A stretch of DNA of 64,000 nt from an uncultured Sphingomonadales bacterium (GTDB lineage Bacteria > Pseudomonadota > Alphaproteobacteria > Sphingomonadales > Sphingomonadaceae), in the NCBI GenBank assembly GCA_903832325.1, contig CAILBC010000012.1, positions 148,379-212,378 of the forward strand, given 5' to 3'. Every line of letters starts with the position of its first letter. Position 1 is the stretch's first letter. Both the position numbers and the translations under genes were made by a program. The notes beneath the pieces are model-generated. The model saw only the letters and a list, made by a program, of their open reading frames with translations. It searched no databases and had not been told where the DNA came from. Of the stretch, positions 1 to 64,000 are shown piece after piece.

Positions 1-75
1 CGTGCCTCCAGCGGGGCCGACATCGCCCGCGATGACCAGAGCTGGAGCGAAAGCCGCAAAGGATCCGCCCAATGA
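1..75 (+). CDS. C-terminal end of an unidentified upstream gene (partial)
   Basis: Frame 1 is open from the window edge to a TGA at 73-75. That stop overlaps the maf start codon as ATGA, the same coupling seen at the next two junctions. Only 24 residues are visible, rich in Ser, Asp and Arg, with no family signature. Sphingomonads often carry a pyruvate-phosphate-dikinase regulatory protein gene here, but these residues do not confirm it. The open frame could also be chance. Confidence 0.3.
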
Positions 76-665
76 CGCCGCCGCTCATGCTCGCCTCGCA
101 AAGCGCCTCGCGCAAGGCGATGCTGGAGGCCGCGGGCGTGCCGTTCGAAGCGCGCGCCGCCGATCTGGACGAGGCCGAACTGAAACGCGAACTGATCGGG
201 GTTCCCGGCCCCGACGTGGCGATGATCCTGGCCGAAGCCAAGGCGCTGTCCGTTTCGATGGCGGCGCCCGGGCGCCTGGTGCTGGGCGGTGATTCCCTGG
301 TGGAGGTTGCCGGCCGACAGTTTGACAAACCGTCGAGCCGCGCCGTTGCGGCAGAACACCTGGCGTTCTTTTCGGGCCAGACCATGGCGCTGTCATCGGC
401 GGTGGTGCTGGCGCGCGATGGCGCGGTGGTCTGGCGTCATGTCGAAACCGCGCGGTTGAAAGTGCGCACGCTGTCACCGGCTTTCATCGACAGCTATCTT
501 GCCAGCGAATGGCCGGCGGTGGGGGCCTGCGTCGGGGTGTTCCGGATCGAGGCACGGGGCGTGCAACTGTTCGAAACGATTGAGGGCAGCCATTTCACCG
601 TGCTGGGCATGCCATTGCTCGCGGTGCTGGGCCGCTTGCGCGCTTGCGGACATTTGCCCGCATGA
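72..665 (+). CDS. maf: Maf-family nucleotide pyrophosphatase
   Basis: This is a 197-residue Maf/HAM1-fold protein. Family members hydrolyse non-canonical or pyrimidine nucleoside triphosphates to monophosphates and are linked to septum control and nucleotide-pool cleaning. The N-terminal substrate loop [12 protein letters not shown] (residues 7-18) is the Maf SxSxxR signature. Asp74 in LGGDSLVE sits where Maf proteins have their catalytic acid. [13 protein letters not shown] near the C terminus matches the conserved IEGxxxxVxGLP stretch. Length is normal. The ATG overlaps the stop of the preceding frame, and the gene overlaps aroE by 4 nt, so translation is probably coupled. Whether the preference is for dTTP/UTP or 7-methyl-GTP cannot be read from the sequence. 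Confidence 0.93.
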
Positions 666-1528
666 CCCTGCCGGACAGCGCCTATGCCGAAGTGATCGGC
701 GATCCCATCCGGCAGTCGAAATCGCCAGCGATCCACGGCTATTGGCTGGACCAGCTGGGTCTGGCCGGCAATTATCGCGCCACGCATGTCACGCCAGGGG
801 ATTTGCCCGCCTATATTGCGGCGCGCCGGGCCGATCCGCACTGGCGCGGGTGCAATGTGACAATGCCCCACAAACAGGCCGTCATCGCGTTGATCGACCG
901 GCTCGATCCGCTTGCCGCGCAGGTGGGCGCGGTCAACACGATTGTTCCCGAAGGCGGCGATCTGGTGGGATACAACACCGATGTGCCGGGGTTTCTGGAA
1001 CCTTTGCGGCCCTGGCTCGATCAGCGGCACCTGTTTCGCATGGCGCGCGTGCTTGGCACCGGCGGCGCCGCGCGCGCGGTGATCACCGCGCTTTCCGGTC
1101 AGGGCATGGTGCTGGTGGTGGCCGGGCGCGATCCGGGCAAGGCCCGCGCGCTGCTGGACGAGCTTGATCCCGCGGGCGAACACCACGTTGCCGATCTGGC
1201 GCATTTTGCCGCGCCCACCGATTTTGTCTTTGACGATCGCCAGGGCTGCTTCGATCTGGTGGTCAATGCCACATCGCTGGGCATGGCCGGCCACGCGCCC
1301 TTGCTGTTTGATCTGACCCATGCCCCGCCAGGCTCGGTGTTCTATGACATTGTCACCAGTCCGCTCGATACCACGCTGTTGCGCGCGGCGCGTGATGCCG
1401 GGTTTCCCGTGGTGGACGGGTTGTCGATGCTGATCGGCCAGGCCGATCACGCCTTTCGCCGGTTTTTTGGCGCTTTGCCCCCGCGTGGTGAGGCCGATCT
1501 GGCCCTGCGCGCCCGGTTGATGGCATGA
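662..1528 (+). CDS. aroE: Shikimate dehydrogenase (NADP+)
   Basis: A 288-residue enzyme that reduces 3-dehydroshikimate to shikimate with NADPH in the chorismate pathway. Visible elements are the shikimate-binding SKSPAIH (19-25), catalytic Lys71 in NVTMPHK, Asp107 in GYNTDVPGF, the dinucleotide loop GTGGAARA (132-139), NATSLGM, and the C-terminal [10 protein letters not shown] motif. The ORF track starts at 644, but ATG 662 forms an ATGA overlap with maf and begins the protein directly before the first beta strand, so I chose it. The 3' end overlaps coaE by ATGA. Length is typical. Confidence 0.96.
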
Positions 1529-2163
1529 ACCGGCCATTTGTTCTGGGTCTGACCGGATCAATCGGCATGGGCAAATCGGCGGTTGCGGCGATGCTGCGCG
1601 CGGCCGGCGTGCCGGTGTTCGATGCCGATGCCGCGGTGCACCGCCTTCAGGCCCCCGGCAGCCCGCTGCTGGCGCAGATCGAAGCCGAATTTCCCGGCAC
1701 CACCGGGTCCGAAGGGGTGCGCCGGCAGGACCTGGGCGCCCGCGTGTTCGGTGATCCGGCGGCGCTGGCCCGGCTGGAGGCGATCATGCACCCGGCGGTC
1801 GCCGGCTTGCGCGAAGCTTTTGTGGCCGATCATGCCGATGCGCCGCTGATCGTGTTCGATATTCCGCTGTTGTTCGAAAAGGGCGCCGACCGGCTCGAAG
1901 GTGGCAGCGCGCTCGATGCGATTGCCGTGGTGTCGGCGCCGGCGGCTATGCAGCGCGACAGGGTGCTGGCACGGCCGGGGATGAGCGAAGACCGCTTTGC
2001 GAAAATCCTTGCGCTGCAGGTGCCCGATGCCGAAAAACGCGCGCGTGCCGATTACGTAATCGATACTGGCGTGCCCATCGCCGAAACCGAATGTGCGGTG
2101 GCCGCGCTGGTGGCCAGCCTGGTGTCCGGACCGCGCGCGGCAAGGCACAGAAAAAACCGCTGA
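1525..2163 (+). CDS. coaE: Dephospho-CoA kinase
   Basis: A 212-residue P-loop kinase that phosphorylates the ribose 3'-OH of dephospho-CoA, the last step of CoA synthesis. Walker A is GSIGMGKS (11-18). Family motifs follow: HPAV, a lid-region DIPLLFE and the VVSAPAAMQRDR segment. The start overlaps the aroE stop (ATGA), making maf-aroE-coaE one coupled transcription unit. The Ala/Arg-rich tail after VIDTG is slightly long but ordinary for sphingomonads. Confidence 0.95.
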   Translation: MNRPFVLGLTGSIGMGKSAVAAMLRAAGVPVFDADAAVHRLQAPGSPLLAQIEAEFPGTTGSEGVRRQDLGARVFGDPAALARLEAIMHPAVAGLREAFVADHADAPLIVFDIPLLFEKGADRLEGGSALDAIAVVSAPAAMQRDRVLARPGMSEDRFAKILALQVPDAEKRARADYVIDTGVPIAETECAVAALVASLVSGPRAARHRKNR

Positions 2164-2297
2164 AAAAACCGCCGGATTGGCACCTGTTTGCGGCCACCGG
2201 CTTGACCGGACGCAAATCACGGGTGTGCGGTCTGTGGCATCCGGAATTTTGCGCCGAACTCTTGTCAGCGCGGCTTTGCAGGTTCATCGTCCGGCCA

Positions 2298-3014
2298 ATG
2301 CGCGAAATTGTTTTCGATACCGAAACGACGGGGTTCGATCCCAAGGGCGGCCATCGCATCGTCGAAATAGGCTGCATTGAACTGATCAACCGCGTGCCCT
2401 CGGGCGCGGTGTTCCACGAATATTTCGATCCGGAACGCGACATGCCGGCCGAGGCCGAGGCGGTCCACGGCCTGTCGATCGGATTTTTGACGGGCAAGCC
2501 CCGTTTTGCCGACCGCGCCGAAGACCTGATCGCGTTTCTGGGCGATGCGCCGCTGATCGCGCACAATGCGGCGTTCGATTTCGGCTTTCTCAATGCCGAA
2601 CTGGCGACAAGCGGGCTCGGCGATGTCTCGCTCGATCGCATGATCGACACGATCGCGATTGCCCGGCGCAAACATCCCGGCGCCAAACTCAGCCTCGATG
2701 CGCTGTGTTCGCGCTATGGCATCGATCGCAGCCATCGTACCAAACACGGCGCGCTGCTCGATGCCGAATTGCTGGCCCAGCTTTATGTTGAATTGCTCGG
2801 TGGCCGCCAGATCGGGCTGGAACTGGCCGCCGATGCTGCCGCCCAGGGGGCATCGCAGGCTGGCGGGGCGCCTGCGCCCGCCGGCTCTGCGCTCACACCC
2901 GGCCCGGTGCGACCCATTCGTGCCGCGCGCCCGCACCGGGCGAGCGAAGCGGAACTGACCCGCCACAGCGCATTCATGGCGGGGTTTGGAGATCCGCTGT
3001 GGAACCGATCCTGA
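2298..3014 (+). CDS. dnaQ: DNA polymerase III epsilon subunit (3'-5' proofreading exonuclease)
   Basis: A 238-residue DEDDh exonuclease that proofreads for DNA polymerase III. ExoI is DTETTG (Asp7, Glu9), ExoII is HNAAFDF (Asp94), and ExoIII is HGALLDAE (His150, Asp155). The track ORF opens at 2091, but residues before MREIVFDTET lack family similarity and overlap coaE, so ATG 2298 is the likely start. The C-terminal ~70 residues are Ala/Pro-rich and end in a tail of the kind that carries the polymerase-binding segment. The 134 nt after coaE hold no gene I can see. Confidence 0.94.
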   Translation: MREIVFDTETTGFDPKGGHRIVEIGCIELINRVPSGAVFHEYFDPERDMPAEAEAVHGLSIGFLTGKPRFADRAEDLIAFLGDAPLIAHNAAFDFGFLNAELATSGLGDVSLDRMIDTIAIARRKHPGAKLSLDALCSRYGIDRSHRTKHGALLDAELLAQLYVELLGGRQIGLELAADAAAQGASQAGGAPAPAGSALTPGPVRPIRAARPHRASEAELTRHSAFMAGFGDPLWNRS

Positions 3015-3065
3015 CCGGATCGCGCCCACGGTGCCTCTCGGCCTGAAAAGTAAAGGAGAACGATC

Positions 3066-3677
3066 ATGGACATTCGCGTTTCGGGACATCAGGTGGACAC
3101 TGGCGCCGCCTTCGAAGCCCACGCCCAGCAGCGGCTGGCCGTTATCGTCGACAAATACTTTTCGCGCGCGTTGTCATCGCATGTCACGCTGGGCAAGGCG
3201 CCGCATGGCGGGTTTCGCTGCGATATCGTCACTCATGTGGCGCAAGGGCTGATCCTGAAGGGCAGCTCGGTTGCGCAGGATGCGCACCAGGCGCTCGACC
3301 AGTCGGCCGAAAAGATCGATCGTCAGCTCAGCCGCTACAAACGACGGATCAAAGACCGGCATGAAAGCGCGGTCCACGCCCGCCGGCTTGACGATGCGCG
3401 GTTCAGCCCGGGGGACGAAGGCCTCGTCGCAACGGTGGAAGATGCCACCTACACGCTGTTTGCCGAACCGGGCCAGGATGAAGAACCCGCCGATGCCCCG
3501 CTGGTGATCGCCGAAACGCGTGTCGACGTGCCCACGGCGACCGTGTCCGATGCGGTGATGATGCTCGATTTGCGCAACACCAACGCGCTGTTGTTCAAGA
3601 ATGCCGGTACCGGCGTGCACAACATGGTCTATCGCCGGGGCGATGGGTCAATCGGCTGGGTCGAACCGCGCAAATAA
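3066..3677 (+). CDS. hpf: Long-form ribosome hibernation promoting factor
   Basis: A 203-residue long HPF/RaiA. The N-terminal domain (about 1-100) binds the 30S decoding region. The C-terminal domain carries the dimerisation sequence DLRNTNALLFKN and the terminal GDGSIGWVEPR, typical of long forms that form 100S ribosomes in stationary phase. A strong AAGGAG lies at 3053-3058, 7 nt before the ATG. In many Proteobacteria hpf lies in an rpoN-hpf-ptsN cluster. Here ptsN follows 168 nt later but rpoN is absent. A GC-rich inverted repeat at about 3701-3730 follows the stop, without a T run. Confidence 0.95.
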   Translation: MDIRVSGHQVDTGAAFEAHAQQRLAVIVDKYFSRALSSHVTLGKAPHGGFRCDIVTHVAQGLILKGSSVAQDAHQALDQSAEKIDRQLSRYKRRIKDRHESAVHARRLDDARFSPGDEGLVATVEDATYTLFAEPGQDEEPADAPLVIAETRVDVPTATVSDAVMMLDLRNTNALLFKNAGTGVHNMVYRRGDGSIGWVEPRK

Positions 3678-3845
3678 CCGAATTTGCTGCTGGTGTTGTT
3701 CCGTTCCCGCCTGCCCAAAGGGCGGGACGGGGCGGAACCGCGCGGCAAATGCCCGGGACCATCTACGCCAATCGACCCTTGCGCCCGGCCCAAATCAGGC
3801 GCATTGCGCGGCCCAAGATGACTGTGCCTTTATCGGGCCGATGGT

Positions 3846-4319
3846 ATGCAATTTGCGATGACCGCGCTCTTTTCGATTGATCAACAGGCAGTTCGGCAGA
3901 TCGGCGCTGAATCCAAGGCGCAGATCATGGCGATCCTTGCCGACTGCTTTGGTGCAGTCTACGGGCTTGACCCGGATTACGTCCATGAACGCCTGTCGGA
4001 ACGCGAAGCGCTGGGCAGCACCGGATTCGGCCGCGGCGTGGCGATCCCCCACGCGCGGATTGCCGGGCTGACGCGGCCGGTGGCGGTGTTTTTGCGGCTG
4101 CAGCGCCCGGTGGACTTCGCGTCGGCCGACGGCATGCCGGTTGACTGCGTGTTTGGCCTGCTGTCGCCCGATCAGGCTGGCGCGGTCCATCTGCAGGCGC
4201 TGGCCGGGATTTCACGGCTGATGCGTGATGACCGGATGCATGCGCGCCTGCTGGCTGCGCCCGATGCCGATGCGCTTTATGGCCTTCTGGTCAACGTGAT
4301 CGATCGCGACGCGGCCTGA
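3846..4319 (+). CDS. ptsN: Nitrogen PTS enzyme IIA (EIIA-Ntr)
   Basis: A 157-residue PTS EIIA type-2 domain, the terminal phosphoacceptor of the regulatory nitrogen PTS. The phosphorylated histidine is His69 in GVAIPHARI. LLSPDQAGAVHLQALA matches the conserved helix of the family. A second ATG at 3858 (MTALFS) is equally plausible. The phosphodonor enzyme I (ptsP) is encoded about 23 kb away at 26869. No HPr (ptsO) gene is in the window. Confidence 0.92.
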   Translation: MQFAMTALFSIDQQAVRQIGAESKAQIMAILADCFGAVYGLDPDYVHERLSEREALGSTGFGRGVAIPHARIAGLTRPVAVFLRLQRPVDFASADGMPVDCVFGLLSPDQAGAVHLQALAGISRLMRDDRMHARLLAAPDADALYGLLVNVIDRDAA

Positions 4320-4330
4320 CCCCGTTTGCG

Positions 4331-4681
4331 GTGATGGATTCGCCCCGAATGCCCGCCGCACTCGAAGTCACCGCGTTGTTGCGCCAGACTCAGTCCAACG
4401 GCGGATTCGGCATGGTGCTGCACAAAGGCGATGCCGACAGTGGGGCGATCCTGGTGGTTGCGGTTGATCGCGAAGGACTCGGCACGCTTTATGAACGGCT
4501 GCCTGATCCCGATTTTCCCGAACGGCGGCCAGGCCGCTGGCAGCAGGTGCGCGCACAGAACCCTGCCGAGCGCCAGGCGTTTGACGATTACCTTGATCGG
4601 CGCGTGCAGCGCGATCCCGACCTGTGGATCATCGAACTGACCATCGCAGATGTTGAACGGTCCATCCTGAACCCGGCCTGA
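4331..4681 (+). CDS. DUF1491 family protein
   Basis: A 116-residue soluble protein of a small alphaproteobacterial family of unknown function. The conserved N-terminal block is recognisable: a hydrophobic strand, then GGFGMVLHKGDADSGAILVV. WIIELTIADVERSI closes the protein. It follows ptsN by 11 nt, so the two are probably co-transcribed. GTG 4331, ATG 4334 and ATG 4349 are all possible starts. I saw no catalytic motif, signal peptide or membrane segment. Confidence 0.8.
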   Translation: MMDSPRMPAALEVTALLRQTQSNGGFGMVLHKGDADSGAILVVAVDREGLGTLYERLPDPDFPERRPGRWQQVRAQNPAERQAFDDYLDRRVQRDPDLWIIELTIADVERSILNPA

Positions 4682-4905
4682 CCGACGCGGCAATGGGTTG
4701 ACTCTGCCGTGCGGGGCCATAAAGGCGACCGTCCTACGAATGCGCAGGCGGTGACGCACGACACGAGGGTCGTTCGCACAGGCACGCAGACGGGGGGCAG
4801 ACGGCCTGGTATTCGGGTCGGATCGGTTTTCCGGGCTGCATTTTGCGCCCGATCGATCCGCCATGCAACCTTGCCCCGATGTCCACCGCCCGGTTTGGAT
4901 AGAGA

Positions 4906-5634
4906 GTGAGCATATCCCTTCGATTGGCCAGTGCGATCAGCATTGCCCTGTCTCTGACACTTGCGGTGCTCGGCACGACCGGTGCCAAAGCCCGCCCCCA
5001 GGACCCGCAAATTCGGGTCAATGATGCCCAGACAGCATCATCAGGTGCGGTTACGACCGTTACCCCCCAACAGATCAGCCCCGCAAACGTGCTTCCGAAC
5101 GGTGAAGTGCAGATCTTGCGTGATGGCCCATCCGCTGACGCCACGATTGGCAACACCGGGGCTGGCAACACTGGGGCTGGCAACACTGGGGCCTCCGATG
5201 CCGATCCGGCTATCTCGCCCGCCGCTTCGCTCGCCGAAATGGTCGATGCGGTGCAAGTGCCCGCCGATCTGCCCAAGGACATCACGTGCCTGGCCGGTGC
5301 GATCTATTTCGAAGCCAAAAGCGAAAGCCTGGCCGGGCAGCTCGCTGTCGGCCGCGTGATTGTCGCGCGCACGGCTTCGGGGCATTTCCCCAGTTCCTAT
5401 TGCGGTGTCGTGTTCCAGCACGCGCAGTTTTCGTTTGTGCGCGGTGGTGCGATGCCGTCGATTGACCGGTCCAGCCGCGCTTGGCGCCAGGCGGTCAAGA
5501 TCGCGCTGATTGCCGATCGCGGTGCATGGAAAAGCCCGGCCGAAGGCGCGCTGTTCTTCCACGCCGCGCGGGTCGGCCCGGTTGCCGGCAAAGCCCGCGT
5601 CGCGCGCATCGATAACCATGTGTTCTATCGCTGA
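4906..5634 (+). CDS. Exported SleB-type cell wall hydrolase
   Basis: A 242-residue protein with an N-terminal signal peptide (hydrophobic residues about 6-26, ending GAKA-R). A low-complexity linker follows, containing three tandem NTGAG units encoded by a 15-bp repeat at about 5150-5192. The Hydrolase_2/SleB domain covers about 125-242: CLAGAIYFEAKSE includes the proposed catalytic Glu, and ALFFHAARV and IDNHVFYR complete the fold. Family members cleave peptidoglycan. The GTG start gives a complete signal peptide. A terminator follows at 5662. The upstream 4682-4905 gap shows nothing I recognise. Confidence 0.88.
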   Translation: MSISLRLASAISIALSLTLAVLGTTGAKARPQDPQIRVNDAQTASSGAVTTVTPQQISPANVLPNGEVQILRDGPSADATIGNTGAGNTGAGNTGASDADPAISPAASLAEMVDAVQVPADLPKDITCLAGAIYFEAKSESLAGQLAVGRVIVARTASGHFPSSYCGVVFQHAQFSFVRGGAMPSIDRSSRAWRQAVKIALIADRGAWKSPAEGALFFHAARVGPVAGKARVARIDNHVFYR

Positions 5635-5661
5635 CGCTGTTTGACGAATTTCGTCGAACCG

Positions 5662-5695
5662 GGGCCGCTGCATCCAACGATGCGGCGGCCCTTTT
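5662..5695 (+). terminator. Rho-independent terminator after the SleB-like gene
   Basis: A 13-bp stem (GGGCCGCTGCATC pairing with GATGCGGCGGCCC, one G-U pair) with a CAAC loop, followed by TTTT. It lies between the convergent SleB-like gene (ends 5634) and the thioesterase gene (ends 5700). Confidence 0.75.
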
Positions 5696-5699
5696 CGAT

Positions 5700-6536
5700 T
5701 CAGCGTCGGCGGCTTTGCGCCATCGCCGAAACCACGATCACGCCCAGCGGCCCGGCGGTATCGTGGATCGCGGTCTGGCCAACGGCCACGCCGTCGCTCG
5801 ATGTGTGCCCGGTCAGTTCATAGCCGATCCACCGGCCCTGCGGCAGGCGGTGCAAGTGGATGGTGAAATCGGTGTTGACGAAATCGATGCCGGATTCGCT
5901 GCTGTGTGCCAGCGGGCTGGCAAAATCGGCCGTCAGCACCAGCGCCAGCCAGGGGCTGACCGGGTGACCGGCGACCACGGCCATGGTGGTGCTGATCCAG
6001 GCCTGGCGCGCGGCGGCCGGCGCCAGTTGCCCCAGCACCGGGGGATTTCCCCCGGCCGGCGCGTCGTGCGCCGGGGCGCTGCGGGCGAAACGATCATGAT
6101 CGGCGGGAATGGCGCGCATTTCCCAGCGCATTGTGCGTGGCCCTGCGGGCAGGGTATCGGGGTGCGGTGCGGGCCAGGGCGGGCTTTGCCACACCGGATT
6201 GGCCGGCTGGCTGCCGCGCCGCACGATCTGGCACAGCGCGCGCGTATGCACGCGTCCATCCGCGATCAGCCGCGCCTCGATCAGCCGCAGCCGCCGGCTT
6301 TCGTGCAGCATTTCGGTTTCCACGGAGAGCGCCGCCGCCGGGGGCATGCGCAGCATGTCGACCGACAGCCGCACCGGCACCCAATCAGGTTCCAGCCAAT
6401 CGCGTTCGATCGCATGGCCCAGCAGCGATGCCGCCGCCGCACCGCTCAACGTATCCGGCTGCCAATATCCCTGCGCGAGCTTCGTGGGAACAAAGCGGCC
6501 CCCGTCGCAGTCATAGAAATGCCCTGGATGTGCCAT
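5700..6536 (-). CDS. Acyl-CoA thioesterase-like double-hotdog protein
   Basis: A 278-residue protein resembling the TesB-like thioesterase family. It begins with a hotdog segment ('FYDCDGGRFVPTKLAQGYWQPDTLSG') and ends in a second hotdog half with DFVNTDFTIHLHRLP. SSDGVAVGQTAIHDTAGPLG matches the region holding the catalytic residues of TesB-type enzymes. The substrate is unknown. The track starts at 6593; ATG 6536 (MAHPGHFYD) places the start directly before the conserved domain. It lies downstream of purH, separated by a hairpin repeat. Confidence 0.8.
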   Translation of the reverse strand: MAHPGHFYDCDGGRFVPTKLAQGYWQPDTLSGAAAASLLGHAIERDWLEPDWVPVRLSVDMLRMPPAAALSVETEMLHESRRLRLIEARLIADGRVHTRALCQIVRRGSQPANPVWQSPPWPAPHPDTLPAGPRTMRWEMRAIPADHDRFARSAPAHDAPAGGNPPVLGQLAPAAARQAWISTTMAVVAGHPVSPWLALVLTADFASPLAHSSESGIDFVNTDFTIHLHRLPQGRWIGYELTGHTSSDGVAVGQTAIHDTAGPLGVIVVSAMAQSRRR

Positions 6537-6580
6537 GCCGTCCCTCATACGGATGTGCGATGGGTGGAACGCATCGCACA

Positions 6581-6657
6581 ACGTGACGCGCAATCGCCGC
6601 GCGGGCTGATACCAACGCGCAGTGAGTCAAGCGCACTGCGCGTTGGTATCAGTGGCG
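6581..6657. repeat. Dispersed hairpin repeat, copy 1 (REP-like)
   Basis: The core is a perfect inverted repeat: TGATACCAACGCGCAGTG (6607-6624), a 9-nt loop, and CACTGCGCGTTGGTATCA (6634-6651). It is preceded by CGCCGCGCGGGC. A related, more degenerate copy lies at about 42651-42728 in the same orientation, sharing the loop AGTCAAGC and the left flank. The right arm contains the purH stop codon. There is no T run, so it is not a canonical terminator. Confidence 0.8.
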
Positions 6658-8244
6658 GAAATGGCGCATGCCGGTGAAGACCATGGCCAGCCCGGCTTCA
6701 TCGGCGGCGCGGATCACGTCTTCATCGCGGATCGATCCGCCCGGCTGGATCACGCAAGTCGCGCCGGCCTCGACCGCGGCAAGCAGGCCATCGGCAAAAG
6801 GAAAGAACGCGTCAGAGGCAACCGCCGATCCGATCGTGCGCGGGCCATCCCAGCCGTGCGTTTCAGCCGCCTCACGCGCTTTGGCCGCGGCGATGCGCGA
6901 TGAATCGCGGCGGTTCATCTGGCCGGCGCCGATCCCGGCGGTGACGCCATCGCGCGCATAAACGATTGCGTTCGATTTCACATGCTTGGCCACAGTCCAG
7001 GCAAACAGGGCGTCGGCCAGTTCCTGCGGGGTGGGGGCGCGGCGGGTCACGACTTTCAGTTCGGCGGGATCGATCCGGCCATTGTCGCGATCCTGTACCA
7101 GCAGGCCGCCGGCAATCGGCACGGTGATCAGCGCGTCACGCGCCGCATCGGGCAGTGCGGGCAAAATCAGCAGGCGCAGGTTCTTTTTGTGCGCAAACAC
7201 CGCGCGCGCGGCTTCGTCTGCGCCCGGCGCCACCACCACTTCGGTAAAGATCGCGGTGATCGCCTCGGCCGTCGGGCCATCGAGCGGCACGTTGGTGGCC
7301 ACGATGCCGCCAAATGCGGATACCGAATCGCAGGCCAGCGCGGCCTGCCACGCTTCAACCAGCGTGGCCGCGGTGGCCACGCCGCAAGGGTTCGCGTGCT
7401 TTACGATCACCACGGTCGGCCCGGCCTCGCGGAATTCGGCAATCAGTTCGATCGCCGCATTGGCGTCGTTGTAATTGTTGTACGACAGCTCCTTGCCCTG
7501 CACCTGCTCGGCCTGGGGCAGGCCCGATCCGGAGCCGCCGCGCGGCACATAAAGCGCCGCCGCCTGGTGCGGATTTTCGCCATAGCGCAGCGTGCTCACC
7601 AGCGTGTGCGCCTGCGTCAGCGTTTCGGGAAAATGCTGGCCCTGATCGACCCGTGCGAACCATGCCGCAATCGCCGAGTCATAGGCCGCGGTGGCCGCAT
7701 AGGCCTTTGCCGCAAGGCGCCGGCGGAACGCGAGCGAGGTGGCGCCGCCGCTGGCGGTCAGTTCATCGATAAGCGCGCCATAATCGGCCGGATCGGTCAC
7801 GATCGCGACGAAATCATGGTTCTTGGCAGCGGAACGGACCATCGCCGGGCCGCCGATATCGATGTTTTCGATGGTTTCATCGCGATCCGCGCCGCGCGCC
7901 ACGGTGGCCTCGAACGGATAGAGATTGACCACCACCAGATCGATCGCACCGATGGCATGTGTGGCCATGGCCGCGGCATGGTCGGGATTGTCACGCACCG
8001 CGAGCAGGCCGCCGTGGACCATCGGGTGCAGCGTCTTGACCCGGCCGTCCATCATTTCGGGAAACCCGGTGAGGTCGGAAATGTCGCGCACCGCCAGCCC
8101 CGCCTCACGCAGGGCCTTTGCCGTGCCGCCTGTCGAAACCAGCTCAACCCCATGCGCCACCAGCGCCTGGCCCAGTTCGACCAGGCCGGCCTTGTCGGAC
8201 ACGGAAAGCAATGCCCTCGCGATTTTCACTGTACCCAATGCCAT
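6649..8244 (-). CDS. purH: Bifunctional AICAR transformylase / IMP cyclohydrolase
   Basis: A 531-residue enzyme catalysing the last two steps of de novo IMP synthesis. The N-terminal cyclohydrolase (about 1-200) begins with [10 protein letters not shown] and has STGGTAKAL and the [12 protein letters not shown] signature. The C-terminal formyltransferase (about 205-531) has the catalytic KHANPCGVA motif and ends with the conserved [10 protein letters not shown]. Length matches the family. The stop codon sits inside the copy-1 hairpin repeat. The 5' side is preceded by hairpin array A (8283-8447), which ends 38 nt before the start codon. Confidence 0.97.
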
Positions 8245-8282
8245 TGTCCCGAATTGCAGCTGACTATGGGGTGTGCCTTAGA

Positions 8283-8447
8283 GCGCCGCGCAAAAAAGTG
8301 GGAACCGGTTTTTTGCGAAAAGCGGCGCGACCACCAAAAAACATGCGCCGCGCAAAAAAGCATGCCCTGAGCGAAGTCGAAGGGTGGGAACCGGTTTTTT
8401 GCGAAAAGCGGCGCGACCATCAAAAAACATGCGCCGCGCAAAAAAAC
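8283..8447 (-). repeat. Hairpin repeat array A, between the heparinase-like gene and purH
   Basis: The array has a short unit (8283-8328), a long unit (8345-8414) and a third partial left arm (8431-8447). Each complete unit is an inverted repeat with outer arms GCGCCGC/GCGGCGC and inner arms GCAAAAAA/TTTTTTGC around GTGGGAACCGG. The long unit contains an extra 24 bp (CATGCCCTGAGC...GAAGGG). Units are separated by 16-nt spacers GACCAYCAAAAAACAT. The family recurs as array B at 18782-18990 in the opposite strand orientation. Relative to the downstream gene, the short unit is again the proximal one. Confidence 0.92.
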
Positions 8448-8453
8448 GGGGGC

Positions 8454-10421
8454 TCAGCGCATCTTCTTCAGCAGCCAGGAAAAGCTTTCGCCACTACGCG
8501 GCACTTTGGCGCTGATCACCAGCTGGCGCGTGGCGACCGGGCGGCCCTGCGCATCGGCCCACAGGCTTTCCTCGATGGTCACCGCGTCGCGGCCCGAACG
8601 GAATTGCCACAGGCTGCCATCGGGCAGCGCCAGCGTGACGCCCAACCCGTCGCGGCCCTGCGCCAGTTCGATGTGCGGGCCCAGGTGAAAGCGCAAGTTG
8701 ACCGCGATCGTGCCGCGTTTGCCCTTGCGCCCGGTCGGCACCAGGCAATCTTCGCCGCGCAGTTCGCTGCCATCATCGCGCAGGATCATTATGCGGCGAT
8801 GGGTCAGTCCATAGCGCGAGGCATAGCCGTTGTGGCTCGCCTCCAGCCGGGTTGCGCCGGCGCCAGGGCCTTCGCCATTGAGCGTGCGGCGGTCAATATC
8901 CACTTCCGACACGCCGGTGCCGAGCTTGCCGTTGATCAGCACCGCGGTCGAATTGAAATCATCGATGGTCAGCGTGGAATGCGCCGCGGTCGCGCGCAGG
9001 CCCTGCGCCAGGCGCACCGGGATCAGCCCGCCGGCGCAGGCACCGCCACCGCAATTGACAATGATCCGTTCGCCGCCGTGGCTGAATTCAAACGCCAGCG
9101 TAGAGGCGCAGCCATCGCGCGCATGGCGCGAAACCGGCGGCGGCGCGGCATCGAACATCAGGATCGAACGCTGCGCGGCCACGCGTTGATAGCCCCATTG
9201 CCGTGCATCGCGCAGCGGCCGGGTGCGTACGCCCGTCGCGCGGATCAGCGCGGCGATGCGCGTGGCCGACATCGCATGCGCGCCCTGCCATCCGGCCAGC
9301 GCGCCATCCCCATGCAGCACCGCCAGCAGCGGCGGCACGAGCAAGGTCATGATCGTTTCGATCTGCACCGGCGGCTCGGCACGCACCGCCCCATAACAGG
9401 CGTGCAGCCGCACCAGCAGCTCGATCGCTTCGATCTGGCACAGCGGGCTGCGCGACAGCACGCCGCCATCATCGCCCACCAGATCGCCCAGCGCACGCAC
9501 CAGGCCCGCTTCGCCATACAGGCGCCGCGCGCGACCATCGGCCAGCAGCAGGCCGGCGGCGGTGATCGCGGTCCACCCGGCCACTTCGGCCAGCTTGTCT
9601 TCGGCGCGGCCGACATTGCGGTCCAGCCAGCTGCACGTCGTTTCCAGCGCGTGGAGCGCGCGGCTGCGAAATTTGCGATCCTGGCCTGACAGAATCAGCG
9701 GCGCATGGATCAGCCAGCCCAGCACACGATGTGCGACATTGCCAACATCCCACGCCGGGGTGGCATCGGGGCGCGGATTGGCGGTGAGCCAGCGCCCCAG
9801 GATGCGTTCTGCCACGGCGGTGCATTGCGGCCGTGCCGCGCATGATTCCAGATCACCCAGCCAGCCGAACCCGTGGACCAGCCGTTCCAGTGGCGGCGCC
9901 AGCCGGGGGCCGGAAAATTCGATATCGGCAATCGGCGCCTTCAGCCCGTGCAGCAGGAAATGCCCGGCGCGCAGCGCGGTTCCGGCAGATGCATCGCCTG
10001 GCAGCGGATTGGCCACGGTGGCGGTGAGCCGCGGCGGGGTGCGCTTGGACAGCGGATTGAGCGACCGCGATCCGAACCCCAGGCGATAGGCCAGCCGGAT
10101 CAGCCGTTCGCCGGTGTTCACTTGCGGCGGCGAAAAATCTGCCAGCGCGAGGGCCCTGCCCGGTTCTATCATGCCCGGTTCTATCAAATCGCGATCGATC
10201 AAATCGCGTTCAGGCTCATCAGGCCCGGCGGAATGCATCCCAGGCAGACCTGGTGGCGTCAGCCCCGCCGCTTCGCCGGCGAAGGCGGGCGCCGCCAGCT
10301 CGACATGGTGATCGCGCCCCGGGCCCAGCGGGATGGCCATGGCCGGCAAATCGTCGGCATCATTCCGGCCGGCCACGCCGCGCGCCAGTGTGAGGTCGGT
10401 AAACGTGCCGCGACGGGCCAT
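8454..10421 (-). CDS. Heparinase II/III-like family protein
   Basis: A 655-residue protein with an N-terminal alpha/alpha toroid (about 90-400: WLGDLESCA, WDVGNVAHRVLGWL, WLDRNVGRAEDKLAEVAGWT) and a C-terminal beta-sandwich domain. The family contains polysaccharide lyases, but this version sits between rpe and purH in sphingomonads and its substrate is unknown. I saw no signal peptide. The first ~90 residues are variable, with near-duplicate segments (DLIDRDLIEPGMIEPG) from short DNA repeats at about 10150-10210. ATG 10421 follows the rpe stop by 5 nt; the TTG at 10430 in the track would overlap rpe. It is probably co-transcribed with rpe. Confidence 0.85.
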   Translation of the reverse strand: MARRGTFTDLTLARGVAGRNDADDLPAMAIPLGPGRDHHVELAAPAFAGEAAGLTPPGLPGMHSAGPDEPERDLIDRDLIEPGMIEPGRALALADFSPPQVNTGERLIRLAYRLGFGSRSLNPLSKRTPPRLTATVANPLPGDASAGTALRAGHFLLHGLKAPIADIEFSGPRLAPPLERLVHGFGWLGDLESCAARPQCTAVAERILGRWLTANPRPDATPAWDVGNVAHRVLGWLIHAPLILSGQDRKFRSRALHALETTCSWLDRNVGRAEDKLAEVAGWTAITAAGLLLADGRARRLYGEAGLVRALGDLVGDDGGVLSRSPLCQIEAIELLVRLHACYGAVRAEPPVQIETIMTLLVPPLLAVLHGDGALAGWQGAHAMSATRIAALIRATGVRTRPLRDARQWGYQRVAAQRSILMFDAAPPPVSRHARDGCASTLAFEFSHGGERIIVNCGGGACAGGLIPVRLAQGLRATAAHSTLTIDDFNSTAVLINGKLGTGVSEVDIDRRTLNGEGPGAGATRLEASHNGYASRYGLTHRRIMILRDDGSELRGEDCLVPTGRKGKRGTIAVNLRFHLGPHIELAQGRDGLGVTLALPDGSLWQFRSGRDAVTIEESLWADAQGRPVATRQLVISAKVPRSGESFSWLLKKMR

Positions 10422-10426
10422 AGGCT

Positions 10427-11089
10427 TCAAACGGCCCCCTTCAGCGCGGCGATGTTGGCGGCATAGTGATCGGGCCCGCCGCGGAATGTGGCCGTGCCCG
10501 CCACCAGCACATCGGCGCCGGCAGATATGCAGGATGCGGCAGTGGTGCGGTCTACCCCGCCATCGACTTCCAGATGGATTTGCCGCCCGGTCTTGTCGAT
10601 CATCCGCCGGATCGCTTCGATCTTGCGCAATTGGCTGGTGATGAAGCTTTGCCCGCCAAATCCGGGGTTCACGCTCATCACCAGCACCAGGTCGATATCG
10701 TCGATCAGATAATCGAGCATCTTGGCCGGGGTTGCGGGATTGAGCGAAATGCCGGCTTTCTTGCCCAGCGCCTTGATCGCCTGGATCGTGCGGTGGGTGT
10801 GGGGCCCGGCTTCGGGGTGAACGGTGATGATGTCGGCGCCGGCGGCGGCAAACGCTTCAAGGAACCCGTCGACCGGCGAAATCATCAGGTGCACGTCAAA
10901 CGGCTTGGCCGTGTGCGGGCGCAGCGCCTTGACCACGCCGGGCCCGATGGTCAGGTTCGGCACAAAATGGCCGTCCATCACGTCGACATGAATCCAGTCG
11001 GCGCCCGCCGCGTCGATGGCGCGAACCTCTTCACCCAGCCGGGCAAAATCGGCGGACAGGATCGACGGGGAAATCAGTGGCACGGTCAT
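10427..11089 (-). CDS. rpe: Ribulose-phosphate 3-epimerase
   Basis: A 220-residue TIM-barrel enzyme interconverting ribulose-5-P and xylulose-5-P in the pentose phosphate pathway. The start [13 protein letters not shown], metal-binding [12 protein letters not shown] (His34, Asp36), [10 protein letters not shown] and EVDGGV are diagnostic. The track ORF opens at 11614, but the extra residues are read through a repeat region, and ATG 11089 matches the family N terminus exactly. Three hairpin repeats lie directly upstream (11103-11183). Confidence 0.96.
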
Positions 11090-11478
11090 TGCGGCAACCC
11101 GGTCCATTCGTAGCGCCGCAGGGAGCGGCACCATTTGTAGCGCCGCAGAGCGCGGCATCATTTGTAGCGCCGCAGAGAGCGGCTTGGGGGCGGCCAATCG
11201 CGGCTGCGCATGCGGCGCAGGCCGGTCAGAACTGCCCGTGTTCAGGCGATACCCACGGGGGGATGGGGCCACAAGCGGTATTGCGCGCGTTTTCCACACG
11301 CTCTGTCGCGATTGACGCCATTTCCGACGGGTTTGGGCAGCAAAGGTTGCAGCGGACTGTGCCTGCACCGGTGCATCTGTCACTGCGGTGCGACACTTTC
11401 CCACTGCGGCGCGGTCTTGCGCAGGGCGTGCGTTTGGCGCAAGGCGCAATGATCGGAAGCTTTCGGGCGAAACCTTGC
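11090..11478. other. Divergent intergenic region between rpe and the DUF2141 gene
   Basis: This 389-nt stretch holds the three tandem hairpin repeats described separately (11103-11183). The remaining ~290 nt (11184-11478) show no conserved ORF, RNA gene or clear promoter. A weak alternative ATG for the DUF2141 gene lies at 11449, preceded by AAGG. Confidence 0.6.
11103..11183. repeat. Three tandem 27-bp hairpin repeats upstream of rpe
   Basis: Three near-identical units of about 27 bp share TGTAGCGCCGCAG...GCGGC (first unit CGTAG). Each contains a 5-bp stem GCCGC/GCGGC around a 5-nt loop (AGGGA, AGAGC, AGAGA). Loop bases vary while stem bases are kept. One plus-strand frame encodes repeating PFVAPQ-type peptides, which I regard as incidental. 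Confidence 0.75.
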
Positions 11479-12009
11479 ATGCGTTTGATCGACCGGTTCG
11501 TGATGCCCTGGCGCAGCGTTTGCGCCAATTCCATGCGCTCGCTGGCGGTTTTTGCCGCGCCTTTGCTGGTGTATGGCGCTTTGGCGTGCGGCACTCCGGC
11601 GCATGCCGCGCCACCCTGTCTGGGCCCGGCCAGCAGCACCTGGATCACGATTTCGGTCGATGGCGTGCGCAATGCCGAAGGGCAGATCGCGACCACGGTC
11701 TATGCCGATGCGCCGGAGCGGTTTCTGGTCAAGAACGGATCGCTCTATGTCGTGCGCACACCTGCGGTGGCGGGCGTGACGAAATACTGCGTATTCGTGC
11801 CGCAAGTCGGCGTCTACGCCATCGCGATCTATCATGATGAGGACAATTCGGGCACGATCAACCGATCGGGTGTGCTGGGCATTCCCACCGAAGGCTTCGG
11901 GTTTTCCAACAATCCGCCCACGCTGGCCAGCCTGCCCACGTTCCGTTCGGTGCGGCTGAACATTCCGCGCACCAATCTGGCCACGACCATCCATCTGAAA
12001 TATCCCTGA
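11479..12009 (+). CDS. Exported DUF2141 family protein
   Basis: The mature part (about 110-140 residues) matches DUF2141, a family of small secreted beta-rich proteins of unknown role. Visible hallmarks are [10 protein letters not shown], the [16 protein letters not shown] block with its acidic turn, and [12 protein letters not shown] signal peptide lies in [26 protein letters not shown], so ATG 11533 (158 aa) is also plausible. ATG 11479 gives 176 aa with a longer basic N-region. The 2-hydroxyacid dehydrogenase starts 15 nt downstream. Confidence 0.8.
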
Positions 12010-12024
12010 CCGGGCGGTTGCGGC

Positions 12025-12996
12025 ATGACCGATCGCGAACGCTCGGCGCCTTTGGCACCGGTTCTCGTCGCCGCGCCGTTGCCGGCGGTGACCATGGCCG
12101 CGCTGGAACGCGCCTTTACGGTCCATTGCCTGTGGCAGGGCGTGGCCGATGCCGATCTGGCCACAGTGCGCGGCATTGCGGCCAGCACTCTGGCGCAAGG
12201 CATCGGCGAAGATCTGTTTGCCCGTTGCCCGGCACTGGAACTGATCGCCAATTTCGGCGTCGGCTATGACAATATCGATATTGCCGCGGCCGTGCGGCGC
12301 GGCCTGGTGGTCACCAACACGGCGGGCGTGCTGGATGAAGAAGTTGCCGATCTGACATTGGGCCTGGTGCTTGCCACGCTGCGGCGGTTGCCCGCGGCCG
12401 AACGGTTCCTGCGCGACGGGCATTGGCAACACGGCAGCTTTCCCCTGTCGCCATCGCTGCGCGGGCGCCGTGTCGGGATTGTCGGGCTGGGCGGCATCGG
12501 CAAGGCGGTGGCGCGCCGGCTGCATGGCTTTGCGGTCGATATTGCCTGGTATGGCCGCACGCTGCAGCCCGAAATCGGCTATCGCCGGGCGCCATCGCTG
12601 CTGGCGCTGGCGCAGGACAGCGATGTGCTGATCGTGATCGTGCCCGGCGGCCCTGCCACGCGGCACATGATCGATGCGCCGGTGCTTTCCGCGCTGGGGC
12701 CCGATGGCGTGTTGATAAATGTGTCACGCGGCAGCGTGGTGGACGAAGCAGCGCTGATCACCGCGCTGCAACAGCGCACGATCCTGGCCGCGGGGCTGGA
12801 TGTGTTCGAACGCGAACCGCATGTGCCTGCTGCGCTGATCGCCTGCGACAACGCGGTGTTGCTGCCGCATGTCGGTTCGGCATCGGAACTGACGCGCCAG
12901 GCCATGGGGCAGATGATGGTGGACAACCTGGCTTCGTGGTTTGCGGGGCGCGGCCCACTGACCCCGGTGCCCGAAACGCGGCACTTGCTCAGATAA
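12025..12996 (+). CDS. D-isomer-specific 2-hydroxyacid dehydrogenase
   Basis: A 323-residue NAD(P)-dependent dehydrogenase resembling glyoxylate/hydroxypyruvate reductases. NFGVGYDNID (77-86) lines the substrate site, GLGGIG (154-159) is the dinucleotide loop, and the catalytic triad is Arg235 (NVSRGSVVDE), Glu264 (FEREP) and His282 (LPHVGSAS). The substrate is not determinable, though glyoxylate or hydroxypyruvate is likely. Its 3' end overlaps the convergent nucleotidyltransferase gene by 8 bp. Confidence 0.9.
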   Translation: MTDRERSAPLAPVLVAAPLPAVTMAALERAFTVHCLWQGVADADLATVRGIAASTLAQGIGEDLFARCPALELIANFGVGYDNIDIAAAVRRGLVVTNTAGVLDEEVADLTLGLVLATLRRLPAAERFLRDGHWQHGSFPLSPSLRGRRVGIVGLGGIGKAVARRLHGFAVDIAWYGRTLQPEIGYRRAPSLLALAQDSDVLIVIVPGGPATRHMIDAPVLSALGPDGVLINVSRGSVVDEAALITALQQRTILAAGLDVFEREPHVPAALIACDNAVLLPHVGSASELTRQAMGQMMVDNLASWFAGRGPLTPVPETRHLLR

Positions 12997-13747
12997 CCGG
13001 GGGTTTTCCCACTTCGGCCAGTGCCTGGGCAAAATGCCAGAGCGCGGTTTCTTCGGCCAGCGCGTGATAATGCGGATCATCGATATCGATCCACCAGGCA
13101 TCCTCGATATCGAGCGTGGCGGCGCGATCATAGGCGGCCAGCGCCTGCACCCCTTCGGACAGCGAACCGGCTTTGCCGCTGGCGATGGCCGCGCGGATTG
13201 CCGGGGCCAGTTCGGGCGTGACCAGAAACGCGCCGCAATCGACAGCATCATACGTGCGGATGGTCTTGCCAATGGCGCGGATCATGCCGCGGTCATCGGT
13301 TTCCACCCAGGTCGCATCCTCCGGATCGATCAGCGGATTGTCCAGCCGGCGGTCGATCGCCAGCGTCAGCCCGCAATCGGGGCGCGATTCGGCCATCAGC
13401 CGCGCCAGGATTTCCACATCGAACAGATGGTCGGCCATCATCAGCAGGTAATTGCCATCGCAGCGGGTGGCGCCGGCAATCACCGAATGCCCGTTGGGTG
13501 TTGACCAGTCGGTCAGCCGCACCGGCACGATCGGGATGGCCAGCCGGAGCGACAACTCGGCCAGAAACCGTTCCAGCCGATCGGCCTCGTGCCCGGTCAC
13601 GACCACCACGCGGGTCACCCCGGCAAGCACGGCCTGGCGAATCGACAGCTCGATGATCGGAACGCCGCACACCGGCGTCAGCGGCTTTGACGGCGATAGC
13701 GCGGCCAGCCGGCTGCCATAGCCGGCGGCGATGATCAACGCATCCAT
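12989..13747 (-). CDS. NTP transferase, probable inositol-1-phosphate cytidylyltransferase-like
   Basis: A 252-residue nucleotidyltransferase. The NTP-binding loop is AAGYGSRLAALSPSKPL (7-23). MADHLFD supplies the expected metal-binding Asp, and the protein ends in WWIDIDDPHYHALAEE. The sequence resembles the cytidylyltransferase domain of IPCT/DIPPS enzymes, which make CDP-inositol. Context supports this: the next gene on the same strand is myo-inositol-1-phosphate synthase, and a CDP-alcohol phosphotransferase follows. Other sugar-1-phosphate substrates remain possible. The track start 13804 adds 19 unrelated residues; ATG 13747 (MDALIIAAGYG) is preferred. Confidence 0.8.
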   Translation of the reverse strand: MDALIIAAGYGSRLAALSPSKPLTPVCGVPIIELSIRQAVLAGVTRVVVVTGHEADRLERFLAELSLRLAIPIVPVRLTDWSTPNGHSVIAGATRCDGNYLLMMADHLFDVEILARLMAESRPDCGLTLAIDRRLDNPLIDPEDATWVETDDRGMIRAIGKTIRTYDAVDCGAFLVTPELAPAIRAAIASGKAGSLSEGVQALAAYDRAATLDIEDAWWIDIDDPHYHALAEETALWHFAQALAEVGKPPVI

Positions 13748-13820
13748 GCGTGTGCTTTCCCCAACACCATTCTGTCCTTGTCCGGCGGCACCATTTCTGT
13801 GCAAGCCGGCCCCCTCGGCG

Positions 13821-13856
13821 AAAAAGGGCGGCGCCAGCCAGATGCCAACGCCGCCC
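13821..13856 (-). terminator. Rho-independent terminator after the inositol phosphate synthase gene
   Basis: Read on the minus strand, an 8-bp perfect stem GGGCGGCG/CGCCGCCC with a 15-nt loop is followed directly by a TTTTT run. It lies between the synthase stop (13879) and the nucleotidyltransferase start (13747), so the two genes may be partly uncoupled. Confidence 0.6.
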
Positions 13857-13878
13857 GAAACGCCGAAAAGAAACCGGA

Positions 13879-14979
13879 TTATTCGGCCGCGAGGGCCGGT
13901 TCGGTAATATATTCTTCGACCAGCTGCGCGGCGACATCATCGCTGAACTGCTGTGGCGGATGCTTGCAGAAATAGGCCGACGGGCCGATCAGTGCCCCGC
14001 CTTCGCCGCGTTCCAGCGCAACCTTGCAGCAACGGATCGCATCCATCACGCAGGCCGCCGAATTCGGGCTGTCTTCGACCGACAGGCGCAGTTCCAGGTT
14101 CATCGGAACATTGCCCCACTGCGTGCCTTCCAGACGAAGGAAGCACAGCTTGTTGTCTTTTTGCCAGGGAACATAGTCCGACGGGCCGACATGGATGTTT
14201 TCATCCGCAAGACGCTGCGCGAGCATGGCCTGCACCGCCTCGGTCTTCGATTCCTTCTTGCTGCCCAGCCGCTGGCGGTCGAGCATGTTCATGAAATCGG
14301 TATTGCCGCCGGTGTTCAGCTGGTAGGTTTTTTCCACCGTTACGCCGCGCGCGCCAAACAGGCTGGACAGCACGCGATGGACGATGGTGGCGCCCACTTG
14401 CGCCTTGATGTCATCGCCCACGATCGGCAGCCGCTTGGCGCGGAACCGGGCTTCCCATTCCGGGGTGCTGGCGATGAACACGGGCATGCAGTTGACCACC
14501 GCAACGCCGGCTTCGAGCGCGCATTCCATGTAGAATTCGGTGGCGGTCTGCGATCCGACGGGCAGGAAGTTCAACAGCACCTCGGCGCCCGACGTCTTCA
14601 GCGCGGCAACCATGCTGTCGTGCGTCGCTTCAGGGGCATCGGCAACGATGAAGCCGCGATCGCCCATTCCGGTCATATGATCGGCCACCCCGTCAAGGAT
14701 GCAGCCCATGATCACCTTGTTGCCGGTCTGCGGCACGTCGGCATGGAACACGGCGGTGCAATTGGGGCCGGCGAAGATCGCCTCACCCAGATCCTTGCCC
14801 ACTTTGCGCGCATCGACATCAACGCCGAGCACGAATTCCACATCACCCGCGCCATAGCCACCGATCCGGTCATGGATCAGCCCACCGGCCGAATTGTTCT
14901 GACGGTAAAAGTACACTCCCTGGACAAGCGAGCTGGCGCAGTTGCCCACGCCGATCACCGCGACCTTGATTGGCTTCAT
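13879..14979 (-). CDS. L-myo-inositol-1-phosphate synthase
   Basis: A 366-residue protein of the bacterial/archaeal inositol-phosphate synthase family, which converts glucose-6-phosphate to inositol-1-phosphate using bound NAD. The Rossmann start VAVIGVGNCASSLVQG is characteristic. Further blocks are VLGVDVDARKVGKDL, NCMPVFIASTPEWEARF and DDIKAQVGATIVHRVL. GGNTDFMNM is a signature of the short family. ATG 14979 aligns with the family N terminus (the track adds 16 residues). It is divergent from the CDP-alcohol phosphotransferase across an intergenic region with an 18-bp palindrome. Confidence 0.92.
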   Translation of the reverse strand: MKPIKVAVIGVGNCASSLVQGVYFYRQNNSAGGLIHDRIGGYGAGDVEFVLGVDVDARKVGKDLGEAIFAGPNCTAVFHADVPQTGNKVIMGCILDGVADHMTGMGDRGFIVADAPEATHDSMVAALKTSGAEVLLNFLPVGSQTATEFYMECALEAGVAVVNCMPVFIASTPEWEARFRAKRLPIVGDDIKAQVGATIVHRVLSSLFGARGVTVEKTYQLNTGGNTDFMNMLDRQRLGSKKESKTEAVQAMLAQRLADENIHVGPSDYVPWQKDNKLCFLRLEGTQWGNVPMNLELRLSVEDSPNSAACVMDAIRCCKVALERGEGGALIGPSAYFCKHPPQQFSDDVAAQLVEEYITEPALAAE

Positions 14980-15290
14980 GTAAGCACGTCCTCTTCGACA
15001 GGCACCGGTACGGGGTGCTGTCATCAAAGTGCCTTAGTTTGCGAAATTGTGCCGGATTGCAAGCGGAATCCCCCGGCAGTCAAGCAAGCCCGGAAAACCG
15101 TGCCGTTTCGGGCCCGAAACGATGGCGCTGCGGCGCACAAATCTGGCACTTCGCCGCACGTGTCGGGCGGGTCACCCGCAAAGCGCGGTGGCGTGGTGGG
15201 CAAAGTCCGCCTATGCAGTGCGGCAGGTGCTTTTGCGCCGGCCCCCCCCTTTGGCCCAAACTCCTTTGAAAAGGCAAAGAGCACCACACC
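14980..15290. promoter_or_regulatory. Divergent promoter region with an 18-bp palindrome, candidate operator
   Basis: This 311-nt gap separates the divergent inositol-phosphate synthase and CDP-alcohol phosphotransferase genes. It contains a perfect palindrome CGTTTCGGGCCCGAAACG at 15104-15121. A symmetric site centred between divergent genes of one pathway is a plausible operator. No transcription factor is assigned, and I could not identify -35/-10 elements. Confidence 0.45.
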
Positions 15291-16220
15291 ATGGCGACAG
15301 CATCCCGCGAACGGCCGCGCCGCCCGCGCGAATTGCAGGATTCGCTCAATCACTATCTCTATCACCCGCTGGCCTGGCGGCTGGCGCGCGCGCTTGCGCC
15401 CACCCCTGTCACGCCCAACATGGTGTCGGTGGCCGGCGGGCTGTTCGTGGTGGCGGCGGGGCTGGTCTATTGGCAGGGGTCGGCCTGGGGGCTGGTCTGG
15501 CCGTGGGGCGCGTTGCTGGGGCTGATGCTGCACATGACGTGGCACGTGGTCGATGGCGCCGATGGCGATCTGGCGCGGCTGACCGGGCGCAGCAGCCCGA
15601 TGGGCGAACTGGTTGACGGCATTTGCGATTATGCCAGCCATATCGTGCTCTATGTGCTGCTGGTGCTGGTGCTGGCGCCATCGATCGGCTGGTTCTGGGC
15701 GTGGTTCTGGGCGCTGTTTGCCGGGGCGAGCCACATTGCACAGGCCAATTTCGTGGAAGTGCAGCGCCGGTTCTATCAATATTGGACATATGGCGTGCCC
15801 TGGCTGAACAATGCCACGCAGAACGATGCCGCGCTGTTCAAGGACAAGCGCGGCGTATCATGGATTCTGCGCGGGTTCGTGCTGGGCTATCTGCGGCTGG
15901 CTTCGGGGATGAGCCCGCACGCGATGACCATCGATGCCGCGGTAACCCGCGCGATTGCCGCCGACCGCGCCGGCGATGGCACTGCGCTCGCGCAGATCCG
16001 CGCCGAAGTACAGCGCGAACAACGCCCCTTGCTGGTGATGCTGAAGGCGCTTGGCCCCAATCCGCGCGCGATCATCCTGGGCGCGGCGATGCTGGCGGGC
16101 AGCCCCTTGTGGTATTTCGTCTATCAGTCGCTGGCGCTCAACGCGCTGCTGGTCTTTGCCGTGCGCCGCGAAGATGCCGCGGCGCTGCGGGTGGTGGAAA
16201 GGCTGGCGCTCAGGACCTGA
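15291..16220 (+). CDS. CDP-alcohol phosphotransferase (polytopic membrane enzyme)
   Basis: A 309-residue integral membrane protein with a perfect family signature DGADGDLARLTGRSSPMGELVDGICD. This fits D-x2-DG-x2-AR-x8-G-x3-D-x3-D, with Asp88, Asp91, Asp109 and Asp113 as metal/catalytic residues. Several hydrophobic helices are visible (about 45-62, 67-86, 115-145 and the C terminus). The family transfers a phospho-alcohol from a CDP-linked donor. With the neighbouring synthase and cytidylyltransferase, CDP-inositol is the likeliest donor. The acceptor is unknown. The 3' end overlaps the convergent MFS gene by 11 bp. Confidence 0.88.
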   Translation: MATASRERPRRPRELQDSLNHYLYHPLAWRLARALAPTPVTPNMVSVAGGLFVVAAGLVYWQGSAWGLVWPWGALLGLMLHMTWHVVDGADGDLARLTGRSSPMGELVDGICDYASHIVLYVLLVLVLAPSIGWFWAWFWALFAGASHIAQANFVEVQRRFYQYWTYGVPWLNNATQNDAALFKDKRGVSWILRGFVLGYLRLASGMSPHAMTIDAAVTRAIAADRAGDGTALAQIRAEVQREQRPLLVMLKALGPNPRAIILGAAMLAGSPLWYFVYQSLALNALLVFAVRREDAAALRVVERLALRT

Positions 16221-17688
16221 CGGCCTGATCCCGATCACGCAGGAACAGCGCCAGCACCACGATCACCAGCGCCTCGATCACGGCCCAGACCATCCAGTGC
16301 GAATGGTTGTAGAGAAAAACGCCGATGGCCGGGGACACGATATAGGCCGAACCGTTCACCGCCGCGACAATGCCGGCCGCCTGGCCCTGTTCGCGCAAGC
16401 TGACCGCCAGGCTGGCCCCGGCGGTGAAGCCGGGCCGAAACAGGCCGAATCCCACTGAACAGATGGCAAAACCGGTGGCGATGGCATGCAGGTCCTGCCC
16501 CAGCGCCACAGGCAGGGTGCCCACCGCGACCAGCGCCATGCCGATCATCGTCGACAGCCGCGGCCCCAGCCCCAGCATCGGAATCAGCCCCCATTGCGCC
16601 AGCAGCATCGCGATCGCGCCGACCATCAGCACCAGGCCGATCGGCCCGGCGGCGGCATCGGGCTGGTGGCGCAGGCCCAGCCGGTCAAGCAGCAGGAACC
16701 CGATCACCCCCAGCATGATCGATTGCGCCTGCCCGCCCAGCGTGCCGGCAATCAGCCAGCGCCGGATGCGCGGATCGGCCCAGCGCAGCCGGCCATCGCC
16801 CGCATCCGCGTCCCCGGCATTGTCCTGTTCAATATTGTCCGCTTCATCATCGCCAACCGCATTGCCGTTGCCCAGCCAGCCATCGGCATGTTCGCCAAAG
16901 GCCTGCGCACGGCCGGTGCGGCCGCGGGCGGCACCTGCGCCGGTCAGGTGTGCCGGGGCCTGTTCGTCGCCCATGTCGCCGTCCTGCGGCGAATCATCGG
17001 GCAGCCCCACGCGCAGCATCGCCAGCACCACCAGCGCGCCCAGCGTAAACCCGGCGAAGGGCCCGATCAGGCCGATGCCGGGCAAAATCAGCAAGGGCGC
17101 GAGCGCCGGGCCGAGCGCGGTGCCCAGGCCAAAGCTGCTGGCGACCATCGACAGCGCCTTGGTACGTTCGGCGCGGCTGGTGCGGCTGGCCACATAGGCC
17201 TGCACTGCGGGCGGCGCGGCCGATCCGAACGTGCCATAAAGCGACCGGGCGACTGCAAACAGCACGATCGCGGTCATCCCGCTGACCAGACCCTTCAATC
17301 CCGCCAGCAGCGCCGCGCCGCACAGCGCGAACGACAGCGCAAAGGCCGCCAGGCCCAGCGCCATCATCGCCTTGCGCCCGCGCTGGTCCGACCGGCGCGC
17401 CCAGAACGGGGCCAGCAACATCCACAACAGCGCCGACCACGAATAGGCCAGGCTGACCCACACATCGGCAATGCCCAGGTGCGTGCCGATCGACGGCATG
17501 ACCGATTGCATCGCGGTGTTGCCCGCGGCGATGATCAGCATGACCGCAAACAGCAGTGCCATCCGCGCCGGGGGCAGGCTCTGCGGCGAAGTTGGCACCT
17601 GGCCCGCCGGTTCGTCGTGCACGGCGGCATGGGCCGCCGGCTCTCGCAAAGGCGTTCGCAAAGGCTGGGGCAAAGACTGGTCGGTCAT
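16210..17688 (-). CDS. MFS transporter with an acidic cytoplasmic insert
   Basis: A 492-residue major facilitator resembling TetA-like drug/H+ antiporters. APFWARRSDQRGRKAMM is the loop 2-3 motif, and twelve hydrophobic segments are recognisable. The central loop between the halves is long and strongly acidic (DDSPQDGDMGDEQ, then DDEADNIEQDNAGDADAGDG). The N-terminal ~40 residues are polar. ATG 17688 (MTDQSLPQP) was chosen over the track start 17760. The transported substrate cannot be predicted. Confidence 0.85.
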   Translation of the reverse strand: MTDQSLPQPLRTPLREPAAHAAVHDEPAGQVPTSPQSLPPARMALLFAVMLIIAAGNTAMQSVMPSIGTHLGIADVWVSLAYSWSALLWMLLAPFWARRSDQRGRKAMMALGLAAFALSFALCGAALLAGLKGLVSGMTAIVLFAVARSLYGTFGSAAPPAVQAYVASRTSRAERTKALSMVASSFGLGTALGPALAPLLILPGIGLIGPFAGFTLGALVVLAMLRVGLPDDSPQDGDMGDEQAPAHLTGAGAARGRTGRAQAFGEHADGWLGNGNAVGDDEADNIEQDNAGDADAGDGRLRWADPRIRRWLIAGTLGGQAQSIMLGVIGFLLLDRLGLRHQPDAAAGPIGLVLMVGAIAMLLAQWGLIPMLGLGPRLSTMIGMALVAVGTLPVALGQDLHAIATGFAICSVGFGLFRPGFTAGASLAVSLREQGQAAGIVAAVNGSAYIVSPAIGVFLYNHSHWMVWAVIEALVIVVLALFLRDRDQAVRS

Positions 17689-17800
17689 GCGCTGGCAGGC
17701 TCCCCTCACCCGGAAAACCGGATTCTCGCGCCCGGTAAGCGGCTTGGCCGGTACTGGCAATGGGGCATTGTCGAAATGGGGCGGCGAACCGGCGCGCCCT

Positions 17801-18619
17801 TCAGGCCGGGGTGGAGGGGCTGATTGTCGTGCCGTTTCCGTTGATCGGGCCGAACTGCTGATACGTCGACGCGATCATCGCGGTGAAATAAACATAGCCC
17901 ACTGAAAGCAGCAGCGCCCCCACCGCTTCGCTGGCCAGCCGTTGCACTTCGGGCTGGGCAAAGCCGGCCAGGATCACTGCCACCACGATTGCGGCCAGCG
18001 CATAGACCACCAGAAACAGCGTCAGCGCGGGGCCGAAAAACAGCGCCAGCGCGCCAAACCGGCCGCGCGTGCGCATCAGCCCGGCGCCGATCGCGCGAAA
18101 CGGATTTTGCAGCCGCTGCGCGACCATTTCCGGGCCGATCAGCATGGTTCGCGTGATCGGGTAGATCATGATCACCAGCGCCAGCAGCGTGGCCACGCCC
18201 TGCGGCAGCACCATGGCCAGCACGGCAAGCGCGACAACCGCCACCACCGACAGCATCAGCGCCACCAGCACCTGCACCACCAGATAACTGGGCAACAGCC
18301 GCAGGGCCCGCCCGATCGCCTCTCGCACGGTGGGCCGGTCGCGATCGAGCAGCATGGCCAGCAGCGTCAGATACCCCGCCAGCATCGGCAACGACAATGC
18401 GATCAGCAGCGGCCCGGCGGTGACATAGAATTGCGAAACCGCCTCAACCATCTGGTCCTGGTTCATGCCATTGGTCAATTGCGGGGTGGGCAGCACCACC
18501 GCGGCGATCAGGCCGGGCATCAGAAAGAACACCCCGGCAATCGCGGCCAGCATGTCGCGATTGGTCGAAACCATGCGCCGGGCGGCCTGCCATGCGGTGC
18601 TGCTGTCGAGCGTTGCCAC
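17801..18619 (-). CDS. Polytopic membrane protein of unknown function
   Basis: A 272-residue hydrophobic protein with about six transmembrane segments. The first follows [18 protein letters not shown] and the last precedes [14 protein letters not shown]. It resembles sphingomonad hypothetical membrane proteins without an assigned role. The track ORF begins at 18949, but that extension (peptides like RAKKHALS...EGWEPVF) is hairpin-repeat readthrough plus a 3x15-bp repeat. A GTG at 18619, preceded by GGATGA, starts just before the conserved DSSTAW region and is my choice. Confidence 0.75.
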
Positions 18620-18644
18620 GTCTTCATCCCATATTGCGGCAGTG

Positions 18645-18689
18645 TTGCCGGAAACGATGTTGCCGGAAACGATGTCACCGGAAACGATG
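18645..18689. repeat. Three tandem 15-bp repeats
   Basis: TTGCCGGAAACGATG is repeated twice exactly, followed by a third copy beginning TCACC. It lies just upstream of the proposed GTG start of the membrane protein and produces the repeating IVSGN peptides in the over-extended track ORF. Confidence 0.85.
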
Positions 18690-18781
18690 CGCCGCCCAGA
18701 TACCGGGATATTGCAGATCCCGGCAAGACCAGCCTTGTAGAGTATCGGATGGACCAAGGGGAAACGGTTTTCGATTGCGGC

Positions 18782-18990
18782 GCATCGCTTCTGCAAAAAA
18801 CCGGTTCCCACCCTTCCGCCGTGCTCAGGGCGTGCTTTTTTGCGCGATGCGTTGCAGGAGGTCGCATCGCTTATGCAAAAAACCGGTTCCCACCCTTCGG
18901 CCATGCTCAGGGCATGCTTTTTTGCGCGATGCGTTTCAGGAGGTCGCATCGCCTATGCAAAAAACCGGTTCCCACTTTTTTGCGCGATGC
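18782..18990 (+). repeat. Hairpin repeat array B, directly upstream of lipB
   Basis: There are three units: two long (18782-18850, 18864-18932) and one short (18946-18990), separated by 13-nt spacers GTTKCAGGAGGTC. Outer arms are GCATCGC/GCGATGC and inner arms GCAAAAAA/TTTTTTGC around CCGGTTCCCAC. Compared with array A, the outer stems differ at two positions in each arm, and the changes are complementary. The short unit ends 16 nt before the lipB ATG. Each spacer carries AGGAGG 11 nt before an ATG in the next unit. Confidence 0.92.
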
Positions 18991-19006
18991 TTTAGGGGGC
19001 ATTGGC

Positions 19007-19684
19007 ATGACCATGGCCCCGTCGATCCGCGATATCGCCATTCAGGCCGAAACCGCCGCAGTGCCCTATCGCGCCGCGCTTGACGCGATGACGGCGCGCA
19101 ACGCGGCGATTGCCGATGGCACGCAGGGTGAACTGGTCTGGCTGCTAGAACACCCGCCGGTCTATACCGCCGGCACCAGCGCGGTGGACGAAGACTTGAT
19201 CGATGCGCGGTTTGATGTGGTCAATGCGGGGCGCGGCGGGCGCCACACCTATCATGGTCCGGGCCAGCGCATCGGCTATCTGATGCTCGATCTGCGCCGC
19301 CGCAATCGCGATGCGCGCGGGCCAGATGTGCGCCGGTTCGTCCACGCGGTGGAAGGCTGGGTTATCGACACGCTGGGCGATTTCGGAGTGGAGGCATGGC
19401 GCGCGCCGGGCCGCATCGGCATCTGGACCCGTGGCCGCGATGGTGCCGAGGCGAAAATCGGCGCGATCGGCATCCGCATCCGCCGCTGGGTGACGATGCA
19501 CGGTTTTTCGGTCAACTTGTCGCCCGATCTGTCGCATTTTGCCGGAATCGTGCCCTGCGGCATTGCCGATCATGGCGTTACCAGCCTGGCCGATCTGGGG
19601 CTGGAGGTTGCGCCCGCGGCATGGGATAAGGCACTGCTGGCGCGGATGGATGCGTTTCTGGATGCGATCGACGCGCCGGCCTGA
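19007..19684 (+). CDS. lipB: Octanoyl-[acyl carrier protein]:protein N-octanoyltransferase
   Basis: A 225-residue LipB that transfers octanoate from ACP to lipoyl domains. Signatures are [28 protein letters not shown], the catalytic Lys150 ([10 protein letters not shown]) and the acyl-accepting Cys184 in IVPCGI. The track fuses it to a long upstream frame. ATG 19007 (or 19013) matches the family N terminus, with AGGGGG upstream. It directly follows hairpin array B. lipA is not in the window. Confidence 0.94.
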
Positions 19685-19722
19685 TGTTTGACCCGGTTTC
19701 CTGTTGCAACGGACGTTCTGTC

Positions 19723-20028
19723 ATGCCGCTTTCCCCCGTATTTGCCCGGTCCTGCGCCCTGGCGCTGCTTTGCGCGGCGGCGCTGGGCGGTTGCGGCAAG
19801 GCGCCGGCCCCACCCGCGGGCAAGGCCGCCGGTGCGCAAGTGCTGCCCGGAACGATCAGCGATTCGATGCTCAATCTGGACCAGTCGCAGGCGCAGCCGC
19901 TGCTCCAGCCGGCCCCGCGCACCCGCGCTGCCGGCCCGGATGCCCCGAGCGACGCCGCCGATGACCCGGCCGCCGCCCCGACTGATTCGCCCCCGGCAAA
20001 GCCCGAGGTGATCAAGCCCCCGGCCTAG
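19723..20028 (+). CDS. Small lipoprotein, Pro/Ala-rich
   Basis: A 101-residue protein with a lipoprotein signal peptide: basic start, hydrophobic FARSCALALLCAAALG, and lipobox LGGC. The mature part is low-complexity Ala/Pro/Asp and probably disordered. It follows lipB by 38 nt. It faces the convergent CitE-like gene with a 13-nt gap. The function is unknown; sphingomonads carry many such short lipoproteins. Confidence 0.7.
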   Translation: MPLSPVFARSCALALLCAAALGGCGKAPAPPAGKAAGAQVLPGTISDSMLNLDQSQAQPLLQPAPRTRAAGPDAPSDAADDPAAAPTDSPPAKPEVIKPPA

Positions 20029-20041
20029 GGCATGTTGAAAT

Positions 20042-20929
20042 TCATCCCAGGCCGAGCAATGCGCGCGCCTGGCGCAGATGCGGCTGATCGATCATCCGGC
20101 CATCGATTTGCAGCGTGCCGGCGCCCGGGTTGGCGGAAAAGGCGGCCACGATTGCGCGCGCCTCGGCCAGGGCGGCGTCATCGGGGGCAAAGGCGCGGTT
20201 GATCACTGCAACTTGCGCCGGATGGATGGCCAGCATGCCGGCAAAGCCGTCGGCGGCGGCTTCGGATGCGGCCTGGGCCAGCCCGGCCTCGTCGCGAAAA
20301 TCGGCGTGGAGCGTTTCGATCGCCCAGCATTCCACGGCATGCGCCACCAGCAAAGTCTGTGCGCGCACCAGGCGGAAGGCATCGGTCCAGCGCCCGCGCG
20401 AATCGCGTTTGCGCGTCACGCCCAGCACCGCGCCCAGGTCTTCGGCGCCCCAGGTGATCCCAGCCAGGCGCGGCAGCGGGGCGTGGCAATAGGCCGGAAT
20501 GGTCACCGCCGCGCGCGCGGTCTCGCTGACCAGCGCGATCATGCGGATGTTTCCCGGCGGCAGGCCGTGTGCCTGTTCCAGCGCGCCGATCGCATCGCTG
20601 ATCTGCGCGATCTGCGCGGGCCCTTCGGCCTTTGGCACCATGATCCCGCCAAGGTTGGCCTGGCTCGCCGATGCCGCCACGATCGCGACCAGATCATCGT
20701 GCCACAGCCCGGTATCAACCGCGTTGATGCGCACCCATACCGGCTGGGCCGTGCGCGGTTCGCGGGCGAGCCAGTCGGCAGTCACTGCGCGGCCCTGGTC
20801 CTTTGCCCCGGGCGCCACCGCGTCTTCCAGATCGATGATCACCGCATCCGCGCCGGTTTCACGCGCTTTGGCCAGCTTGCGCGGGCTGTCGCCGGGTATG
20901 AACAGCCACGAACGCGGCGGAATGGTCAT
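20042..20929 (-). CDS. HpcH/HpaI aldolase / CitE-like CoA ester lyase
   Basis: A 295-residue protein of the citrate-lyase-beta-like family (TIM barrel). RSWLFIPGDSPRKLAKA and DAVIIDLEDAVAPGAK carry the acidic metal/substrate site. VWVRINAVDT contributes the conserved Arg, and WGAEDLGAVLG and AIHPAQVAVIN follow. Such stand-alone CitE-like enzymes cleave or hydrolyse malyl-, citramalyl- or methylmalyl-CoA. Without the alpha and gamma citrate lyase subunits, true citrate lyase is unlikely. ATG 20929 (MTIPPRS) was preferred to the track start. Confidence 0.87.
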   Translation of the reverse strand: MTIPPRSWLFIPGDSPRKLAKARETGADAVIIDLEDAVAPGAKDQGRAVTADWLAREPRTAQPVWVRINAVDTGLWHDDLVAIVAASASQANLGGIMVPKAEGPAQIAQISDAIGALEQAHGLPPGNIRMIALVSETARAAVTIPAYCHAPLPRLAGITWGAEDLGAVLGVTRKRDSRGRWTDAFRLVRAQTLLVAHAVECWAIETLHADFRDEAGLAQAASEAAADGFAGMLAIHPAQVAVINRAFAPDDAALAEARAIVAAFSANPGAGTLQIDGRMIDQPHLRQARALLGLG

Positions 20930-20957
20930 GGGCACTGCTTTCGCAAGATCGAGGGCC

Positions 20958-20992
20958 AAAAAGAGGGGCCGCCGCCCGCGCCAGACGGGCGG
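20958..20992 (-). terminator. Weak terminator-like hairpin after the alkene reductase gene
   Basis: Read on the minus strand, a 7-bp stem CCGCCCG/CGGGCGG with a 7-nt loop is followed about 9 nt later by TCTTTTT. The distance from stem to T run is longer than usual, so this is tentative. Confidence 0.35.
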
Positions 20993-21005
20993 TGGCGATT
21001 CCCGC

Positions 21006-22115
21006 TTATGCCTCGGCAGCGGCCGCGGACAGCGCGGGATAATCGATATATCCCGCCTCGCCCGGGAAATACCACGATTGCGGGACATTCACATTGGGCG
21101 CAAATTCGGCGCCCACGCGGATGCGCTCCACCAGATCGGGGTTCGAGATGAACGGGCGGCCAAAGCTGATGGCGTCAGCGCGGCCCGAGGTTACATCGGC
21201 GGCGGCCTCGTCCGCGGTATAGTCGCTGTTGAGCACCAGCGGGCCGGTATAGATCGACCGGATCAGCGCATCCTGCTTGGGCACTTCGGTCGCGCCAAAG
21301 GTGCCGCCGGGGCCGGGCTGGCGCAATTCGAGAAAGCCGATCTGCAAGCCCTGGAGCACGCGCGCCGCTTCGCCAAAGATCGCGGCGGGATCGCTGTCAT
21401 CGGTGCCCTGCGAATCGCCATTGGGCGACAGCCGCACCGAAACGCGGTCCGCGCCCCAGATGGTGACCAGCCGCTCGGTCACTTCGCGCAGCAGCCGCGT
21501 GCGGTTTTCAACCGAGCCGCCGTAATCGTCATCGCGCAAGTTGGTGCCATTGCGCAGGAACTGGTCGATCAGATAGCCATTGGCAGCATGAAGCTGCACC
21601 CCGTCAAATCCGGCCTTTTTCGCGTTTTCGGCCGCATGGCCATAATCGTCGATCAGGCGGGGCATTTCGTCCAGCCGCAGCGCGCGCGCCGTCGCGTGGT
21701 CCTTGCGGCCTTCGGGGGTGTGCGCGTGGCCCGGTGCACGCGTGGCCGATGCCGAAACCGGCGGTTCACCATCGAGGAACCAGGGGTGCACGATGCGGCC
21801 CATATGCCACAGTTGCAGCACGATGCGCCCGCCGGCGGCGTGGACCGCCTCGGTCACCGGTTTCCACGCTTCGGTCTGCGCATCGGTCCAGATGCCGGGG
21901 GCGAACGGCCAGCCGGCGCCTTCGCGGCTGATCCCGGTGGCCTCGCTGATGATCAGGCCGGCGCTGGCGCGCTGGGCGTAATAGGTCTGCATGATCGCGG
22001 TCGGCACGCCATCGGCGCCGGCGCGGCCGCGCGTGAGCGGGGCCATGACAATGCGGTTGGGCGCGGCGATCGCGCCAAGCTGGATCGGCTGAAACAAGAC
22101 ATCGACCATGGACAT
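21006..22115 (-). CDS. Old Yellow Enzyme family alkene reductase
   Basis: A 369-residue FMN-dependent ene-reductase of the NemA/OYE group, which reduces activated C=C bonds of enals, enones and nitro compounds. LFQPIQLGAIAAPNRIVMAPLTR is the OYE N terminus. LQLWHMGRIVHP and the substrate-anion pair in HAANGYLIDQFL (His and Asn) are present, as are GGSVENRTR and SFGRPFISNPDL in the phosphate-binding region. ATG 22115 is favoured over the track start. A direct repeat CTGCTGGAAGGGGGTG occurs twice just upstream (about 22120-22153). Confidence 0.92.
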   Translation of the reverse strand: MSMVDVLFQPIQLGAIAAPNRIVMAPLTRGRAGADGVPTAIMQTYYAQRASAGLIISEATGISREGAGWPFAPGIWTDAQTEAWKPVTEAVHAAGGRIVLQLWHMGRIVHPWFLDGEPPVSASATRAPGHAHTPEGRKDHATARALRLDEMPRLIDDYGHAAENAKKAGFDGVQLHAANGYLIDQFLRNGTNLRDDDYGGSVENRTRLLREVTERLVTIWGADRVSVRLSPNGDSQGTDDSDPAAIFGEAARVLQGLQIGFLELRQPGPGGTFGATEVPKQDALIRSIYTGPLVLNSDYTADEAAADVTSGRADAISFGRPFISNPDLVERIRVGAEFAPNVNVPQSWYFPGEAGYIDYPALSAAAAEA

Positions 22116-22218
22116 GCTTTCTGCTGGAAGGGGGTGGCTGCTGGAAGGGGGTGAACCCGGATTGCCTGCGGCAAAACCGGTTTTCCTTTGCAACCAAGAT
22201 TAGGCACTGTCCGCCACC

Positions 22219-23145
22219 ATGACAACCGCGCCCCCCGCACAAAAATCTGCTGCTGCCCAAACCATTCCTTTGGCCAACCCGGCCGGGGGTTCCCTGAACC
22301 TGGCCTTTGCCGGGCTGCTGCTGGGCAATCTGGCGCTGGCGTTCGGGCCCTATTTCGTGCGGATTGCCGATTGCGGGCCGGTTTCGGCGGGGTTCTGGCG
22401 GCTGATTCTGCCGCTGCCGCTGCATGCCCTGCTGGCGCGGCGTGCCGGGCAACCGGTGTTTGGCCATTCGCGGGCGGTCATGGCGATGATCGCGCTGGCC
22501 GGTCTGGTATTCGGGCTCGATCTGGCGTCGTGGCATCTGGGCATCGGCCATACGCGGCTGGGCAATGCCACGCTGTTCGGCAATCTGGGCAGCATTTTCC
22601 TGATGCTGTGGGGTCTGGTCGTGGCGCACCGGCGGCCGCGCGCCAATGAACTCGCGGCGATTACCTGCGCGCTGGCAGGGGCGGCGATCCTGCTGGGCCG
22701 ATCGCTGGAAATCGCAACCGCCACGCTGGTCGGGGACTTGCTGTGCATCCTCGCCGGGATATTCTATTTCACCTATTTCCTGTTCCTGCGCGGGGTTCAG
22801 GGGTCGGTCGGCAGCTGGCCGCTGGTGTTCCACACCGGGGTTTTTGCCGCCCCGGTCATGCTTGCCTGCGCGCTGTTGATGGGCGAACCGGTCATCCCGC
22901 ACGTGTGGTGGCCGGTGCTGGGGCTTGCGCTGTGCAGCCAGGTTATCGGCCAGGGCCTGCTGGTGGCCGCGCTCACCCGGTTTTCACCCCTGGTGATCGG
23001 GCTGGCGCTGCTGACCCAGCCGGTGATTTCGGTGCTGGTCGGGCTGATTGCGTTTGGTGAACGGCCCACCGTGTTCGACGCCGCCGGCATGGTGCTGGTG
23101 TCGGCCGCGCTGGTGCTGGCGCGGGTCCGCGACGAACCCGCGTAA
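22219..23145 (+). CDS. EamA/DMT-family transporter
   Basis: A 308-residue membrane protein with ten hydrophobic segments arranged as two EamA repeats (about 30-160 and 175-305). FGPYFVRIADCGPVSAGFWR and the second-repeat ILAGIFYFTYFLFLRGVQG show the duplication. The family exports or imports small metabolites; this one is unassigned. It converges on nadA with a 13-nt gap. Confidence 0.87.
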   Translation: MTTAPPAQKSAAAQTIPLANPAGGSLNLAFAGLLLGNLALAFGPYFVRIADCGPVSAGFWRLILPLPLHALLARRAGQPVFGHSRAVMAMIALAGLVFGLDLASWHLGIGHTRLGNATLFGNLGSIFLMLWGLVVAHRRPRANELAAITCALAGAAILLGRSLEIATATLVGDLLCILAGIFYFTYFLFLRGVQGSVGSWPLVFHTGVFAAPVMLACALLMGEPVIPHVWWPVLGLALCSQVIGQGLLVAALTRFSPLVIGLALLTQPVISVLVGLIAFGERPTVFDAAGMVLVSAALVLARVRDEPA

Positions 23146-23158
23146 AGCGATTTTGCCG

Positions 23159-24145
23159 TCAACGCGGACCGAGATCGCCTTTGCCGACCGAACCCGATGC
23201 CATGTCCAGCATGGCGTCGAGGCTCTTTTTGGCGGCGAGCCGCAGATTTTCCTCGATATGCACCGCCGGCGTCAGGTCACGCAGCGCCAGATACAGCTTT
23301 TCCAGCGTGTTGAGCGCCATATAGGGGCAGATGTTGCAGTTGCAGTTGCCGTCGGCCCCGGGCGCGCCGATGAAGGTCTTGTCGGGCATCGACAGCTGCA
23401 TCTGGTGGATGATGTGCGGCTCTGTCGCCACGATCAGCGTCTGCGCCGGGGTGGACCGGGCATAGTTCAGGATGCCGGTGGTCGATCCTACATAATCGGC
23501 ATGATCGATGATATGCGGCGGGCATTCGGGGTGCGCCGCCACCGGCGCGGCGGGATGCTGTGCCTTCAGCTTGATCAGCTCGGTTTCGCTGAACGCTTCG
23601 TGCACGATGCACACCCCCGGCCACAGCAGCATGTCACGCCCGAACTTGCGGTTGAGATAGCCGCCCAGGTGCCGGTCGGGGCCAAAGATGATTTTCTGAT
23701 CCGCCGGAATGCGCGACAGGATCGTTTCGGCGCTGGAACTGGTGACGATGACGTCGGACAGCGCCTTCACCTCGGTCGAACAGTTGATGTAGGTCAGCGC
23801 GATGTGATCGGGGTGCGCCTCGCGGAATGCCTTGAACTTGTCGGGCGGGCACGAATCTTCCAGGCTGCACCCGGCATCCATGTCGGGCAGGATCACCACT
23901 TTGTCGGGGCTGAGGATCTTGGCGGTTTCGGCCATGAAGCGCACGCCGCAGAACGCGATGACATCGGCATCGGTGGCGGCCGCCTTGCGCGACAGTTCCA
24001 GCGAATCGCCGATGTAGTCGGCCAGATCCTGAATTTCCGGGCGCTGGTAATAATGCGCCAGGATCACCGCATTGCGGTCCTTGCGCAGCCGGTCGATTTC
24101 GGCGCGCAAGTCGAGGCCGGCAAGCGAGGTAGTCTGGACCGTCAT
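23159..24145 (-). CDS. nadA: Quinolinate synthase A
   Basis: A 328-residue [4Fe-4S] enzyme condensing iminoaspartate with dihydroxyacetone phosphate to quinolinate in NAD synthesis. The cluster cysteines fit the family pattern: Cys66 in FCGVRFMAETAKIL and the Cys93/Cys99 pair in GCSLEDSCPPDKF, plus a C-terminal cysteine in CNCNICPYM. AHYYQRPEIQDLAD is the conserved N-terminal block. nadB and nadC are not in this window, while nadD appears at 59 kb. Confidence 0.96.
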   Translation of the reverse strand: MTVQTTSLAGLDLRAEIDRLRKDRNAVILAHYYQRPEIQDLADYIGDSLELSRKAAATDADVIAFCGVRFMAETAKILSPDKVVILPDMDAGCSLEDSCPPDKFKAFREAHPDHIALTYINCSTEVKALSDVIVTSSSAETILSRIPADQKIIFGPDRHLGGYLNRKFGRDMLLWPGVCIVHEAFSETELIKLKAQHPAAPVAAHPECPPHIIDHADYVGSTTGILNYARSTPAQTLIVATEPHIIHQMQLSMPDKTFIGAPGADGNCNCNICPYMALNTLEKLYLALRDLTPAVHIEENLRLAAKKSLDAMLDMASGSVGKGDLGPR

Positions 24146-24181
24146 GGCACGATTTGTCCTGTCAGTTGGGCGCCGCCGGAC

Positions 24182-25183
24182 TTAGGCGCGCGCACCGCCG
24201 GGGGCAAGGGTCCAGCTTTGTGCAAGCCATGATTGGCCCAACGTTGCGGATTCCGGCCCGGAAACGCGGCCCTGGCGCTGCAGATCGATCAGATGCGCCA
24301 GCACCGACCGGCCCGCCGCGCCATGCAGCCGCGGATCGAGCCCTTTGTACATCGCCGCCACCAGGTCCGGGATGGTCAGCGGCGCGGATTCGTTCGCATT
24401 ATCGAGCAGAGTCACGATCTGGCGCTCGCGCTGGCGGCGGTGGCCGATCATGCCGCGCACAAACTGGCGCGGGTTGTCGATCTGTGGGCCGTGCGCCGGG
24501 TAATAGACGCGGTCTTCGCGGTCCTGCAGCAGCGCCAGGCTTTGCAGATAGGCGGCCATGTCGCCATCGGGGGGCGATACCACGCTGGTGGACCAGCCCA
24601 TCACGTGATCGCCGGTGAACAGCGCGCCGCTTTCGCCCAGCGCATAGCACAAATGGTTGCTGGTATGGCCGGGCGTGGCGACAGCGGTGATCGTCCAGCC
24701 ATCGCCCGCCAGCGTTTCGCCATGTTCGAGCACGCGGTCGGGCCGGTAATCGTGATCAAACGCGGCATCGGCGCGCGGGCCGTCATCATCGAGCGCCAGC
24801 GCCGCGCAGCCGATGATCGGCGCGCCGGTTGCCGCCTGCAACGCGCGCGACGCGGGGCTATGGTCGCGGTGGGTGTGGGTGCAGGTGATCGCGGCAATCC
24901 GCGCACTGCCCACTGCCGCCAGAATCGCCGCAACATGGCCATCGCCGCGTGTGTCGGCGTGGCCCTGCACGCCGGTATCCGCAGGACCAGACTCATTCGG
25001 GCCGGGATCGATGACCAGCACATCGCGGCCGGTGCCAACCACGTAGGTCTGCGTGCCGGTGAACGTATAGGGCGAAGGATTGGGGCCCAGAACCCGCCGC
25101 ACCAGCGGTTCGATCACAACCGCACGGCCCGTCGGCCAGGTGGACGGATCATGCGGATCTTCGCGCGGGACGGGCTGGGTCAT
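24182..25183 (-). CDS. Metallo-beta-lactamase fold hydrolase with C-terminal winged helix (LACTB2-like)
   Basis: A 333-residue protein. The zinc-binding motif is THTHRDH (His103, His105, Asp107, His108). Further ligands lie in ATPGHTSNH and FTGDHVMGW, with YYPAHGP near the end of the fold. Residues about 260-330 resemble the small winged-helix extension (LLDNANESAPLTIPDLVAAMY) of LACTB2-type proteins, some of which are endoribonucleases. The substrate is unproven. The start was moved from 25225 to ATG 25183 (MTQPVPRED). nadA lies downstream on the same strand (37-nt gap), so co-transcription is possible. Confidence 0.85.
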   Translation of the reverse strand: MTQPVPREDPHDPSTWPTGRAVVIEPLVRRVLGPNPSPYTFTGTQTYVVGTGRDVLVIDPGPNESGPADTGVQGHADTRGDGHVAAILAAVGSARIAAITCTHTHRDHSPASRALQAATGAPIIGCAALALDDDGPRADAAFDHDYRPDRVLEHGETLAGDGWTITAVATPGHTSNHLCYALGESGALFTGDHVMGWSTSVVSPPDGDMAAYLQSLALLQDREDRVYYPAHGPQIDNPRQFVRGMIGHRRQRERQIVTLLDNANESAPLTIPDLVAAMYKGLDPRLHGAAGRSVLAHLIDLQRQGRVSGPESATLGQSWLAQSWTLAPGGARA

Positions 25184-25257
25184 GGTGCCAAGATGGGGCC
25201 TTGCGCGGCGCAACGCAACGGCCACGCGCGCAATGCCCCCTTTTCACCCTTTCGGCC

Positions 25258-25794
25258 TCAGTGGGCGCACGCGGCCTGTGCCAGGCGGTTGCGCAACCGC
25301 TCGATCGCGCCCGAAGCGGCCGCGCCGCTGCCGCGCCAGGCCATTTCCAGCCGCTGGATGCGCGCATAAAGTCGTTCGCTCTGCACCACGAGATCGGCCA
25401 GATCATCGGGCAGCCGGCGCACGATTGCCGGGTCGCTGACGGGAAAATGGCTGATCAGCCGGCCATGGCGGCGCAATTGCACGGTGCTGATCTGCCCGGC
25501 AAACCAGGCACGGTGATTCAGCAGCCAGGCCAGGCAATGCATCACGCGGGTGGTGGTGCGCAGCGCTTCGCAGGCCAGTTCAACATCGTCGGGCGTTTCG
25601 GCCGGGTGCTGCGCGGCAAGGCGCACCGGCTCGGCCGCGGCGCCTTGTTCCACGCCCCAGTGCCCCGCAGCGCCGGCGCGCATTTCGTCAAACCCGGCGC
25701 GCGCGGCATCGGCCAGCACGAGCGCCTCGGTATACAGCGCTTCGACCACGCGCGGATTGATGTTTGCCACCCCGTTCATCACGATCAACGGCAT
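25258..25794 (-). CDS. DUF1465 family protein
   Basis: A 178-residue soluble alpha-helical protein belonging to the alphaproteobacterial DUF1465 family. EALYTEALVLADAARAGFD, ALRTTTRVMHCLAWLLNHRAWFAGQ, and LRRHGRLISHFP are the family blocks. No enzymatic motif is visible. Some alphaproteobacterial members are thought to have regulatory roles, but I cannot assign one here. It lies between the two-DUF465 region and the metallo-hydrolase. Confidence 0.82.
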   Translation of the reverse strand: MPLIVMNGVANINPRVVEALYTEALVLADAARAGFDEMRAGAAGHWGVEQGAAAEPVRLAAQHPAETPDDVELACEALRTTTRVMHCLAWLLNHRAWFAGQISTVQLRRHGRLISHFPVSDPAIVRRLPDDLADLVVQSERLYARIQRLEMAWRGSGAAASGAIERLRNRLAQAACAH

Positions 25795-25910
25795 AGCGGT
25801 GCAATTGGCCCGGGCTCAACCGGTCCGATACGGACCATTGTTGCCCTGTCTCGCATTGGTACGGGTCAGGATCGCGGGAATGCGCCGCGCCGGGGCAAAA
25901 AACCCTGCGA

Positions 25911-26108
25911 TTACGCGATGATGTCGGGAATCAGGTGGTCTTCGATCAGCGAAATCTGATCTTTCAACCGCAATTTCCGCTTTTTCAGCCGGGCCACCTG
26001 CAACTGGTCGCTGATGCCTGCGGAAGTCAACGCATCGATCGCGGCATCAAGATCGCGATGTTCCAGCCGCAGCCCCGCCAGCCGCTTGCGCATTTCGTCT
26101 TCGGTCAC
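25911..26108 (-). CDS. DUF465 (YdcH-like) small helical protein
   Basis: A 65-residue protein with the DUF465 signature: LRLEHRDLDAAIDAL followed by LKKRKLRLKDQISLIE, predicted as a helical hairpin or coiled coil. The GTG start at 26108 is preferred; ATG 26093 would give 60 residues. The longer track ORF (to 26435) is not supported. The function is unknown, and a second DUF465 gene lies divergently at 26501. Confidence 0.85.
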   Translation of the reverse strand: MTEDEMRKRLAGLRLEHRDLDAAIDALTSAGISDQLQVARLKKRKLRLKDQISLIEDHLIPDIIA

Positions 26109-26500
26109 CCCGGGCCCACCCCTTCGGGCGTGATGCGCCGGCCGGTTGATCGGCCATGGCATCGCGCCCTGCTTGCGCAGTTGATCGGTCCGGCAATCGC
26201 AGTCCTGCCGCGCGCACCGCCCCGGACCGGATGGCAATGCACGGGGGTGCGCGCAAGGCCCGGGCTGGCAGGGGGGCATTGACAGAACCTTGCGGCCTGG
26301 CCTGCAAACACTGCGTACCGACGCGACACCGCTTGCAAGATACGGCGATTGTGGGACCATGACAACGCGCCCGGTGAAGGTTCGTCCCCAAGGGGCTTGC
26401 GAGTCGGCAAGTTCCATGTGCGGACCAGGGTGCAATCAGCGCCCTGCCGGCGCGTGCCGGCGGGGATAGGACCGACACTTTCCTGTTCAGGAGACTGTGG
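26109..26500. other. Divergent intergenic region between two DUF465 genes
   Basis: This 392-nt stretch separates two divergent genes of the same small family. It holds no convincing ORF. A TTGACA hexamer at 26279-26284 faces the plus-strand gene, but the hexamer 17 nt downstream (CTGCAA) is a poor -10, so I do not call a promoter. An AGGAG precedes the plus-strand gene. Confidence 0.5.
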
Positions 26501-26659
26501 ATGGAATCTTCGCACGTGAGCGCATTGCAAACCAAGCATGCCGGGCTGGAACGCCGCATTGCCGAGGAACGGGCACGACCATCGCCCAACGATGTCCTGC
26601 TCAAGGAGTTGAAACGCCGCAAGCTGAAGATCAAGGAAGAGCTGTCCCAACCTCACTGA
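26501..26659 (+). CDS. Second DUF465 (YdcH-like) protein, below the ORF-track length cut-off
   Basis: A 52-residue ORF starting MESSHVSAL and ending EELSQPH. It carries LQTKHAGLERRIAEE and LKELKRRKLKIKEEL, the DUF465 pattern of two basic helices. AGGAG lies 8 nt before the ATG. It is absent from the supplied track because of its size. Divergent pairing with a paralogue suggests duplication. The following 209 nt up to ptsP show nothing recognisable. Confidence 0.85.
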   Translation: MESSHVSALQTKHAGLERRIAEERARPSPNDVLLKELKRRKLKIKEELSQPH

Positions 26660-26868
26660 TTCGACCGTACTGATTTGGCCACATCAGGCGATGAGCCTGC
26701 GCGGCGCTTGAGCGTTGCTGATGACTGTGTTGAAGCTTTCGACAACAAAGTCATCACGCTCCAGACCGGCTGTTTGTGCCGTGGCGCTTTCGTCTTGCGG
26801 GGCGCCCGGTACTTGCCACTCCCCGCAAACGGGCAACCGCTTGCAAAACGCGTCTCTTGCGCTAGGCC

Positions 26869-29154
26869 ATGGCAATGCCTCCGCAGACCGCCGCCGTCGC
26901 CGCCCGGGCGATCCTGACTTCGCTGCATGACATCATGGCATCGCGCAGTGGCGCGCAGGCCAAGCTGAACCATGTCGTCGAAGTTATCGGTGAAAAGCTC
27001 GATAGCGAAGTCTGCTCGATCTATCTGCTGCGCGAAGGCATGCTCGAACTGTTTGCCACGCGCGGGCTGAACCAGCAGGCGGTGCACGTAACGCGGATGG
27101 CCGTGGGCGAAGGCCTGGTCGGCACGATTGCCGCCAATATCGAAACGCTGAACCTTGCCGAGGCGGCGTCGCATCCCGATTTCGCGTTCCGCCCCGAAAC
27201 CGGCGAAGAAAAATTCCATTCGTTTGCCGGGGTCCCGATCGTGCGGCGCCAGCGCGCGGTGGGCGTGGTTGCGGTCCAGCATGTCGAACCGCGCCGCTAT
27301 GAAGAAGTCGAGATCGAGGCGCTGCAGACCGTGGCAATGGTGCTGTCCGAACTGATCGCCAATGCCGGGCTGATCGATGAAGACGATACGCTCGGGTCGG
27401 GCGCGCACATGACGGGGCCCGAACGGCTGCAGGGCATGGCGCTGGTCAAGGGGATCGCGATCGGCACGGCGGTGTTCCACCAGCCACGCGTGACCATCGA
27501 ACAAGTCGTTGCCGACGATATCGAGGCCGAACGCCAGCGCGTCTATCTGGCGTTCGACAAGATGCGCGAACAGATCGACCGCATGGCCAGCCAGGCCGAA
27601 TTCGGCGCGGGGGGCGAGCACGAGGAAGTGCTCCAGACCTACAAGATGTTCGCCTATGACGAAGGCTGGGGCCGGCGCATCAACGAAGCGATCGATTCCG
27701 GGCTTACTGCCGAGGCGGCGATCGAGCGGGTGCAACAGCGCACCCGGATGCGCATGCGCCAGATCGACGATCCGCTGCTCGCCGATCGCATGCACGATCT
27801 TGAGGATCTTTCGAACCGCCTGCTGCGCATCGTGTCAGGCCAGCTTGGCACCGCGGCCAGCCTGGGGCTGAAGGGCGATGCGGTGCTGGTGGCGCGCAAT
27901 CTGGGGCCGGCGGAACTGCTGGAATACGATCGCCGGCGGTTGAAGGGCGTAATTCTGGAAGAAGGTTCGCTGACCGCGCATGTCGTGATCGTGGCGCGAG
28001 CGATGGGCATTCCGGTGATCGGGCGCCTGCAGGGCCTGCGCGGAAAGCTGCGCGAAGGCGACCAGTTGCTGGTCGATGGCGATCGCGGCGTGGTCGATGT
28101 GCGCCCTGCGCCCAGCATGATCGAAGCGTTCGAGGCACGCTTTGCCAAAAACCGCGAGCGCCAGGCGCATTATGCAGCGATGCGCGCGGTCGAGCCGGTT
28201 TCGCGCGACGGCAAGCGGGTGACGGTGATGATCAACGCCGGCCTGCGCGATGACATGCCGATGCTGAATCTGACCGGGGCCGACGGGATCGGGTTGTTCC
28301 GCACCGAATTCCAGTTTCTGGTTTCGGCCACTTTGCCCGCGCGCGAACGGCAGACGCGGCTCTATCGCGATGTGCTCGATGCCGCGGGCGACCGGCCGGT
28401 GGTGTTTCGCACGGTCGATATCGGCGGCGACAAAGTGCTGCCCTATCTGCGCCAGGACGAAGGCGCGCTGGAAGAAAACCCGGCGATGGGCTGGCGCGCG
28501 CTGCGGGTTGCGCTGGAACGCGACGGCCTGATGAAAGTGCAGGCGCGCGCGCTGCTGGAGGCCGCGGCCGGGCGCACGCTCAACGTGATGTTCCCGATGG
28601 TGACCGAACCGTGGGAATTCGACGCGGCCAAGGCAGTGTTCGAAAGCCAGCTCGCCTTTTTGAAACGGCAGAAGAAATCGCTGCCCGATGCCATCCGCTA
28701 TGGCGCTATGGTCGAGGTGCCGGCGATTGCCGAATGGCTGGATGTGCTGGCCCCGCGCCTTTCGTTCCTGTCGATCGGCACCAACGATCTCACGCAGTTC
28801 CTGTTTGCGGCCGATCGCGGCCATCCCAAGCTGGCCGAACGCTATGACTGGGTTTCGCCGGCGATCCTGCGCTTCCTCAATCGCGTGGTGCGCACGGTTG
28901 CACCCCACGGCACCGATATCACCGTGTGCGGCGAAATGGGCGGGCGCCGGCTTGAAGCGCTGGCGCTGCTGGGCCTTGGCATCAATCGCCTGTCGATCAC
29001 CCCGGCGGCGGTAGGCCCGATCAAGGAGCTCGTCAGCCAGGTCGATCTTGGCGAAATTCGCGCGGCAATGGCCGACTGGCTGGCCCATCCGCCGGAAAAC
29101 ATGCGCGCCGTGCTGACCGAATGGGCCATGCGCCACGGCATCGATTGCGATTGA
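26869..29154 (+). CDS. ptsP: Phosphoenolpyruvate-protein phosphotransferase of the nitrogen PTS (EI-Ntr)
   Basis: A 761-residue protein starting the regulatory PTS phosphorelay. An N-terminal GAF domain (about 15-165) characterises the Ntr form. The phospho-histidine domain has His371 in SLTAHVVIVARAMGIPVIG. The C-terminal PEP-binding barrel has GIGLFRTEFQF, GTNDLTQFLFAADRG and the catalytic VCGEMGG. Length matches family members. Its ultimate acceptor EIIA-Ntr is encoded at 3846. A short inverted repeat (29154-29175) follows the stop. Confidence 0.95.
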   Translation: MAMPPQTAAVAARAILTSLHDIMASRSGAQAKLNHVVEVIGEKLDSEVCSIYLLREGMLELFATRGLNQQAVHVTRMAVGEGLVGTIAANIETLNLAEAASHPDFAFRPETGEEKFHSFAGVPIVRRQRAVGVVAVQHVEPRRYEEVEIEALQTVAMVLSELIANAGLIDEDDTLGSGAHMTGPERLQGMALVKGIAIGTAVFHQPRVTIEQVVADDIEAERQRVYLAFDKMREQIDRMASQAEFGAGGEHEEVLQTYKMFAYDEGWGRRINEAIDSGLTAEAAIERVQQRTRMRMRQIDDPLLADRMHDLEDLSNRLLRIVSGQLGTAASLGLKGDAVLVARNLGPAELLEYDRRRLKGVILEEGSLTAHVVIVARAMGIPVIGRLQGLRGKLREGDQLLVDGDRGVVDVRPAPSMIEAFEARFAKNRERQAHYAAMRAVEPVSRDGKRVTVMINAGLRDDMPMLNLTGADGIGLFRTEFQFLVSATLPARERQTRLYRDVLDAAGDRPVVFRTVDIGGDKVLPYLRQDEGALEENPAMGWRALRVALERDGLMKVQARALLEAAAGRTLNVMFPMVTEPWEFDAAKAVFESQLAFLKRQKKSLPDAIRYGAMVEVPAIAEWLDVLAPRLSFLSIGTNDLTQFLFAADRGHPKLAERYDWVSPAILRFLNRVVRTVAPHGTDITVCGEMGGRRLEALALLGLGINRLSITPAAVGPIKELVSQVDLGEIRAAMADWLAHPPENMRAVLTEWAMRHGIDCD

Positions 29155-29175
29155 AGCCCGGCGTTGGCGGGCTTT
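29154..29175 (+). terminator. Weak terminator-like hairpin after ptsP
   Basis: AAGCCCG pairs with CGGGCTT over a 7-nt loop, followed by only TTT overall. A second imperfect hairpin ending in a T6 run lies at about 29211-29233. Either could end ptsP transcription before the RodZ-like gene. Confidence 0.35.
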
Positions 29176-29312
29176 GGGGTCCGCCGGGCGCGAAGCGAGC
29201 CCCGCACGGCGCAAAAGTCGGCTTTTTTGGCGCGAATCCCGTTGACATTCTTATGATTGCAACCAAGCCTTTCTAAGGGGAATCCCATTCGCTCAAGGGT
29301 TGCTAAAACATA

Positions 29313-30455
29313 ATGGATCACGCGCACGACGCCGTGCAGGACGGTGGCGATCATGACGGCTATGGTGCGAACGGCGCGCATGATGATGGCAGGCCGGATC
29401 TGGCTGACAGCCCGCCAGTTGCTGCGGCCCCCGTTCCGGTCATTCCCGCTACTGTCAGTGGCCGGCTGCGCCAGGCGCGCGAAGCGCTGGGCATGACCAC
29501 GGCCGATATTGCGGCGCGCACACGGATCACGCTTCGTCATGTCAACGCGCTGGACCGGGGCGATCTGGCCAGCCTGCCCGGGCGGCCCTATGTCATGGGT
29601 TTCGTGCGCAGCTATGCCCGCGTGGTCGGACTGGACGAGGCGGCCATGGCCGCACTCGCGCGCAAGGAAATGGAAACCACCGCCGCGCCGCCGCCGCCGA
29701 GCACGGTGCACCAGTTCGATGTCGATGATCCGGCCAAGACGCCGTCGCGCACAGTCACATGGATCGCCATCGGGCTGGTCGTGGCCGTGCTGGGCGCCGG
29801 GGCGGTGTTCTGGCGCAGCTATCTGGCGCCCGATGCGGCCCTGCCCCCGCTGGTTTCGCCGTCGCTGGTTTCTAATGATCCGTCGCCCGTGCCCAGCGCT
29901 CCGGCTGCCGCCGCAGCCCCGCCAGCGGCGCAACCCGCTGGCCCGGTGGTGTTCACCGCGCGCGAAGACGGGATCTGGGTGAAATTCTACGATGGCCACG
30001 GCACGCAGTTGTTGCAAAAGCAGCTGGCCCTCAATGAAAGTTATACGGTGCCGGCCGATGCGATCGAACCGCGGCTGTGGACCGGGCGCCCCGATGCATT
30101 GGCCATCACCATTGGCGGGCAGGCCGTGCCAGCCTTGTCCGATCATCGCGGCATCATGCGCGATGTGCCGGTTACCGCGCAGGCGCTGCTGGCCAGAACG
30201 CAACCAGCCAGCCAACCCGCCGCCCAATTCCCCGGCCAGCCACCTGTTCCCGGCGTAGCGTCTGGCCCCGCATCCGGCCCCGCATCCGGCACTGGCGCGC
30301 CGGGGCACAATCTGCCCGGATCGCGCCTGCTGCGGCACCGCCCGCGCATTCACGCAGACGCCGCGGCGTCCGATGGGGCGGCGTCCGCTGCGCCCGCGGC
30401 TGCTGCTCCGCCGGCCGCGCCTTCTCCCGCAGCGTCTGCCCCCGCAGCGCAGTAA
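29313..30455 (+). CDS. RodZ-like helix-turn-helix membrane protein
   Basis: A 380-residue bitopic protein. A cytoplasmic HTH_25 domain (about 48-115: LRQAREALGMTTADIAARTRI, YVMGFVRSYARVVGL) is followed by a single transmembrane helix (about 147-166). The periplasmic part has a DUF4115-like beta domain (ARED...VKFYDGHGTQLLQKQL). The tail is Ala/Pro-rich. RodZ links MreB filaments to the membrane in rod-shaped cells. The architecture fits RodZ, but the tail is unusually long. AAGGGG lies 33 nt upstream of the ATG, too far for a normal ribosome-binding site. Confidence 0.85.
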   Translation: MDHAHDAVQDGGDHDGYGANGAHDDGRPDLADSPPVAAAPVPVIPATVSGRLRQAREALGMTTADIAARTRITLRHVNALDRGDLASLPGRPYVMGFVRSYARVVGLDEAAMAALARKEMETTAAPPPPSTVHQFDVDDPAKTPSRTVTWIAIGLVVAVLGAGAVFWRSYLAPDAALPPLVSPSLVSNDPSPVPSAPAAAAAPPAAQPAGPVVFTAREDGIWVKFYDGHGTQLLQKQLALNESYTVPADAIEPRLWTGRPDALAITIGGQAVPALSDHRGIMRDVPVTAQALLARTQPASQPAAQFPGQPPVPGVASGPASGPASGTGAPGHNLPGSRLLRHRPRIHADAAASDGAASAAPAAAAPPAAPSPAASAPAAQ

Positions 30456-30622
30456 CCGGTCAATTTCAGTACCCGGTCCATTGCTGCCGGGCGGACGGCG
30501 GGTTGCGCTCGACTTCGCGGTTGCGCTGGGGCAAACTCCGGCCCGGTCCGGGGTACTGCCCCGTCGGGCCAGGGTTTTCCGCCCAATCGCGTTTCCCGTC
30601 CCCTGATCTTGCGAGAGCATCG

Positions 30623-31657
30623 ATGACCCCGCTTGCGCGCACGCTCGTTTCAACCCTGATGCCGGTGCTGGCGGCCGCGATGGCCGCGCCGCTGCTGATG
30701 CCGGCCGTCGCCCGTGCCGAAGCGGCGGCACCGGCCGGTGAAACCACCGAGGCGCGGCTGCGCCGGATCGAAGGCGAACTGCGCGCCATGCAGCGCAAAG
30801 TCTTTCCCGATGGCGCGGGTCGCACATTTGCCGCCGAAATCGCGCCGGGTGACAGCGCAACCCCGGCGCCCGCACCATCCGGCAATGCCCCGGCGATCAG
30901 CGATCTGATGGCGCGGATGGATGCGGTCGAGGCGCAGATCAAGGCGCTGACCGCCACCAGCGAAGACGGCCAGAACCGGCTGAACACGCTGGAAGGGCGT
31001 GTTTCCGCAGTGGAATCCGCGCAAGCTGCCGCACCCCGGGCGCTTGCAAACACGACGCAGCCGTCGGCATCCGGCCCGGCGCTTGCGCCCGATGACAAAG
31101 CGCCAACCGCGCCCAGGGGTGCCAAGCCGGCGCCCAAAGGCAAGGACATGCCAAAGCCTGCCACACCCGACCCGGCGTCCGCCGCGTCTGCTACGCTTTC
31201 GCCATCCACCCCCGCTGCGGCCGACCGGGCGGCGGCGATCGCCGCGATCGAGCGGCCGGTCAGCGATGACAAAGGCGAAGATGCCTATACGTATGGCTAT
31301 CGGCTGTGGGAGGCGAAGTTTCTGCCCGAATCCGAATCGGTCCTGCTCGATTTCGTGCAGCGTTTCCCGAAGCACAAGCGCATCAGCTATGCCCGCAATC
31401 TGCTCGGGCGTGCCTATCTCGATGACAACAAGCCCGGCGCTGCGGCGCAGTGGTTCGTGCAGAATTATCAGGCGGACAAGGCCGGCGATCGCGCTGCCGA
31501 CAGCCTGCTCTATCTTGCCGTAGCGATGACCAGGCTGAAGGAAATCAAGCGCGCCTGCATCGCGCTGGGCGAATTCCACCAGACCTATCCGGCCGAATCC
31601 GATGGCCGGCTGAAGGGCCAGTTTGATGCCGTAACCAAGACGGTGGCCTGCCATTGA
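30623..31657 (+). CDS. cpoB: YbgF/CpoB-like periplasmic TPR protein
   Basis: A 344-residue protein with an N-terminal signal peptide ending ARA-E. A coiled-coil segment follows (about 38-135), then a Pro/Ala linker and C-terminal TPR repeats (about 222-340: YGYRLWEAKFLPESESVLLDFV, LLGRAYLDDNKPGAAAQWF). YbgF/CpoB associates with TolA and coordinates outer-membrane constriction with peptidoglycan synthesis. The tol-pal genes normally nearby are not in this window. The start was moved from 30077 to ATG 30623. The stop overlaps the presumed tilS start. Confidence 0.88.
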   Translation: MTPLARTLVSTLMPVLAAAMAAPLLMPAVARAEAAAPAGETTEARLRRIEGELRAMQRKVFPDGAGRTFAAEIAPGDSATPAPAPSGNAPAISDLMARMDAVEAQIKALTATSEDGQNRLNTLEGRVSAVESAQAAAPRALANTTQPSASGPALAPDDKAPTAPRGAKPAPKGKDMPKPATPDPASAASATLSPSTPAAADRAAAIAAIERPVSDDKGEDAYTYGYRLWEAKFLPESESVLLDFVQRFPKHKRISYARNLLGRAYLDDNKPGAAAQWFVQNYQADKAGDRAADSLLYLAVAMTRLKEIKRACIALGEFHQTYPAESDGRLKGQFDAVTKTVACH

Positions 31658-32630
31658 TGGGCTGACACCGGCGGGGGAAGAGGCCGCGGCGGCCTTTGCC
31701 CGGGATCTTGCCGGCATTTGGCCTGCTGCCGCACCTGTCGGCCTGGCGGTGTCGGGCGGGCCCGATAGCCTGGCGTTGCTGCTACTCGCCCATGCCGCGT
31801 TCGCCGGTGAAGCGCATCGTTTTGCTGTTGCCACGGTCGATCACGGGCTGCGTGCCGATTCTGCCGAAGAAGCGCGCCAGGTTGCCGCGCTTTGTGCCGT
31901 GCGCGGGATTGCCCATGCCACGTTGCCGATCGCGCTCGATCCCGGCCCGGCGGTGCAGGAACGCGCCCGCGCCGCACGCTATGCCGCGCTGGCGCAATGG
32001 TGCCGGCACAGCGGGCTGGGCGCACTGGTTACCGCGCATCATGCCGATGATCAGGCCGAAACCATGGTCATGCGGCTGAACCGGGGCGCGGGGCTGCGCG
32101 GCCTTGCCTCGATGCGCGCGCGCGCAGTCGTGCCGGGGGATGATCTGCCGCTGCTGCGTCCGCTGCTCGGCTGGCGCCGCGCCGATCTGGCCGCGCTGGT
32201 CAGCCGGTCCGGGATCATCGCCGCCGATGATCCGTCAAACCGCGATACGCGCTTTGAACGCGTGCGTGTGCGCGCCGGCATGGCCGCGGCGCCCTGGCTG
32301 GATGCAGCGGGGCTGGCGGCGAGCGCTGCGCACCTTGCCGAAGCCGATGCCGCGCTCGACTGGGCGACGGAGCGGGCCATGGAGGCGATCGTGGTCGGCG
32401 CCGATGGCGCGCTGCTGTTTGATCCGGCGCTGCCGCGCGCGCTGGCCTTGCGCGTGCTGGAACGGGTGATTGCCCGATTGGGCGGAACCGTGCCGCGCGG
32501 GCGCGATCTGGCGCGCTGGCATGACCGGCTGGCGGCGCGCGAAGTGGCCACTTTGGCGGGTGTGCGCGGCGATGGGCGGGGTAATCTCTGGCGCTTTTCG
32601 CCCGCCCCGCCGCCTCGCCAGGCCGGATAA
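31653..32630 (+). CDS. tilS: tRNA(Ile)-lysidine synthetase
   Basis: TilS converts the C34 wobble base of tRNA-Ile(CAU) to lysidine so that it decodes AUA, normally an essential step. The PP-loop motif is SGGPDS, and ATVDHGLRADSAEEAR, TAHHADDQAETMVMRL and DPSNRDTRFERVRVR are diagnostic. The only canonical start in the frame is GTG 31749, which would delete the beta strand directly before SGGPDS. The frame stays open upstream for 32 sensible codons, reaching ATT at 31653 overlapping the cpoB stop. I annotate from there provisionally. CTG 31662 is another candidate, and a sequence error is possible. Confidence 0.8.
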   Translation: MDGLTPAGEEAAAAFARDLAGIWPAAAPVGLAVSGGPDSLALLLLAHAAFAGEAHRFAVATVDHGLRADSAEEARQVAALCAVRGIAHATLPIALDPGPAVQERARAARYAALAQWCRHSGLGALVTAHHADDQAETMVMRLNRGAGLRGLASMRARAVVPGDDLPLLRPLLGWRRADLAALVSRSGIIAADDPSNRDTRFERVRVRAGMAAAPWLDAAGLAASAAHLAEADAALDWATERAMEAIVVGADGALLFDPALPRALALRVLERVIARLGGTVPRGRDLARWHDRLAAREVATLAGVRGDGRGNLWRFSPAPPPRQAG

Positions 32631-32752
32631 TCGCACAACCATATCCATCGGCGAGGAAATTCGCACGTGTGGTTATATTGCCATTCATCACAGCCGACCT
32701 ACATTGGCAGGTGATGTGATGCGGCGAGTCCGCCCGACGGAAAGCACAACCG

Positions 32753-34705
32753 ATGAACGACGATCAGCCGCAAGGGAATCCCTGGATCAAGAACCTGCTG
32801 GTATATGGCGGTATTTTTCTCGCCCTGCTGCTGGTCGTGTCGATGTTCAGCGCGCGCAGCGAAACCCCGGGGACGATGATCCGCTATTCGGATTTCCGCG
32901 CCGATGTGGCCGCCGGGCAAGTGCGCGAAGTGCAGGTGGGGGCCGAACGCATCACCGGAACGCTGAAGAACGATCAGCAATTCCAAACGGTGCCGATCCC
33001 CGGCGATACCGAACTGCCCAAGCTGCTGCAGGAAAAGGGCGTGCAATACGCCGGCAAGGCAACCGAAGAACAGAGCATGCTGCTGATCATCCTGGTCCAG
33101 TCGCTGCCGTTCCTGATGATCATGGCGCTGGTGTTCTTTGCCTTTCGCCAGATGCAAAAAGGCGGCGGATCGGGCGCGATGGGCTTTGGCAAGTCCAAGG
33201 CCAAGCTGCTGACCGAACGGTCGGGCCGGGTGACCTTTGACGATGTCGCCGGCATCGACGAAGCGCGCGAAGAACTGCAGGAAATCGTGGAATTCCTGCG
33301 CGATCCCAGCCGCTTTTCAAAACTGGGCGGCCAGATCCCCAAGGGCGCGCTGCTCGTCGGCAGCCCCGGCACCGGCAAGACGCTGCTGGCACGCGCGATC
33401 GCGGGCGAAGCCGGCGTGCCGTTTTTCACCATTTCGGGGTCGGACTTTGTCGAAATGTTTGTCGGCGTGGGCGCCAGCCGCGTGCGCGACATGTTCGAAC
33501 AGGCCAAAAAGAACGCGCCGTGCATCGTGTTCATCGATGAAATCGACGCGGTCGGGCGCCATCGCGGCCACGGGCTGGGCAATTCGAACGACGAACGCGA
33601 ACAGACGCTGAACCAGCTGCTGGTCGAAATGGACGGGTTCGAAGCCAACGAAGGCATCATCATCATTGCCGCGACCAACCGCCCCGATGTGCTCGATCCG
33701 GCGCTGTTGCGTCCGGGCCGGTTCGATCGCCAGGTGGTCGTGCCGATTCCCGATATCGAAGGTCGTGAAAAGATCCTGGGCGTGCACATGAAGAAAGTGC
33801 CGCTGGCCCCCGACGTCAATCCGCGCGTGATCGCGCGCGGCACCCCGGGCTTTTCGGGCGCGGACCTGGCCAATCTGGTCAACGAGGCGGCGCTGCTGGC
33901 CGCGCGCCGCAACAAGCGTCTGGTCGCAATGCAGGAATTCGAAGACGCCAAGGACAAAGTGATGATGGGCGCAGAACGGCGCTCCATGGTCATGACCGAC
34001 GACGAAAAGAAGATGACCGCCTATCACGAAGCCGGCCATGCCATCGTTTCGGTGTGCGAAGCGGCCAGCGATCCGATCCACAAGGCCACGATCATCCCGC
34101 GCGGCCGCGCGCTGGGCATGGTCATGCGCCTGCCCGAACGCGACAGCTATTCCTATCACCGCGACAAGATGCTGGCCAACCTGTCGGTCAGCATGGGCGG
34201 CCGCGTTGCCGAAGAAGTGATCTTTGGCCACGACAAAGTCTCGTCGGGCGCGTCGTCGGATATCCAGTATGCCACCGGCCTGGCGCGCAACATGGTCATG
34301 CGCTGGGGCATGTCGGACAAGCTGGGGCCGCTGCTTTATGAAGAAAGCCAGGATGGCTATCTTGGCATGGGGACGTCGCAGCGCACGATGATGTCGGACG
34401 AAACGTCGAAACTGATCGACAGCGAAATCCGCAAGCTGGTCGATGATGCCCATGCGCGGGCCAGCTCGATCATCACCGAGCAGGCGGACAAGCTGCACCT
34501 GCTGGCAGAGGCGCTGCTGGAATATGAAACGCTGACCGGCGAGGAAATCCGCAAGCTGATCGAAGAGGGCAAGATCGACCGGCCCGAAGCGCCTGCCGAT
34601 GATGCCCGTCCGCCGCTGCCGCAATCGGTCTCGGTGCCGCGTGCCGGCCGGCGGTTTGTCGGCATCGATGCCGGCGCCGGCGCACCGCGCCCGCTGGGTG
34701 CGTGA
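32753..34705 (+). CDS. ftsH: ATP-dependent zinc metalloprotease FtsH
   Basis: A 650-residue membrane-anchored AAA+ protease. Two transmembrane helices (about 13-31 and 108-131) flank a periplasmic domain. The AAA domain has Walker A GSPGTGKT (203-210, Ser in place of the usual Pro), Walker B FIDEID, and the second region of homology [20 protein letters not shown]. The zinc site is HEAGH (His425, Glu426, His429). FtsH degrades LpxC, heat-shock factors and misassembled membrane proteins. GGAAAG precedes the ATG. The 122-nt gap after tilS probably holds its promoter. Confidence 0.97.
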
Positions 34706-34715
34706 TCGCGCGGCA

Positions 34716-35696
34716 ATGACCATTGCCAGCGAAGCGGTGATGCTGCGCCAGCCCGGCGGCGCTGAGGCGCTGGTGCTGGAGCCGGTGCGCGTTGCCGCGC
34801 CAGGGCCGGGCCAGATTCTGGTCCGGCAAAGCGCGGCCTCGGTCAATTTTCACGACATCTATGTGCGGTCCGGCGCCTACAAGACGCTGCCGCTGCCCGG
34901 TATTCCGGGGCTGGAGGCGGTGGGCCGGGTCGAAGCGCTGGGCGAAGGCGTGACCGAATTCGCGGTGGGTGATCGCATTGCCTATATTGCGCGCAATTAT
35001 GGCGCCTATACCCGGCTGCGCGTGCTCGATGCCGATCTGGCAGTGCCGGTGCCCGATGGCATCGACGATGGCCTGGCCACGGCCTGGTTTCTGAAAGGGC
35101 TGACCGCGCAGGCGCTGGTCGGCGAAGTCGAACCGGTTCACGCAGGCAGCGTTGTGCTGGCGCAAGCCGCCGGCGGCGGTGTGGGGCAACTGGTTGCGCG
35201 CATGGCAAAGTTGCGCGGCGCAACCGTGATTGGCACCGCCGGGTCGCCGGAAAAGCTGGAAATCGCGCGCGCGGCGGGTTGCGATCATGTCATCGCCTAT
35301 CGCGATGCCGATGTCGCGGCGGCGGTCATGGAATTGACCGGGGGCCGGGGCGTCGATGTGGTGTTCGATGCGGTGGGCGCCGATACGTTCGAAGGCTCGC
35401 TGGCCTCGCTCGCGCTCAAGGGCCATCTGGTGCACTATGGCCAGGCATCGGGCCCGATCCCGCCGTTTGATCTGTCGCGCCTGGGCGCGCGGTCGGCCAA
35501 AGTGTCGCGTCCGTTCCTGTGGCCCTATATCCAGCCGCGCGCCAAGCTCTTGTCGGCCTCGGCCAGCCTGTTTGCCGCGATGGCGGCGGGCGATCTGCCG
35601 CTGACTTTGGGTGGTCGGTTCCCGCTGGCAGAGGCCGGTGCGGCGCAGGCCGCGCTCGAAGCGCGCGCTGCAGGGCCCTTCGTCCTGGATTGCTGA
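34716..35696 (+). CDS. Quinone oxidoreductase (zeta-crystallin-like MDR family)
   Basis: A 326-residue zinc-free medium-chain dehydrogenase/reductase resembling QorA. SVNFHDIYVRSG, PGLEAVGRVEALGEGV and AGGGVGQLVARMAK (nucleotide loop) are typical, and no catalytic-zinc cysteines are present. Family members reduce quinones with NADPH. The track start 34599 lies inside ftsH; ATG 34716 follows the ftsH stop by 10 nt, so co-transcription is likely. It converges with the DUF3667 gene (7-nt gap). Confidence 0.88.
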   Translation: MTIASEAVMLRQPGGAEALVLEPVRVAAPGPGQILVRQSAASVNFHDIYVRSGAYKTLPLPGIPGLEAVGRVEALGEGVTEFAVGDRIAYIARNYGAYTRLRVLDADLAVPVPDGIDDGLATAWFLKGLTAQALVGEVEPVHAGSVVLAQAAGGGVGQLVARMAKLRGATVIGTAGSPEKLEIARAAGCDHVIAYRDADVAAAVMELTGGRGVDVVFDAVGADTFEGSLASLALKGHLVHYGQASGPIPPFDLSRLGARSAKVSRPFLWPYIQPRAKLLSASASLFAAMAAGDLPLTLGGRFPLAEAGAAQAALEARAAGPFVLDC

Positions 35697-35703
35697 TCCG
35701 GAT

Positions 35704-36780
35704 TCAGGCCCCGAACTGAACCAGCGGCACATCGGTGCTTTCGGCCACGATGGCGATGGTGAAGATCAGCAAAGCGATTGACGCGATGACCAGCAGCGCC
35801 GCCGTGCGGAGCAGCGCGCCCCCGCGCGTACAGCCATAGGCGCCGCGCAACTGAAGATACATGTGCACCGGTGGCAGCAGGACCAGCAACCCTGCGGCCG
35901 ATTCCCACCCCGCGTGGCCCAGCGCGATGACGGCAACCGATAACAGCATCATGAAGCTGATCGAATACGTCACAAAAACCGTGTGATCATACAGCGCAAA
36001 GCGCCGGCTGAACGGAAACAGCAGCCACACCATCGGGACCGAAATCAGGATCAGCAGCCAGCTGTATTTGTACGCATGGGTTTCCACCTTGTAGACCGCC
36101 AGTTCCGGATTGTTCCGGACAGTGGCGACACCGGTATCGATCTGCGGTATCCCGGTTACCACCGTCAACGAGTCCTTGCCTGGTCGTTTGCCCGCCTGCA
36201 TCGCAATGCCGATGGTTCGCAGCGCAGCCAGCTTCGTGTCCACGTCGCCGGTTTGCTGATGATGCGCGATCAGGTTCGCACGTTCCGCGGCCAACTGCCG
36301 CAGTTGCGCGATGACTTCGGCCTCGTTCCCCGCGGATTGGCGGTCGGCAAGCTCAAGGTTCATTTTGGTGCTGTGCGTGTTCTGCTGAATCACCGCAAAC
36401 ATCATGAAGACGCAGAACAAAAACAGCGCCAGCGGAGAAACAAAGCGTGTGCGCTGCCCCTCGATATAGCGGCGGGTCAGCGCGCCGGGGCGCAGCGCCA
36501 GCAGCGGCAAGGTGTGCCAGATGCGCCCTTCGAAATGAAACACGCCGTGCAGCAGATCGTGGAAAAATGCACCCAGCGTGCGGTGCACATGCGCGCCCTG
36601 GCCGCAGGCATGACAGAACGCCCCGGTCAGCGGGGTCGCACAATTCAGGCAGGCGGTTTCGTGGGTATGGCCGTCATCGGCGGCAGCAGTCACCGCCCCG
36701 TGGCCCGCGATTTCGTGGTCAATGGCCCCGGCGATCAATGCGGCATCCGCCAAATCCCCAGCCATGCCCGTTCCGCTCAT
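35704..36780 (-). CDS. DUF3667 family membrane protein with zinc ribbon
   Basis: A 358-residue protein. A four-cysteine knuckle CLNC...CHAC (Cys44, 47, 56, 59) is followed by HDLLHGVFHFEGRIWHTL, the DUF3667 signature, then a hydrophobic pair of helices. A polar extracytoplasmic stretch (about 145-225) is next, and several C-terminal transmembrane segments complete it. The function is unknown. Confidence 0.82.
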   Translation of the reverse strand: MSGTGMAGDLADAALIAGAIDHEIAGHGAVTAAADDGHTHETACLNCATPLTGAFCHACGQGAHVHRTLGAFFHDLLHGVFHFEGRIWHTLPLLALRPGALTRRYIEGQRTRFVSPLALFLFCVFMMFAVIQQNTHSTKMNLELADRQSAGNEAEVIAQLRQLAAERANLIAHHQQTGDVDTKLAALRTIGIAMQAGKRPGKDSLTVVTGIPQIDTGVATVRNNPELAVYKVETHAYKYSWLLILISVPMVWLLFPFSRRFALYDHTVFVTYSISFMMLLSVAVIALGHAGWESAAGLLVLLPPVHMYLQLRGAYGCTRGGALLRTAALLVIASIALLIFTIAIVAESTDVPLVQFGA

Positions 36781-36928
36781 TGCCCATGCCCCCCTGTGGC
36801 CCGGCCAACCCTATCATGCCGGGCGCCCTTTCCGCCAGTCATCGTCACCAGAGTTCCGGGCCAGTCATCCCGGCGAGTGATCGTGAGGGCGCTTTACTGC
36901 CGATTAACCCTGTCCGTGCAAGGGGTGG

Positions 36929-38611
36929 GTGGTAGCTCGCGACTGGATGGAAAGACCCCTGCGCATGGCCTTTGTTGGCCCCGAACCCGCGCTGATCGAA
37001 GGGCGCAGCTTTGGCCGGGCCCGTCCAGGGCTGCCGGGGCGCCGCCGTGCCGATCTGCCGCTGGCGCGTGCCGAACCCGCGCCGGCCCCGCCACCCCCGC
37101 TGCCGCCCCCGCCGCCGCCTTCGCTGCGCGATCTGTCGCACCCGCTGGCGCGTCGCTGGGATCGCTGGTGCATGCGGATCGAATCCTGGCTGGCGGGCCG
37201 TGATCTGGCCGTCGATCTGCGCCATCGCCCCGGCACGCGTGGCTGGGCCATGGGCACCGCGCGGTTGGGATTGCTGGCCTGCCCCGCGCTGCTGTGCTGG
37301 CCCGGCTTTGCTCCGTTCGAGGCCGCGCCCTTGCCCGTTCCGGGTGATGCCGAACGCGCAGAATTTCATGCCGCGGCGATCCGCCCGCTGATCGACGGCG
37401 GCACCACCGGGCGCCACTTTGCCGCAACGGACATGGTTGCCCGGCTTGATTCGGTGCCCGAACGCGCGACTATCGCACTGACCGCGGTTCTGGGCGAAAA
37501 CGATGATCTGGCGCGCATGTTGCAGCGTCTGGGGCTGGCCTCGGGCGATGCCAACACGGTCAAATCGCTGGTTGCGCCGCTGGTTGCGCCGCTTGTTCCC
37601 GGGGGCAGCGCCGTGCCCGGCACGCGCTTTGCCATCACGCTGGGGCCGCGCGCGATCGCGGGTGAACCACGCCCGCTGATGGCGCTGTCGTTCCGTCCGC
37701 GCTTTGATCTCGATGCCACGATCGAACGCCGCGGCGGCGCCCTCGCGCTGGTAACAAAGGCCATTCCGGTCGATTCCACGCCGCTCCATCTGGTCGGCAC
37801 GGTGGGGGCCAGCCTTTACCGTTCGGCGCGCGCGGCGGGGGCCTCGCCCGATACGGTGCAGGCCTATCTGCAGGCAGTGGACCAGTACCTGCCGTTCGAG
37901 GCGATTGCCCCGGGCGACCGGTTCGAGCTGGTGGTGTCGCACAAGCGGGCGCTTGATACCGGGCCTGGTGTTGGCGGGGTGGGCGGCAGCGATGCCGACC
38001 GCCAGGGCGAAGACGGTGCCTTGCTCTATGCCGCGGTGCTGCGCGATGGAAAACCGCTGGTCCAGGCGATGCGCTGGGGCAATGACGGCAATTTCTATAC
38101 GCCCGATACGCTGGCCAGCGAGGCGGGCCAGGGGTCCTCGCTGATGGCGGCGCCGGTTGCGGGTAATATCACATCGTGGTTCGGCATGCGTCGCCACCCG
38201 ATCCTGGGCTTTGTGCGCATGCACGCCGGGGTCGATTTTGCCGCAACGTATGGCGCGCCGATTTACGCCGCCAGCGATGGCGTGGTGTCCTATGCCGGAT
38301 GGCACGGCGGCCATGGCAATTATGTGCGGCTGGACCACGGTGGCGGCATCGACACCGGCTATGGCCATATGAGCCGGATTGCGGTGGGCGTGGGCAGCCG
38401 CGTCGCGCGCGGGCAGGTGATCGGCTATGTCGGCTCCACCGGCCTGTCGACCGGTCCGCACCTCCATTACGAACTGTTCCGCGCGGGCCAGCCGGTCGAT
38501 CCTCTGTCGATCCGCTTTGTGCCGCATCACAGCGTGGTCAGCCCGGCCGAAGTTGCCGGATTTACCGCGCGCATGCGCCAATTGCTGGCGGTGCCCACGC
38601 TGGCCGGGTGA
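36929..38611 (+). CDS. M23 family metallopeptidase
   Basis: A 560-residue protein. A Pro-rich N-terminal segment precedes a single membrane helix (about 108-125). A central region (about 140-375) resembles the OapA/LysM-like domains of DipM/MepM-type peptidases. The C-terminal LytM domain has SWFGMRRHPILGFVRMHAGVDF, GHGNYVRLDHGGG and TGPHLHYEL, giving the expected HxxxD and HxH zinc ligands. It is probably an active periplasmic endopeptidase cutting peptidoglycan crosslinks. GTG 36929 is the first start; ATG 36947 or 36965 is possible. Confidence 0.88.
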   Translation: MVARDWMERPLRMAFVGPEPALIEGRSFGRARPGLPGRRRADLPLARAEPAPAPPPPLPPPPPPSLRDLSHPLARRWDRWCMRIESWLAGRDLAVDLRHRPGTRGWAMGTARLGLLACPALLCWPGFAPFEAAPLPVPGDAERAEFHAAAIRPLIDGGTTGRHFAATDMVARLDSVPERATIALTAVLGENDDLARMLQRLGLASGDANTVKSLVAPLVAPLVPGGSAVPGTRFAITLGPRAIAGEPRPLMALSFRPRFDLDATIERRGGALALVTKAIPVDSTPLHLVGTVGASLYRSARAAGASPDTVQAYLQAVDQYLPFEAIAPGDRFELVVSHKRALDTGPGVGGVGGSDADRQGEDGALLYAAVLRDGKPLVQAMRWGNDGNFYTPDTLASEAGQGSSLMAAPVAGNITSWFGMRRHPILGFVRMHAGVDFAATYGAPIYAASDGVVSYAGWHGGHGNYVRLDHGGGIDTGYGHMSRIAVGVGSRVARGQVIGYVGSTGLSTGPHLHYELFRAGQPVDPLSIRFVPHHSVVSPAEVAGFTARMRQLLAVPTLAG

Positions 38612-38738
38612 TTCGCGCGCGCGCAGGCCCAGCGCGGATACAACGCGCGCTGACAACGCCAGATCACGAACGCCATTTGCCCTGATCCCTTGACCGGATA
38701 TCTTGCCAAGTCCGCTGTGGCGGATAAGACTGCACGCC

Positions 38739-39728
38739 ATGACCAGCTTTCCCCATCTGCGCCTGCGCCGCACCCGTGCCTCGGCCTGGAGCCGCGCGCT
38801 CCATCGCGAAGTCGAAGTCACCCCGGCCGATCTGATCTGGCCTTTGTTCGTGACCGAAGGCGATGATCTTGAGGTGCCGGTGGCATCGCTGCCCGGCGTA
38901 TCGCGCTGGTCGGTCGATCGCATTGCCGAACAGGCGCAGCTTGCCGTGGCGGCGGGCATTCCCGCGATCGCGCTGTTTCCCAATACCCAGCCCGATCGGC
39001 GCAGCCACGATGGCGCCGAAGCGCTGAACCCGGATAACCTGATGTGCCGCGCCATCCGCGCGATCAAGCAGGCCTGCGGCAACGATATCGGCGTGCTGAC
39101 CGATGTCGCGCTCGATCCTTATACCAGCCATGGCCAGGATGGGCTGATCGATGGCGAAGGCTATGTCGTCAATGATGATACGGTCGAAGTGCTGGTGGGG
39201 CAAAGCCTGAACCAGGCCAGGGCCGGGGCCGACATCATCGCGCCGTCGGACATGATGGATGGCCGTGTGGGCGCGATCCGCGCCGCGCTGGAGGCCGATG
39301 GCCACGGCAATGTGCAGATCATGTCCTATGCCGCCAAATATGCTTCTGCCTTCTATGGCCCGTTCCGCGATGCGGTGGGCAGCCATGGCCTGCTGAAGGG
39401 TGACAAGAAAACCTATCAGATGGACCCGGCCAACGCCGAAGAAGCGCTGCGCGAAGTGGAAATGGACCTGGCCGAAGGTGCCGACAGCGTGATGGTCAAG
39501 CCCGGGCTGCCCTATCTCGACATTGCCTGGCGCGTGAAACAGGCGTTTGGCGTGCCGGTCTTTGCCTATCAGGTCAGCGGCGAATACGCGATGATCGAGG
39601 CGGCGGTGGCGGTGGGCGCGGCCAATCGCGATGCGATGGTGCTGGAAACCTTGACCGCGTTCAAGCGTGCGGGCTGTTCGGGCGTGCTGACGTATCACGC
39701 GCTCCACGCCGCGCGGTTGCTGGGCTGA
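38739..39728 (+). CDS. hemB: Delta-aminolevulinic acid dehydratase (porphobilinogen synthase)
   Basis: A 329-residue enzyme joining two 5-aminolevulinates into porphobilinogen. The Schiff-base lysines are Lys200 (SYAAKYASAFYGPFR) and Lys254 (MVKPGLPYLD). The metal region reads DVALDPYTSHGQDG, with no cysteines, so this is the Mg-dependent rather than the Zn-dependent type. The start was shifted from 38703 to ATG 38739. Confidence 0.96.
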   Translation: MTSFPHLRLRRTRASAWSRALHREVEVTPADLIWPLFVTEGDDLEVPVASLPGVSRWSVDRIAEQAQLAVAAGIPAIALFPNTQPDRRSHDGAEALNPDNLMCRAIRAIKQACGNDIGVLTDVALDPYTSHGQDGLIDGEGYVVNDDTVEVLVGQSLNQARAGADIIAPSDMMDGRVGAIRAALEADGHGNVQIMSYAAKYASAFYGPFRDAVGSHGLLKGDKKTYQMDPANAEEALREVEMDLAEGADSVMVKPGLPYLDIAWRVKQAFGVPVFAYQVSGEYAMIEAAVAVGAANRDAMVLETLTAFKRAGCSGVLTYHALHAARLLG

Positions 39729-39768
39729 ACCGCCGCGCCCGCGCCACCAAACCGGGAAGGACGATCGC

Positions 39769-40662
39769 GTGGCAGACGAAACCGATCAGGCTGCAGGCGG
39801 CGATCTTGGCCTGATTCTCGACCGGCTGGCCGTGCTGGAGCGCAAGCTGGATCGTGCCAATCGCCAGCTCGAATGGATCCGTGAACTGGTCGGGCCCTTT
39901 GCCGCCACGTTTCCCGATGGATCGATGCTGTGCCAGACGCTTTATGGCACGAAATACTTCATCGATCCTGATGACCGGATCATGGCGCCACAGCTCGTGG
40001 TCTATCGCCAGTGGGAACGGCCGCTGTCGCAGTGGTTTGTAAAGGTCTGCACCCCCGATACGGTCTGCATCGATGTCGGCGCCAATATCGGCTATTTCAC
40101 CTGCCTTGCCGCCAGCCGCATCGGCACCGGCGGGCGCGGCCGGGTGATCGCGTTTGAACCCAATCCCAAACTTGCCGATCTGTTGCGCCGCAATCTGCAG
40201 ATCAACTGGTCGATGGCCCCGGTCACGTTTCACCAATGCGCGGTGGCCGATGCGCCGGGCAGCGTGCAGTTGCATGTGCCCGAAGGCGCCGCGGCGAACG
40301 GCACTTTGTCGCGCCGGCCCAATACCGAACCCGGGGATTCGCTGACGGTCGATGCGGTGCGGCTGGATGATGTGATCGCCCGCGATCTGGTGGTCGATGT
40401 GCTGAAAATCGATGTCGAAGGGCACGAATACGGCGTGCTGCGCGGCGCCCGGGATGTGATCGCGCGCAGCCCCGATATCCGCATCGTGATGGAATGGTCG
40501 CCATTGCAGATGCGCCAGGCGCGGGTCGATCCGCACGAGATTGCCGCGCTGCTGCCCGGGTTCCGGTGCCGCGACATTCCGGGCGAGAGCCCGGCCGAGC
40601 CCTATGATTTTGCCCGGCTGTTCGAACTGCCCTATCGCAACGTGCTGCTGTCGCGGGCATAG
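39769..40662 (+). CDS. FkbM family SAM-dependent methyltransferase
   Basis: A 297-residue protein. A coiled-coil-like start (LDRLAVLERKLDRANRQLEWI) precedes a class I methyltransferase fold: CIDVGANIGYFTCLAAS binds SAM, and VIAFEPNPKLADLLRRNL and LKIDVEGHEYGVLRG are hallmarks of FkbM proteins. Such enzymes O-methylate sugars or polyketides. The target is unknown, and no glycan cluster is adjacent. The GTG start has GGAAGG 7 nt upstream. Confidence 0.88.
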   Translation: MADETDQAAGGDLGLILDRLAVLERKLDRANRQLEWIRELVGPFAATFPDGSMLCQTLYGTKYFIDPDDRIMAPQLVVYRQWERPLSQWFVKVCTPDTVCIDVGANIGYFTCLAASRIGTGGRGRVIAFEPNPKLADLLRRNLQINWSMAPVTFHQCAVADAPGSVQLHVPEGAAANGTLSRRPNTEPGDSLTVDAVRLDDVIARDLVVDVLKIDVEGHEYGVLRGARDVIARSPDIRIVMEWSPLQMRQARVDPHEIAALLPGFRCRDIPGESPAEPYDFARLFELPYRNVLLSRA

Positions 40663-40696
40663 GCGGCTGTTATCTTGCCCAACGTCAGGTGCCCCG

Positions 40697-41299
40697 ATGC
40701 GTAGCGATATCACGATTGTGTCGATCAATGGCCGCACCCCGCGCATTGATCCTTCGGCGTTCATCGCGCCGGGGTGCCGGATCATTGGCGATGTGGAAAT
40801 CGGTCCCGATGCCTCGGTGTGGTACAATTGCGTGATCAGGGGCGATGTGAACCGCGTGGTGATCGGTGCGCGCAGCAATGTGCAGGATGGCACGGTGATC
40901 CATTGCGACAGCCCCGATCCGCGCCATCCCGAAGGGTTTCCCACGCTGATCGGCGAAGACGTGCTGATCGGACATATGGCGATGATCCACGGCTGCACGA
41001 TTCACGATCGCGGTTTTGTCGGCCTGTCGACCACGGTGATGAACGCCTGCGTGATCGAAAGCGACGGCATGCTGGCCGCCGGTGCGCTGCTCACCCCGGG
41101 CAAGCGGATTGCCGCGCGGCAATTGTGGGGCGGGCGCCCGGCGGCCTATATGCGCGATCTGACCGATGCGGCGCTTGCCGAAATGCAGCTTGGCGTGGCG
41201 CATTACGTGCGCAATGGCCGGGCGCACAGGGCCGCCCTTGTTGACAGCGCGGCCGAAAGCGCGGCCGAAAGCGCGGCCAATGGCGCGCATTCCGGCTGA
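40697..41299 (+). CDS. Gamma carbonic anhydrase-like hexapeptide-repeat protein
   Basis: A 200-residue left-handed beta-helix protein. Conserved Asn/Arg/Asp in SVWYNCVIRGDVNRV and the zinc ligands His69, His93 and His98 (VIHCD, IGHMAMIHGCTI) fit the gamma-carbonic-anhydrase family (YrdA/CaiE/PaaY group). Carbonic anhydrase activity of this subgroup varies. The C terminus carries a short repeat (SAAESAAESAANG) from 12-bp DNA units. It overlaps the DUF167 gene by 20 bp. Confidence 0.87.
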   Translation: MRSDITIVSINGRTPRIDPSAFIAPGCRIIGDVEIGPDASVWYNCVIRGDVNRVVIGARSNVQDGTVIHCDSPDPRHPEGFPTLIGEDVLIGHMAMIHGCTIHDRGFVGLSTTVMNACVIESDGMLAAGALLTPGKRIAARQLWGGRPAAYMRDLTDAALAEMQLGVAHYVRNGRAHRAALVDSAAESAAESAANGAHSG

Positions 41300-41585
41300 T
41301 CACCCGCCCGCCGCGGCGATCCGCGCGCTGGCCGATGCCGATCATCGCCTGGCGCTGCGCGTGACACCTGGGGCAAAAACCGAATCGATCACCATCGCCG
41401 ATGGCCGCGTGCAGGTGAAAGTGCGCGTGCCGCCCGAAGACGGCAAGGCCACCGCCGCGGTGATTGCGCTGCTGGCGCGTGCGCTGGATGTCGCGCCCGG
41501 CCGCATCGAGCTGTTGCGCGGCGCAACTGCGCGCGAAAAACTGGTCAGGATTCCGCCGGCAGCGCCAGCGCAAAAGGCACCATGA
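41280..41585 (+). CDS. DUF167 (YggU-like) family protein
   Basis: A 101-residue protein with RLALRVTPGAKTESI and VKVRVPPEDGKATAAVIALLARAL, the DUF167 core. The function is unknown. The ATG lies inside the end of the preceding gene (20-bp overlap), implying coupling. Its 3' end overlaps the convergent DUF1275 gene by 41 bp, so the last codons are antisense to that gene. Confidence 0.85.
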   Translation: MARIPADHPPAAAIRALADADHRLALRVTPGAKTESITIADGRVQVKVRVPPEDGKATAAVIALLARALDVAPGRIELLRGATAREKLVRIPPAAPAQKAP

Positions 41586-42183
41586 TCACCGCCCAGGCGG
41601 CGGCAATCCACAGGCACCCGAACGGCAGGCGGTCTTCGAGAAAGGCCCCGGTGATCGCCCCGCTCAGCAATCCGCACCACAGCACGGCCCAGCTGCTCCA
41701 GCCCGCCACGGGCCGGCCGGCCAGCCACAGCGCGATACCCTGGCCGATCCGCACCAGCGCGCCGGTCATGTATGTCAGCCCGATCGCGACTTCGCCGCCG
41801 CGCTGAAACGTGTTGTTGATCGCGCCCATTGCCACCACCAGCGTGCCCAGCATCACGCCCTCCTGGCCCAGCGCGCGCGCGCTCGCGCCGATCAGCAGCA
41901 GTGTGGCCACCAGCGCGGTAATCGCCGGCTTGCGCCAGCGGCCGGCGGCCGTGGTCAGCAGCGATCCCCCGGTCACCCCGCCGACAAACCCCGCAATCAG
42001 CAGCGCAGGGGCCAGCGCATGCGCCGGCGCCGTGCCCAGCGCAACCCCCAGCCGCGTGGTGTTGCCCGACATGAACGACACGAAATAGCCATCCGCCGAA
42101 AGAAAGCCGATGGCATCGACACAGCCGGCCAGCGCGGCCAGCGCCACGGCAAACCGGCGTCTGTGGCGGTCATACTGGATCAT
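41545..42183 (-). CDS. DUF1275 (YoaK-like) membrane protein
   Basis: A 212-residue six-helix membrane protein of unknown function. GCVDAIGFLSADGYFVSFMSGNTTRLG is the family signature, and AMGAINNTFQRGGEVAIGLTYMTGALVRIG is the second conserved block. The C terminus is complete. Confidence 0.88.
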   Translation of the reverse strand: MIQYDRHRRRFAVALAALAGCVDAIGFLSADGYFVSFMSGNTTRLGVALGTAPAHALAPALLIAGFVGGVTGGSLLTTAAGRWRKPAITALVATLLLIGASARALGQEGVMLGTLVVAMGAINNTFQRGGEVAIGLTYMTGALVRIGQGIALWLAGRPVAGWSSWAVLWCGLLSGAITGAFLEDRLPFGCLWIAAAWAVIMVPFALALPAES

Positions 42184-42220
42184 TGCGGCAGCCTAACAGG
42201 CCATTGGCCGTCCTGGCAAA

Positions 42221-42619
42221 TCAGCGGCGCGCCATGCCCGTGGCCATGGTGTCCAGCACATCGGCCAGCGCGCCGGCAACGTCCGCATCGGCGGCATCGG
42301 CGTCGGCAAACGCGCGGCGCATCGCCTCGGCCCATTGCCGGGCGGTTTCGCGGGTGACGCCCAGCGGCGCATGCAGCGAAACCATGCATTTCCCGGGATT
42401 GGCATCCCACCATTCGCGCGGGCCCCCGGTCCAGCCGGCCAGGAACTGTGGCAGCGATGCGCGCATCGGGGCCAGATCGGGGGCATGCATCGCGCGCAAG
42501 CCGGCATAGGCGGGATCGGTTTCCATCAGATCATAAAACCGGTCGGTAATGCGGCGCAGCACCGGCATCCCGCCGATACGGTCATAGGGCGAACGGATAC
42601 CGTCGGCAGAGCTGGCCAA
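42221..42619 (-). CDS. Group II truncated haemoglobin
   Basis: A 132-residue trHbO-like globin. SPYDRIGG is the start of the fold, FLAGWTGGPREWW matches the group II FLxGWxGGP motif, His83 (SLHAPLGV) is the probable proximal haem ligand, and Trp96 (RQWAEAM) is the conserved G8 tryptophan. Such proteins bind O2/NO and may counter oxidative or nitrosative stress. The C-terminal helix is Ala/Asp-rich. It lies downstream of the DNA ligase gene across hairpin repeat copy 2. Confidence 0.9.
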   Translation of the reverse strand: MASSADGIRSPYDRIGGMPVLRRITDRFYDLMETDPAYAGLRAMHAPDLAPMRASLPQFLAGWTGGPREWWDANPGKCMVSLHAPLGVTRETARQWAEAMRRAFADADAADADVAGALADVLDTMATGMARR

Positions 42620-42650
42620 GGGGCATGGTCCTGTGTGGCACGGGGATCGA

Positions 42651-42728
42651 AAGTGACGCTCAAGCGCCGCGCGGGCTTATACCGATGCGCAGGGAGTCAA
42701 GCTCACTGCACCGTGGTATTATACCCGC
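42651..42728. repeat. Dispersed hairpin repeat, copy 2 (degenerate)
   Basis: This aligns with copy 1 at 6581-6657 over about 75 bp: shared left flank GTGACGC.CAA.CGCCGCGCGGGCT, arms TTATACCGATGCGCAGGG and TCACTGCACCGTGGTATT, and loop AGTCAAGC. The stem has several mismatches here. Like copy 1, it lies between two minus-strand genes, after the stop of the upstream one. Confidence 0.75.
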
Positions 42729-42753
42729 AGAGCCGCGCCCGAATTGATCGCGA

Positions 42754-44352
42754 TCAATCGGCAATCATCGCCATCAAAGTGGCCAGCCGATCCGCCTCGT
42801 GCGCGGGTTTGTCGGTGCGGATGCGCGCGATGCGGGGGAACCGCATGGCCACGCCCGATTTGTGCCGGCGGCTGGCATGGACCGAATCGAACGCAACTTC
42901 GAACACCAGCGACTTGTCGGTTTCGCGCACCGGGCCGAATTTCGCCACGGTATGCTGGCGCACATGGCGATCGAGCATGGCCAGCTCATCATCGGTAAAG
43001 CCGAAATAGGCCTTGCCCACCGGCACCAGCTCGCCACCGGCATCGGGATCGGCGGTCCAGCAGCCAAAGGTGAAATCGGAATAGAGGCTCGATCGCTTGC
43101 CCGATCCGCGCTGCGCATACATCAGCACGCAATCGATGCGCAGCGCATCGCGTTTCCATTTGTACCACAGCCCGGCACGCCGCCCGGCAACATAGGCCGA
43201 TTGGCGGTGCTTGAACATGATCCCTTCGATCGCGGCATCGCGCGCTTCGGCGCGCAATTGCGCCAGTGCATCCCAGCTTTCCGCCACGATCAGCGGCGAC
43301 AGGTCAAATCGCGCCGGATCAAGCCGCGGCATCAGCGCCTCCAGCCGCGCCCGCCGATCCTGCCAGGGCAGCGGGCGCAGATCTTCTCCCTCTGCGCCCA
43401 GCAGATCATAACAGCGCACAAATGCCGGGCTTTCGGCCAGCATCCGCGCGCTCACCGTCTTGCGACCCAGCCTTTGCTGCAGGGCGTTGAAACTCGCCGC
43501 GCCGCCGCCGATCGCGGGGCCTTGCGTATCGCCGCGCACCAGCAATTCGCCATCGATCACCGCCGGATGCGCCAGCGCGCCGGCAATATCGGGAAAGGCG
43601 GCCGAAATATCATCACCACCGCGCGAAAACAGCCGGGTCTGCCCCGCCGCATGGACGATCTGCACCCGGATCCCGTCCCATTTCCATTCCGCGGCATACG
43701 TTTCCAGATCGAGCTGATCGTCCTCCAGCGGATGGGCAAGCATGAACGGGCGATAGAGCGGTACCAGCGCCGCAGACGGTGCGGGCGCGCCCTCCACCGC
43801 CCAGGCAAACAGCGCGGCATAAGGCGGGGACTGGCCGTGCCAGTATTCCTCCACCAGATCGACCGGTACGCCGAACGCATCCGCAAAGGCCAGTTTGGCC
43901 AGCCGCGCCGAAACCCCGACGCGCAGTGCACCGGTCGCAAATTTCAGCAGGGCATAGCGCCCGTCGCTGTCCAGCCGGTCAAGCAGCCCGGCAAGCCGCG
44001 CCGCGGCATTGGCGCGGGTGGCCGTGCCCAGCGTTTCCACCACTTCGGCCAGCAACGGCGGCAGACCGGCGGGTTCGGGGGGGTCGGGCCACAACAGGCT
44101 GGCGGTTTCGGCGGTATCGCCCAGGTAATCGCGCGACAGCGTCCACAGCACCGGATCGACCCGCTGCGCCATCAGCGTGCGCACCACCCCGGCCTTGATG
44201 GCCGGAAAATCGATCCCCCCGGTCAGCGCCGCCAGCGCCCAGCCCCGATCAGGATCGGGCACCGTGCGCAAATGGCGCACGATCGCGGCCAGCTTGCCAT
44301 GGCGTGATCGCGTCAGCAGCAGCGTATCGAGCAAGGCGGTGAAATGGTGCAA
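42754..44352 (-). CDS. ATP-dependent DNA ligase, repair-associated LigC/LigB-like type
   Basis: A 532-residue ligase. The nucleotidyl-accepting lysine is Lys224 in AAEWKWDGIRVQI (KxDGxR). The N-terminal ~200 residues form the DNA-binding domain, beginning FTALLDTLLLTRSRHGK and including PDPDRGWALAALTG. Adenylation and OB domains follow (VDGELLVR-like and FKHRQSAY). This is the form that pairs with a metallo-beta-lactamase exonuclease (44770), named in databases as cisplatin-damage-response ligase. It starts at TTG 44352; no in-frame ATG is available near the family N terminus. Confidence 0.92.
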   Translation of the reverse strand: MHHFTALLDTLLLTRSRHGKLAAIVRHLRTVPDPDRGWALAALTGGIDFPAIKAGVVRTLMAQRVDPVLWTLSRDYLGDTAETASLLWPDPPEPAGLPPLLAEVVETLGTATRANAAARLAGLLDRLDSDGRYALLKFATGALRVGVSARLAKLAFADAFGVPVDLVEEYWHGQSPPYAALFAWAVEGAPAPSAALVPLYRPFMLAHPLEDDQLDLETYAAEWKWDGIRVQIVHAAGQTRLFSRGGDDISAAFPDIAGALAHPAVIDGELLVRGDTQGPAIGGGAASFNALQQRLGRKTVSARMLAESPAFVRCYDLLGAEGEDLRPLPWQDRRARLEALMPRLDPARFDLSPLIVAESWDALAQLRAEARDAAIEGIMFKHRQSAYVAGRRAGLWYKWKRDALRIDCVLMYAQRGSGKRSSLYSDFTFGCWTADPDAGGELVPVGKAYFGFTDDELAMLDRHVRQHTVAKFGPVRETDKSLVFEVAFDSVHASRRHKSGVAMRFPRIARIRTDKPAHEADRLATLMAMIAD

Positions 44353-44447
44353 TTCAGCGCTCCGCTGCCCGCAAAGGGTGGTCCCGCGGGCCTATTTGCA
44401 TGCTACGCATAATGGGTTCGCGACCCAGCAACAGGACACCCCCACCC

Positions 44448-44768
44448 ATGGCCCCAATCATTGCCCGCATGCCCCTTCTCGCGCTTGCCCTGATGGCGGC
44501 GCAGCCCGCGCTTGCCGATACGCCGGTCGCCCCGCCGGCCCCCGCCGTGCCTGCGGCAAAGTTCAATCTCGACACCCCGATCGAGGCGCTGGTGGCCGAT
44601 GCCCGCACCCGCGCCGTGCTCGAAAGCGATCTGCCCGGCCTGACCAGCCACCCGCAATTCGACATGTTCAAGACGATGAGCCTGACCACGCTCGCCCCCT
44701 TTGCCCCCGACAAGCTGACGCCAGACCGGCTGGACAAAGTGAAGGCCGACCTTGCCAAGTTGAACTGA
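44448..44768 (+). CDS. Small exported protein of unknown function
   Basis: A 106-residue protein with a cleavable signal peptide (MAPIIARMPLLALALMAAQPALA-D). The mature part contains LDTPIEALVADARTRAVLESDLPGL, FDMFKTMSL and LDKVKADLAKLN, resembling a short conserved sphingomonad hypothetical family. It lies on the opposite strand between the ligase and exonuclease genes, splitting the usual pair. ATG 44448 puts the signal peptide at the N terminus; the track start 44400 adds 16 residues. Confidence 0.75.
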   Translation: MAPIIARMPLLALALMAAQPALADTPVAPPAPAVPAAKFNLDTPIEALVADARTRAVLESDLPGLTSHPQFDMFKTMSLTTLAPFAPDKLTPDRLDKVKADLAKLN

Positions 44769-44769
44769 A

Positions 44770-45774
44770 TCACTCCGCCTCGTCCTCATACCCCACCAGC
44801 GCGAGCGCGCGTGCCTTGCGCTGGTGGAGTTCGCACCAGCGCAACAGCGCCTCTTCGCGACCGTGGGTGATCCAGGTTTCCGCCGGGGCGATTTCGGCAA
44901 TTGTCGTGGTCAATTCGTCCCAATCGGCGTGGTCGGATATCACCAGTGGCAATTCCACGCCGCGCTGCTGCACCCTCTGGCGCACGCGCATCCAGCCGCT
45001 GGCCATCGCCAGCACCGGATCGGGCAGACGGCGCGACCACCGATCGCCCAGCGCCGATGGCGGGCAGATCACGATTGCCCCGGCCAGATCGCCACGCGAT
45101 GCGCCGGCTACGGGGCGCAGATCGCCCAGCGCAACGCCGTGATCCTGATAAAGCCGGCACATCCGCTCCATCGCGCCATGCAGCCAGATCGGATCGGCAA
45201 ACCCGGCGGCGCGCAATTCGGCAATCACCCGCTGCGCCTTGCCCAGGGCATAGGCGCCGACCAGAATGGCACGGTCCGGTTCGGCCGCCCGCGCCGCCAG
45301 CAATCTGGCGATTTCCTGCGCAATCGGCGGATGGCGAAACACCGGCAGGCCAAAGGTCGCCTCGGTAATCAGCAGGTCGCAGCCCGTCACCGCAAACGGC
45401 GCGCACGTCGGATCGGCCCGCCGCTTGTAATCGCCGGTCACGATCACCCGTTCCCCGGCATGTTCCAGCAGGATCTGCGCCGAACCCAGCACATGCCCCG
45501 CGGGCAGGAATGTGGCATGCACCCCGTTGCCGACCGACACACGATCGCCGTAACGCATCGGTCTGGCTTCGCCGATCTGGCCATAGCGTTCGCGCATGAT
45601 GGCCAGCGTTTCGGGTGTGGCGGCGGTTTCCCCATGCCCGGCACGCGCATGATCGGCATGGCCATGCGTGATCAGGGCGCGCGGCACCGCCCGCGCCGGA
45701 TCAATCCAAAGATCCGCCGGGCGCACATACAATCCGGCGGGTTCGGGACGAATCCAGGCGAAATCGGCGATCAT
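44770..45774 (-). CDS. Ligase-associated metallo-beta-lactamase DNA exonuclease
   Basis: A 334-residue MBL/beta-CASP-fold protein of the ligase-associated exonuclease family. ALITHGHADHARAGHG holds the zinc motif. FLPAGHVLGSAQILLEHAGERVIVTGDYKR and TEATFGLPVFRHP are characteristic, and SDHADWDEL and WITHGREEAL complete the site. The neighbouring ligase (42754) is its usual partner. The Lhr helicase and PdeM phosphoesterase of larger operons are absent. ATG 45774 (MIADFAWIRPEP) replaces track start 45822. Confidence 0.9.
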   Translation of the reverse strand: MIADFAWIRPEPAGLYVRPADLWIDPARAVPRALITHGHADHARAGHGETAATPETLAIMRERYGQIGEARPMRYGDRVSVGNGVHATFLPAGHVLGSAQILLEHAGERVIVTGDYKRRADPTCAPFAVTGCDLLITEATFGLPVFRHPPIAQEIARLLAARAAEPDRAILVGAYALGKAQRVIAELRAAGFADPIWLHGAMERMCRLYQDHGVALGDLRPVAGASRGDLAGAIVICPPSALGDRWSRRLPDPVLAMASGWMRVRQRVQQRGVELPLVISDHADWDELTTTIAEIAPAETWITHGREEALLRWCELHQRKARALALVGYEDEAE

Positions 45775-45837
45775 GCAGGGGGGACTACTGCCTCTGGCGG
45801 GCAAGGGCCATTGCCCTTGCATCCCATCATTTGGCCG

Positions 45838-48150
45838 TTACCGGGCTGCGCGGCCGGTCACGGCGATCCAGACCGGGTTGGTGAAGGCGCGGGCGCCGGC
45901 GCTGTCTTCCACGATCAGCATATACCAGGCTGCGCCATCGGCGGTCAGCGGAAAATCGATCCGCGCGCTTTGGCCAGAGGATGCCAGATCGCGCACCGCC
46001 ACCGGTCCATCGCGGCCGAGCAGCGTTGCCCGTTTCAGCCCCCGCACCGCCTGCACCGTGAAACCCAGCGCAAACCTGCGCCCGGTCCGCACTGTCATGG
46101 TGTCGCCAAACATCCGGTCGGGAAAGACCAGCGGACCATAAGTGACATAGGCGTGCCCGGCCTTCAGCGCGCGCGCATAGGCCAGTGCCGCGGGCACCCC
46201 GCGCTGTGCGGCACCGGGGTGGACAAAGGTGCGCACCCGGCCCGATGCTTCACTCCACACATCGTGCACATCGGTTCCCGCCGCCAGATAATGGCGCTGC
46301 CCCGCGTTCCAGAACGCCGCACCGGCCTTCACCACCCGATCATCATCTTCGGGATTGCGCGCGTTGATTTCCAGCACGTCGAACGCCGGGTTGAACCCGC
46401 CCGGGGCCACGCCGCCCGCCACGCTGGTGAAATAGCCATAGGGAATGAACGGGTGGTTCACCTGAATCACCGCCGCACCCATCCGTCGCGCCTCGGCAAA
46501 GATCGCCCCGACCGTGGTTTTGGCGGTGTCAATCGTCAGCCGGGCATCGGGCCGCAGCGGCCAGGCGTTGAAATGGGCCCACGATGTGGTGATCTCGATT
46601 CCGGGAAGGAACGGCACCCCGCGCCGCCGTGCAATGGCGCGCAGCGGGGCAAGATTGGCAACCGAATCATGATCGCTGACAAACAGCAGGTCCAGCCCCG
46701 CCGCCAGTTGCGACCGCGCCAGATCGGGCGCCGGGGTCACCGCCTCGGCCTGATCGGCATGATGGTGCAGATCGGCCGAAACCCAGCCGCGCGATGCCGG
46801 ATCGAAGATTGCGTCGATCGTGGCGGTCTGCGCCGTGGTCTGCCCCGAAACGATGGTTGCGTGCACAGGCGTCGCCGGCGCCAGCACATCCTTGCCCCAC
46901 GATACCGCCAGGTCATAGTCGCCTGGCGCCAGCGTCAGGCTGGCTTTGCCGCGCCGGTCGAGATCGGTAAAGAACACCCGGCGGCCCAGAAAGCCGATCT
47001 GCGGCTGCTGGCCGCGCTCGATCGTGATCCGCGCATCGAGCGGCCGGCCTGATCCGCGGCGCACAACGCGCAGATTCAGCGTGCCCGGCGGCTGCAGCCC
47101 GGCAAAGTCTTGCGTCCTGTCTCCACCCCCCGTCATGCCGACTGGCACCGGCGGGGTCTGCGTATGGCCGCGCGCCGTGGCATAGGCGGCATAGTCTGCG
47201 CGCGGCAGCTCGATGCGATAGCGGCCCTGCGCATCGCCGATCGTCCAGGCATAGGGCGTGCCGGCCTTTTCGATCATCACCACCGGCTGTGCCACCGGCC
47301 GGCCATCGGCGCCAGTAACCCGCCCCGACAGCACGGCCGAAGCCAGCCCTTTCCGCGCGATTTCCTGCGCCACCACCGGCGCCAGATCGCCTGCGGGCAC
47401 GACTTGCAGCCACCCTTCGAACCGGCGCGTTTCGCCGGGGGCCAGCGTGTGCACCCGGTACATGTCACGCGAACCAAACCCGACATGATTGACATAGGGC
47501 GCATGGAGCGCAACCGCCCAGCCTTCGTCATAGGCCACCACGCGGTCGGACAGCGCGGCAGCGGCCGGTCCGTCGGCCACATCGGCCAGCCCCGGCACCG
47601 CCAGCAGATGCCCGGCACCCGGCCACAGCGTCAGGCCCGAACGCAGCCCGGGCAGCGCCACCGGCCCGCCATTGGCCATGGTCACCACGATGTGCACCTG
47701 ATCGTCGCCCGCTTTCAACGAATAGCGCGTGGTGATCGTCACCATGCCCCAATCGCGCACGGTTTCCACTACCGCTTCTTGCGGGGTGTCGGTCACGATG
47801 GTCAGCGCGTGCTGGCGATTGGGCCAGGCCGACCAGTTGTTGGGGATGAAATCGGCAAAAATGACCGTGTCATGCCCGATCCGGCCCTGGCTGACCGGCG
47901 CCAGATCGATCAGCGCCGCGCGCGGCACGCCATAGGGCGGCGCCGATTCCACCGCCAATGCAAAGGCCAGCCGGTCGTTGATCACGGTCAGATCGCCCGC
48001 GACGCGCGCATCGCCGCCGGGAATTGGCGTCGGGCCCGGCACGATGCGCACTTGCGCCCGCGCCACCGGCGCCAGCAGCAGCAGGGCAACCAGCAGCAGG
48101 GCAACCAGCAGGCAAAGCCGGGACCAGACTGTCGCGCGGGTTCGCCCCAT
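45838..48150 (-). CDS. Secreted CehA/McbA family PHP-domain metallohydrolase
   Basis: A 770-residue protein with a signal peptide (LCLLVALLLVALLLLAPVARA-Q). The N-terminal half contains beta domains, including a carboxypeptidase-regulatory-like fold (SGRVTGADGRPVAQPV). The catalytic PHP domain (about 475-690) has SADLHHHADQAEA, FVSDHDSV, PGIEITT, VNHPFI and GTDVHD, the expected metal ligands. The family is named after carbaryl and mcb hydrolases, but most members have unknown substrates. It is the last gene of a three-gene unit, 9 nt after the ureidoglycolate-lyase-like gene. Confidence 0.88.
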   Translation of the reverse strand: MGRTRATVWSRLCLLVALLLVALLLLAPVARAQVRIVPGPTPIPGGDARVAGDLTVINDRLAFALAVESAPPYGVPRAALIDLAPVSQGRIGHDTVIFADFIPNNWSAWPNRQHALTIVTDTPQEAVVETVRDWGMVTITTRYSLKAGDDQVHIVVTMANGGPVALPGLRSGLTLWPGAGHLLAVPGLADVADGPAAAALSDRVVAYDEGWAVALHAPYVNHVGFGSRDMYRVHTLAPGETRRFEGWLQVVPAGDLAPVVAQEIARKGLASAVLSGRVTGADGRPVAQPVVMIEKAGTPYAWTIGDAQGRYRIELPRADYAAYATARGHTQTPPVPVGMTGGGDRTQDFAGLQPPGTLNLRVVRRGSGRPLDARITIERGQQPQIGFLGRRVFFTDLDRRGKASLTLAPGDYDLAVSWGKDVLAPATPVHATIVSGQTTAQTATIDAIFDPASRGWVSADLHHHADQAEAVTPAPDLARSQLAAGLDLLFVSDHDSVANLAPLRAIARRRGVPFLPGIEITTSWAHFNAWPLRPDARLTIDTAKTTVGAIFAEARRMGAAVIQVNHPFIPYGYFTSVAGGVAPGGFNPAFDVLEINARNPEDDDRVVKAGAAFWNAGQRHYLAAGTDVHDVWSEASGRVRTFVHPGAAQRGVPAALAYARALKAGHAYVTYGPLVFPDRMFGDTMTVRTGRRFALGFTVQAVRGLKRATLLGRDGPVAVRDLASSGQSARIDFPLTADGAAWYMLIVEDSAGARAFTNPVWIAVTGRAAR

Positions 48151-48159
48151 GGTGTGGCG

Positions 48160-48816
48160 TCAGCCCGGCGTGGTCAGCGGGACCGACAGATAGCAGCCGA
48201 ATTCCTTGGCGAAATCGACCGAAACGCGCGCGTGGACCCGGCCCTGCCGATCAAGAAATTCGCCATGATCGTCGATCGGAACAAACGCGCCGTGCCATAC
48301 GCCGGGATGGATATAGATCCCGCGCCCATCGGACCGGAACGTGGTGAACCGGTCGGGCGTAACATCATCGCCGGGCAGCGCCAGCGGCACGACAAAGCTT
48401 TGGCCCTGTGTCGGGAAAAACAACTGGCCGCCATCGGGGTGATAATTGGCGCGCCAGATCAGCGCGCGGTCGCGCGGGGGGCAGGGGCCATCGCCGCGCG
48501 CCTCTTCGGGCCAGGTGCTCCAGCCGAACAGATAGCTGTCACCCACCGCGTTGTTGCGCGCATAAAGCGTTTCGCCTTTCCACCAGAATTCGAACACGCC
48601 TTCGGCAACGCCGCCCTGGTCGCCCGAATTGAGGTCTATCGGCCGCCAGCCTTGCGCCGGCCAGCGCACGATCTCGATGGGAAAAGTCGCCGGATCGTCG
48701 ACCAGGCAGCCATAGCCGGTGAGCGAATCGTTGGTGGCCATCACCAACGGGGTTTCGTGCACCGTGCGCACGCCGGTGGTCGGGATATAGGCGATGTCGC
48801 CTGGATCGAATGCCAT
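48160..48816 (-). CDS. Ureidoglycolate lyase (AllA)-like protein
   Basis: A 218-residue cupin-like protein. GQSFVVPLALPGDDVTPDRFTTF, GRGIYIHPGVWHGAFVPI and VSVDFAKEFGCYLSVPL match the AllA/ureidoglycolate hydrolase family, including the conserved His in HPGVWH. Ureidoglycolate lyase releases urea and glyoxylate in purine catabolism, yet no other allantoin or urea gene is nearby. It may act on a different ureido or carbamoyl compound. The start was moved from 49881 (overlaps the MFS gene) to ATG 48816. Gaps to both neighbours are under 15 nt. Confidence 0.78.
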   Translation of the reverse strand: MAFDPGDIAYIPTTGVRTVHETPLVMATNDSLTGYGCLVDDPATFPIEIVRWPAQGWRPIDLNSGDQGGVAEGVFEFWWKGETLYARNNAVGDSYLFGWSTWPEEARGDGPCPPRDRALIWRANYHPDGGQLFFPTQGQSFVVPLALPGDDVTPDRFTTFRSDGRGIYIHPGVWHGAFVPIDDHGEFLDRQGRVHARVSVDFAKEFGCYLSVPLTTPG

Positions 48817-48830
48817 TGTTGCCCCCATTT

Positions 48831-50159
48831 TCAGGTCTGGACGCCCGCGCGTCCCATGGTGCCTGGCCGACCTAGCCACCACGCGATCAGGCCTGTCAAC
48901 AGCACGCCGCTGGCCACCACGAGCAATCCATCGGTGAAATTGCCGGTGCTGTCCTTGATCCAGCCGATCACGAAGGGCCCGGCAAACCCGCCGATATTGC
49001 CCACCGCGTTGATCAGCGCGATACCCCCTGCCGCCGCCGGGCCATTCAGCCGCGCGGCCGGCAAAGTCCAGAAAATCGGCAGAATCGCGAGCGTGCCGAC
49101 CGCGCCCAGCGTGATCGCGACCATGGACAGCAAGGGCGCGGCGGCAAGCCAGGCACTGGCCGCGAGCCCGGCAAACCCGATAATCGAGGCGGCCAGAATA
49201 TGCCCGGTGCGATCGCCCGAGCGGTCGGAATGTCGGCTCCACCACACCATGCCGATGGCCGCGCAGCCATAGGGAATGGCCACGGCATAGCCCGACAGCG
49301 GCGCGGCAATTCCGGCCGCCTTGAAAATCTGCGGCAGCCACAGCAGCACGCCATAGAGCCCCATTTCCACCCCGAAATAGGCAAGGCACAGGATCAGGAC
49401 ATGTGCATCGGGCAACAGGCGCGCGCTGGCTGCACCATGGCGCACCGTGCGTATTTCGCGCTCGGCCGTCAGCGTGTCTGTCAGCCAGCGGCGCTCTGCT
49501 TCGTTCAGCCAGCGGGCCTGCGCCGGGCTGTCGGGCAGAACGAACAGCGTAACCACCCCCAACACCAGCGATGGCACCGTTTCCAGCACAAACAGCCATT
49601 GCCAGCCAGCCAGGCCCTGGCGCCCGTCCAGCGCCAGAATTGCCGACGAAATCGGCCCGCCGACGGCGGTCGAAATCGGGATTGCGGTCATGAACAGGCC
49701 GATCAGCCGTGCGCGCTGCGGCGCCGGCACCCACTGCGTCAGGTAATAGATCACCCCGGGAAACAGCCCCGCCTCGGCCGCGCCCAGCACAAACCGCACG
49801 AGGTAAAAGCTGCGCGGCCCGGTCACAAACGCCATGCCCAGCGCGACCAGCCCCCAGGTCACTGCGATCCGCGCGATCCACCGCCGCGCGCCGACGCGGT
49901 GCAGGATCAGATTGCTCGGCACTTCGAACAGCACATAGCCGATGAAGAAAATGCCTGCGCCCAGCCCATAGACATAGGCCGAAAAACCCAGATCGCGCTT
50001 CATCCCTTCGGCCGCAAAGCTGACATTCGACCGGTCGATGAACGCCACGAAATACAGCAGCGCCAGAAACGGAATCAGCCGCCGGCCCACTTTGGCCAGC
50101 GTTGCAGCCTCGATTGCCGTTGTCCCGGCCTCTTCGTCGCTGTCCACCGCCCTGCCCAT
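48831..50159 (-). CDS. MFS transporter, anion:cation symporter (ACS) type
   Basis: A 442-residue twelve-helix carrier similar to the phthalate/tartrate/glucarate permeases. LALLYFVAFIDRSNVSFAAEGM is the typical first helix and loop. LFEVPSNLILHRVGARRW and GAAEAGLFPGVIYYLTQWVP are ACS motifs. ACS carriers import organic anions with protons. As first gene of the unit with AllA-like and CehA/McbA-like proteins, it may take up the product of the secreted hydrolase. Confidence 0.9.
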   Translation of the reverse strand: MGRAVDSDEEAGTTAIEAATLAKVGRRLIPFLALLYFVAFIDRSNVSFAAEGMKRDLGFSAYVYGLGAGIFFIGYVLFEVPSNLILHRVGARRWIARIAVTWGLVALGMAFVTGPRSFYLVRFVLGAAEAGLFPGVIYYLTQWVPAPQRARLIGLFMTAIPISTAVGGPISSAILALDGRQGLAGWQWLFVLETVPSLVLGVVTLFVLPDSPAQARWLNEAERRWLTDTLTAEREIRTVRHGAASARLLPDAHVLILCLAYFGVEMGLYGVLLWLPQIFKAAGIAAPLSGYAVAIPYGCAAIGMVWWSRHSDRSGDRTGHILAASIIGFAGLAASAWLAAAPLLSMVAITLGAVGTLAILPIFWTLPAARLNGPAAAGGIALINAVGNIGGFAGPFVIGWIKDSTGNFTDGLLVVASGVLLTGLIAWWLGRPGTMGRAGVQT

Positions 50160-50275
50160 CCCCGTTTGTGAAGGGGGAAGCCTAGGCCGGGTGCATAACG
50201 GTTGTGTGACGAATGCGCGCGACTGGCGGCTGCGCGCAATCTGCGGTACCGTCCCGGGTCTGCCGTGAAAGGACT

Positions 50276-50605
50276 ATGCCGATGCTGGTTGTGACCACTG
50301 AATCCGTGCCGGGTTACCGCGTAACCGCGCTTCACGGCCAGGTTTTTGGCGTTGTCGTGCGCAGCCGCGGGCTTGCCGGCAATATCGCCGCCGGGCTGCG
50401 GTCGATTTTTGGTGGCGAAATCACCGAATACACCGCCCTGCTGGAACAGGCGCGCCGCCACGCGATAGATCGCATGGTTGCCAACGCCCAGGCGATGGGC
50501 GCCAACGCGATCATCATGATGCGTTTTGATTCGGCGGAGATCGGCCAGACGATGAGCGAAATCGTCGCCTATGGCACCGCCGCCACGATCACGCCCGAGG
50601 TCTGA
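50276..50605 (+). CDS. YbjQ (UPF0145) family protein
   Basis: A 109-residue protein with the family core: TTESVPGYRVTALHGQVFGVVVRSRG, then EYTALLEQARRHAIDRMVANAQAMGANAIIMMRFDS. It probably forms a pentameric heavy-metal-binding-like fold, but the function is unknown. GAAAGG lies just before the ATG. The downstream membrane protein starts 3 nt after its stop, so the two form an operon. Confidence 0.88.
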   Translation: MPMLVVTTESVPGYRVTALHGQVFGVVVRSRGLAGNIAAGLRSIFGGEITEYTALLEQARRHAIDRMVANAQAMGANAIIMMRFDSAEIGQTMSEIVAYGTAATITPEV

Positions 50606-50608
50606 TCG

Positions 50609-50893
50609 ATGCTGCGCCGCGCCCTGCTGCTGATCGCCACGCTGGCGCTGGTGGCGGCGCTTGCCGCCGGCTGGCAGGCCGGCGTGGTGCTGTGGCCGCC
50701 CACCCTGTTCAGCGCGCTGGTGGTTGTGGCGGTGGTTTTTGAAAACTGGCGCTATTCCCGCCCCGCCGCCGGCCATCCCGGGCCCGGCTGGGAACGCACG
50801 GCGGAACGCTTCATCGATCCCGAAACCGGCCGGATGCTTACGGTGTGGTTCAACCCGGCAACCGGCGAGCGCCGCTATGTCGGGGCAGACTGA
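50609..50893 (+). CDS. Small two-helix membrane protein
   Basis: A 94-residue protein with two hydrophobic segments (about 5-24 and 29-44). A polar C terminus follows with ERFIDPETGRMLTVWFNPATGERRYV, which suggests a small beta-hairpin module. I do not recognise a named family. It is co-transcribed with YbjQ and followed by a strong terminator. Confidence 0.75.
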   Translation: MLRRALLLIATLALVAALAAGWQAGVVLWPPTLFSALVVVAVVFENWRYSRPAAGHPGPGWERTAERFIDPETGRMLTVWFNPATGERRYVGAD

Positions 50894-50901
50894 CGGAACA
50901 G

Positions 50902-50939
50902 AAAAGCGCCCTCTCCTGCAAGGGGAGAGGGCGCTTTTT
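50902..50939. terminator. Bidirectional rho-independent terminator
   Basis: AAAA, an 11-bp perfect stem GCGCCCTCTCC/GGAGAGGGCGC with a 7-nt loop, then TTTTT. It lies between the convergent small membrane protein gene (ends 50893) and clpA (ends 50980), and its A and T tracts let it serve both directions. Confidence 0.88.
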
Positions 50940-50979
50940 GTAACGGACCGCGATCGGACCCCCAAGTCAGGCCCTTCAA

Positions 50980-53349
50980 TCAGGCTTCATCGGTGTTCGG
51001 TGCGGGGGCGGTGCCGCTGGCTTTGCCCTTGCGCGCCTTTTTCTTGACCACTTTGGGTGCGGCCGGGGTCAGTTCGAACGACAGCGCGGTTTCCTTCTGC
51101 GCATCCTCCTTCAGGCTGACATGGACTTCACCGCCATTGGCCAGCTTGCCGAACAGCAGCTCTTCGGCCAGCGGCTTTTTCACCTTTTCCTGGATCACGC
51201 GGGCCATCGGCCGCGCGCCATACATCTTGTCATAGCCCTGCTTGGCCAGCCACGCGCGGGCGTCGCTGTCGAACTGGATGTGCACGTTCTGGTCGGCCAG
51301 TTGCAGTTCGAGCTGCAGGATGAACTTGTCGACCACGCGGCTGACCACTTCGGGCGGCAGGTATCCGAAGGGGACGATCGCATCGAGCCGGTTGCGGAAT
51401 TCGGGGGTGAACATCCGCTTCACCGCTTCGTCACCCGCGTCGGCCTTGGACACGTCGCCAAACCCGATGCCCTGGCGCGCCATGTCGGACGCGCCGGCAT
51501 TGGTCGTCATGATCAGCACGACATTGCGGAAATCGACCGTTTTGCCGTGGTGATCGGTCAGGCGGCCATTGTCCATCACCTGCAACAGGATGTTGAACAG
51601 ATCGGGGTGGGCCTTTTCGATTTCATCGAGAAGCAGCACGCAATGCGGTTGCTGGTCGATGGCATCGGTCAGCAGACCGCCCTGGTCGAACCCGACATAG
51701 CCCGGGGGTGCCCCGATCAGCCGGCTGATCGAATGGCGTTCCATATATTCCGACATGTCAAAGCGTTGCAGCGGAATGCCCATGATCTGCGCCAGGCTGC
51801 GCGCGACTTCGGTCTTGCCGACGCCGGTCGGGCCCGAAAACAGGAACGATCCGATCGGCTTGTCCGGATCGCGCAGGCCCGCGCGGCTGAGCTTCATCGC
51901 GCTCGACAGCACTTCGATCGCCTTGTCCTGGCCAAAGACCAGCCGCTTCAGATCGCGATCGAGGTGTTCGAGCACTTTCTTGTCATCGGAACTCACCGAT
52001 TTGGGCGGGATGCGCGCCATTGTCGCGATCACTTGCTCGATTTCGCGCGCGGTGATGGTCTTTTTGCGCTTTGACGGCGGCACCAGCATCTGCATCGCGC
52101 CCACTTCGTCGATCACGTCGATCGCCTTGTCGGGCAGTTTGCGGTCGTTGATGTAACGCGCCGACAATTCGACCGCGCTCTTGATTGCATCGGGGGTATA
52201 TTTGACCTTGTGGTGTTCCTCGAACGCGGTGCGCAGTCCGCGCAGGATCTTGATCGTATCCTCCACGCTGGGTTCGTTCACGTCGATCTTCTGGAACCGG
52301 CGCAGCAGCGCGCGGTCCTTTTCGAAATGGTTGCGGAATTCCTTGTAAGTGGTCGATCCGATGCAGCGGATGGTGCCGCCCGACAGCGCCGGTTTAAGCA
52401 GGTTGGACGCGTCCATCGCGCCGCCGCTGGTGGCGCCGGCGCCGATCACCGTATGGATTTCATCGATGAACAGAATCGCGTGCGGCATCTTTTCCAGCTC
52501 GCTGACAACCTGTTTCAGCCGCTCCTCGAAATCGCCGCGATAGCGCGTGCCGGCCAGCAGGCTGCCCATGTCGAGCGAATAGATCACCGCCGGCAGCAAC
52601 ACTTCGGGCACATCGCCTTCGACGATCTTGCGCGCCAGGCCTTCGGCGATGGCGGTCTTGCCCACGCCCGGATCGCCCACATAGAGCGGGTTGTTCTTTG
52701 ACCGGCGGCACAGGATCTGGATCGTGCGATCCACTTCGGGCCCGCGGCCGATCAGCGGATCGACTTTGCCCGAAAGCGCCTTTTCGTTGAGATTGACGCA
52801 GAACTGGTCGAGCGCGGAATCTTTCTTGTTCGATTTCGCTTCGGCCTTTTCCTCCTGCTTGGGCGATTCCTCTTCGGCGCCCTTCGGAGTGCGGCTGTCG
52901 CTCTGGCGACCGCCCTTGCCGATGCCGTGGCTGATATAGCTCACCGCGTCGAGCCGGCTCATGTCCTGCTGCTGCAGGAAATAGACCGCATAGGAATCGC
53001 GTTCGGAAAACAGCGCGACCAGCACGTTGGCCCCGGTCACGGTGTCCTTGCCCGATGATTGCACGTGCAGGATGGCGCGCTGGATGACGCGCTGAAACCC
53101 GGCGGTGGGCTGGGGATCGGCCTTTTCCTGCGTTTTGAGCGACTGGTATTCCTGATCGAGATATTGGCGCACGACATCGCCAAGATCGCCCAGATCCACA
53201 CCGCAGGCCTGCATGACCTGTGATGCATCGGGATCATCGATCAGCGCCAGCAGGAGATGTTCCAGCGTGGCATATTCGTGGCTGCGCTCCGAAGCATTGG
53301 CGAGCGCGGCGTGAAGCGTCTTTTCAAGGCTCTGGGCAAAACTGGGCAT
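50980..53349 (-). CDS. clpA: ATP-dependent Clp protease ATP-binding subunit ClpA
   Basis: A 789-residue Hsp100 unfoldase. The N-terminal Clp_N domain covers about 1-145. D1 has Walker [10 protein letters not shown] and [12 protein letters not shown]2 has GPTGVGKTE and [19 protein letters not shown] and [11 protein letters not shown] identify ClpA. An acidic/Lys-rich insert (about 147-170) follows the N domain. The C terminus is Lys/Ala-rich. clpS, usually just upstream in Proteobacteria, is not visible; a DUF1192 gene occupies that position. Confidence 0.96.
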
Positions 53350-53579
53350 GGGGCGCGCTCTTCAGACGGGCAGACCCGGCCTGATGGCCGGATGCCGGGT
53401 GGAATCCCCCGAAAGGGACGTTTGCAGGGACAGGCTAGAACGCCGGGTCTTAACCGGGCCTAAACCATGCCATGCGTGGGTGTGCCTTGCTCTGGCGGCA
53501 AGTATGGGAACAAGGCCGCAAATCTGCGTGCAGAAAGCGATATGGGGATGCCGCCCGGATAGGTAAAGGGCGGCACGGG

Positions 53580-53807
53580 TCATGCGGCGGGTCCGCCGGG
53601 CGGTGGAGCTGCCGGCTTTCCAAACAGGGCATCGGCCGCGGCGCGGTGCGCGCGGGCCCGATCGCGGTGCGCGCCGGTGCGGGCAATCTCTGCCTCCAGC
53701 AGCGCGATCCGGGCATCGAGCTCATCAACCGAAAGATGGTCGAGCACCTCCGTCGCCAGGCGGCTGGCCAGATCCCCGACAGGGCGCGGGCGGTCATCGA
53801 TATCCAT
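53580..53807 (-). CDS. DUF1192 family small protein
   Basis: A 75-residue protein with LSVDELDARIALLEAEIARTGAHRDR, the DUF1192 helix, and a short Ala/Pro-rich tail. The function is unknown. Homologues are common in Alphaproteobacteria. It is upstream of clpA on the same strand (230-nt gap with no visible ORF), and divergent from the quinone oxidoreductase. Confidence 0.85.
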   Translation of the reverse strand: MDIDDRPRPVGDLASRLATEVLDHLSVDELDARIALLEAEIARTGAHRDRARAHRAAADALFGKPAAPPPGGPAA

Positions 53808-53898
53808 TACGGATCACAATGTGGCGCGTTCCCGGTTGCTGTCAACCGGTCCTGTGGGTAGGGCGATGCAAAGGATTCCCAATGGGGGGGAAACCACC

Positions 53899-54942
53899 GT
53901 GCCGTCCTATTCAAGTGAAGTTTGCGCCGACCTGCCCAAAGAGATGGTGGCGATCGGGATTGCTGCCCCGGGCGGGCCCGAAATGCTGCGCCCGCAGACC
54001 ATGCCCGTGCCCGTGCCCGGGCCGGGCGAAGTGCTGATTCGCGTCGCCCAAGCCGGGGTCAACCGCCCCGACGTGGTGCAGCGCCAGGGATTCTATCCAC
54101 CGCCGCCGGGTGCGTCGCCGATCCCGGGGCTGGAAGTTGCCGGGCACATTGTTGCCTGTGGCGAGGATGGTGCGGTGCCCGCCCTGGGTGCTGCACCGGC
54201 CCTGGGTGCCGCAGTGGCCGCGCTGGTCAATGGTGGCGGCTATGCGCAATATTGCCTGGCGCGCGCCGATCACTGCCTGCCGGTGCCCGATGGCCTGTCG
54301 CTGGCCGAGGCGGCCGCCCTGCCCGAAACGCTGTTCACCGTGTGGCACAACGTGTTTGAACGCGCTTTTGCCCGCGATGGCGAAACCATCCTGATCCATG
54401 GCGGCACCAGCGGCATCGGCACGATGGCGATCGCGCTGGCGCGGCTGTTCGGGCTGACGTCGATTGTCACTTGCGGCAGCGCCGACAAATGCGCGCACGC
54501 GCTGGCGCTGGGCGCAGACCATGCGATCGATTATCGCGCATCGGATTTCGTGGCGGAAGTGGCCGCGATCACTGGCGGGCGGGGGGTCGAAATCGTGCTC
54601 GACATGGTGGCGGGCGATTATGTGCCGCGCAATCTGAAATGCCTGGCCGATGATGGCCGCCATGTCACCATCGCGGTGCAGGGCGGGCTGCGCGCCGAAA
54701 TCAGCATGGCCGAAGTGATGATGCGCCGCCTGATGCTGACCGGATCGACACTGCGCGCGCGCAGCAACACGTTCAAGGCGATGCTGGCGCAGGAAATCCA
54801 CGAAACGGTCTGGCCGCTGGTTGCCGAGGGGCAGTTGCGCCCGGTGATGGACACGGCCTTTGCGCTGATCGATGCGCCCGCGGCGCATGCGCGGATGGAA
54901 CAGGGCAGCCATATCGGCAAGATCGTGCTCGATATCGCCTGA
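53899..54942 (+). CDS. NAD(P)H-quinone oxidoreductase (PIG3-like MDR)
   Basis: A 347-residue zinc-free MDR enzyme of the TP53I3/PIG3-like group. AGVNRPDVVQRQGFYPPPPGASPIPGLE is diagnostic. IHGGTSGIGTMAIALARLFG binds NADP, and VLDMVAGDYVPRNLKCLADDG follows. The GTG at 53899 has a G-rich tract upstream; ATG 53866 or 53944 is possible. DUF1192 lies divergently upstream and the TrcR-like regulator follows. Confidence 0.88.
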   Translation: MPSYSSEVCADLPKEMVAIGIAAPGGPEMLRPQTMPVPVPGPGEVLIRVAQAGVNRPDVVQRQGFYPPPPGASPIPGLEVAGHIVACGEDGAVPALGAAPALGAAVAALVNGGGYAQYCLARADHCLPVPDGLSLAEAAALPETLFTVWHNVFERAFARDGETILIHGGTSGIGTMAIALARLFGLTSIVTCGSADKCAHALALGADHAIDYRASDFVAEVAAITGGRGVEIVLDMVAGDYVPRNLKCLADDGRHVTIAVQGGLRAEISMAEVMMRRLMLTGSTLRARSNTFKAMLAQEIHETVWPLVAEGQLRPVMDTAFALIDAPAAHARMEQGSHIGKIVLDIA

Positions 54943-55092
54943 TCCCGGTCGCCGGAGCCGGCAATATGTACCGGTTTGGGGCCCCGCTTTTGGCTTGCCG
55001 TTTGGCGCGGGCTGGCCTACATCGCCATCTTCGCGGCCGTCCTGTCTGGGCGGCCCTTATTGTTTTCGCAGCTTATCCATGAAGAGGTTTTC

Positions 55093-55797
55093 GTGAGCCA
55101 GCAGCCCACGTATCCGTTGATGCCACACGCGACCGCGTCGTGGCTGGTCGACAACACCGCGCTGACTTTCGAGCAGATCTCGGAATTCTGCGGCCTGCAT
55201 ATCCTTGAGGTGCAGGCCATGGCCGACGATCTGGCCGGGTCCAAATATACCGGGCGCGATCCGGTCCATTCGGGCGAGCTGAGCCAGGGCGAGATCGATC
55301 GCGGCCAGGCCAATCCCGAATACCGGCTGAAAATGCAGCGCGCCCCGCTGGCCATCAGCCGCACGAAGGGGCCGCGCTATACCCCGGTGTCAAAGCGGCA
55401 GGACAAGCCCGACGGGATCGCGTGGATCCTGCGCAACCATCCGGAAATTTCCGATGCGCAGATCGGCAAGCTGATCGGCACCACGCGCAACACCATCGCC
55501 GCGATCCGCGATCGCAGCCACTGGAACATTTCCAACATCAACCCCAAGGACCCGGTCACGCTCGGCCTGTGTTCGCAGCGCGAACTGGATGCGCTGGTGG
55601 CCAAGGCCGCCAAGAAGTCGGGCATCGAGGACGAGGATCTGGGTGACAGCCGGCTCGGTTCGGACCGCGAGGCGCTGATCGAGGAACTGCGCGCCGAACG
55701 CGATGCCCATTCGCGCGCCAATGCCGCCGCCGCGCAGGAAGCCGAAGCCGCCGCCTGGCTGGCCCAGCGCCGCGCCGAGGGCCGTTCGGACAGCTGA
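55093..55797 (+). CDS. DUF1013 family cell cycle regulator (TrcR-like)
   Basis: A 234-residue protein strongly conserved in Alphaproteobacteria. MPHATASWLVDNTALTFEQISEFCGLHILEVQ, KPDGIAWILRNHPEISDAQIGKLIGTTRNTI and INPKDPVTLGLCSQRELDALV are family blocks with a helix-turn-helix appearance. In Caulobacter this family is annotated as the cell-cycle regulator TrcR. A C-terminal charged/Ala-rich helix follows. GTG 55093 with AAGAGG upstream is preferred. A strong terminator follows. Confidence 0.9.
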   Translation: MSQQPTYPLMPHATASWLVDNTALTFEQISEFCGLHILEVQAMADDLAGSKYTGRDPVHSGELSQGEIDRGQANPEYRLKMQRAPLAISRTKGPRYTPVSKRQDKPDGIAWILRNHPEISDAQIGKLIGTTRNTIAAIRDRSHWNISNINPKDPVTLGLCSQRELDALVAKAAKKSGIEDEDLGDSRLGSDREALIEELRAERDAHSRANAAAAQEAEAAAWLAQRRAEGRSDS

Positions 55798-55814
55798 TTG
55801 CCCGCATGACAGAC

Positions 55815-55855
55815 AAAAAAGGGGGCGATCCGCAGGCCGGATCGCCCCCTTTTTT
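55815..55855. terminator. Strong bidirectional rho-independent terminator
   Basis: An 18-bp stem AAAAAAGGGGGCGATCCG/CGGATCGCCCCCTTTTTT around a CAGGC loop. It lies between the convergent DUF1013 gene and the bactofilin gene. Confidence 0.92.
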
Positions 55856-55888
55856 CATATCCAGACGCCCAATTCAGCCCAACCCAGT

Positions 55889-56293
55889 TCAGCCTAAAAG
55901 GGCCAGCCCCGGGCTGCCCGCGCCGTCGCGGCGGGCGAAATGGCCTTCGACATTGGCGCCCTGTTCGATGGTCAGTGCGTCATAGCGCACGTCACCGCGC
56001 ACAGTGGCGGTGCGCAGGATGATCACCTGGGCCGCTTCGACCGGGCCCGCGACGGTTCCGGCCAGCCGCACGGTCTGCGCGGAAATCGATCCGGTGATTG
56101 TGCTGCCTTCGCCCTGGACGAGCGATTTGCACACCACATCGCCCTCGATCGTGCCGTCGATGTGCAAATCGGCCTCGGCCGTCAGCGTGCCGCGCAGCAC
56201 CAGATCGGCGCCGAGCACGGAAAAGCTGGGTTCGTTGCTGCGGCTAGCCATGGTTGGTGCCCCCGTTGGCGCTGTGGGTTTTCTGGAAAACAT
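55889..56293 (-). CDS. Bactofilin (polymer-forming cytoskeletal protein)
   Basis: A 134-residue bactofilin with the beta-helix core: FSVLGADLVLRGTLTAEADLHIDGTIEGDV and successive strands to RGDVRYDALTIEQGANVEGHF. Bactofilins polymerise at the membrane and position envelope enzymes. The M23 peptidase directly upstream on the same strand is a classic partner. The first ATG (56293, MFSRKP) overlaps that gene by 50 bp; ATG 56251 would reduce this to 8 bp and give 120 residues. Confidence 0.9.
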   Translation of the reverse strand: MFSRKPTAPTGAPTMASRSNEPSFSVLGADLVLRGTLTAEADLHIDGTIEGDVVCKSLVQGEGSTITGSISAQTVRLAGTVAGPVEAAQVIILRTATVRGDVRYDALTIEQGANVEGHFARRDGAGSPGLALLG

Positions 56294-57572
56294 GGGGCAA
56301 GGGGGCCTCTAGAAACGGGCGCGGATTGACCGGCCGGTCGTTGACACGCACTTCGAAATGCAGATGCGGCCCGGTTGATCGCCCGGTGCTGCCTATCGCC
56401 CCGATCGGGGTGCCGGGCACCACCTGTTGGCCCATATGCGCCAGAATGCGCGACATATGGGCATAGCGGGTGACAAGCCCGTGACCATGGCTGATCTCGA
56501 CGCAATTGCCATAGCCCTGGCGCCCGCCGGTAAAGCTGACCGTGCCGGCGGCAGCGGCATAGATCGGCGCGCCTTTTGGCCCCTTGAAGTCGAGCCCGGG
56601 ATGGAAGGCCGCGCCGCCTTCGATGGGATCGGTGCGCACGCCATATCCCGACGAGATATAGTCAAAGCTGGCGGGCATCGTGTTGGGAATATGGGCCAGG
56701 CCCGTGTTCAGCGCGCTCATCCGGCCAAGGCTGGCGGCCAGACGCACAAACCGCGGATCGAGCGGGCCATTGCCAGTGCTTCCCGGATTGCCAGTGCTGT
56801 CCAGCCGGATCAGCGGGCCACCTGCGGCACGGGCATCGTCGGCCACCACGGCCAGCGGGTTCAGCCCGACTTTGCGCATCGCGCCGTCGGCGGCATTGGC
56901 GCGATCGTCGGCAAAGCGGGTCAACCGTTCGACAAAGGCGATCTGGCGCGCTTCGATCCGGGCCAGGCCGGCCGCCTGCGGCATCGCCTGCGAAATCTTG
57001 TGCACGGTGCGCGCGGTTTCGCTCGAACTGTCGCTGACGGTGCCCTTTGGCAGCGAATCGGGGATCGGGCCGATTACGCCCTGCACCGCCTTTTCCAGAA
57101 AATCCTGCCGCCGTTTCAGATCGCCGGCCACGGCATCCAGGTTGGCATGATAGCGCGCCACGCGGTCCTGCGCACTGGCGACCGCCGCCTCGCGCTCCAG
57201 CAGCGATCGGCGGTCTGATCCGGCGATGATCTGCGCGATCAGCGCCCAGCCCAGTACCCCGGCCCAGATGAGCACCATCGCGCCCAGCCCGGCGGCAATC
57301 CCTGCCTGCAGCCGGGTCGAAATGCGCAGGAATCGCACGTGCCCTTCGCTGCGCATGAAAAATTCGCGTTCGGGGAACCAGCGCACCAGTTCGCCCGCCA
57401 GCCGTTGGTCCAGCCGGCGCCACAGCACGGCAACCGGAGCCAGCGCGGCACGCAACCAGGTGGGCAGCAGGCGCAGCCCAAAGCCAGCACCGCCGCCAGA
57501 ACTGGGGCCAGAACCGCCGCCAGAACCAATGGGCGCACTGGTCCGCCTTGTGCTGTCGATGCTGCCTGGCAA
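56244..57572 (-). CDS. M23 family peptidase paired with bactofilin
   Basis: A 442-residue membrane-anchored LytM peptidase. A cytoplasmic N terminus precedes a helix (about 82-103), followed by a coiled coil (about 105-160). The catalytic domain has SSGYGVRTDP, AFHPGLDFKGPKG (HxxxD) and STGPHLHFEVRVN (HxH). The track extends to 58310 through proA antisense, which is not credible. No ATG is suitably placed; TTG 57572 (LPGSIDS) is the best start, but it is uncertain. The gene order peptidase-bactofilin recurs in Alphaproteobacteria. Confidence 0.85.
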   Translation of the reverse strand: MPGSIDSTRRTSAPIGSGGGSGPSSGGGAGFGLRLLPTWLRAALAPVAVLWRRLDQRLAGELVRWFPEREFFMRSEGHVRFLRISTRLQAGIAAGLGAMVLIWAGVLGWALIAQIIAGSDRRSLLEREAAVASAQDRVARYHANLDAVAGDLKRRQDFLEKAVQGVIGPIPDSLPKGTVSDSSSETARTVHKISQAMPQAAGLARIEARQIAFVERLTRFADDRANAADGAMRKVGLNPLAVVADDARAAGGPLIRLDSTGNPGSTGNGPLDPRFVRLAASLGRMSALNTGLAHIPNTMPASFDYISSGYGVRTDPIEGGAAFHPGLDFKGPKGAPIYAAAAGTVSFTGGRQGYGNCVEISHGHGLVTRYAHMSRILAHMGQQVVPGTPIGAIGSTGRSTGPHLHFEVRVNDRPVNPRPFLEAPLPHVFQKTHSANGGTNHG

Positions 57573-57903
57573 AATTTGCGACCCCCGGTGGTGCTTGCCG
57601 GATGGCCCCGTGTGCGGGGCCCGTGTGATCGTGATCTGTGTGATCGCGATCTGTGATCCGGTTGCGACTGCGCGCTTAGGCGGGCGGGGGCAGGGGGGCA
57701 CTAGCGCAGGGGCATGGAATCGGCAAAGCGTGCCGGGCGAACGGCAAACGGTTTCCGCCTGTACTGAAATCGCCAACCATGATGCCGCGCGGCATGCTCC
57801 GGGGTGCGTTTCTGCGCCGCGACTCGGTGGGGCGCTTCCGGTGGTCGGGCGCCGCAATTGCGCCGTCGTGACAGTGCCGCGCGGGCGTGGTAGGGGCACG
57901 CCC
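57573..57903. other. Divergent intergenic region between the M23 peptidase and proA genes
   Basis: This 331-nt gap contains a perfect 7-bp hairpin GGCCCCG/CGGGGCC (57604-57621) and two direct 15-bp repeats GTGTGATCGYGATCT (57623-57652). It holds no convincing gene. Promoters for both flanking genes should lie here, but I could not place them. Confidence 0.55.
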
Positions 57904-59193
57904 ATGGCTACGACACTCGATCCCGCGACCGAAACGGCGGCGCAAAGCGCCACTGACCTGGTACACCGGCTGGCGCGCGATGCGCGTGCGGCGCAGGCGG
58001 TGCTGGCGCGGATGCCGGCGGCCGACAAGGAGCGTGCGATCCGCCTTGCCGCCACGGCCTTGCGCGCTGCCGCGCCGCACGTGCTGGCGGCCAATGCCCG
58101 CGATGTTGCCGCAGGCGAAGCGGGCGGGCTGTCGGGCGCGATGCTCGATCGGCTGCGGCTGGATGACCGGCGGCTGGCGGCGATTGCCGCGGCGGTCGAT
58201 GATGTGGCCGGGCTGCCCGATCCCACCGGCCGCGTGCTCGAACGCACCGAACGGCCCAATGGCCTGGTGCTGGAACGCGTGCGCGTGCCGATCGGCGTGA
58301 TCGGCATCATTTATGAAAGCCGCCCCAATGTCACCGCCGATGCGGCCGTGCTGTGCGTGCGTGCGGGCAATGCCGCGTTGTTGCGCGGGGGCAGCGAAGC
58401 AGTCCATTCCAATCGCGCGATTCACGCCGCGCTGGTCGAAGGGCTGGTGCAGGGCGGGGTCCCTGCGGCCGCGGTGCAACTGGTGCCCACGCAGGACCGC
58501 GCCGCGGTCGGCGCGATGCTGGCGGCGGCGGGTTTGCTCGACATGATCGTGCCGCGCGGCGGCAAAAGCCTGGTCGCACGGGTTCAGGCCGATGCGCGCG
58601 TGCCGGTCCTGGCGCATCTGGATGGCAACAACCACACGTTTGTCGATCGCTCGGCCGATCCCGCGATGGCGGGCGCGATCGCGCTGAATGCCAAACTGCG
58701 CCGCACCGGAATCTGCGGCGCGATGGAAACGCTGTTGATCGATGCCTGCTATCCCGATCCGCACGGGCTGGTCGAACCGCTGCTGGCTGCGGGTTGCGAA
58801 TTGCGCGGTGATCCGCGCGCGCAGGCGATCGATCCGCGCATCCTGCCCGCCACCGAGGCCGATTGGGATACCGAATATCTCGATGCCATTCTCAGCGTGC
58901 GCGTGGTCGATGGCATCGATGCCGCGCTGGCGCATATTGCCGCGCACGGATCGGCGCACACCGATGCAATCGTGGCCCGGGATGCCGCGGTGGCCGAACG
59001 GTTCCTGGTCGAAGTGGACAGCGCAATCGTGATGCACAATGCCTCCAGCCAGTTTGCCGATGGCGGCGAATTCGGGCTGGGCGCGGAAATCGGCATTGCC
59101 ACGGGGCGGCTGCATGCGCGCGGCCCGGTCGCGGTTGAAGGGCTGATGACCTACAAGTGGCTGGTGCGCGGCACGGGCCAGATCCGGCCCTGA
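57904..59193 (+). CDS. proA: Gamma-glutamyl phosphate reductase
   Basis: A 429-residue enzyme reducing glutamyl-5-phosphate to the semialdehyde in proline synthesis. PIGVIGIIYESRPNVTADAA and LRGGSEAVHSNRAI are family blocks. The catalytic cysteine lies in RRTGICGAMETLL, and the C terminus reads YKWLVRGTGQIRP. ATG 57904 replaces the track start. nadD follows within 51 nt; proB is not in the window. Confidence 0.96.
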   Translation: MATTLDPATETAAQSATDLVHRLARDARAAQAVLARMPAADKERAIRLAATALRAAAPHVLAANARDVAAGEAGGLSGAMLDRLRLDDRRLAAIAAAVDDVAGLPDPTGRVLERTERPNGLVLERVRVPIGVIGIIYESRPNVTADAAVLCVRAGNAALLRGGSEAVHSNRAIHAALVEGLVQGGVPAAAVQLVPTQDRAAVGAMLAAAGLLDMIVPRGGKSLVARVQADARVPVLAHLDGNNHTFVDRSADPAMAGAIALNAKLRRTGICGAMETLLIDACYPDPHGLVEPLLAAGCELRGDPRAQAIDPRILPATEADWDTEYLDAILSVRVVDGIDAALAHIAAHGSAHTDAIVARDAAVAERFLVEVDSAIVMHNASSQFADGGEFGLGAEIGIATGRLHARGPVAVEGLMTYKWLVRGTGQIRP

Positions 59194-59244
59194 TTGATCG
59201 GCACAACACTGATTGATCTGGAAAACGGCGCGCCTTCGGGCCTG

Positions 59245-60018
59245 ATGGCGGGGAATCGCGATGTGCGCGATGCGCCGGGCGATGCGCGCGATGCGCCGGG
59301 CCTGCGCGCGCCGCGCGCCGGGCGGACCATCGGATTGCTGGGCGGCAGTTTCAACCCCGCCCATCGCGCGCATCGCCGGATCAGCCTGCATGCCCTGCGC
59401 GCGCTGGGGCTGGACGAAGTGTGGTGGCTGGTTTCGCCGGGCAATGTGCTGAAACCGGTGGAGGGCATGGCCGCGCTTGGCACCCGCTATGCTTCGGCGC
59501 GGCGCGCGGCGCGCACCAGCCGGATCAGGGTAACCGCGATCGAGGCCGAAATCGGCACGCGCTATACCGCCGATACGCTGGCACGGTTGCAGCGCCGGTA
59601 TCCAAAATTTCGCTTTGTCTGGCTGATGGGGGCGGACAATCTGGAGCAATTTCACCGCTGGCGCGATTGGCGCACGATCGCGCGGCTGATGCCGATTGCG
59701 GTTGTGGCGCGTCCGGGCTATACGGCTTCCGCCATGGCGAGCCCCGCCATGGCCTGGCTGCACCGTTGGCGTCGGCGGGACAGGCAGGACAAATCCGGCG
59801 CAAGGCGGAGCGCCCCGGCGCTGATCCAGCTGCGATTCGATCCGGATCCCTTGTCGGCCACGGCCATCCGCGCCGCCGACCCGGGCTGGTTTGACCGCGT
59901 GCCCGCCCGTATCCAGCGCGACATGGTTACCCACCGGCCGGTGCAGCAGGCACCGGCGCAACCGCCCCGTTTCCGGTCGCTACGGCGGCCTTTCGACGGT
60001 TCCGGGGGGCGATCCTGA
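59245..60018 (+). CDS. nadD: Nicotinate-nucleotide adenylyltransferase
   Basis: A 257-residue nucleotidyltransferase making nicotinic acid adenine dinucleotide. GLLGGSFNPAHRAHRRISL contains the (H/T)xGH-type active site, WLMGADNLEQFHRW is conserved, and LSATAIR is the ISSTxxR-like motif. The N-terminal extension contains tandem RDAPGDA units from repeated DNA at about 59259-59302. ATG 59245 is preferred; TTG 59194, abutting the proA stop, would add 17 residues. Confidence 0.93.
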   Translation: MAGNRDVRDAPGDARDAPGLRAPRAGRTIGLLGGSFNPAHRAHRRISLHALRALGLDEVWWLVSPGNVLKPVEGMAALGTRYASARRAARTSRIRVTAIEAEIGTRYTADTLARLQRRYPKFRFVWLMGADNLEQFHRWRDWRTIARLMPIAVVARPGYTASAMASPAMAWLHRWRRRDRQDKSGARRSAPALIQLRFDPDPLSATAIRAADPGWFDRVPARIQRDMVTHRPVQQAPAQPPRFRSLRRPFDGSGGRS

Positions 60019-60130
60019 TCCTGCCGGATCGCCATGACCTTCCGCCGGCCGGCGGGCGCGGGCCTGCCCGCACCGCTTTGGCACAATGCCTTTCCAACCC
60101 CACCCGAACCACGGAGACGATTGTCCCCCA

Positions 60131-60535
60131 ATGACCCCTGTTGAACCCACCATGGCGCAAGCCGCACCCGCCCCGGCGCAAGCCGCCACCCCGCGCGCCG
60201 CACCCGAATCGCTGCACGATCTCGTGATGCAATCGCTTGACGACGATCAGGCGCAGGACATCGTGTCGATCCCGCTCGAAGGCAAAAGCAGCATTGCCGA
60301 TTTCATGGTGATCGCTTCGGGCCGTTCGACGCGCCAGGTTGCGACCATGGCGCAAAAACTGGCCGAGCGCGTAAAGCACGGCGGCTATGGCCATTCGCGC
60401 ATCGAAGGCCTGCCCGCGGCCGACTGGGTGTTGATCGATACCGGCGATGTGGTGGTGCACTTGTTCCGCCCCGAAGTGCGTTCGTTCTACAATCTGGAAC
60501 GGATGTGGGGCTTTGGCGACCAGGGCGCGGCCTGA
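60131..60535 (+). CDS. rsfS: Ribosome silencing factor
   Basis: A 134-residue RsfS/DUF143 protein that binds uL14 and blocks subunit joining when nutrients are scarce. SLDDDQAQDIVSIPLEGKSSIADFMVIASGRSTRQV and GDVVVHLFRPEVRSFYNLERMW are the family signature. The Ala/Pro-rich first ~25 residues are dispensable-looking. ATG 60131 chosen. It lies between nadD and rlmH in the order usual for Alphaproteobacteria. Confidence 0.95.
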   Translation: MTPVEPTMAQAAPAPAQAATPRAAPESLHDLVMQSLDDDQAQDIVSIPLEGKSSIADFMVIASGRSTRQVATMAQKLAERVKHGGYGHSRIEGLPAADWVLIDTGDVVVHLFRPEVRSFYNLERMWGFGDQGAA

Positions 60536-60593
60536 ACCTGCTTCCGGAAAATCAGGGATTCAGGTGACGGCATTTCTGCGTTAAGCCCCGGCC

Positions 60594-61031
60594 ATGCAAT
60601 TGCACGTCATCGCCCGGGGCAAGATTGGCCGTTCGCCCGAAGCCGAGCTGGTCGACCGCTATGCAAAGCGCCTGGCGACCGGCCCGATCGGCCCCTTGCG
60701 CGTGACGGAGCTGCCCGATCGTGGCGGCGCGATGCCGCCAGATCCGGCTGTGCTGTCGCGCACCGTGGTGCTGGATGAACGCGGCAAGTCGCTGGGTTCG
60801 GCCGATCTGGCGCGGGTGCTGGAACGCTGGCGCGACGATGGCGTGCGCGAGGTGCGGTTCCTGATCGGCGCGGCCGATGGGCATGATGCGGTGCTGCGCG
60901 ATCGCGCCGACTTGCTGCTGGGCTTTGGCACGATGACCTGGCCGCACATGCTGGCCCGCGCGATGCTGGCCGAACAATTGTGGCGCGCCGCCAGCATTCT
61001 GGCAGGCCATCCCTATCATCGCGAAGGCTGA
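60594..61031 (+). CDS. rlmH: 23S rRNA (pseudouridine1915-N3)-methyltransferase
   Basis: A 145-residue SPOUT methyltransferase acting on m3-pseudouridine 1915. LDERGKSLGSADLARVL, FLIGAADGHD and the C-terminal LAEQLWRAASILAGHPYHRE are diagnostic. A dimeric trefoil-knot enzyme. The stop is 7 nt before envC. Confidence 0.96.
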   Translation: MQLHVIARGKIGRSPEAELVDRYAKRLATGPIGPLRVTELPDRGGAMPPDPAVLSRTVVLDERGKSLGSADLARVLERWRDDGVREVRFLIGAADGHDAVLRDRADLLLGFGTMTWPHMLARAMLAEQLWRAASILAGHPYHREG

Positions 61032-61038
61032 CCGGACG

Positions 61039-62277
61039 ATGGCGCCCCCCCGATTGTGGCTGTTGCGGCTGGGTCCGGCATCGGCGTTGGCGCTGGCCGT
61101 TATCGCCGGAACCGCGATAGCGCTCGATCGTCCTTATGCCACCCGGTCAGAGGCCGGTGCCGCGCTCGATCAGGCCGCGCGCGCGCTGAACGATGCGCGC
61201 AGCCGCGCCGAACGGCTGGATCATGACGCCGCACTGGCCACGCAGGCCGCCGACCGTACCGCGCGCGATGCCGCCGCCACCGCCGCGCGCATTCAGCAGA
61301 CAGAGGCGGAAATCGGCCTGGCGCGCGTGCGCATCGCGGTGATCGATCGCGAACGGCAGGATCTGCGCGATCGCATCGCCCGGCGCGAACAGCCGCTGGT
61401 GCGGCTGACCGCCGCGTTGCAGATGATGGCGCGCCGCCCGCTGGCATTCAGCCTGATGCGCGCCGAATCGCTGCGCGAAACGGTGTGGCTGCGCGCCACG
61501 CTGGAAACCACCCTGCCCGAAGTCGCGCAGCGCACCGCATCGCTGCGGGCCGAAATCGTGCGTGGCCGGCAATTGCAGGATCAGGCCCGCGCAATGGCCG
61601 CCAGCCTGGCCCAAAGCGAGCGCGATCTCGGCGCGCGCCAGCGTGATCTGATCGCGCTGGAAAGCCGCCAGCGGATTGCTTCGCGCGCGGTATCGGGCAA
61701 TGCCAGCCGCGAGGCGGACCGTGTGCTTGCGCTGGCCGAACAGACGCGCGATCTGGGCTCGCTGGTGTCGCGGCTGGAATTCGATGACACGCTCGCCGGG
61801 CGGCTGGCCGCGTTGCCGGGCCCGGTTGCCCGGCCCGAAAACCGCAATCTTGCAAATGCCGGCACGGGGCGGCTGATGCTGGCCGCGCCGGCCAACGACG
61901 GGCCGCCGATGGCGCGGTTTGGCGGAATTCTGCCGGTGACCGGCCGGCTGCTCAGCGGGTTTGGTGAAACCGGCAGCACCGGGCCGCAGCGCGGCGTGCT
62001 GCTGGCCCCGGCCGGCGGCGCGCAGGCGGTGGCGCCGGCGGCGGGGCGCGTGGCCTTTGCCGGGCCCTATCGCGGTTATGGCCATATCGTGATCATCGCG
62101 CATGATGGCGGCTGGTCATCGCTGGTCACCGGGCTGGGCCGGCTGGATGTGACCGTGGGCGAAGCGGTGGTGCAGGGCGCGCCGATCGGCGTGGCCGAAC
62201 CGGGCCATCCCCAGGTCATGGTCGAATTGCGCAAGGACGGCACACCGGTCAATCCGATGGAATTCCTGCACCCCTGA
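61039..62277 (+). CDS. EnvC-like murein hydrolase activator (degenerate LytM domain)
   Basis: A 412-residue periplasmic protein with a signal-anchor (about 8-28) and a long coiled coil (about 35-240). The C-terminal LytM domain (about 300-412) lacks the zinc ligands: the HxxxD position reads RGVLLAP and the HxH position reads QVMVEL. This matches EnvC, which activates amidases rather than cutting peptidoglycan. ctpA follows 124 nt later, as in many Proteobacteria. Confidence 0.9.
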   Translation: MAPPRLWLLRLGPASALALAVIAGTAIALDRPYATRSEAGAALDQAARALNDARSRAERLDHDAALATQAADRTARDAAATAARIQQTEAEIGLARVRIAVIDRERQDLRDRIARREQPLVRLTAALQMMARRPLAFSLMRAESLRETVWLRATLETTLPEVAQRTASLRAEIVRGRQLQDQARAMAASLAQSERDLGARQRDLIALESRQRIASRAVSGNASREADRVLALAEQTRDLGSLVSRLEFDDTLAGRLAALPGPVARPENRNLANAGTGRLMLAAPANDGPPMARFGGILPVTGRLLSGFGETGSTGPQRGVLLAPAGGAQAVAPAAGRVAFAGPYRGYGHIVIIAHDGGWSSLVTGLGRLDVTVGEAVVQGAPIGVAEPGHPQVMVELRKDGTPVNPMEFLHP

Positions 62278-62401
62278 TGCTTTCGCGGCAAAGGCGCCAT
62301 GCCTGCCCCAATCGCCCATCTGGTATTCGCCGCGCTGCGCCGCTACATGCTGGGACAGGCGGTGCCACAGGGCCCGCGTCCAACCCGGTTGAAAGCTCCC
62401 A

Positions 62402-63736
62402 ATGGCGAAACGCCTCGATCTGTTCCTGCGCGCCACGGCCCTGGCCACTGCGATTGCGCTTGTTCCGGTGGCAACCGCCGGGCTCGCCGCGATCGATGCG
62501 CGCACCGGCCCCGAATTCGGCCGGCTGACCACGGTGTTTGAAAAGATCAAACAGGAATATGTCGAACCGGTCGATGATGACAAGCTGATCAAGGGCGCGA
62601 TCAACGGCATGTTGACCGCGATCGATCCGCACAGTTCCTATCTCGACGTGCGCGATTTCACCAATCTGCGCACGCTGACCGAAGGGTCCTATGGCGGGCT
62701 GGGGCTCAGCGTTTCGATGGAGGATGGCGCGGTCAAGGTGATCGCACCGACCAAGGGCAGCCCGGCGGACAAGGCCGGGGTAAAAGCGGGCGATTTCATC
62801 ACCCATATCAATGGCAAGCTGATCTATGGCGGATCGTTTGATGATGCGGTGGACCAGATGCGCGGCAATCCAGGCACCACGGTGCGGCTCACGCTCTATC
62901 GCCCGGGCCGCGATGATCCGATTGATCTGACCATCACGCGCCAGATCATCGAACTGCGCCCGGTCGATTACAAAGTGGTCAACGGGATCGGCGTGATTTC
63001 GGTATCCAGTTTCAGCGCCAACGCGGCAAGCCAGGTCAACGCTGCCTGGGCGAAAGTCAGGACCGAAACCGGTGGCCACCCGGCCGGCCTGATTCTCGAT
63101 CTGCGTGGCGATCCCGGCGGCCTGCTGGATGAAGCGCTGGCGCTGTCTGACCTGTTTCTGGAAAAAGGCGTGATCCTGTCGCAGCGCGGCCGTTATGCGC
63201 GCGATACCGAAACTTTTACCGCCACCCCCGGTGATATCGCGCGCGGGCTGCCGATCATCGTGCTGACCGATGAAGGTTCCGCCTCGGCATCGGAAATCGT
63301 TGCCGGCGCGCTGCAGGACCAGCACCGCGCGCTGATCATGGGCCAGCGCAGCTTTGGCAAGGGCAGCGTGCAGACGATCGTGCCGCTGGACAAAGGCACC
63401 GCGCTGAAACTGACCACGGCGCTGTGGTTCACGCCATCGGGCCGGTCGATCCAGGAAGGCGGGATCACCCCGGATATTGCCGTGCCCCAGATTTCCGACC
63501 CCGATCTGCGCAAGCGCGCGGCGCGCGCCGCGCGCGAAAGCGATCTGCGCGGCCATCTTGCCAACCAGATCAAGGATGACAAGGACCTGGAAAAGGATTC
63601 CGCCGCCGATCCGCGTTTCAAGATGACGCCGGAAGACCTGAAGGCCAAGGGGATCGACGATTTTCAGCTGTGGTATGCAGAACAGACGATCGGCCGCACC
63701 ACCCCGGCGGTGCTTGCCGCGCGCCGCCACGGCTAG
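62402..63736 (+). CDS. ctpA: Carboxy-terminal processing protease (S41 family)
   Basis: A 444-residue periplasmic serine protease. A signal peptide is followed by DPHSSYLD, then a PDZ domain (about 95-175: GGLGLSVSMEDG). The catalytic domain has LILDLRGDPGG, the nucleophile region GSASASEI (about 292-299) and Lys320 in SFGKGSVQT. The C-terminal tail is charged. CtpA-type proteases cleave or process cell-wall hydrolases and lipoproteins, consistent with its neighbour EnvC. Confidence 0.94.
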   Translation: MAKRLDLFLRATALATAIALVPVATAGLAAIDARTGPEFGRLTTVFEKIKQEYVEPVDDDKLIKGAINGMLTAIDPHSSYLDVRDFTNLRTLTEGSYGGLGLSVSMEDGAVKVIAPTKGSPADKAGVKAGDFITHINGKLIYGGSFDDAVDQMRGNPGTTVRLTLYRPGRDDPIDLTITRQIIELRPVDYKVVNGIGVISVSSFSANAASQVNAAWAKVRTETGGHPAGLILDLRGDPGGLLDEALALSDLFLEKGVILSQRGRYARDTETFTATPGDIARGLPIIVLTDEGSASASEIVAGALQDQHRALIMGQRSFGKGSVQTIVPLDKGTALKLTTALWFTPSGRSIQEGGITPDIAVPQISDPDLRKRAARAARESDLRGHLANQIKDDKDLEKDSAADPRFKMTPEDLKAKGIDDFQLWYAEQTIGRTTPAVLAARRHG

Positions 63737-63748
63737 AGCGCCGCGCCG

Positions 63749-64000
63749 ATGACGTCCGATACGCTGCCGCGCAGCTTTCGCCTGGCCCGCCTGCTGGCGC
63801 TGATCGTGCCCGCAGCGGCCATGGCCACCGCGCTGGTCGCGGAATACGGCTTTGCCCTGGCGCCGTGCGAAATGTGCTGGTGGCAGCGCTATGCGCATAT
63901 TGCCGCGCTGGTTCCCGCAATCGAGGCCTTTTTGGTACGCGATCGGCAGCGCGTGCAGATGTGCGTGGCGTTGGCCGTGCTGGGCATTGCCGCCAGCGGG
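63749..64000 (+). CDS. dsbB: Disulfide bond formation protein B, N-terminal part (cut by window end)
   Basis: The first 84 residues are open to the window edge and absent from the ORF track. After a hydrophobic helix (RLLALIVPAAAMATALVAEYG), the motif APCEMCWWQRYAH matches the DsbB CxxCxxQR signature that transfers electrons to quinone. It starts 12 nt after the ctpA stop, suggesting co-transcription. Confidence 0.85.
   Translation, partial: MTSDTLPRSFRLARLLALIVPAAAMATALVAEYGFALAPCEMCWWQRYAHIAALVPAIEAFLVRDRQRVQMCVALAVLGIAASG

Follow-up and report, generated by a model that had tools for sequence, protein, structure and literature searches.

Tandem arrays of a bulged hairpin repeat in a Sphingomonadales genome and their relation to CIR/RIME-type palindromic elements

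The window analysed in the present study, a stretch of 64,000 nucleotides from the genome of an uncultured Sphingomonadales bacterium, contains two arrays of hairpin-forming units, A and B, whose outer arms differ from each other and keep their pairing. The locus raises the question of whether such matched differences mean that the hairpin itself is conserved, or whether they follow from the way in which the units of an array were copied. Sequence comparison identifies arrays A and B as probable local tandem copies of a small hairpin repeat that is scattered through Novosphingobium and many other Alphaproteobacteria. Since the units within an array are tandem copies, the comparison of A with B is weak and compensatory changes at the level of the arrays prove little, so the evidence must come from the dispersed copies.

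The hairpin unit and its two arrays

The outer arms, read directly from the window, are GCGCCGC/GCGGCGC in array A and GCATCGC/GCGATGC in array B. Each arm has two adjacent differences (GC to AT) between the arrays, Watson-Crick pairing is kept at both, and the A6/T6 arms and the AACCGGTT box are identical. The arrays are composed of the following parts.

8279..8328, + strand: array A, unit 1 (plain), with 15/15 pairs
8279-8282, + strand: TAGA terminus of array A unit 1
8283-8289, + strand: 5′ outer arm of this unit (the complete unit being counted as 8283-8328)
8290-8297, + strand: its inner arm, GCAAAAAA
8298-8308, + strand: its loop, GTGGGAACCGG
8309-8316, + strand: its 3′ inner arm
8317-8321, + strand: its 3′ bulge, GAAAA
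8322-8328, + strand: its 3′ outer arm
8329..8344, + strand: array A spacer, GACCACCAAAAAACAT, which recurs with one change at 8415-8430
8345..8414, + strand: array A, unit 2, with a 24-nt loop insert, GCATGCCCTGAGCGAAGTCGAAGG, at 8360-8383
8431..8445, + strand: 5′ half of a third unit of array A (5′ outer and inner arm only)
18946..18994, − strand: array B, unit 1 (plain), whose reading begins with the TAAA terminus at 18994; the complete unit is counted as 18990-18946, and its 3′ bulge is ATAG
18864..18932, − strand: array B, unit 2, with a 24-nt loop insert at 18917-18894
18782..18850, − strand: array B, unit 3, with a variant 24-nt loop insert at 18835-18812

All complete units of one array carry the same arm version. 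An earlier, sequence-only reading had made this observation, which direct reading bears out, and had given the arm sequences, the boxes, the coordinates and the two pairing-preserving differences per arm correctly, base for base. The core GTGGGAACCGGTTTTTTGC occurs five times in the window, versus 0 occurrences expected from shuffles even with three mismatches, and, with two mismatches at most, 21 times genome-wide, versus 0 for the reversed control. Of the five complete units, A2, B2 and B3 contain the 24-nt insert, which lies between the A6 arm and GTGGGAACCGG, i.e., within the loop. Its core, CCCTGAGC...CGAAGGG, has four occurrences in the genome, all in such hairpin loops, the fourth belonging to an array on contig C26; the possibility that the insert is an independent dispersed repeat of this genome was rejected, as it is present in hairpin loops only.

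The unit is a bulged hairpin of about 50 nt, with seven outer and eight inner pairs (15 bp), an 11-nt loop GTGGGNRCCGG, which is near-invariant and fixed in orientation across copies, and, between the two stems, 4-5 unpaired nucleotides on the 3′ side. This bulge lies on the 3′ side in 115/126 copies and is 4-5 nt long in 111/126, with a free sequence; random positions average 6.8 pairs, and 13 is not reached at any of them. When copies in the window's own genome were collected by the loop pattern, blind to the arms, 15/21 had at least 12 of the 15 pairs, in several arm versions. The 5′ ends are mostly TAGAGC or TAAAGC. Full copies continue beyond the hairpin with a linker (about GACAACAAAGACTC) and then a second hairpin, often finishing with GCTCTA. 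The second hairpin was found in 23/124 copies versus 3/489 control windows, and GANTC is enriched in the 30-nt linker (23/125 copies versus 13/617 controls). An Rfam search gave no match at the gathering score in the window or over the hairpins in 20 loci. The sole Rfam match is to a separate suhB/mmgR sRNA, distinct from the hairpin.

The uniform arms within arrays A and B reflect, first of all, tandem duplication. Across genomes, the arms are the same in 5/6 tandem neighbours versus 20% of random same-genome pairs, and the tandem neighbours at loci L099 and L103 share arm versions absent elsewhere in the sample; the tandem growth of the arrays by whole units is directly visible. Arrays A, B and C26 all have a plain unit followed by an insert unit, the arms of A differ from those of the other two, and the spacer is particular to each array. 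Since this order is common to all three, although A and B have different arms and spacers, it is still likely that the units of array A have been homogenised; if the plain-then-insert order was inherited, the arms would have been homogenised within this array. The shared arms had earlier been read as fitting selection on the fold or array-wide copying (gene conversion), and of this proposal the copying keeps a likely part in array A, whereas the sharing itself is mostly a matter of tandem duplication.

Covariation of the arms in dispersed copies

The larger alignment comprised 122 distinct copies from the window's genome and its relatives, collected by the loop anchor and aligned using MAFFT without structure; the covariation score was an APC-corrected G-test, compared with tree-based nulls. 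The top seven of 1,770 column pairs (14-36, 10-45, 11-44, 15-35, 13-37, 9-46 and 7-48) are all stem pairs. The tree null is broad, and over all column pairs only 14-36 lies above it, the next six having E = 0.17-7.7; most stem pairs reach significance only collectively or in a test restricted to the 15 proposed pairs, analogous to the R-scape two-set test, where five further pairs fall below about 0.05 by arithmetic scaling of the all-pairs values. Stem cells are Watson-Crick in 92% of cases, versus 27-38% with the partners slid, and 39 double changes were observed on single branches, versus 8.9 expected. Most of these copies come from loci that were retrieved by a model aware of the structure and thereby biased toward paired arms, and the arm-blind set from the window's own genome (15/21) serves as a check on this bias.

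The sequence-only reading had taken the compensatory changes between the arrays as an argument for a conserved hairpin and had named covariation in a larger alignment as the way to check it. The check came out in favour of the stem, with 14-36 as the only pair that individually beats the all-pairs null, and conservation of the hairpin is supported by this alignment, not by the two arrays alone. If only the two arrays mattered, one double substitution that was then homogenised across an array, without wider constraint, would suffice; the A/B difference could indeed be one event, and tandem units share arms far above random pairs, but the family-wide covariation and the 25 distinct 5′ outer-arm sequences among the 122 copies, 50 of which are fully paired, make such a limited explanation scarcely credible.

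Covariation alone is no proof of selection on folding, because template switching can also yield it (PMC8794818). Template-switch mutation is the main rival explanation for the covariation: a switch in the near-palindrome during DNA replication would copy one arm onto the other, and the hairpin would be maintained by mutation itself, with no function of the fold being selected. It is a demonstrated route to compensatory changes (PMC8794818), and it would suit both the many double changes that fall on one branch, among them G-C to C-G flips, which cannot pass through G-U, and the A/B difference of two adjacent pairs. On the other hand, it predicts neither the near-invariant loop of fixed orientation nor a 3′ bulge held at 4-5 nt with a free sequence, and the branches with compensated pairs involve a single pair in 24/28 cases, against the multi-pair tracts expected of the mechanism. 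Template switching leaves the fixed loop and the fixed bulge length unexplained; the copying of a folded element is favoured over it, and template switching is considered unlikely, albeit with a real chance of being right.

Distribution, gene context and candidate movers

A covariance model search of the window's own genome gave at least 34 matches. Within the genus, the copy number is patchy, from 0 to 91 scored copies per genome, with many close relatives having none; identical copies are present in genome G010. In the class and phylum samples, every genome among the matches listed belongs to Alphaproteobacteria, and the same plan of loop and bulge is found in other alphaproteobacterial families. 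The two-hairpin element also occurs on plasmids of Sphingobium, Allorhizobium and Paracoccus, and a single hairpin with this loop is common in plasmid records of Rhizobium, Sinorhizobium and Bradyrhizobium.

In the window, array A lies antisense inside a co-directional gene pair and array B lies between divergent genes, with the following surroundings.

6649..8244, − strand: purH-like gene (AICARFT/IMPCHase), downstream of array A
8454..10430, − strand: heparinase II/III-like gene, upstream of array A and on the purH strand (start taken from the longest-ORF call)
17801..18628, − strand: predicted gene with no Pfam match, pointing away from array B (start placed by eye)
18738..18775, + strand: related motif TAGAG..GACC..GGGAAACGGTTTTCG, found also at the orthologous spot in loci L164, L166 and L167
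19007..19684, + strand: lipB-like gene with a lipoyl ligase A/B catalytic domain, lying downstream of array B (start placed by eye)

Array B adjoins the motif at 18738..18775, in the opposite orientation, and the motif may be an older, decayed copy of the repeat. The gap between the heparinase-like and purH genes is about 25-40 nt in 12 Novosphingobium relatives versus about 237 in the window, and array B is absent at the orthologous site in Novosphingobium relatives. The genomes compared are separate species, so the array-free sites show absence and not a dated insertion; these sites have also diverged, so that exact junctions and a TA target-site duplication are not definable there, and the empty-site alignment for a single copy, at locus L189, contained no clean junction. 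At the mutL locus, N. rosa has a hairpin between convergent genes, the stop codons of which are 4 nt apart in G024.

According to simple codon-model gene calls, the copies are intergenic, only 4/110 of those examined being inside a predicted gene. Among the 102 classified copies, 39 are antisense to both neighbours, 36 are convergent, 19 are sense and 8 are divergent. In five relatives, 30/50 genes reading toward the 5′ end of the hairpin stop 0-2 nt from the stem, with TAG, TAA or TGA as the stop codon, and 16/29 genes starting at the 5′ side begin 9-18 nt away.

Placement directly after stop codons would suit a hairpin that acts in mRNA at gene 3′ ends (in transcript stability, termination or the slowing of the last ribosomes) and is selected as RNA. 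The copies between convergent genes and an overall excess of G-T over A-C mismatches (34 to 17) point the same way, as does the transcription of some related Sinorhizobium meliloti repeats (PMC2873474), but the copies antisense to both neighbours, the antisense position of array A, the T tract inside the stem and the lack of copies in many close relatives speak against it. Moreover, the G-T excess belongs to the antisense copies (14 to 1), where it equals A-C in mRNA, the sense-left copies being nearly balanced (8 to 7). These counts are low, and the asymmetry was rejected as an RNA/DNA discriminator, leaving an mRNA role unsupported by it. An intrinsic terminator was also rejected, as array A has no terminator-like site and array B has two weak ones, both of which involve the insert. 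As the general explanation, selection as RNA appears distinctly improbable; sense copies could act in mRNA, and for antisense copies or array A such a role is not supported.

A partner resembling RAYT/TnpA had also been suggested by the sequence-only reading, and the repeats could then be REP elements mobilised by a RAYT/TnpA_REP (Y1) transposase. The REP/BIME elements of enterobacteria and Pseudomonas are likewise short extragenic hairpins near gene ends, with tandem clusters and a conserved recognition element, and the window's genome contains one RAYT-like gene plus a fragment. However, the suggestion failed when genomes were compared: the copy-rich genomes G012 (61 copies), G016 (32) and G030 (56), each with a completeness of 98% or more, lack any Y1/RAYT match, G019, G021, G025 and G029 have strong full-length Y1 matches but zero copies, and, among the matches listed, no copy lies on the contig of the main RAYT-like gene. 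A GTAG-type tetranucleotide was not found at the foot of the hairpin, the 5′ foot being TAGA or TAAA and the conserved block being the loop, in contrast to REP elements. Mobilisation by RAYT is regarded as most improbable.

A GTAG-hairpin repeat of the window was rejected as a dispersed REP, being a local triplet. The ends TAGAGC...GCTCTA resemble the short terminal inverted repeats, starting with TA, of TA-targeting MITEs of the IS630/Tc1-mariner type, but an IS630-type DDE_3 was rejected as the required mover, since G030, with its 56 copies, has no DDE_3 match. These comparisons brought no mobilising enzyme to light, and copy number follows the presence of neither RAYT/Y1 nor an IS630-type DDE_3.

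Relation to known repeats and the preferred reading

CIR elements were reportedly described by Chen and Shapiro in 2003. According to the review PMC2229807, these are CcrM-associated intergenic repeats of Caulobacter, Brucella and relatives, about 110 bp long, with two long inverted repeats and a linker, TA termini, an intergenic location and an enrichment of GANTC in the linker or second hairpin. The repeat studied here resembles the elements of that description in its TA ends and intergenic location, and in part also through the two inverted repeats with a linker in a subset of copies and the GANTC enrichment of the linker; arrays A and B differ in containing only the first hairpin, in tandem, with a loop insert and without the second hairpin or GANTC. 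The RIME1/RIME2 and AB/C palindromes of rhizobia, said to go back to Osteras in 1995, reportedly have a two-palindrome architecture as well. These palindromes are mentioned in PMC2573895. Intergenic location and high copy number are further likenesses, together with the hairpins with this loop in rhizobial plasmid records, whereas the arms and the host are different; the likeness to CIR1-4 and RIME1/2 is one of description. By this analogy, the arrays of the window may best be described as a variant of a CIR/RIME-like repeat that has only the first hairpin, in tandem.

The preferred reading, to which a probability of roughly 0.55 is given, is that the arrays consist of tandemly repeated copies of hairpin 1 from a mobile, dispersed palindromic repeat, non-autonomous and of the CIR/RIME type, which would be copied only when folded, by a putative trans-acting factor. 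New copies would arise when a trans-acting enzyme recognises the folded strand by its loop and bulge, and the arms would be free to change only in matched pairs. The surviving copies would sit at gene ends, where the TAG terminus could serve as a stop codon, and arrays A and B would then have grown by tandem duplication, with some homogenisation between units.

A bolder proposal, which we hold to be quite unlikely, is that of a class-wide alphaproteobacterial hairpin, read by its loop GTGGGNRCCGG and fixed 3′ bulge and placed with a preference for stop codons by an enzyme not yet described, neither RAYT nor IS630-like. Were insertion read by loop and bulge to be true, the repeats would define a new system of single-strand mobilisation. 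Alphaproteobacterial repeats of this kind have been on record for decades, and to our knowledge neither a mover nor a function has been assigned to them. The present analysis provides a testable description of them (covarying stem, fixed 3′ bulge, fixed loop and stop-codon position), and its evidence argues against the obvious mover, RAYT. Copies are present in a cultured strain, Novosphingobium rosa NBRC 15208, where they could be followed or removed.

Loop inserts, nesting and a RAYT-like gene

8360-8383, 18917-18894 and 18835-18812: 24-nt loop insert (array A unit 2; array B units 2 and 3)

The 24-nt insert, also present in the third array of the hairpin (contig C26), is confined to hairpin loops, and the array B versions differ at equivalent sites within the GCATG/GCACG direct repeat that the insert contains. 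One hairpin copy (L017/L042) has its own inner stem and loop partly duplicated, in a nested arrangement. The window's genome has a single RAYT-like gene, plus a second that is only a fragment (L022, L023); a search of their contigs for hairpin copies found none.

GTAG-led hairpins

11110-11190, + strand: three GTAG-led tandem repeats, 27 nt each

The repeat unit is GTAGCGCCGCAGxGxGCGGC, with a small hairpin 3' of GTAG in each of the three; a genome search revealed no other site for this 27-nt repeat.

Neighbouring elements

18738-18775: hairpin-like motif TAGAG..GACC..GGGAACCGGTTTTCG, 5' of lipB
L025, 1716-1790 (window's genome): suhB/mmgR sRNA, Rfam RF00519

The motif upstream of lipB is common to three related species (L164, L166, L167); it could represent an ancient copy of the repeat, or else a site for the regulation of lipB. 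The RF00519 match lies approximately 160 nt past a full two-hairpin copy.

What the first reader, a model, noticed from the sequence alone, without database searches (positions are those of the whole stretch)
45838..50159. Compact operon: ACS transporter, ureidoglycolate-lyase-like enzyme and secreted CehA/McbA hydrolase
Gaps are 14 and 9 nt, all on one strand. The exported PHP hydrolase belongs to a family named for carbamate-pesticide hydrolases. The cytoplasmic enzyme acts on ureido compounds in its best-known relatives. The carrier type imports organic anions. No other allantoin or urea genes are nearby. The set suggests extracellular cleavage, uptake and intracellular C-N cleavage of one unknown ureido- or carbamoyl-type compound.
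Basis: inference. Interest (0 to 1): 0.58.

Follow-up and report, generated by a model that had tools for sequence, protein, structure and literature searches.

The report
Phosphonate-linked operon misread as ureide genes
Three tightly packed bacterial genes that look like urea-compound or pesticide genes by name turn out, across many genomes, to travel with enzymes that break carbon-phosphorus bonds, so they probably help the bacterium feed on phosphonates, and two of the three are proteins not yet tied to that diet.

Summary
The three genes are real and at the stated positions: MFS carrier 48831-50159, AllA-like cupin 48160-48816 and exported CehA/McbA-type PHP hydrolase 45838-48150, minus strand, gaps 14 and 9 nt. 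The ureido/carbamate reading is not supported. The AllA-like protein has the AllA fold but scores 18-39 bits against NCBIfam ureidoglycolate-lyase models whose cut-offs are 160-315. Relatives of the set lie with phosphonate genes. In five MAGs the order is cehA > MFS > tmpA > tmpB > AllA-like; in Ruegeria tmpA > tmpB > AllA-like; in a 1.6-Mb genome the AllA-like gene overlaps phnW beside phnA; in three others it lies next to phnC/phnD. In 289 genomes of the class, 15 of 17 with the AllA-like gene carry a PhnZ/TmpB-type oxygenase, against 46 of 272 without it (p=1.6e-9). The window's own genome holds a TmpA above its curated cut-off, a PhnZ/TmpB-type oxygenase and a second AllA-like gene behind a phosphocholine phospholipase C. 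I conclude that the set serves organophosphonate (probably quaternary-amine phosphonate) use: extracellular cleavage, uptake and a metal-cupin step of unknown chemistry. The link to phosphonate catabolism is well supported; substrate and reactions are inferred.

The parts
48831..50159 (-). MFS carrier of the anion:cation symporter (ACS) type, 442 aa; first gene
   Evidence: Pfam MFS_1 156 bits; HpaX 345 and TIGR00893 310 bits, below cut-off; orthologues next to AllA-like genes in L013, L014, L023, L025, L033
48160..48816 (-). AllA-like double-cupin protein, 218 aa; separate subfamily of PF04115 linked to phosphonate genes
   Evidence: PF04115 35 bits; below all AllA equivalog cut-offs; hhalign to E. 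coli AllA 96.8%, keeps HPxGxQ and HxxxWH; AF2 model pLDDT 93, best PDB matches 2bdr/1xsq/1yqc AllA; co-occurrence with PhnZ/TmpB-type oxygenase
45838..48150 (-). Exported CehA/McbA-type PHP-domain metallohydrolase with CarboxypepD_reg domain, 770 aa
   Evidence: NF038032 207 bits, cut-off 80; invariant DxHHHxDQ, SDHD, NHP and D-x-H residues in 9 relatives; N-terminal hydrophobic segment; orthologues upstream of tmpA/tmpB in L018, L022, L024, L027, L049
44770..45822 (-). Ligase-associated DNA-damage exonuclease (TIGR04122), 15 nt downstream of cehA; probably unrelated in function
   Evidence: 445 bits, cut-off 325
50213..50605 (+). YbjQ-family protein, divergent neighbour; flank of the set
   Evidence: PF01906 127 bits

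Best explanation
The set is an accessory module for catabolism of an organophosphonate, most likely one carrying a quaternary amine such as 2-(trimethylammonio)ethylphosphonate (M3AEP) in an ester-linked form (for example a phosphonolipid head group). Proposed steps: (1) the exported PHP hydrolase cleaves an ester bond of the extracellular compound [inferred]; (2) the MFS carrier imports the released zwitterion or anion [inferred]; (3) TmpA (contig C43, beside a DUF5690 membrane protein) hydroxylates the carbon next to phosphorus, and the HD-domain mixed-valent diiron oxygenase (contig C42) cleaves the C-P bond to a carboxylate and phosphate [known chemistry for TmpA/TmpB; the genes are shown in this genome, their substrates inferred]; (4) the AllA-like metal cupin acts on an intermediate or side product of that route, probably as a lyase or isomerase on an alpha-hydroxy or carbinolamine-type compound, by analogy with AllA [inferred]. 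Shown here: gene anatomy, homologies, recurrent neighbourhoods and genome-level co-occurrence.
For: Neighbourhood: cehA > OPA/PgtP-like MFS > tmpA > tmpB > AllA-like in L018, L022, L024, L027, L049; tmpA > tmpB > AllA-like, 4-nt overlaps, in Ruegeria L061, where both pass the TmpA and TmpB equivalog cut-offs (591 vs 400; 363 vs 300). L022 also has OYE-type flavoenzyme and GbcA-like Rieske oxygenase genes, i.e. possible demethylation of the glycine betaine product. Phenylobacterium L014, among the closest cehA matches (63%), has DUF5690-tmpA divergent from cehA-MFS-AllA-like; the window's genome has the same DUF5690-tmpA pair (78%/64% identical, TmpA 504 bits vs 400) on another contig. G509: AllA-like overlaps phnW, with phosphonoacetaldehyde dehydrogenase and phnA nearby, all over cut-off. 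L008/L036/L020: phnC/phnD type ABC genes beside it. Co-occurrence: HD oxygenase in 42 of 50 genomes with AllA-like loci; class sample 15/17 vs 46/272, p=1.6e-9; TmpA over cut-off 10/17 vs 9/272, p=1.5e-9; TmpA relatives below cut-off show no clear association, 3/17 vs 17/272, p=0.10. cehA found in 13 of 50 AllA-like genomes, all 13 HD-positive, against 0 of 288 others in the class sample.
Against: In the window itself no phosphonate gene lies beside the set; TmpA and the HD oxygenase are on other contigs. The own HD oxygenase scores just below the TIGR03276 cut-off (209 vs 214.6), well below TmpB (170 vs 300), and has YGE where TmpB/PhnZ have YxxE. In five AllA-like genomes cehA stands apart from the AllA-like gene, with no phosphonate gene detected nearby in the four examined. 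Many AllA-like loci have unrelated neighbours (for example dihydroorotase-like, RNase T-like by inspection); two class-sample genomes with it lack the HD gene (one is 70% complete). CehA-family enzymes with assayed activity cleave carbamate esters (PMC8292978). The co-occurrence tests are not corrected for phylogeny beyond counting families (12 of 13).
Confidence: 0.6

Rival explanations
1. One reading: the set degrades one ureido- or carbamoyl-type compound; the PHP enzyme cleaves a carbamate outside, the AllA-like enzyme releases urea inside.
For: PF04115 match and AllA fold with shared HPxGxQ and HxxxWH motifs; CehA/McbA family membership, whose characterised members hydrolyse carbaryl (PMC8292978).
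Against: All AllA equivalog models are missed by a wide margin; the subfamily associates with phosphonate genes; no ureide genes were noticed among the neighbours examined. Allantoin genes elsewhere in the genome were not searched.
Confidence: 0.1
2. The set serves phospholipid or phosphocholine head groups (C-O-P) rather than phosphonates: the PHP enzyme is a secreted phosphodiesterase and the pathway ends in choline/glycine betaine use.
For: The second AllA-like gene of this genome lies directly behind a phosphocholine-specific phospholipase C (785 vs 580 bits); L014 carries a phospholipase-C homologue about 8.5 kb away; EEP-phosphatase or sulfatase-family genes lie near AllA-like genes in L064, L066, L074; L022 has a GbcA-like gene.
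Against: Choline phosphates need neither TmpA nor a C-P cleaving HD oxygenase, whose co-occurrence is the strongest signal; phnW/phnA and phnC/D contexts are phosphonate-specific.
Confidence: 0.2
3. Chance cluster: a rare laterally acquired group of unrelated genes between housekeeping genes.
For: AllA-like and cehA are absent from 300 other genomes of the family; flanks are DNA-repair, YbjQ and Clp genes; cehA stands apart from the AllA-like gene in some genomes.
Against: cehA + MFS + AllA-like recur in L014 and L023, and cehA near AllA-like in 8 of 80 loci, while cehA was found in none of the unselected genomes of the family and class samples; GC content of the set matches the window.
Confidence: 0.08

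Closest known systems
TmpA/TmpB oxidative pathway for 2-(trimethylammonio)ethylphosphonate (Leisingera caerulea; Rajakovich 2019, as cited in PMC10574752 and PMC8177086)
   Same: The relatives' gene clusters contain tmpA and tmpB next to the set; this genome has a TmpA above the curated cut-off and an HD-domain oxygenase of the same family.
   Different: The described pathway is a two-gene operon; the exported PHP hydrolase and the AllA-like cupin are extra. Here the parts are spread over at least three contigs and the own HD oxygenase is not a clear TmpB.
Ureidoglycolate lyase AllA/DAL3 (EC 4.3.2.3, nickel-dependent cupin; PMC3793230)
   Same: Fold, PF04115 region and the HPxGxQ and HxxxWH motifs.
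   Different: 218 vs 160 aa, family-specific invariant residues (NYHPDGGQ, PGDD, EFG), far below AllA model cut-offs, phosphonate gene context.
CehA/McbA carbaryl hydrolases (PMC8292978)
   Same: Passes NF038032; exported; PHP-domain histidines conserved.
   Different: A separate rare group tied to AllA-like/TmpAB loci; no carbamate context; substrate unknown.
PhnW-PhnA-phosphonoacetaldehyde dehydrogenase pathway for 2-aminoethylphosphonate
   Same: In genome G509 (L185) the AllA-like gene overlaps phnW and lies near phnA and the dehydrogenase gene.
   Different: Those genes are absent from the window; seen in one genome only.

Membership tests
Ureidoglycolate lyase (AllA) | Score above curated AllA equivalog or subfamily cut-offs | tested here: not met
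   Best 38.9 bits (cut-off 230); the eight models have cut-offs 160-315
Ureidoglycolate lyase (AllA) | AllA-type cupin fold with shared histidine/glutamine motifs | tested here: met
   AF2 pLDDT 93; 2bdr E 5e-8, TM 0.66 by target; H126, Q131, H175 invariant, H170 nearly invariant
Ureidoglycolate lyase (AllA) | Urea release from ureidoglycolate | not testable with these tools
   Needs an enzyme assay
CehA/McbA metallohydrolase | NF038032 above cut-off | tested here: met
   206.7 vs 80 bits
CehA/McbA metallohydrolase | PHP metal-ligand residues intact | tested here: met
   Invariant H462/H464, D493/H494, H566, D627/H629 in 9 sequences; ligand role assigned from PHP family knowledge
CehA/McbA metallohydrolase | Carbamate ester hydrolysis | not testable with these tools
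   Needs an enzyme assay
TmpA/TmpB-type phosphonate pathway (genome level) | TmpA above NF049936 cut-off in the genome | tested here: met
   504 vs 400 bits, L090:9277-10527; NNR motif conserved
TmpA/TmpB-type phosphonate pathway (genome level) | TmpB above NF049941 cut-off in the genome | tested here: not met
   170 vs 300 bits; HD-oxygenase family TIGR03276 209.4 vs 214.6, just below
TmpA/TmpB-type phosphonate pathway (genome level) | tmpA and tmpB adjacent to the set in the window | tested here: not met
   They lie on contigs C43 and C42; the set is on C12

The most novel reading that the evidence does not exclude
The AllA-like subfamily is an unrecognised enzyme of phosphonate catabolism: a metal-dependent cupin lyase acting on 1-hydroxyphosphonates or related carbinol intermediates, possibly a new way to break a C-P or C-N bond, and the CehA-type protein is the first secreted PHP hydrolase that frees phosphonates from esters such as phosphonolipids.
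Probability: 0.2. Interest if true: 0.8.

Novelty: new variant of a known kind. Interest (0 to 1): 0.58.

Why it matters
Phosphonates are a widespread phosphorus source, and new pathway parts have been found before from recurring gene neighbours (PbfA, PMC8154272). This work names two further candidate parts, a cupin family that database models would label ureidoglycolate lyase and a secreted hydrolase labelled as pesticide-related, in a wide spread of Proteobacteria. It gives a direct prediction of substrate class and corrects a misleading annotation. If bound or lipid-linked phosphonates are freed outside the cell by the hydrolase, a source of phosphorus now overlooked becomes testable.

Tried and rejected
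Ureide or carbamate reading: tested against curated models and neighbourhoods, rejected as the main reading. Chance cluster: rejected by recurrence. The CehA fold model was poor (pLDDT 67, only 9 sequences) and its PDB matches were not used. Plasmid records added little: seven Paraburkholderia replicons carry an AllA-like gene, annotated hypothetical in the one annotated record opened, with no TmpA/TmpB homologue found nearby. I found no paper in the literature library that links ureidoglycolate-lyase-like proteins, or CehA-type hydrolases, to phosphonate use; the original TmpA/TmpB paper did not turn up in it. No tRNA in the window; GC content of the set is ordinary.

Full report
Observation. 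The three minus-strand genes exist as described: MFS carrier 48831-50159, AllA-like 48160-48816, cehA 45838-48150, with gaps of 14 and 9 nt. The AllA-like gene has an earlier in-frame ATG at 48828 that would shorten the first gap to 2 nt. The divergent YbjQ gene starts 53 nt beyond the MFS start, and a ligase-associated exonuclease gene begins 15 nt after cehA.

What the proteins are. The carrier is an ACS-type MFS protein (HpaX 345 bits, TIGR00893 310 bits, both below cut-off). The hydrolase passes the CehA/McbA domain model (207 vs 80 bits), carries a CarboxypepD_reg domain, has a hydrophobic N-terminus and conserves the PHP histidines and aspartates in nine relatives. Its PHP domain also scores against a nucleoside bisphosphate phosphatase model and PHP phosphoesterase structures. 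The AllA-like protein matches PF04115 only over residues 126-188 and misses every AllA equivalog cut-off. Its 66-member alignment is strongly conserved, mean column identity 60%, with invariant NYHPDGGQ and other residues. An AF2 model (pLDDT 93) has AllA structures as its best PDB matches, and a profile comparison keeps the HPxGxQ and HxxxWH motifs of E. coli AllA. So it has the AllA fold but is a separate subfamily.

Neighbourhoods. Of 80 AllA-like loci in named genomes, 13 have tmpA and/or tmpB homologues within about 8 kb, most of them directly upstream, and 8 have cehA. L018, L022, L024, L027 and L049 show cehA > MFS > tmpA > tmpB > AllA-like; in Ruegeria conchae L061 tmpA and tmpB pass the TmpA and TmpB cut-offs and the AllA-like gene overlaps tmpB. 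L022 continues with OYE-type and GbcA-like genes, as would suit demethylation of the glycine betaine that TmpB makes (chemistry from PMC10574752). In genome G509 the AllA-like gene overlaps phnW, with a PhnZ/TmpB-type gene, phosphonoacetaldehyde dehydrogenase and phnA alongside. L008 has phnC, phnD, phnE and a DUF1045-type gene, all over cut-off, on the other side of the AllA-like gene; L036 is alike by clustering, and L020 has a phnC-like gene and a phosphonate-binding protein gene.

Co-occurrence. A PhnZ/TmpB-type oxygenase (TIGR03276, E<=1e-20) was found in 42 of 50 genomes that hold AllA-like loci, against none of 14 named controls. In an even sample of 289 genomes of the window's class, AllA-like and oxygenase co-occur in 15 of 17 genomes, against 46 of 272 without AllA-like (p=1.6e-9; 12 of 13 families); TmpA above cut-off in 10 of 17 against 9 of 272 (p=1.5e-9); among oxygenase-positive genomes 10 of 15 against 8 of 46 (p=6.6e-4). 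TmpA-like genes below the cut-off show no clear link (3 of 17 vs 17 of 272, p=0.10). In many of these genomes the genes are not linked, so hitchhiking alone does not explain it. The Fisher tests were not corrected for phylogeny or genome size.

The window's genome. It holds TmpA (504 vs 400 bits; C43) directly behind a DUF5690 membrane protein, an HD-domain oxygenase (209 vs 214.6 bits; C42), and a second AllA-like gene behind a phosphocholine-specific phospholipase C (C27). In Phenylobacterium LY.12 (L014), whose cehA is 63% identical, the DUF5690-tmpA pair (78% and 64% identical to the window genome's) lies divergently beside cehA-MFS-AllA-like. The window genome thus has the same parts, split over contigs. 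None of 300 other genomes of the family has the AllA-like gene or cehA, so the trait is rare there and probably acquired; GC content gives no sign of recent arrival.

Interpretation. The best account is an accessory module of organophosphonate catabolism: exported hydrolase, carrier and AllA-fold cupin upstream of or beside a TmpA/HD-oxygenase route. The link to phosphonate use is supported by adjacency, curated-model hits and co-occurrence. The exact substrate, the bond cut by the hydrolase and the reaction of the cupin are inferred. The own oxygenase is not a clear TmpB (YGE instead of YxxE; motif from PMC8177086), so M3AEP itself is less certain than phosphonates in general. A phosphocholine or phospholipid role is the main rival, because of the phospholipase C next to the second AllA-like copy.

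Novelty. TmpA/TmpB and PhnZ are known (PMC10574752, PMC8177086). I found no paper in the library connecting AllA-like cupins or CehA-type hydrolases with them, though most subscription papers are not covered.

Noticed in passing
L090:7983-10527 (window genome, contig C43); L014:3707-6229: A DUF5690 (PF18943) membrane protein lies directly before tmpA in both genomes, 78% identical; candidate phosphonate importer from a family of unknown function.
   Followed up: partly
L085:7068-9937 (window genome, contig C27): Second AllA-like gene (45% identical) directly behind a phosphocholine-specific phospholipase C, itself behind a propeller-phosphoesterase gene.
   Followed up: partly
L185:6498-15128 (genome G509, 1.6 Mb): Compact phosphonate cluster: PiT-like gene, HD oxygenase, phnW overlapping an AllA-like gene, a 368-aa unknown, phosphonoacetaldehyde dehydrogenase, phnA.
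   Followed up: partly
L044:397-6739 and L046: Boseongicola MAGs: Na/Pi cotransporter, glutamine-synthetase-like, aldehyde dehydrogenase, iron alcohol dehydrogenase and AllA-like in one row; substrate unknown.
   Followed up: no
L068, L055, L056, L074: AllA-like gene directly followed by a D-2-hydroxyacid dehydrogenase gene (gaps from -1 to 9 nt), a possible clue to its product.
   Followed up: no
L084:9244-9879 (window genome, contig C42): HD-domain oxygenase with YGE in place of YxxE, alone beside a putrescine-type ABC transporter and a glutamine-synthetase-like gene; substrate subtype unclear.
   Followed up: partly
window:42754-45822: ATP-dependent DNA ligase (TIGR04120) and its exonuclease (TIGR04122) downstream of cehA on the same strand, separated by a small plus-strand ORF.
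   Followed up: no
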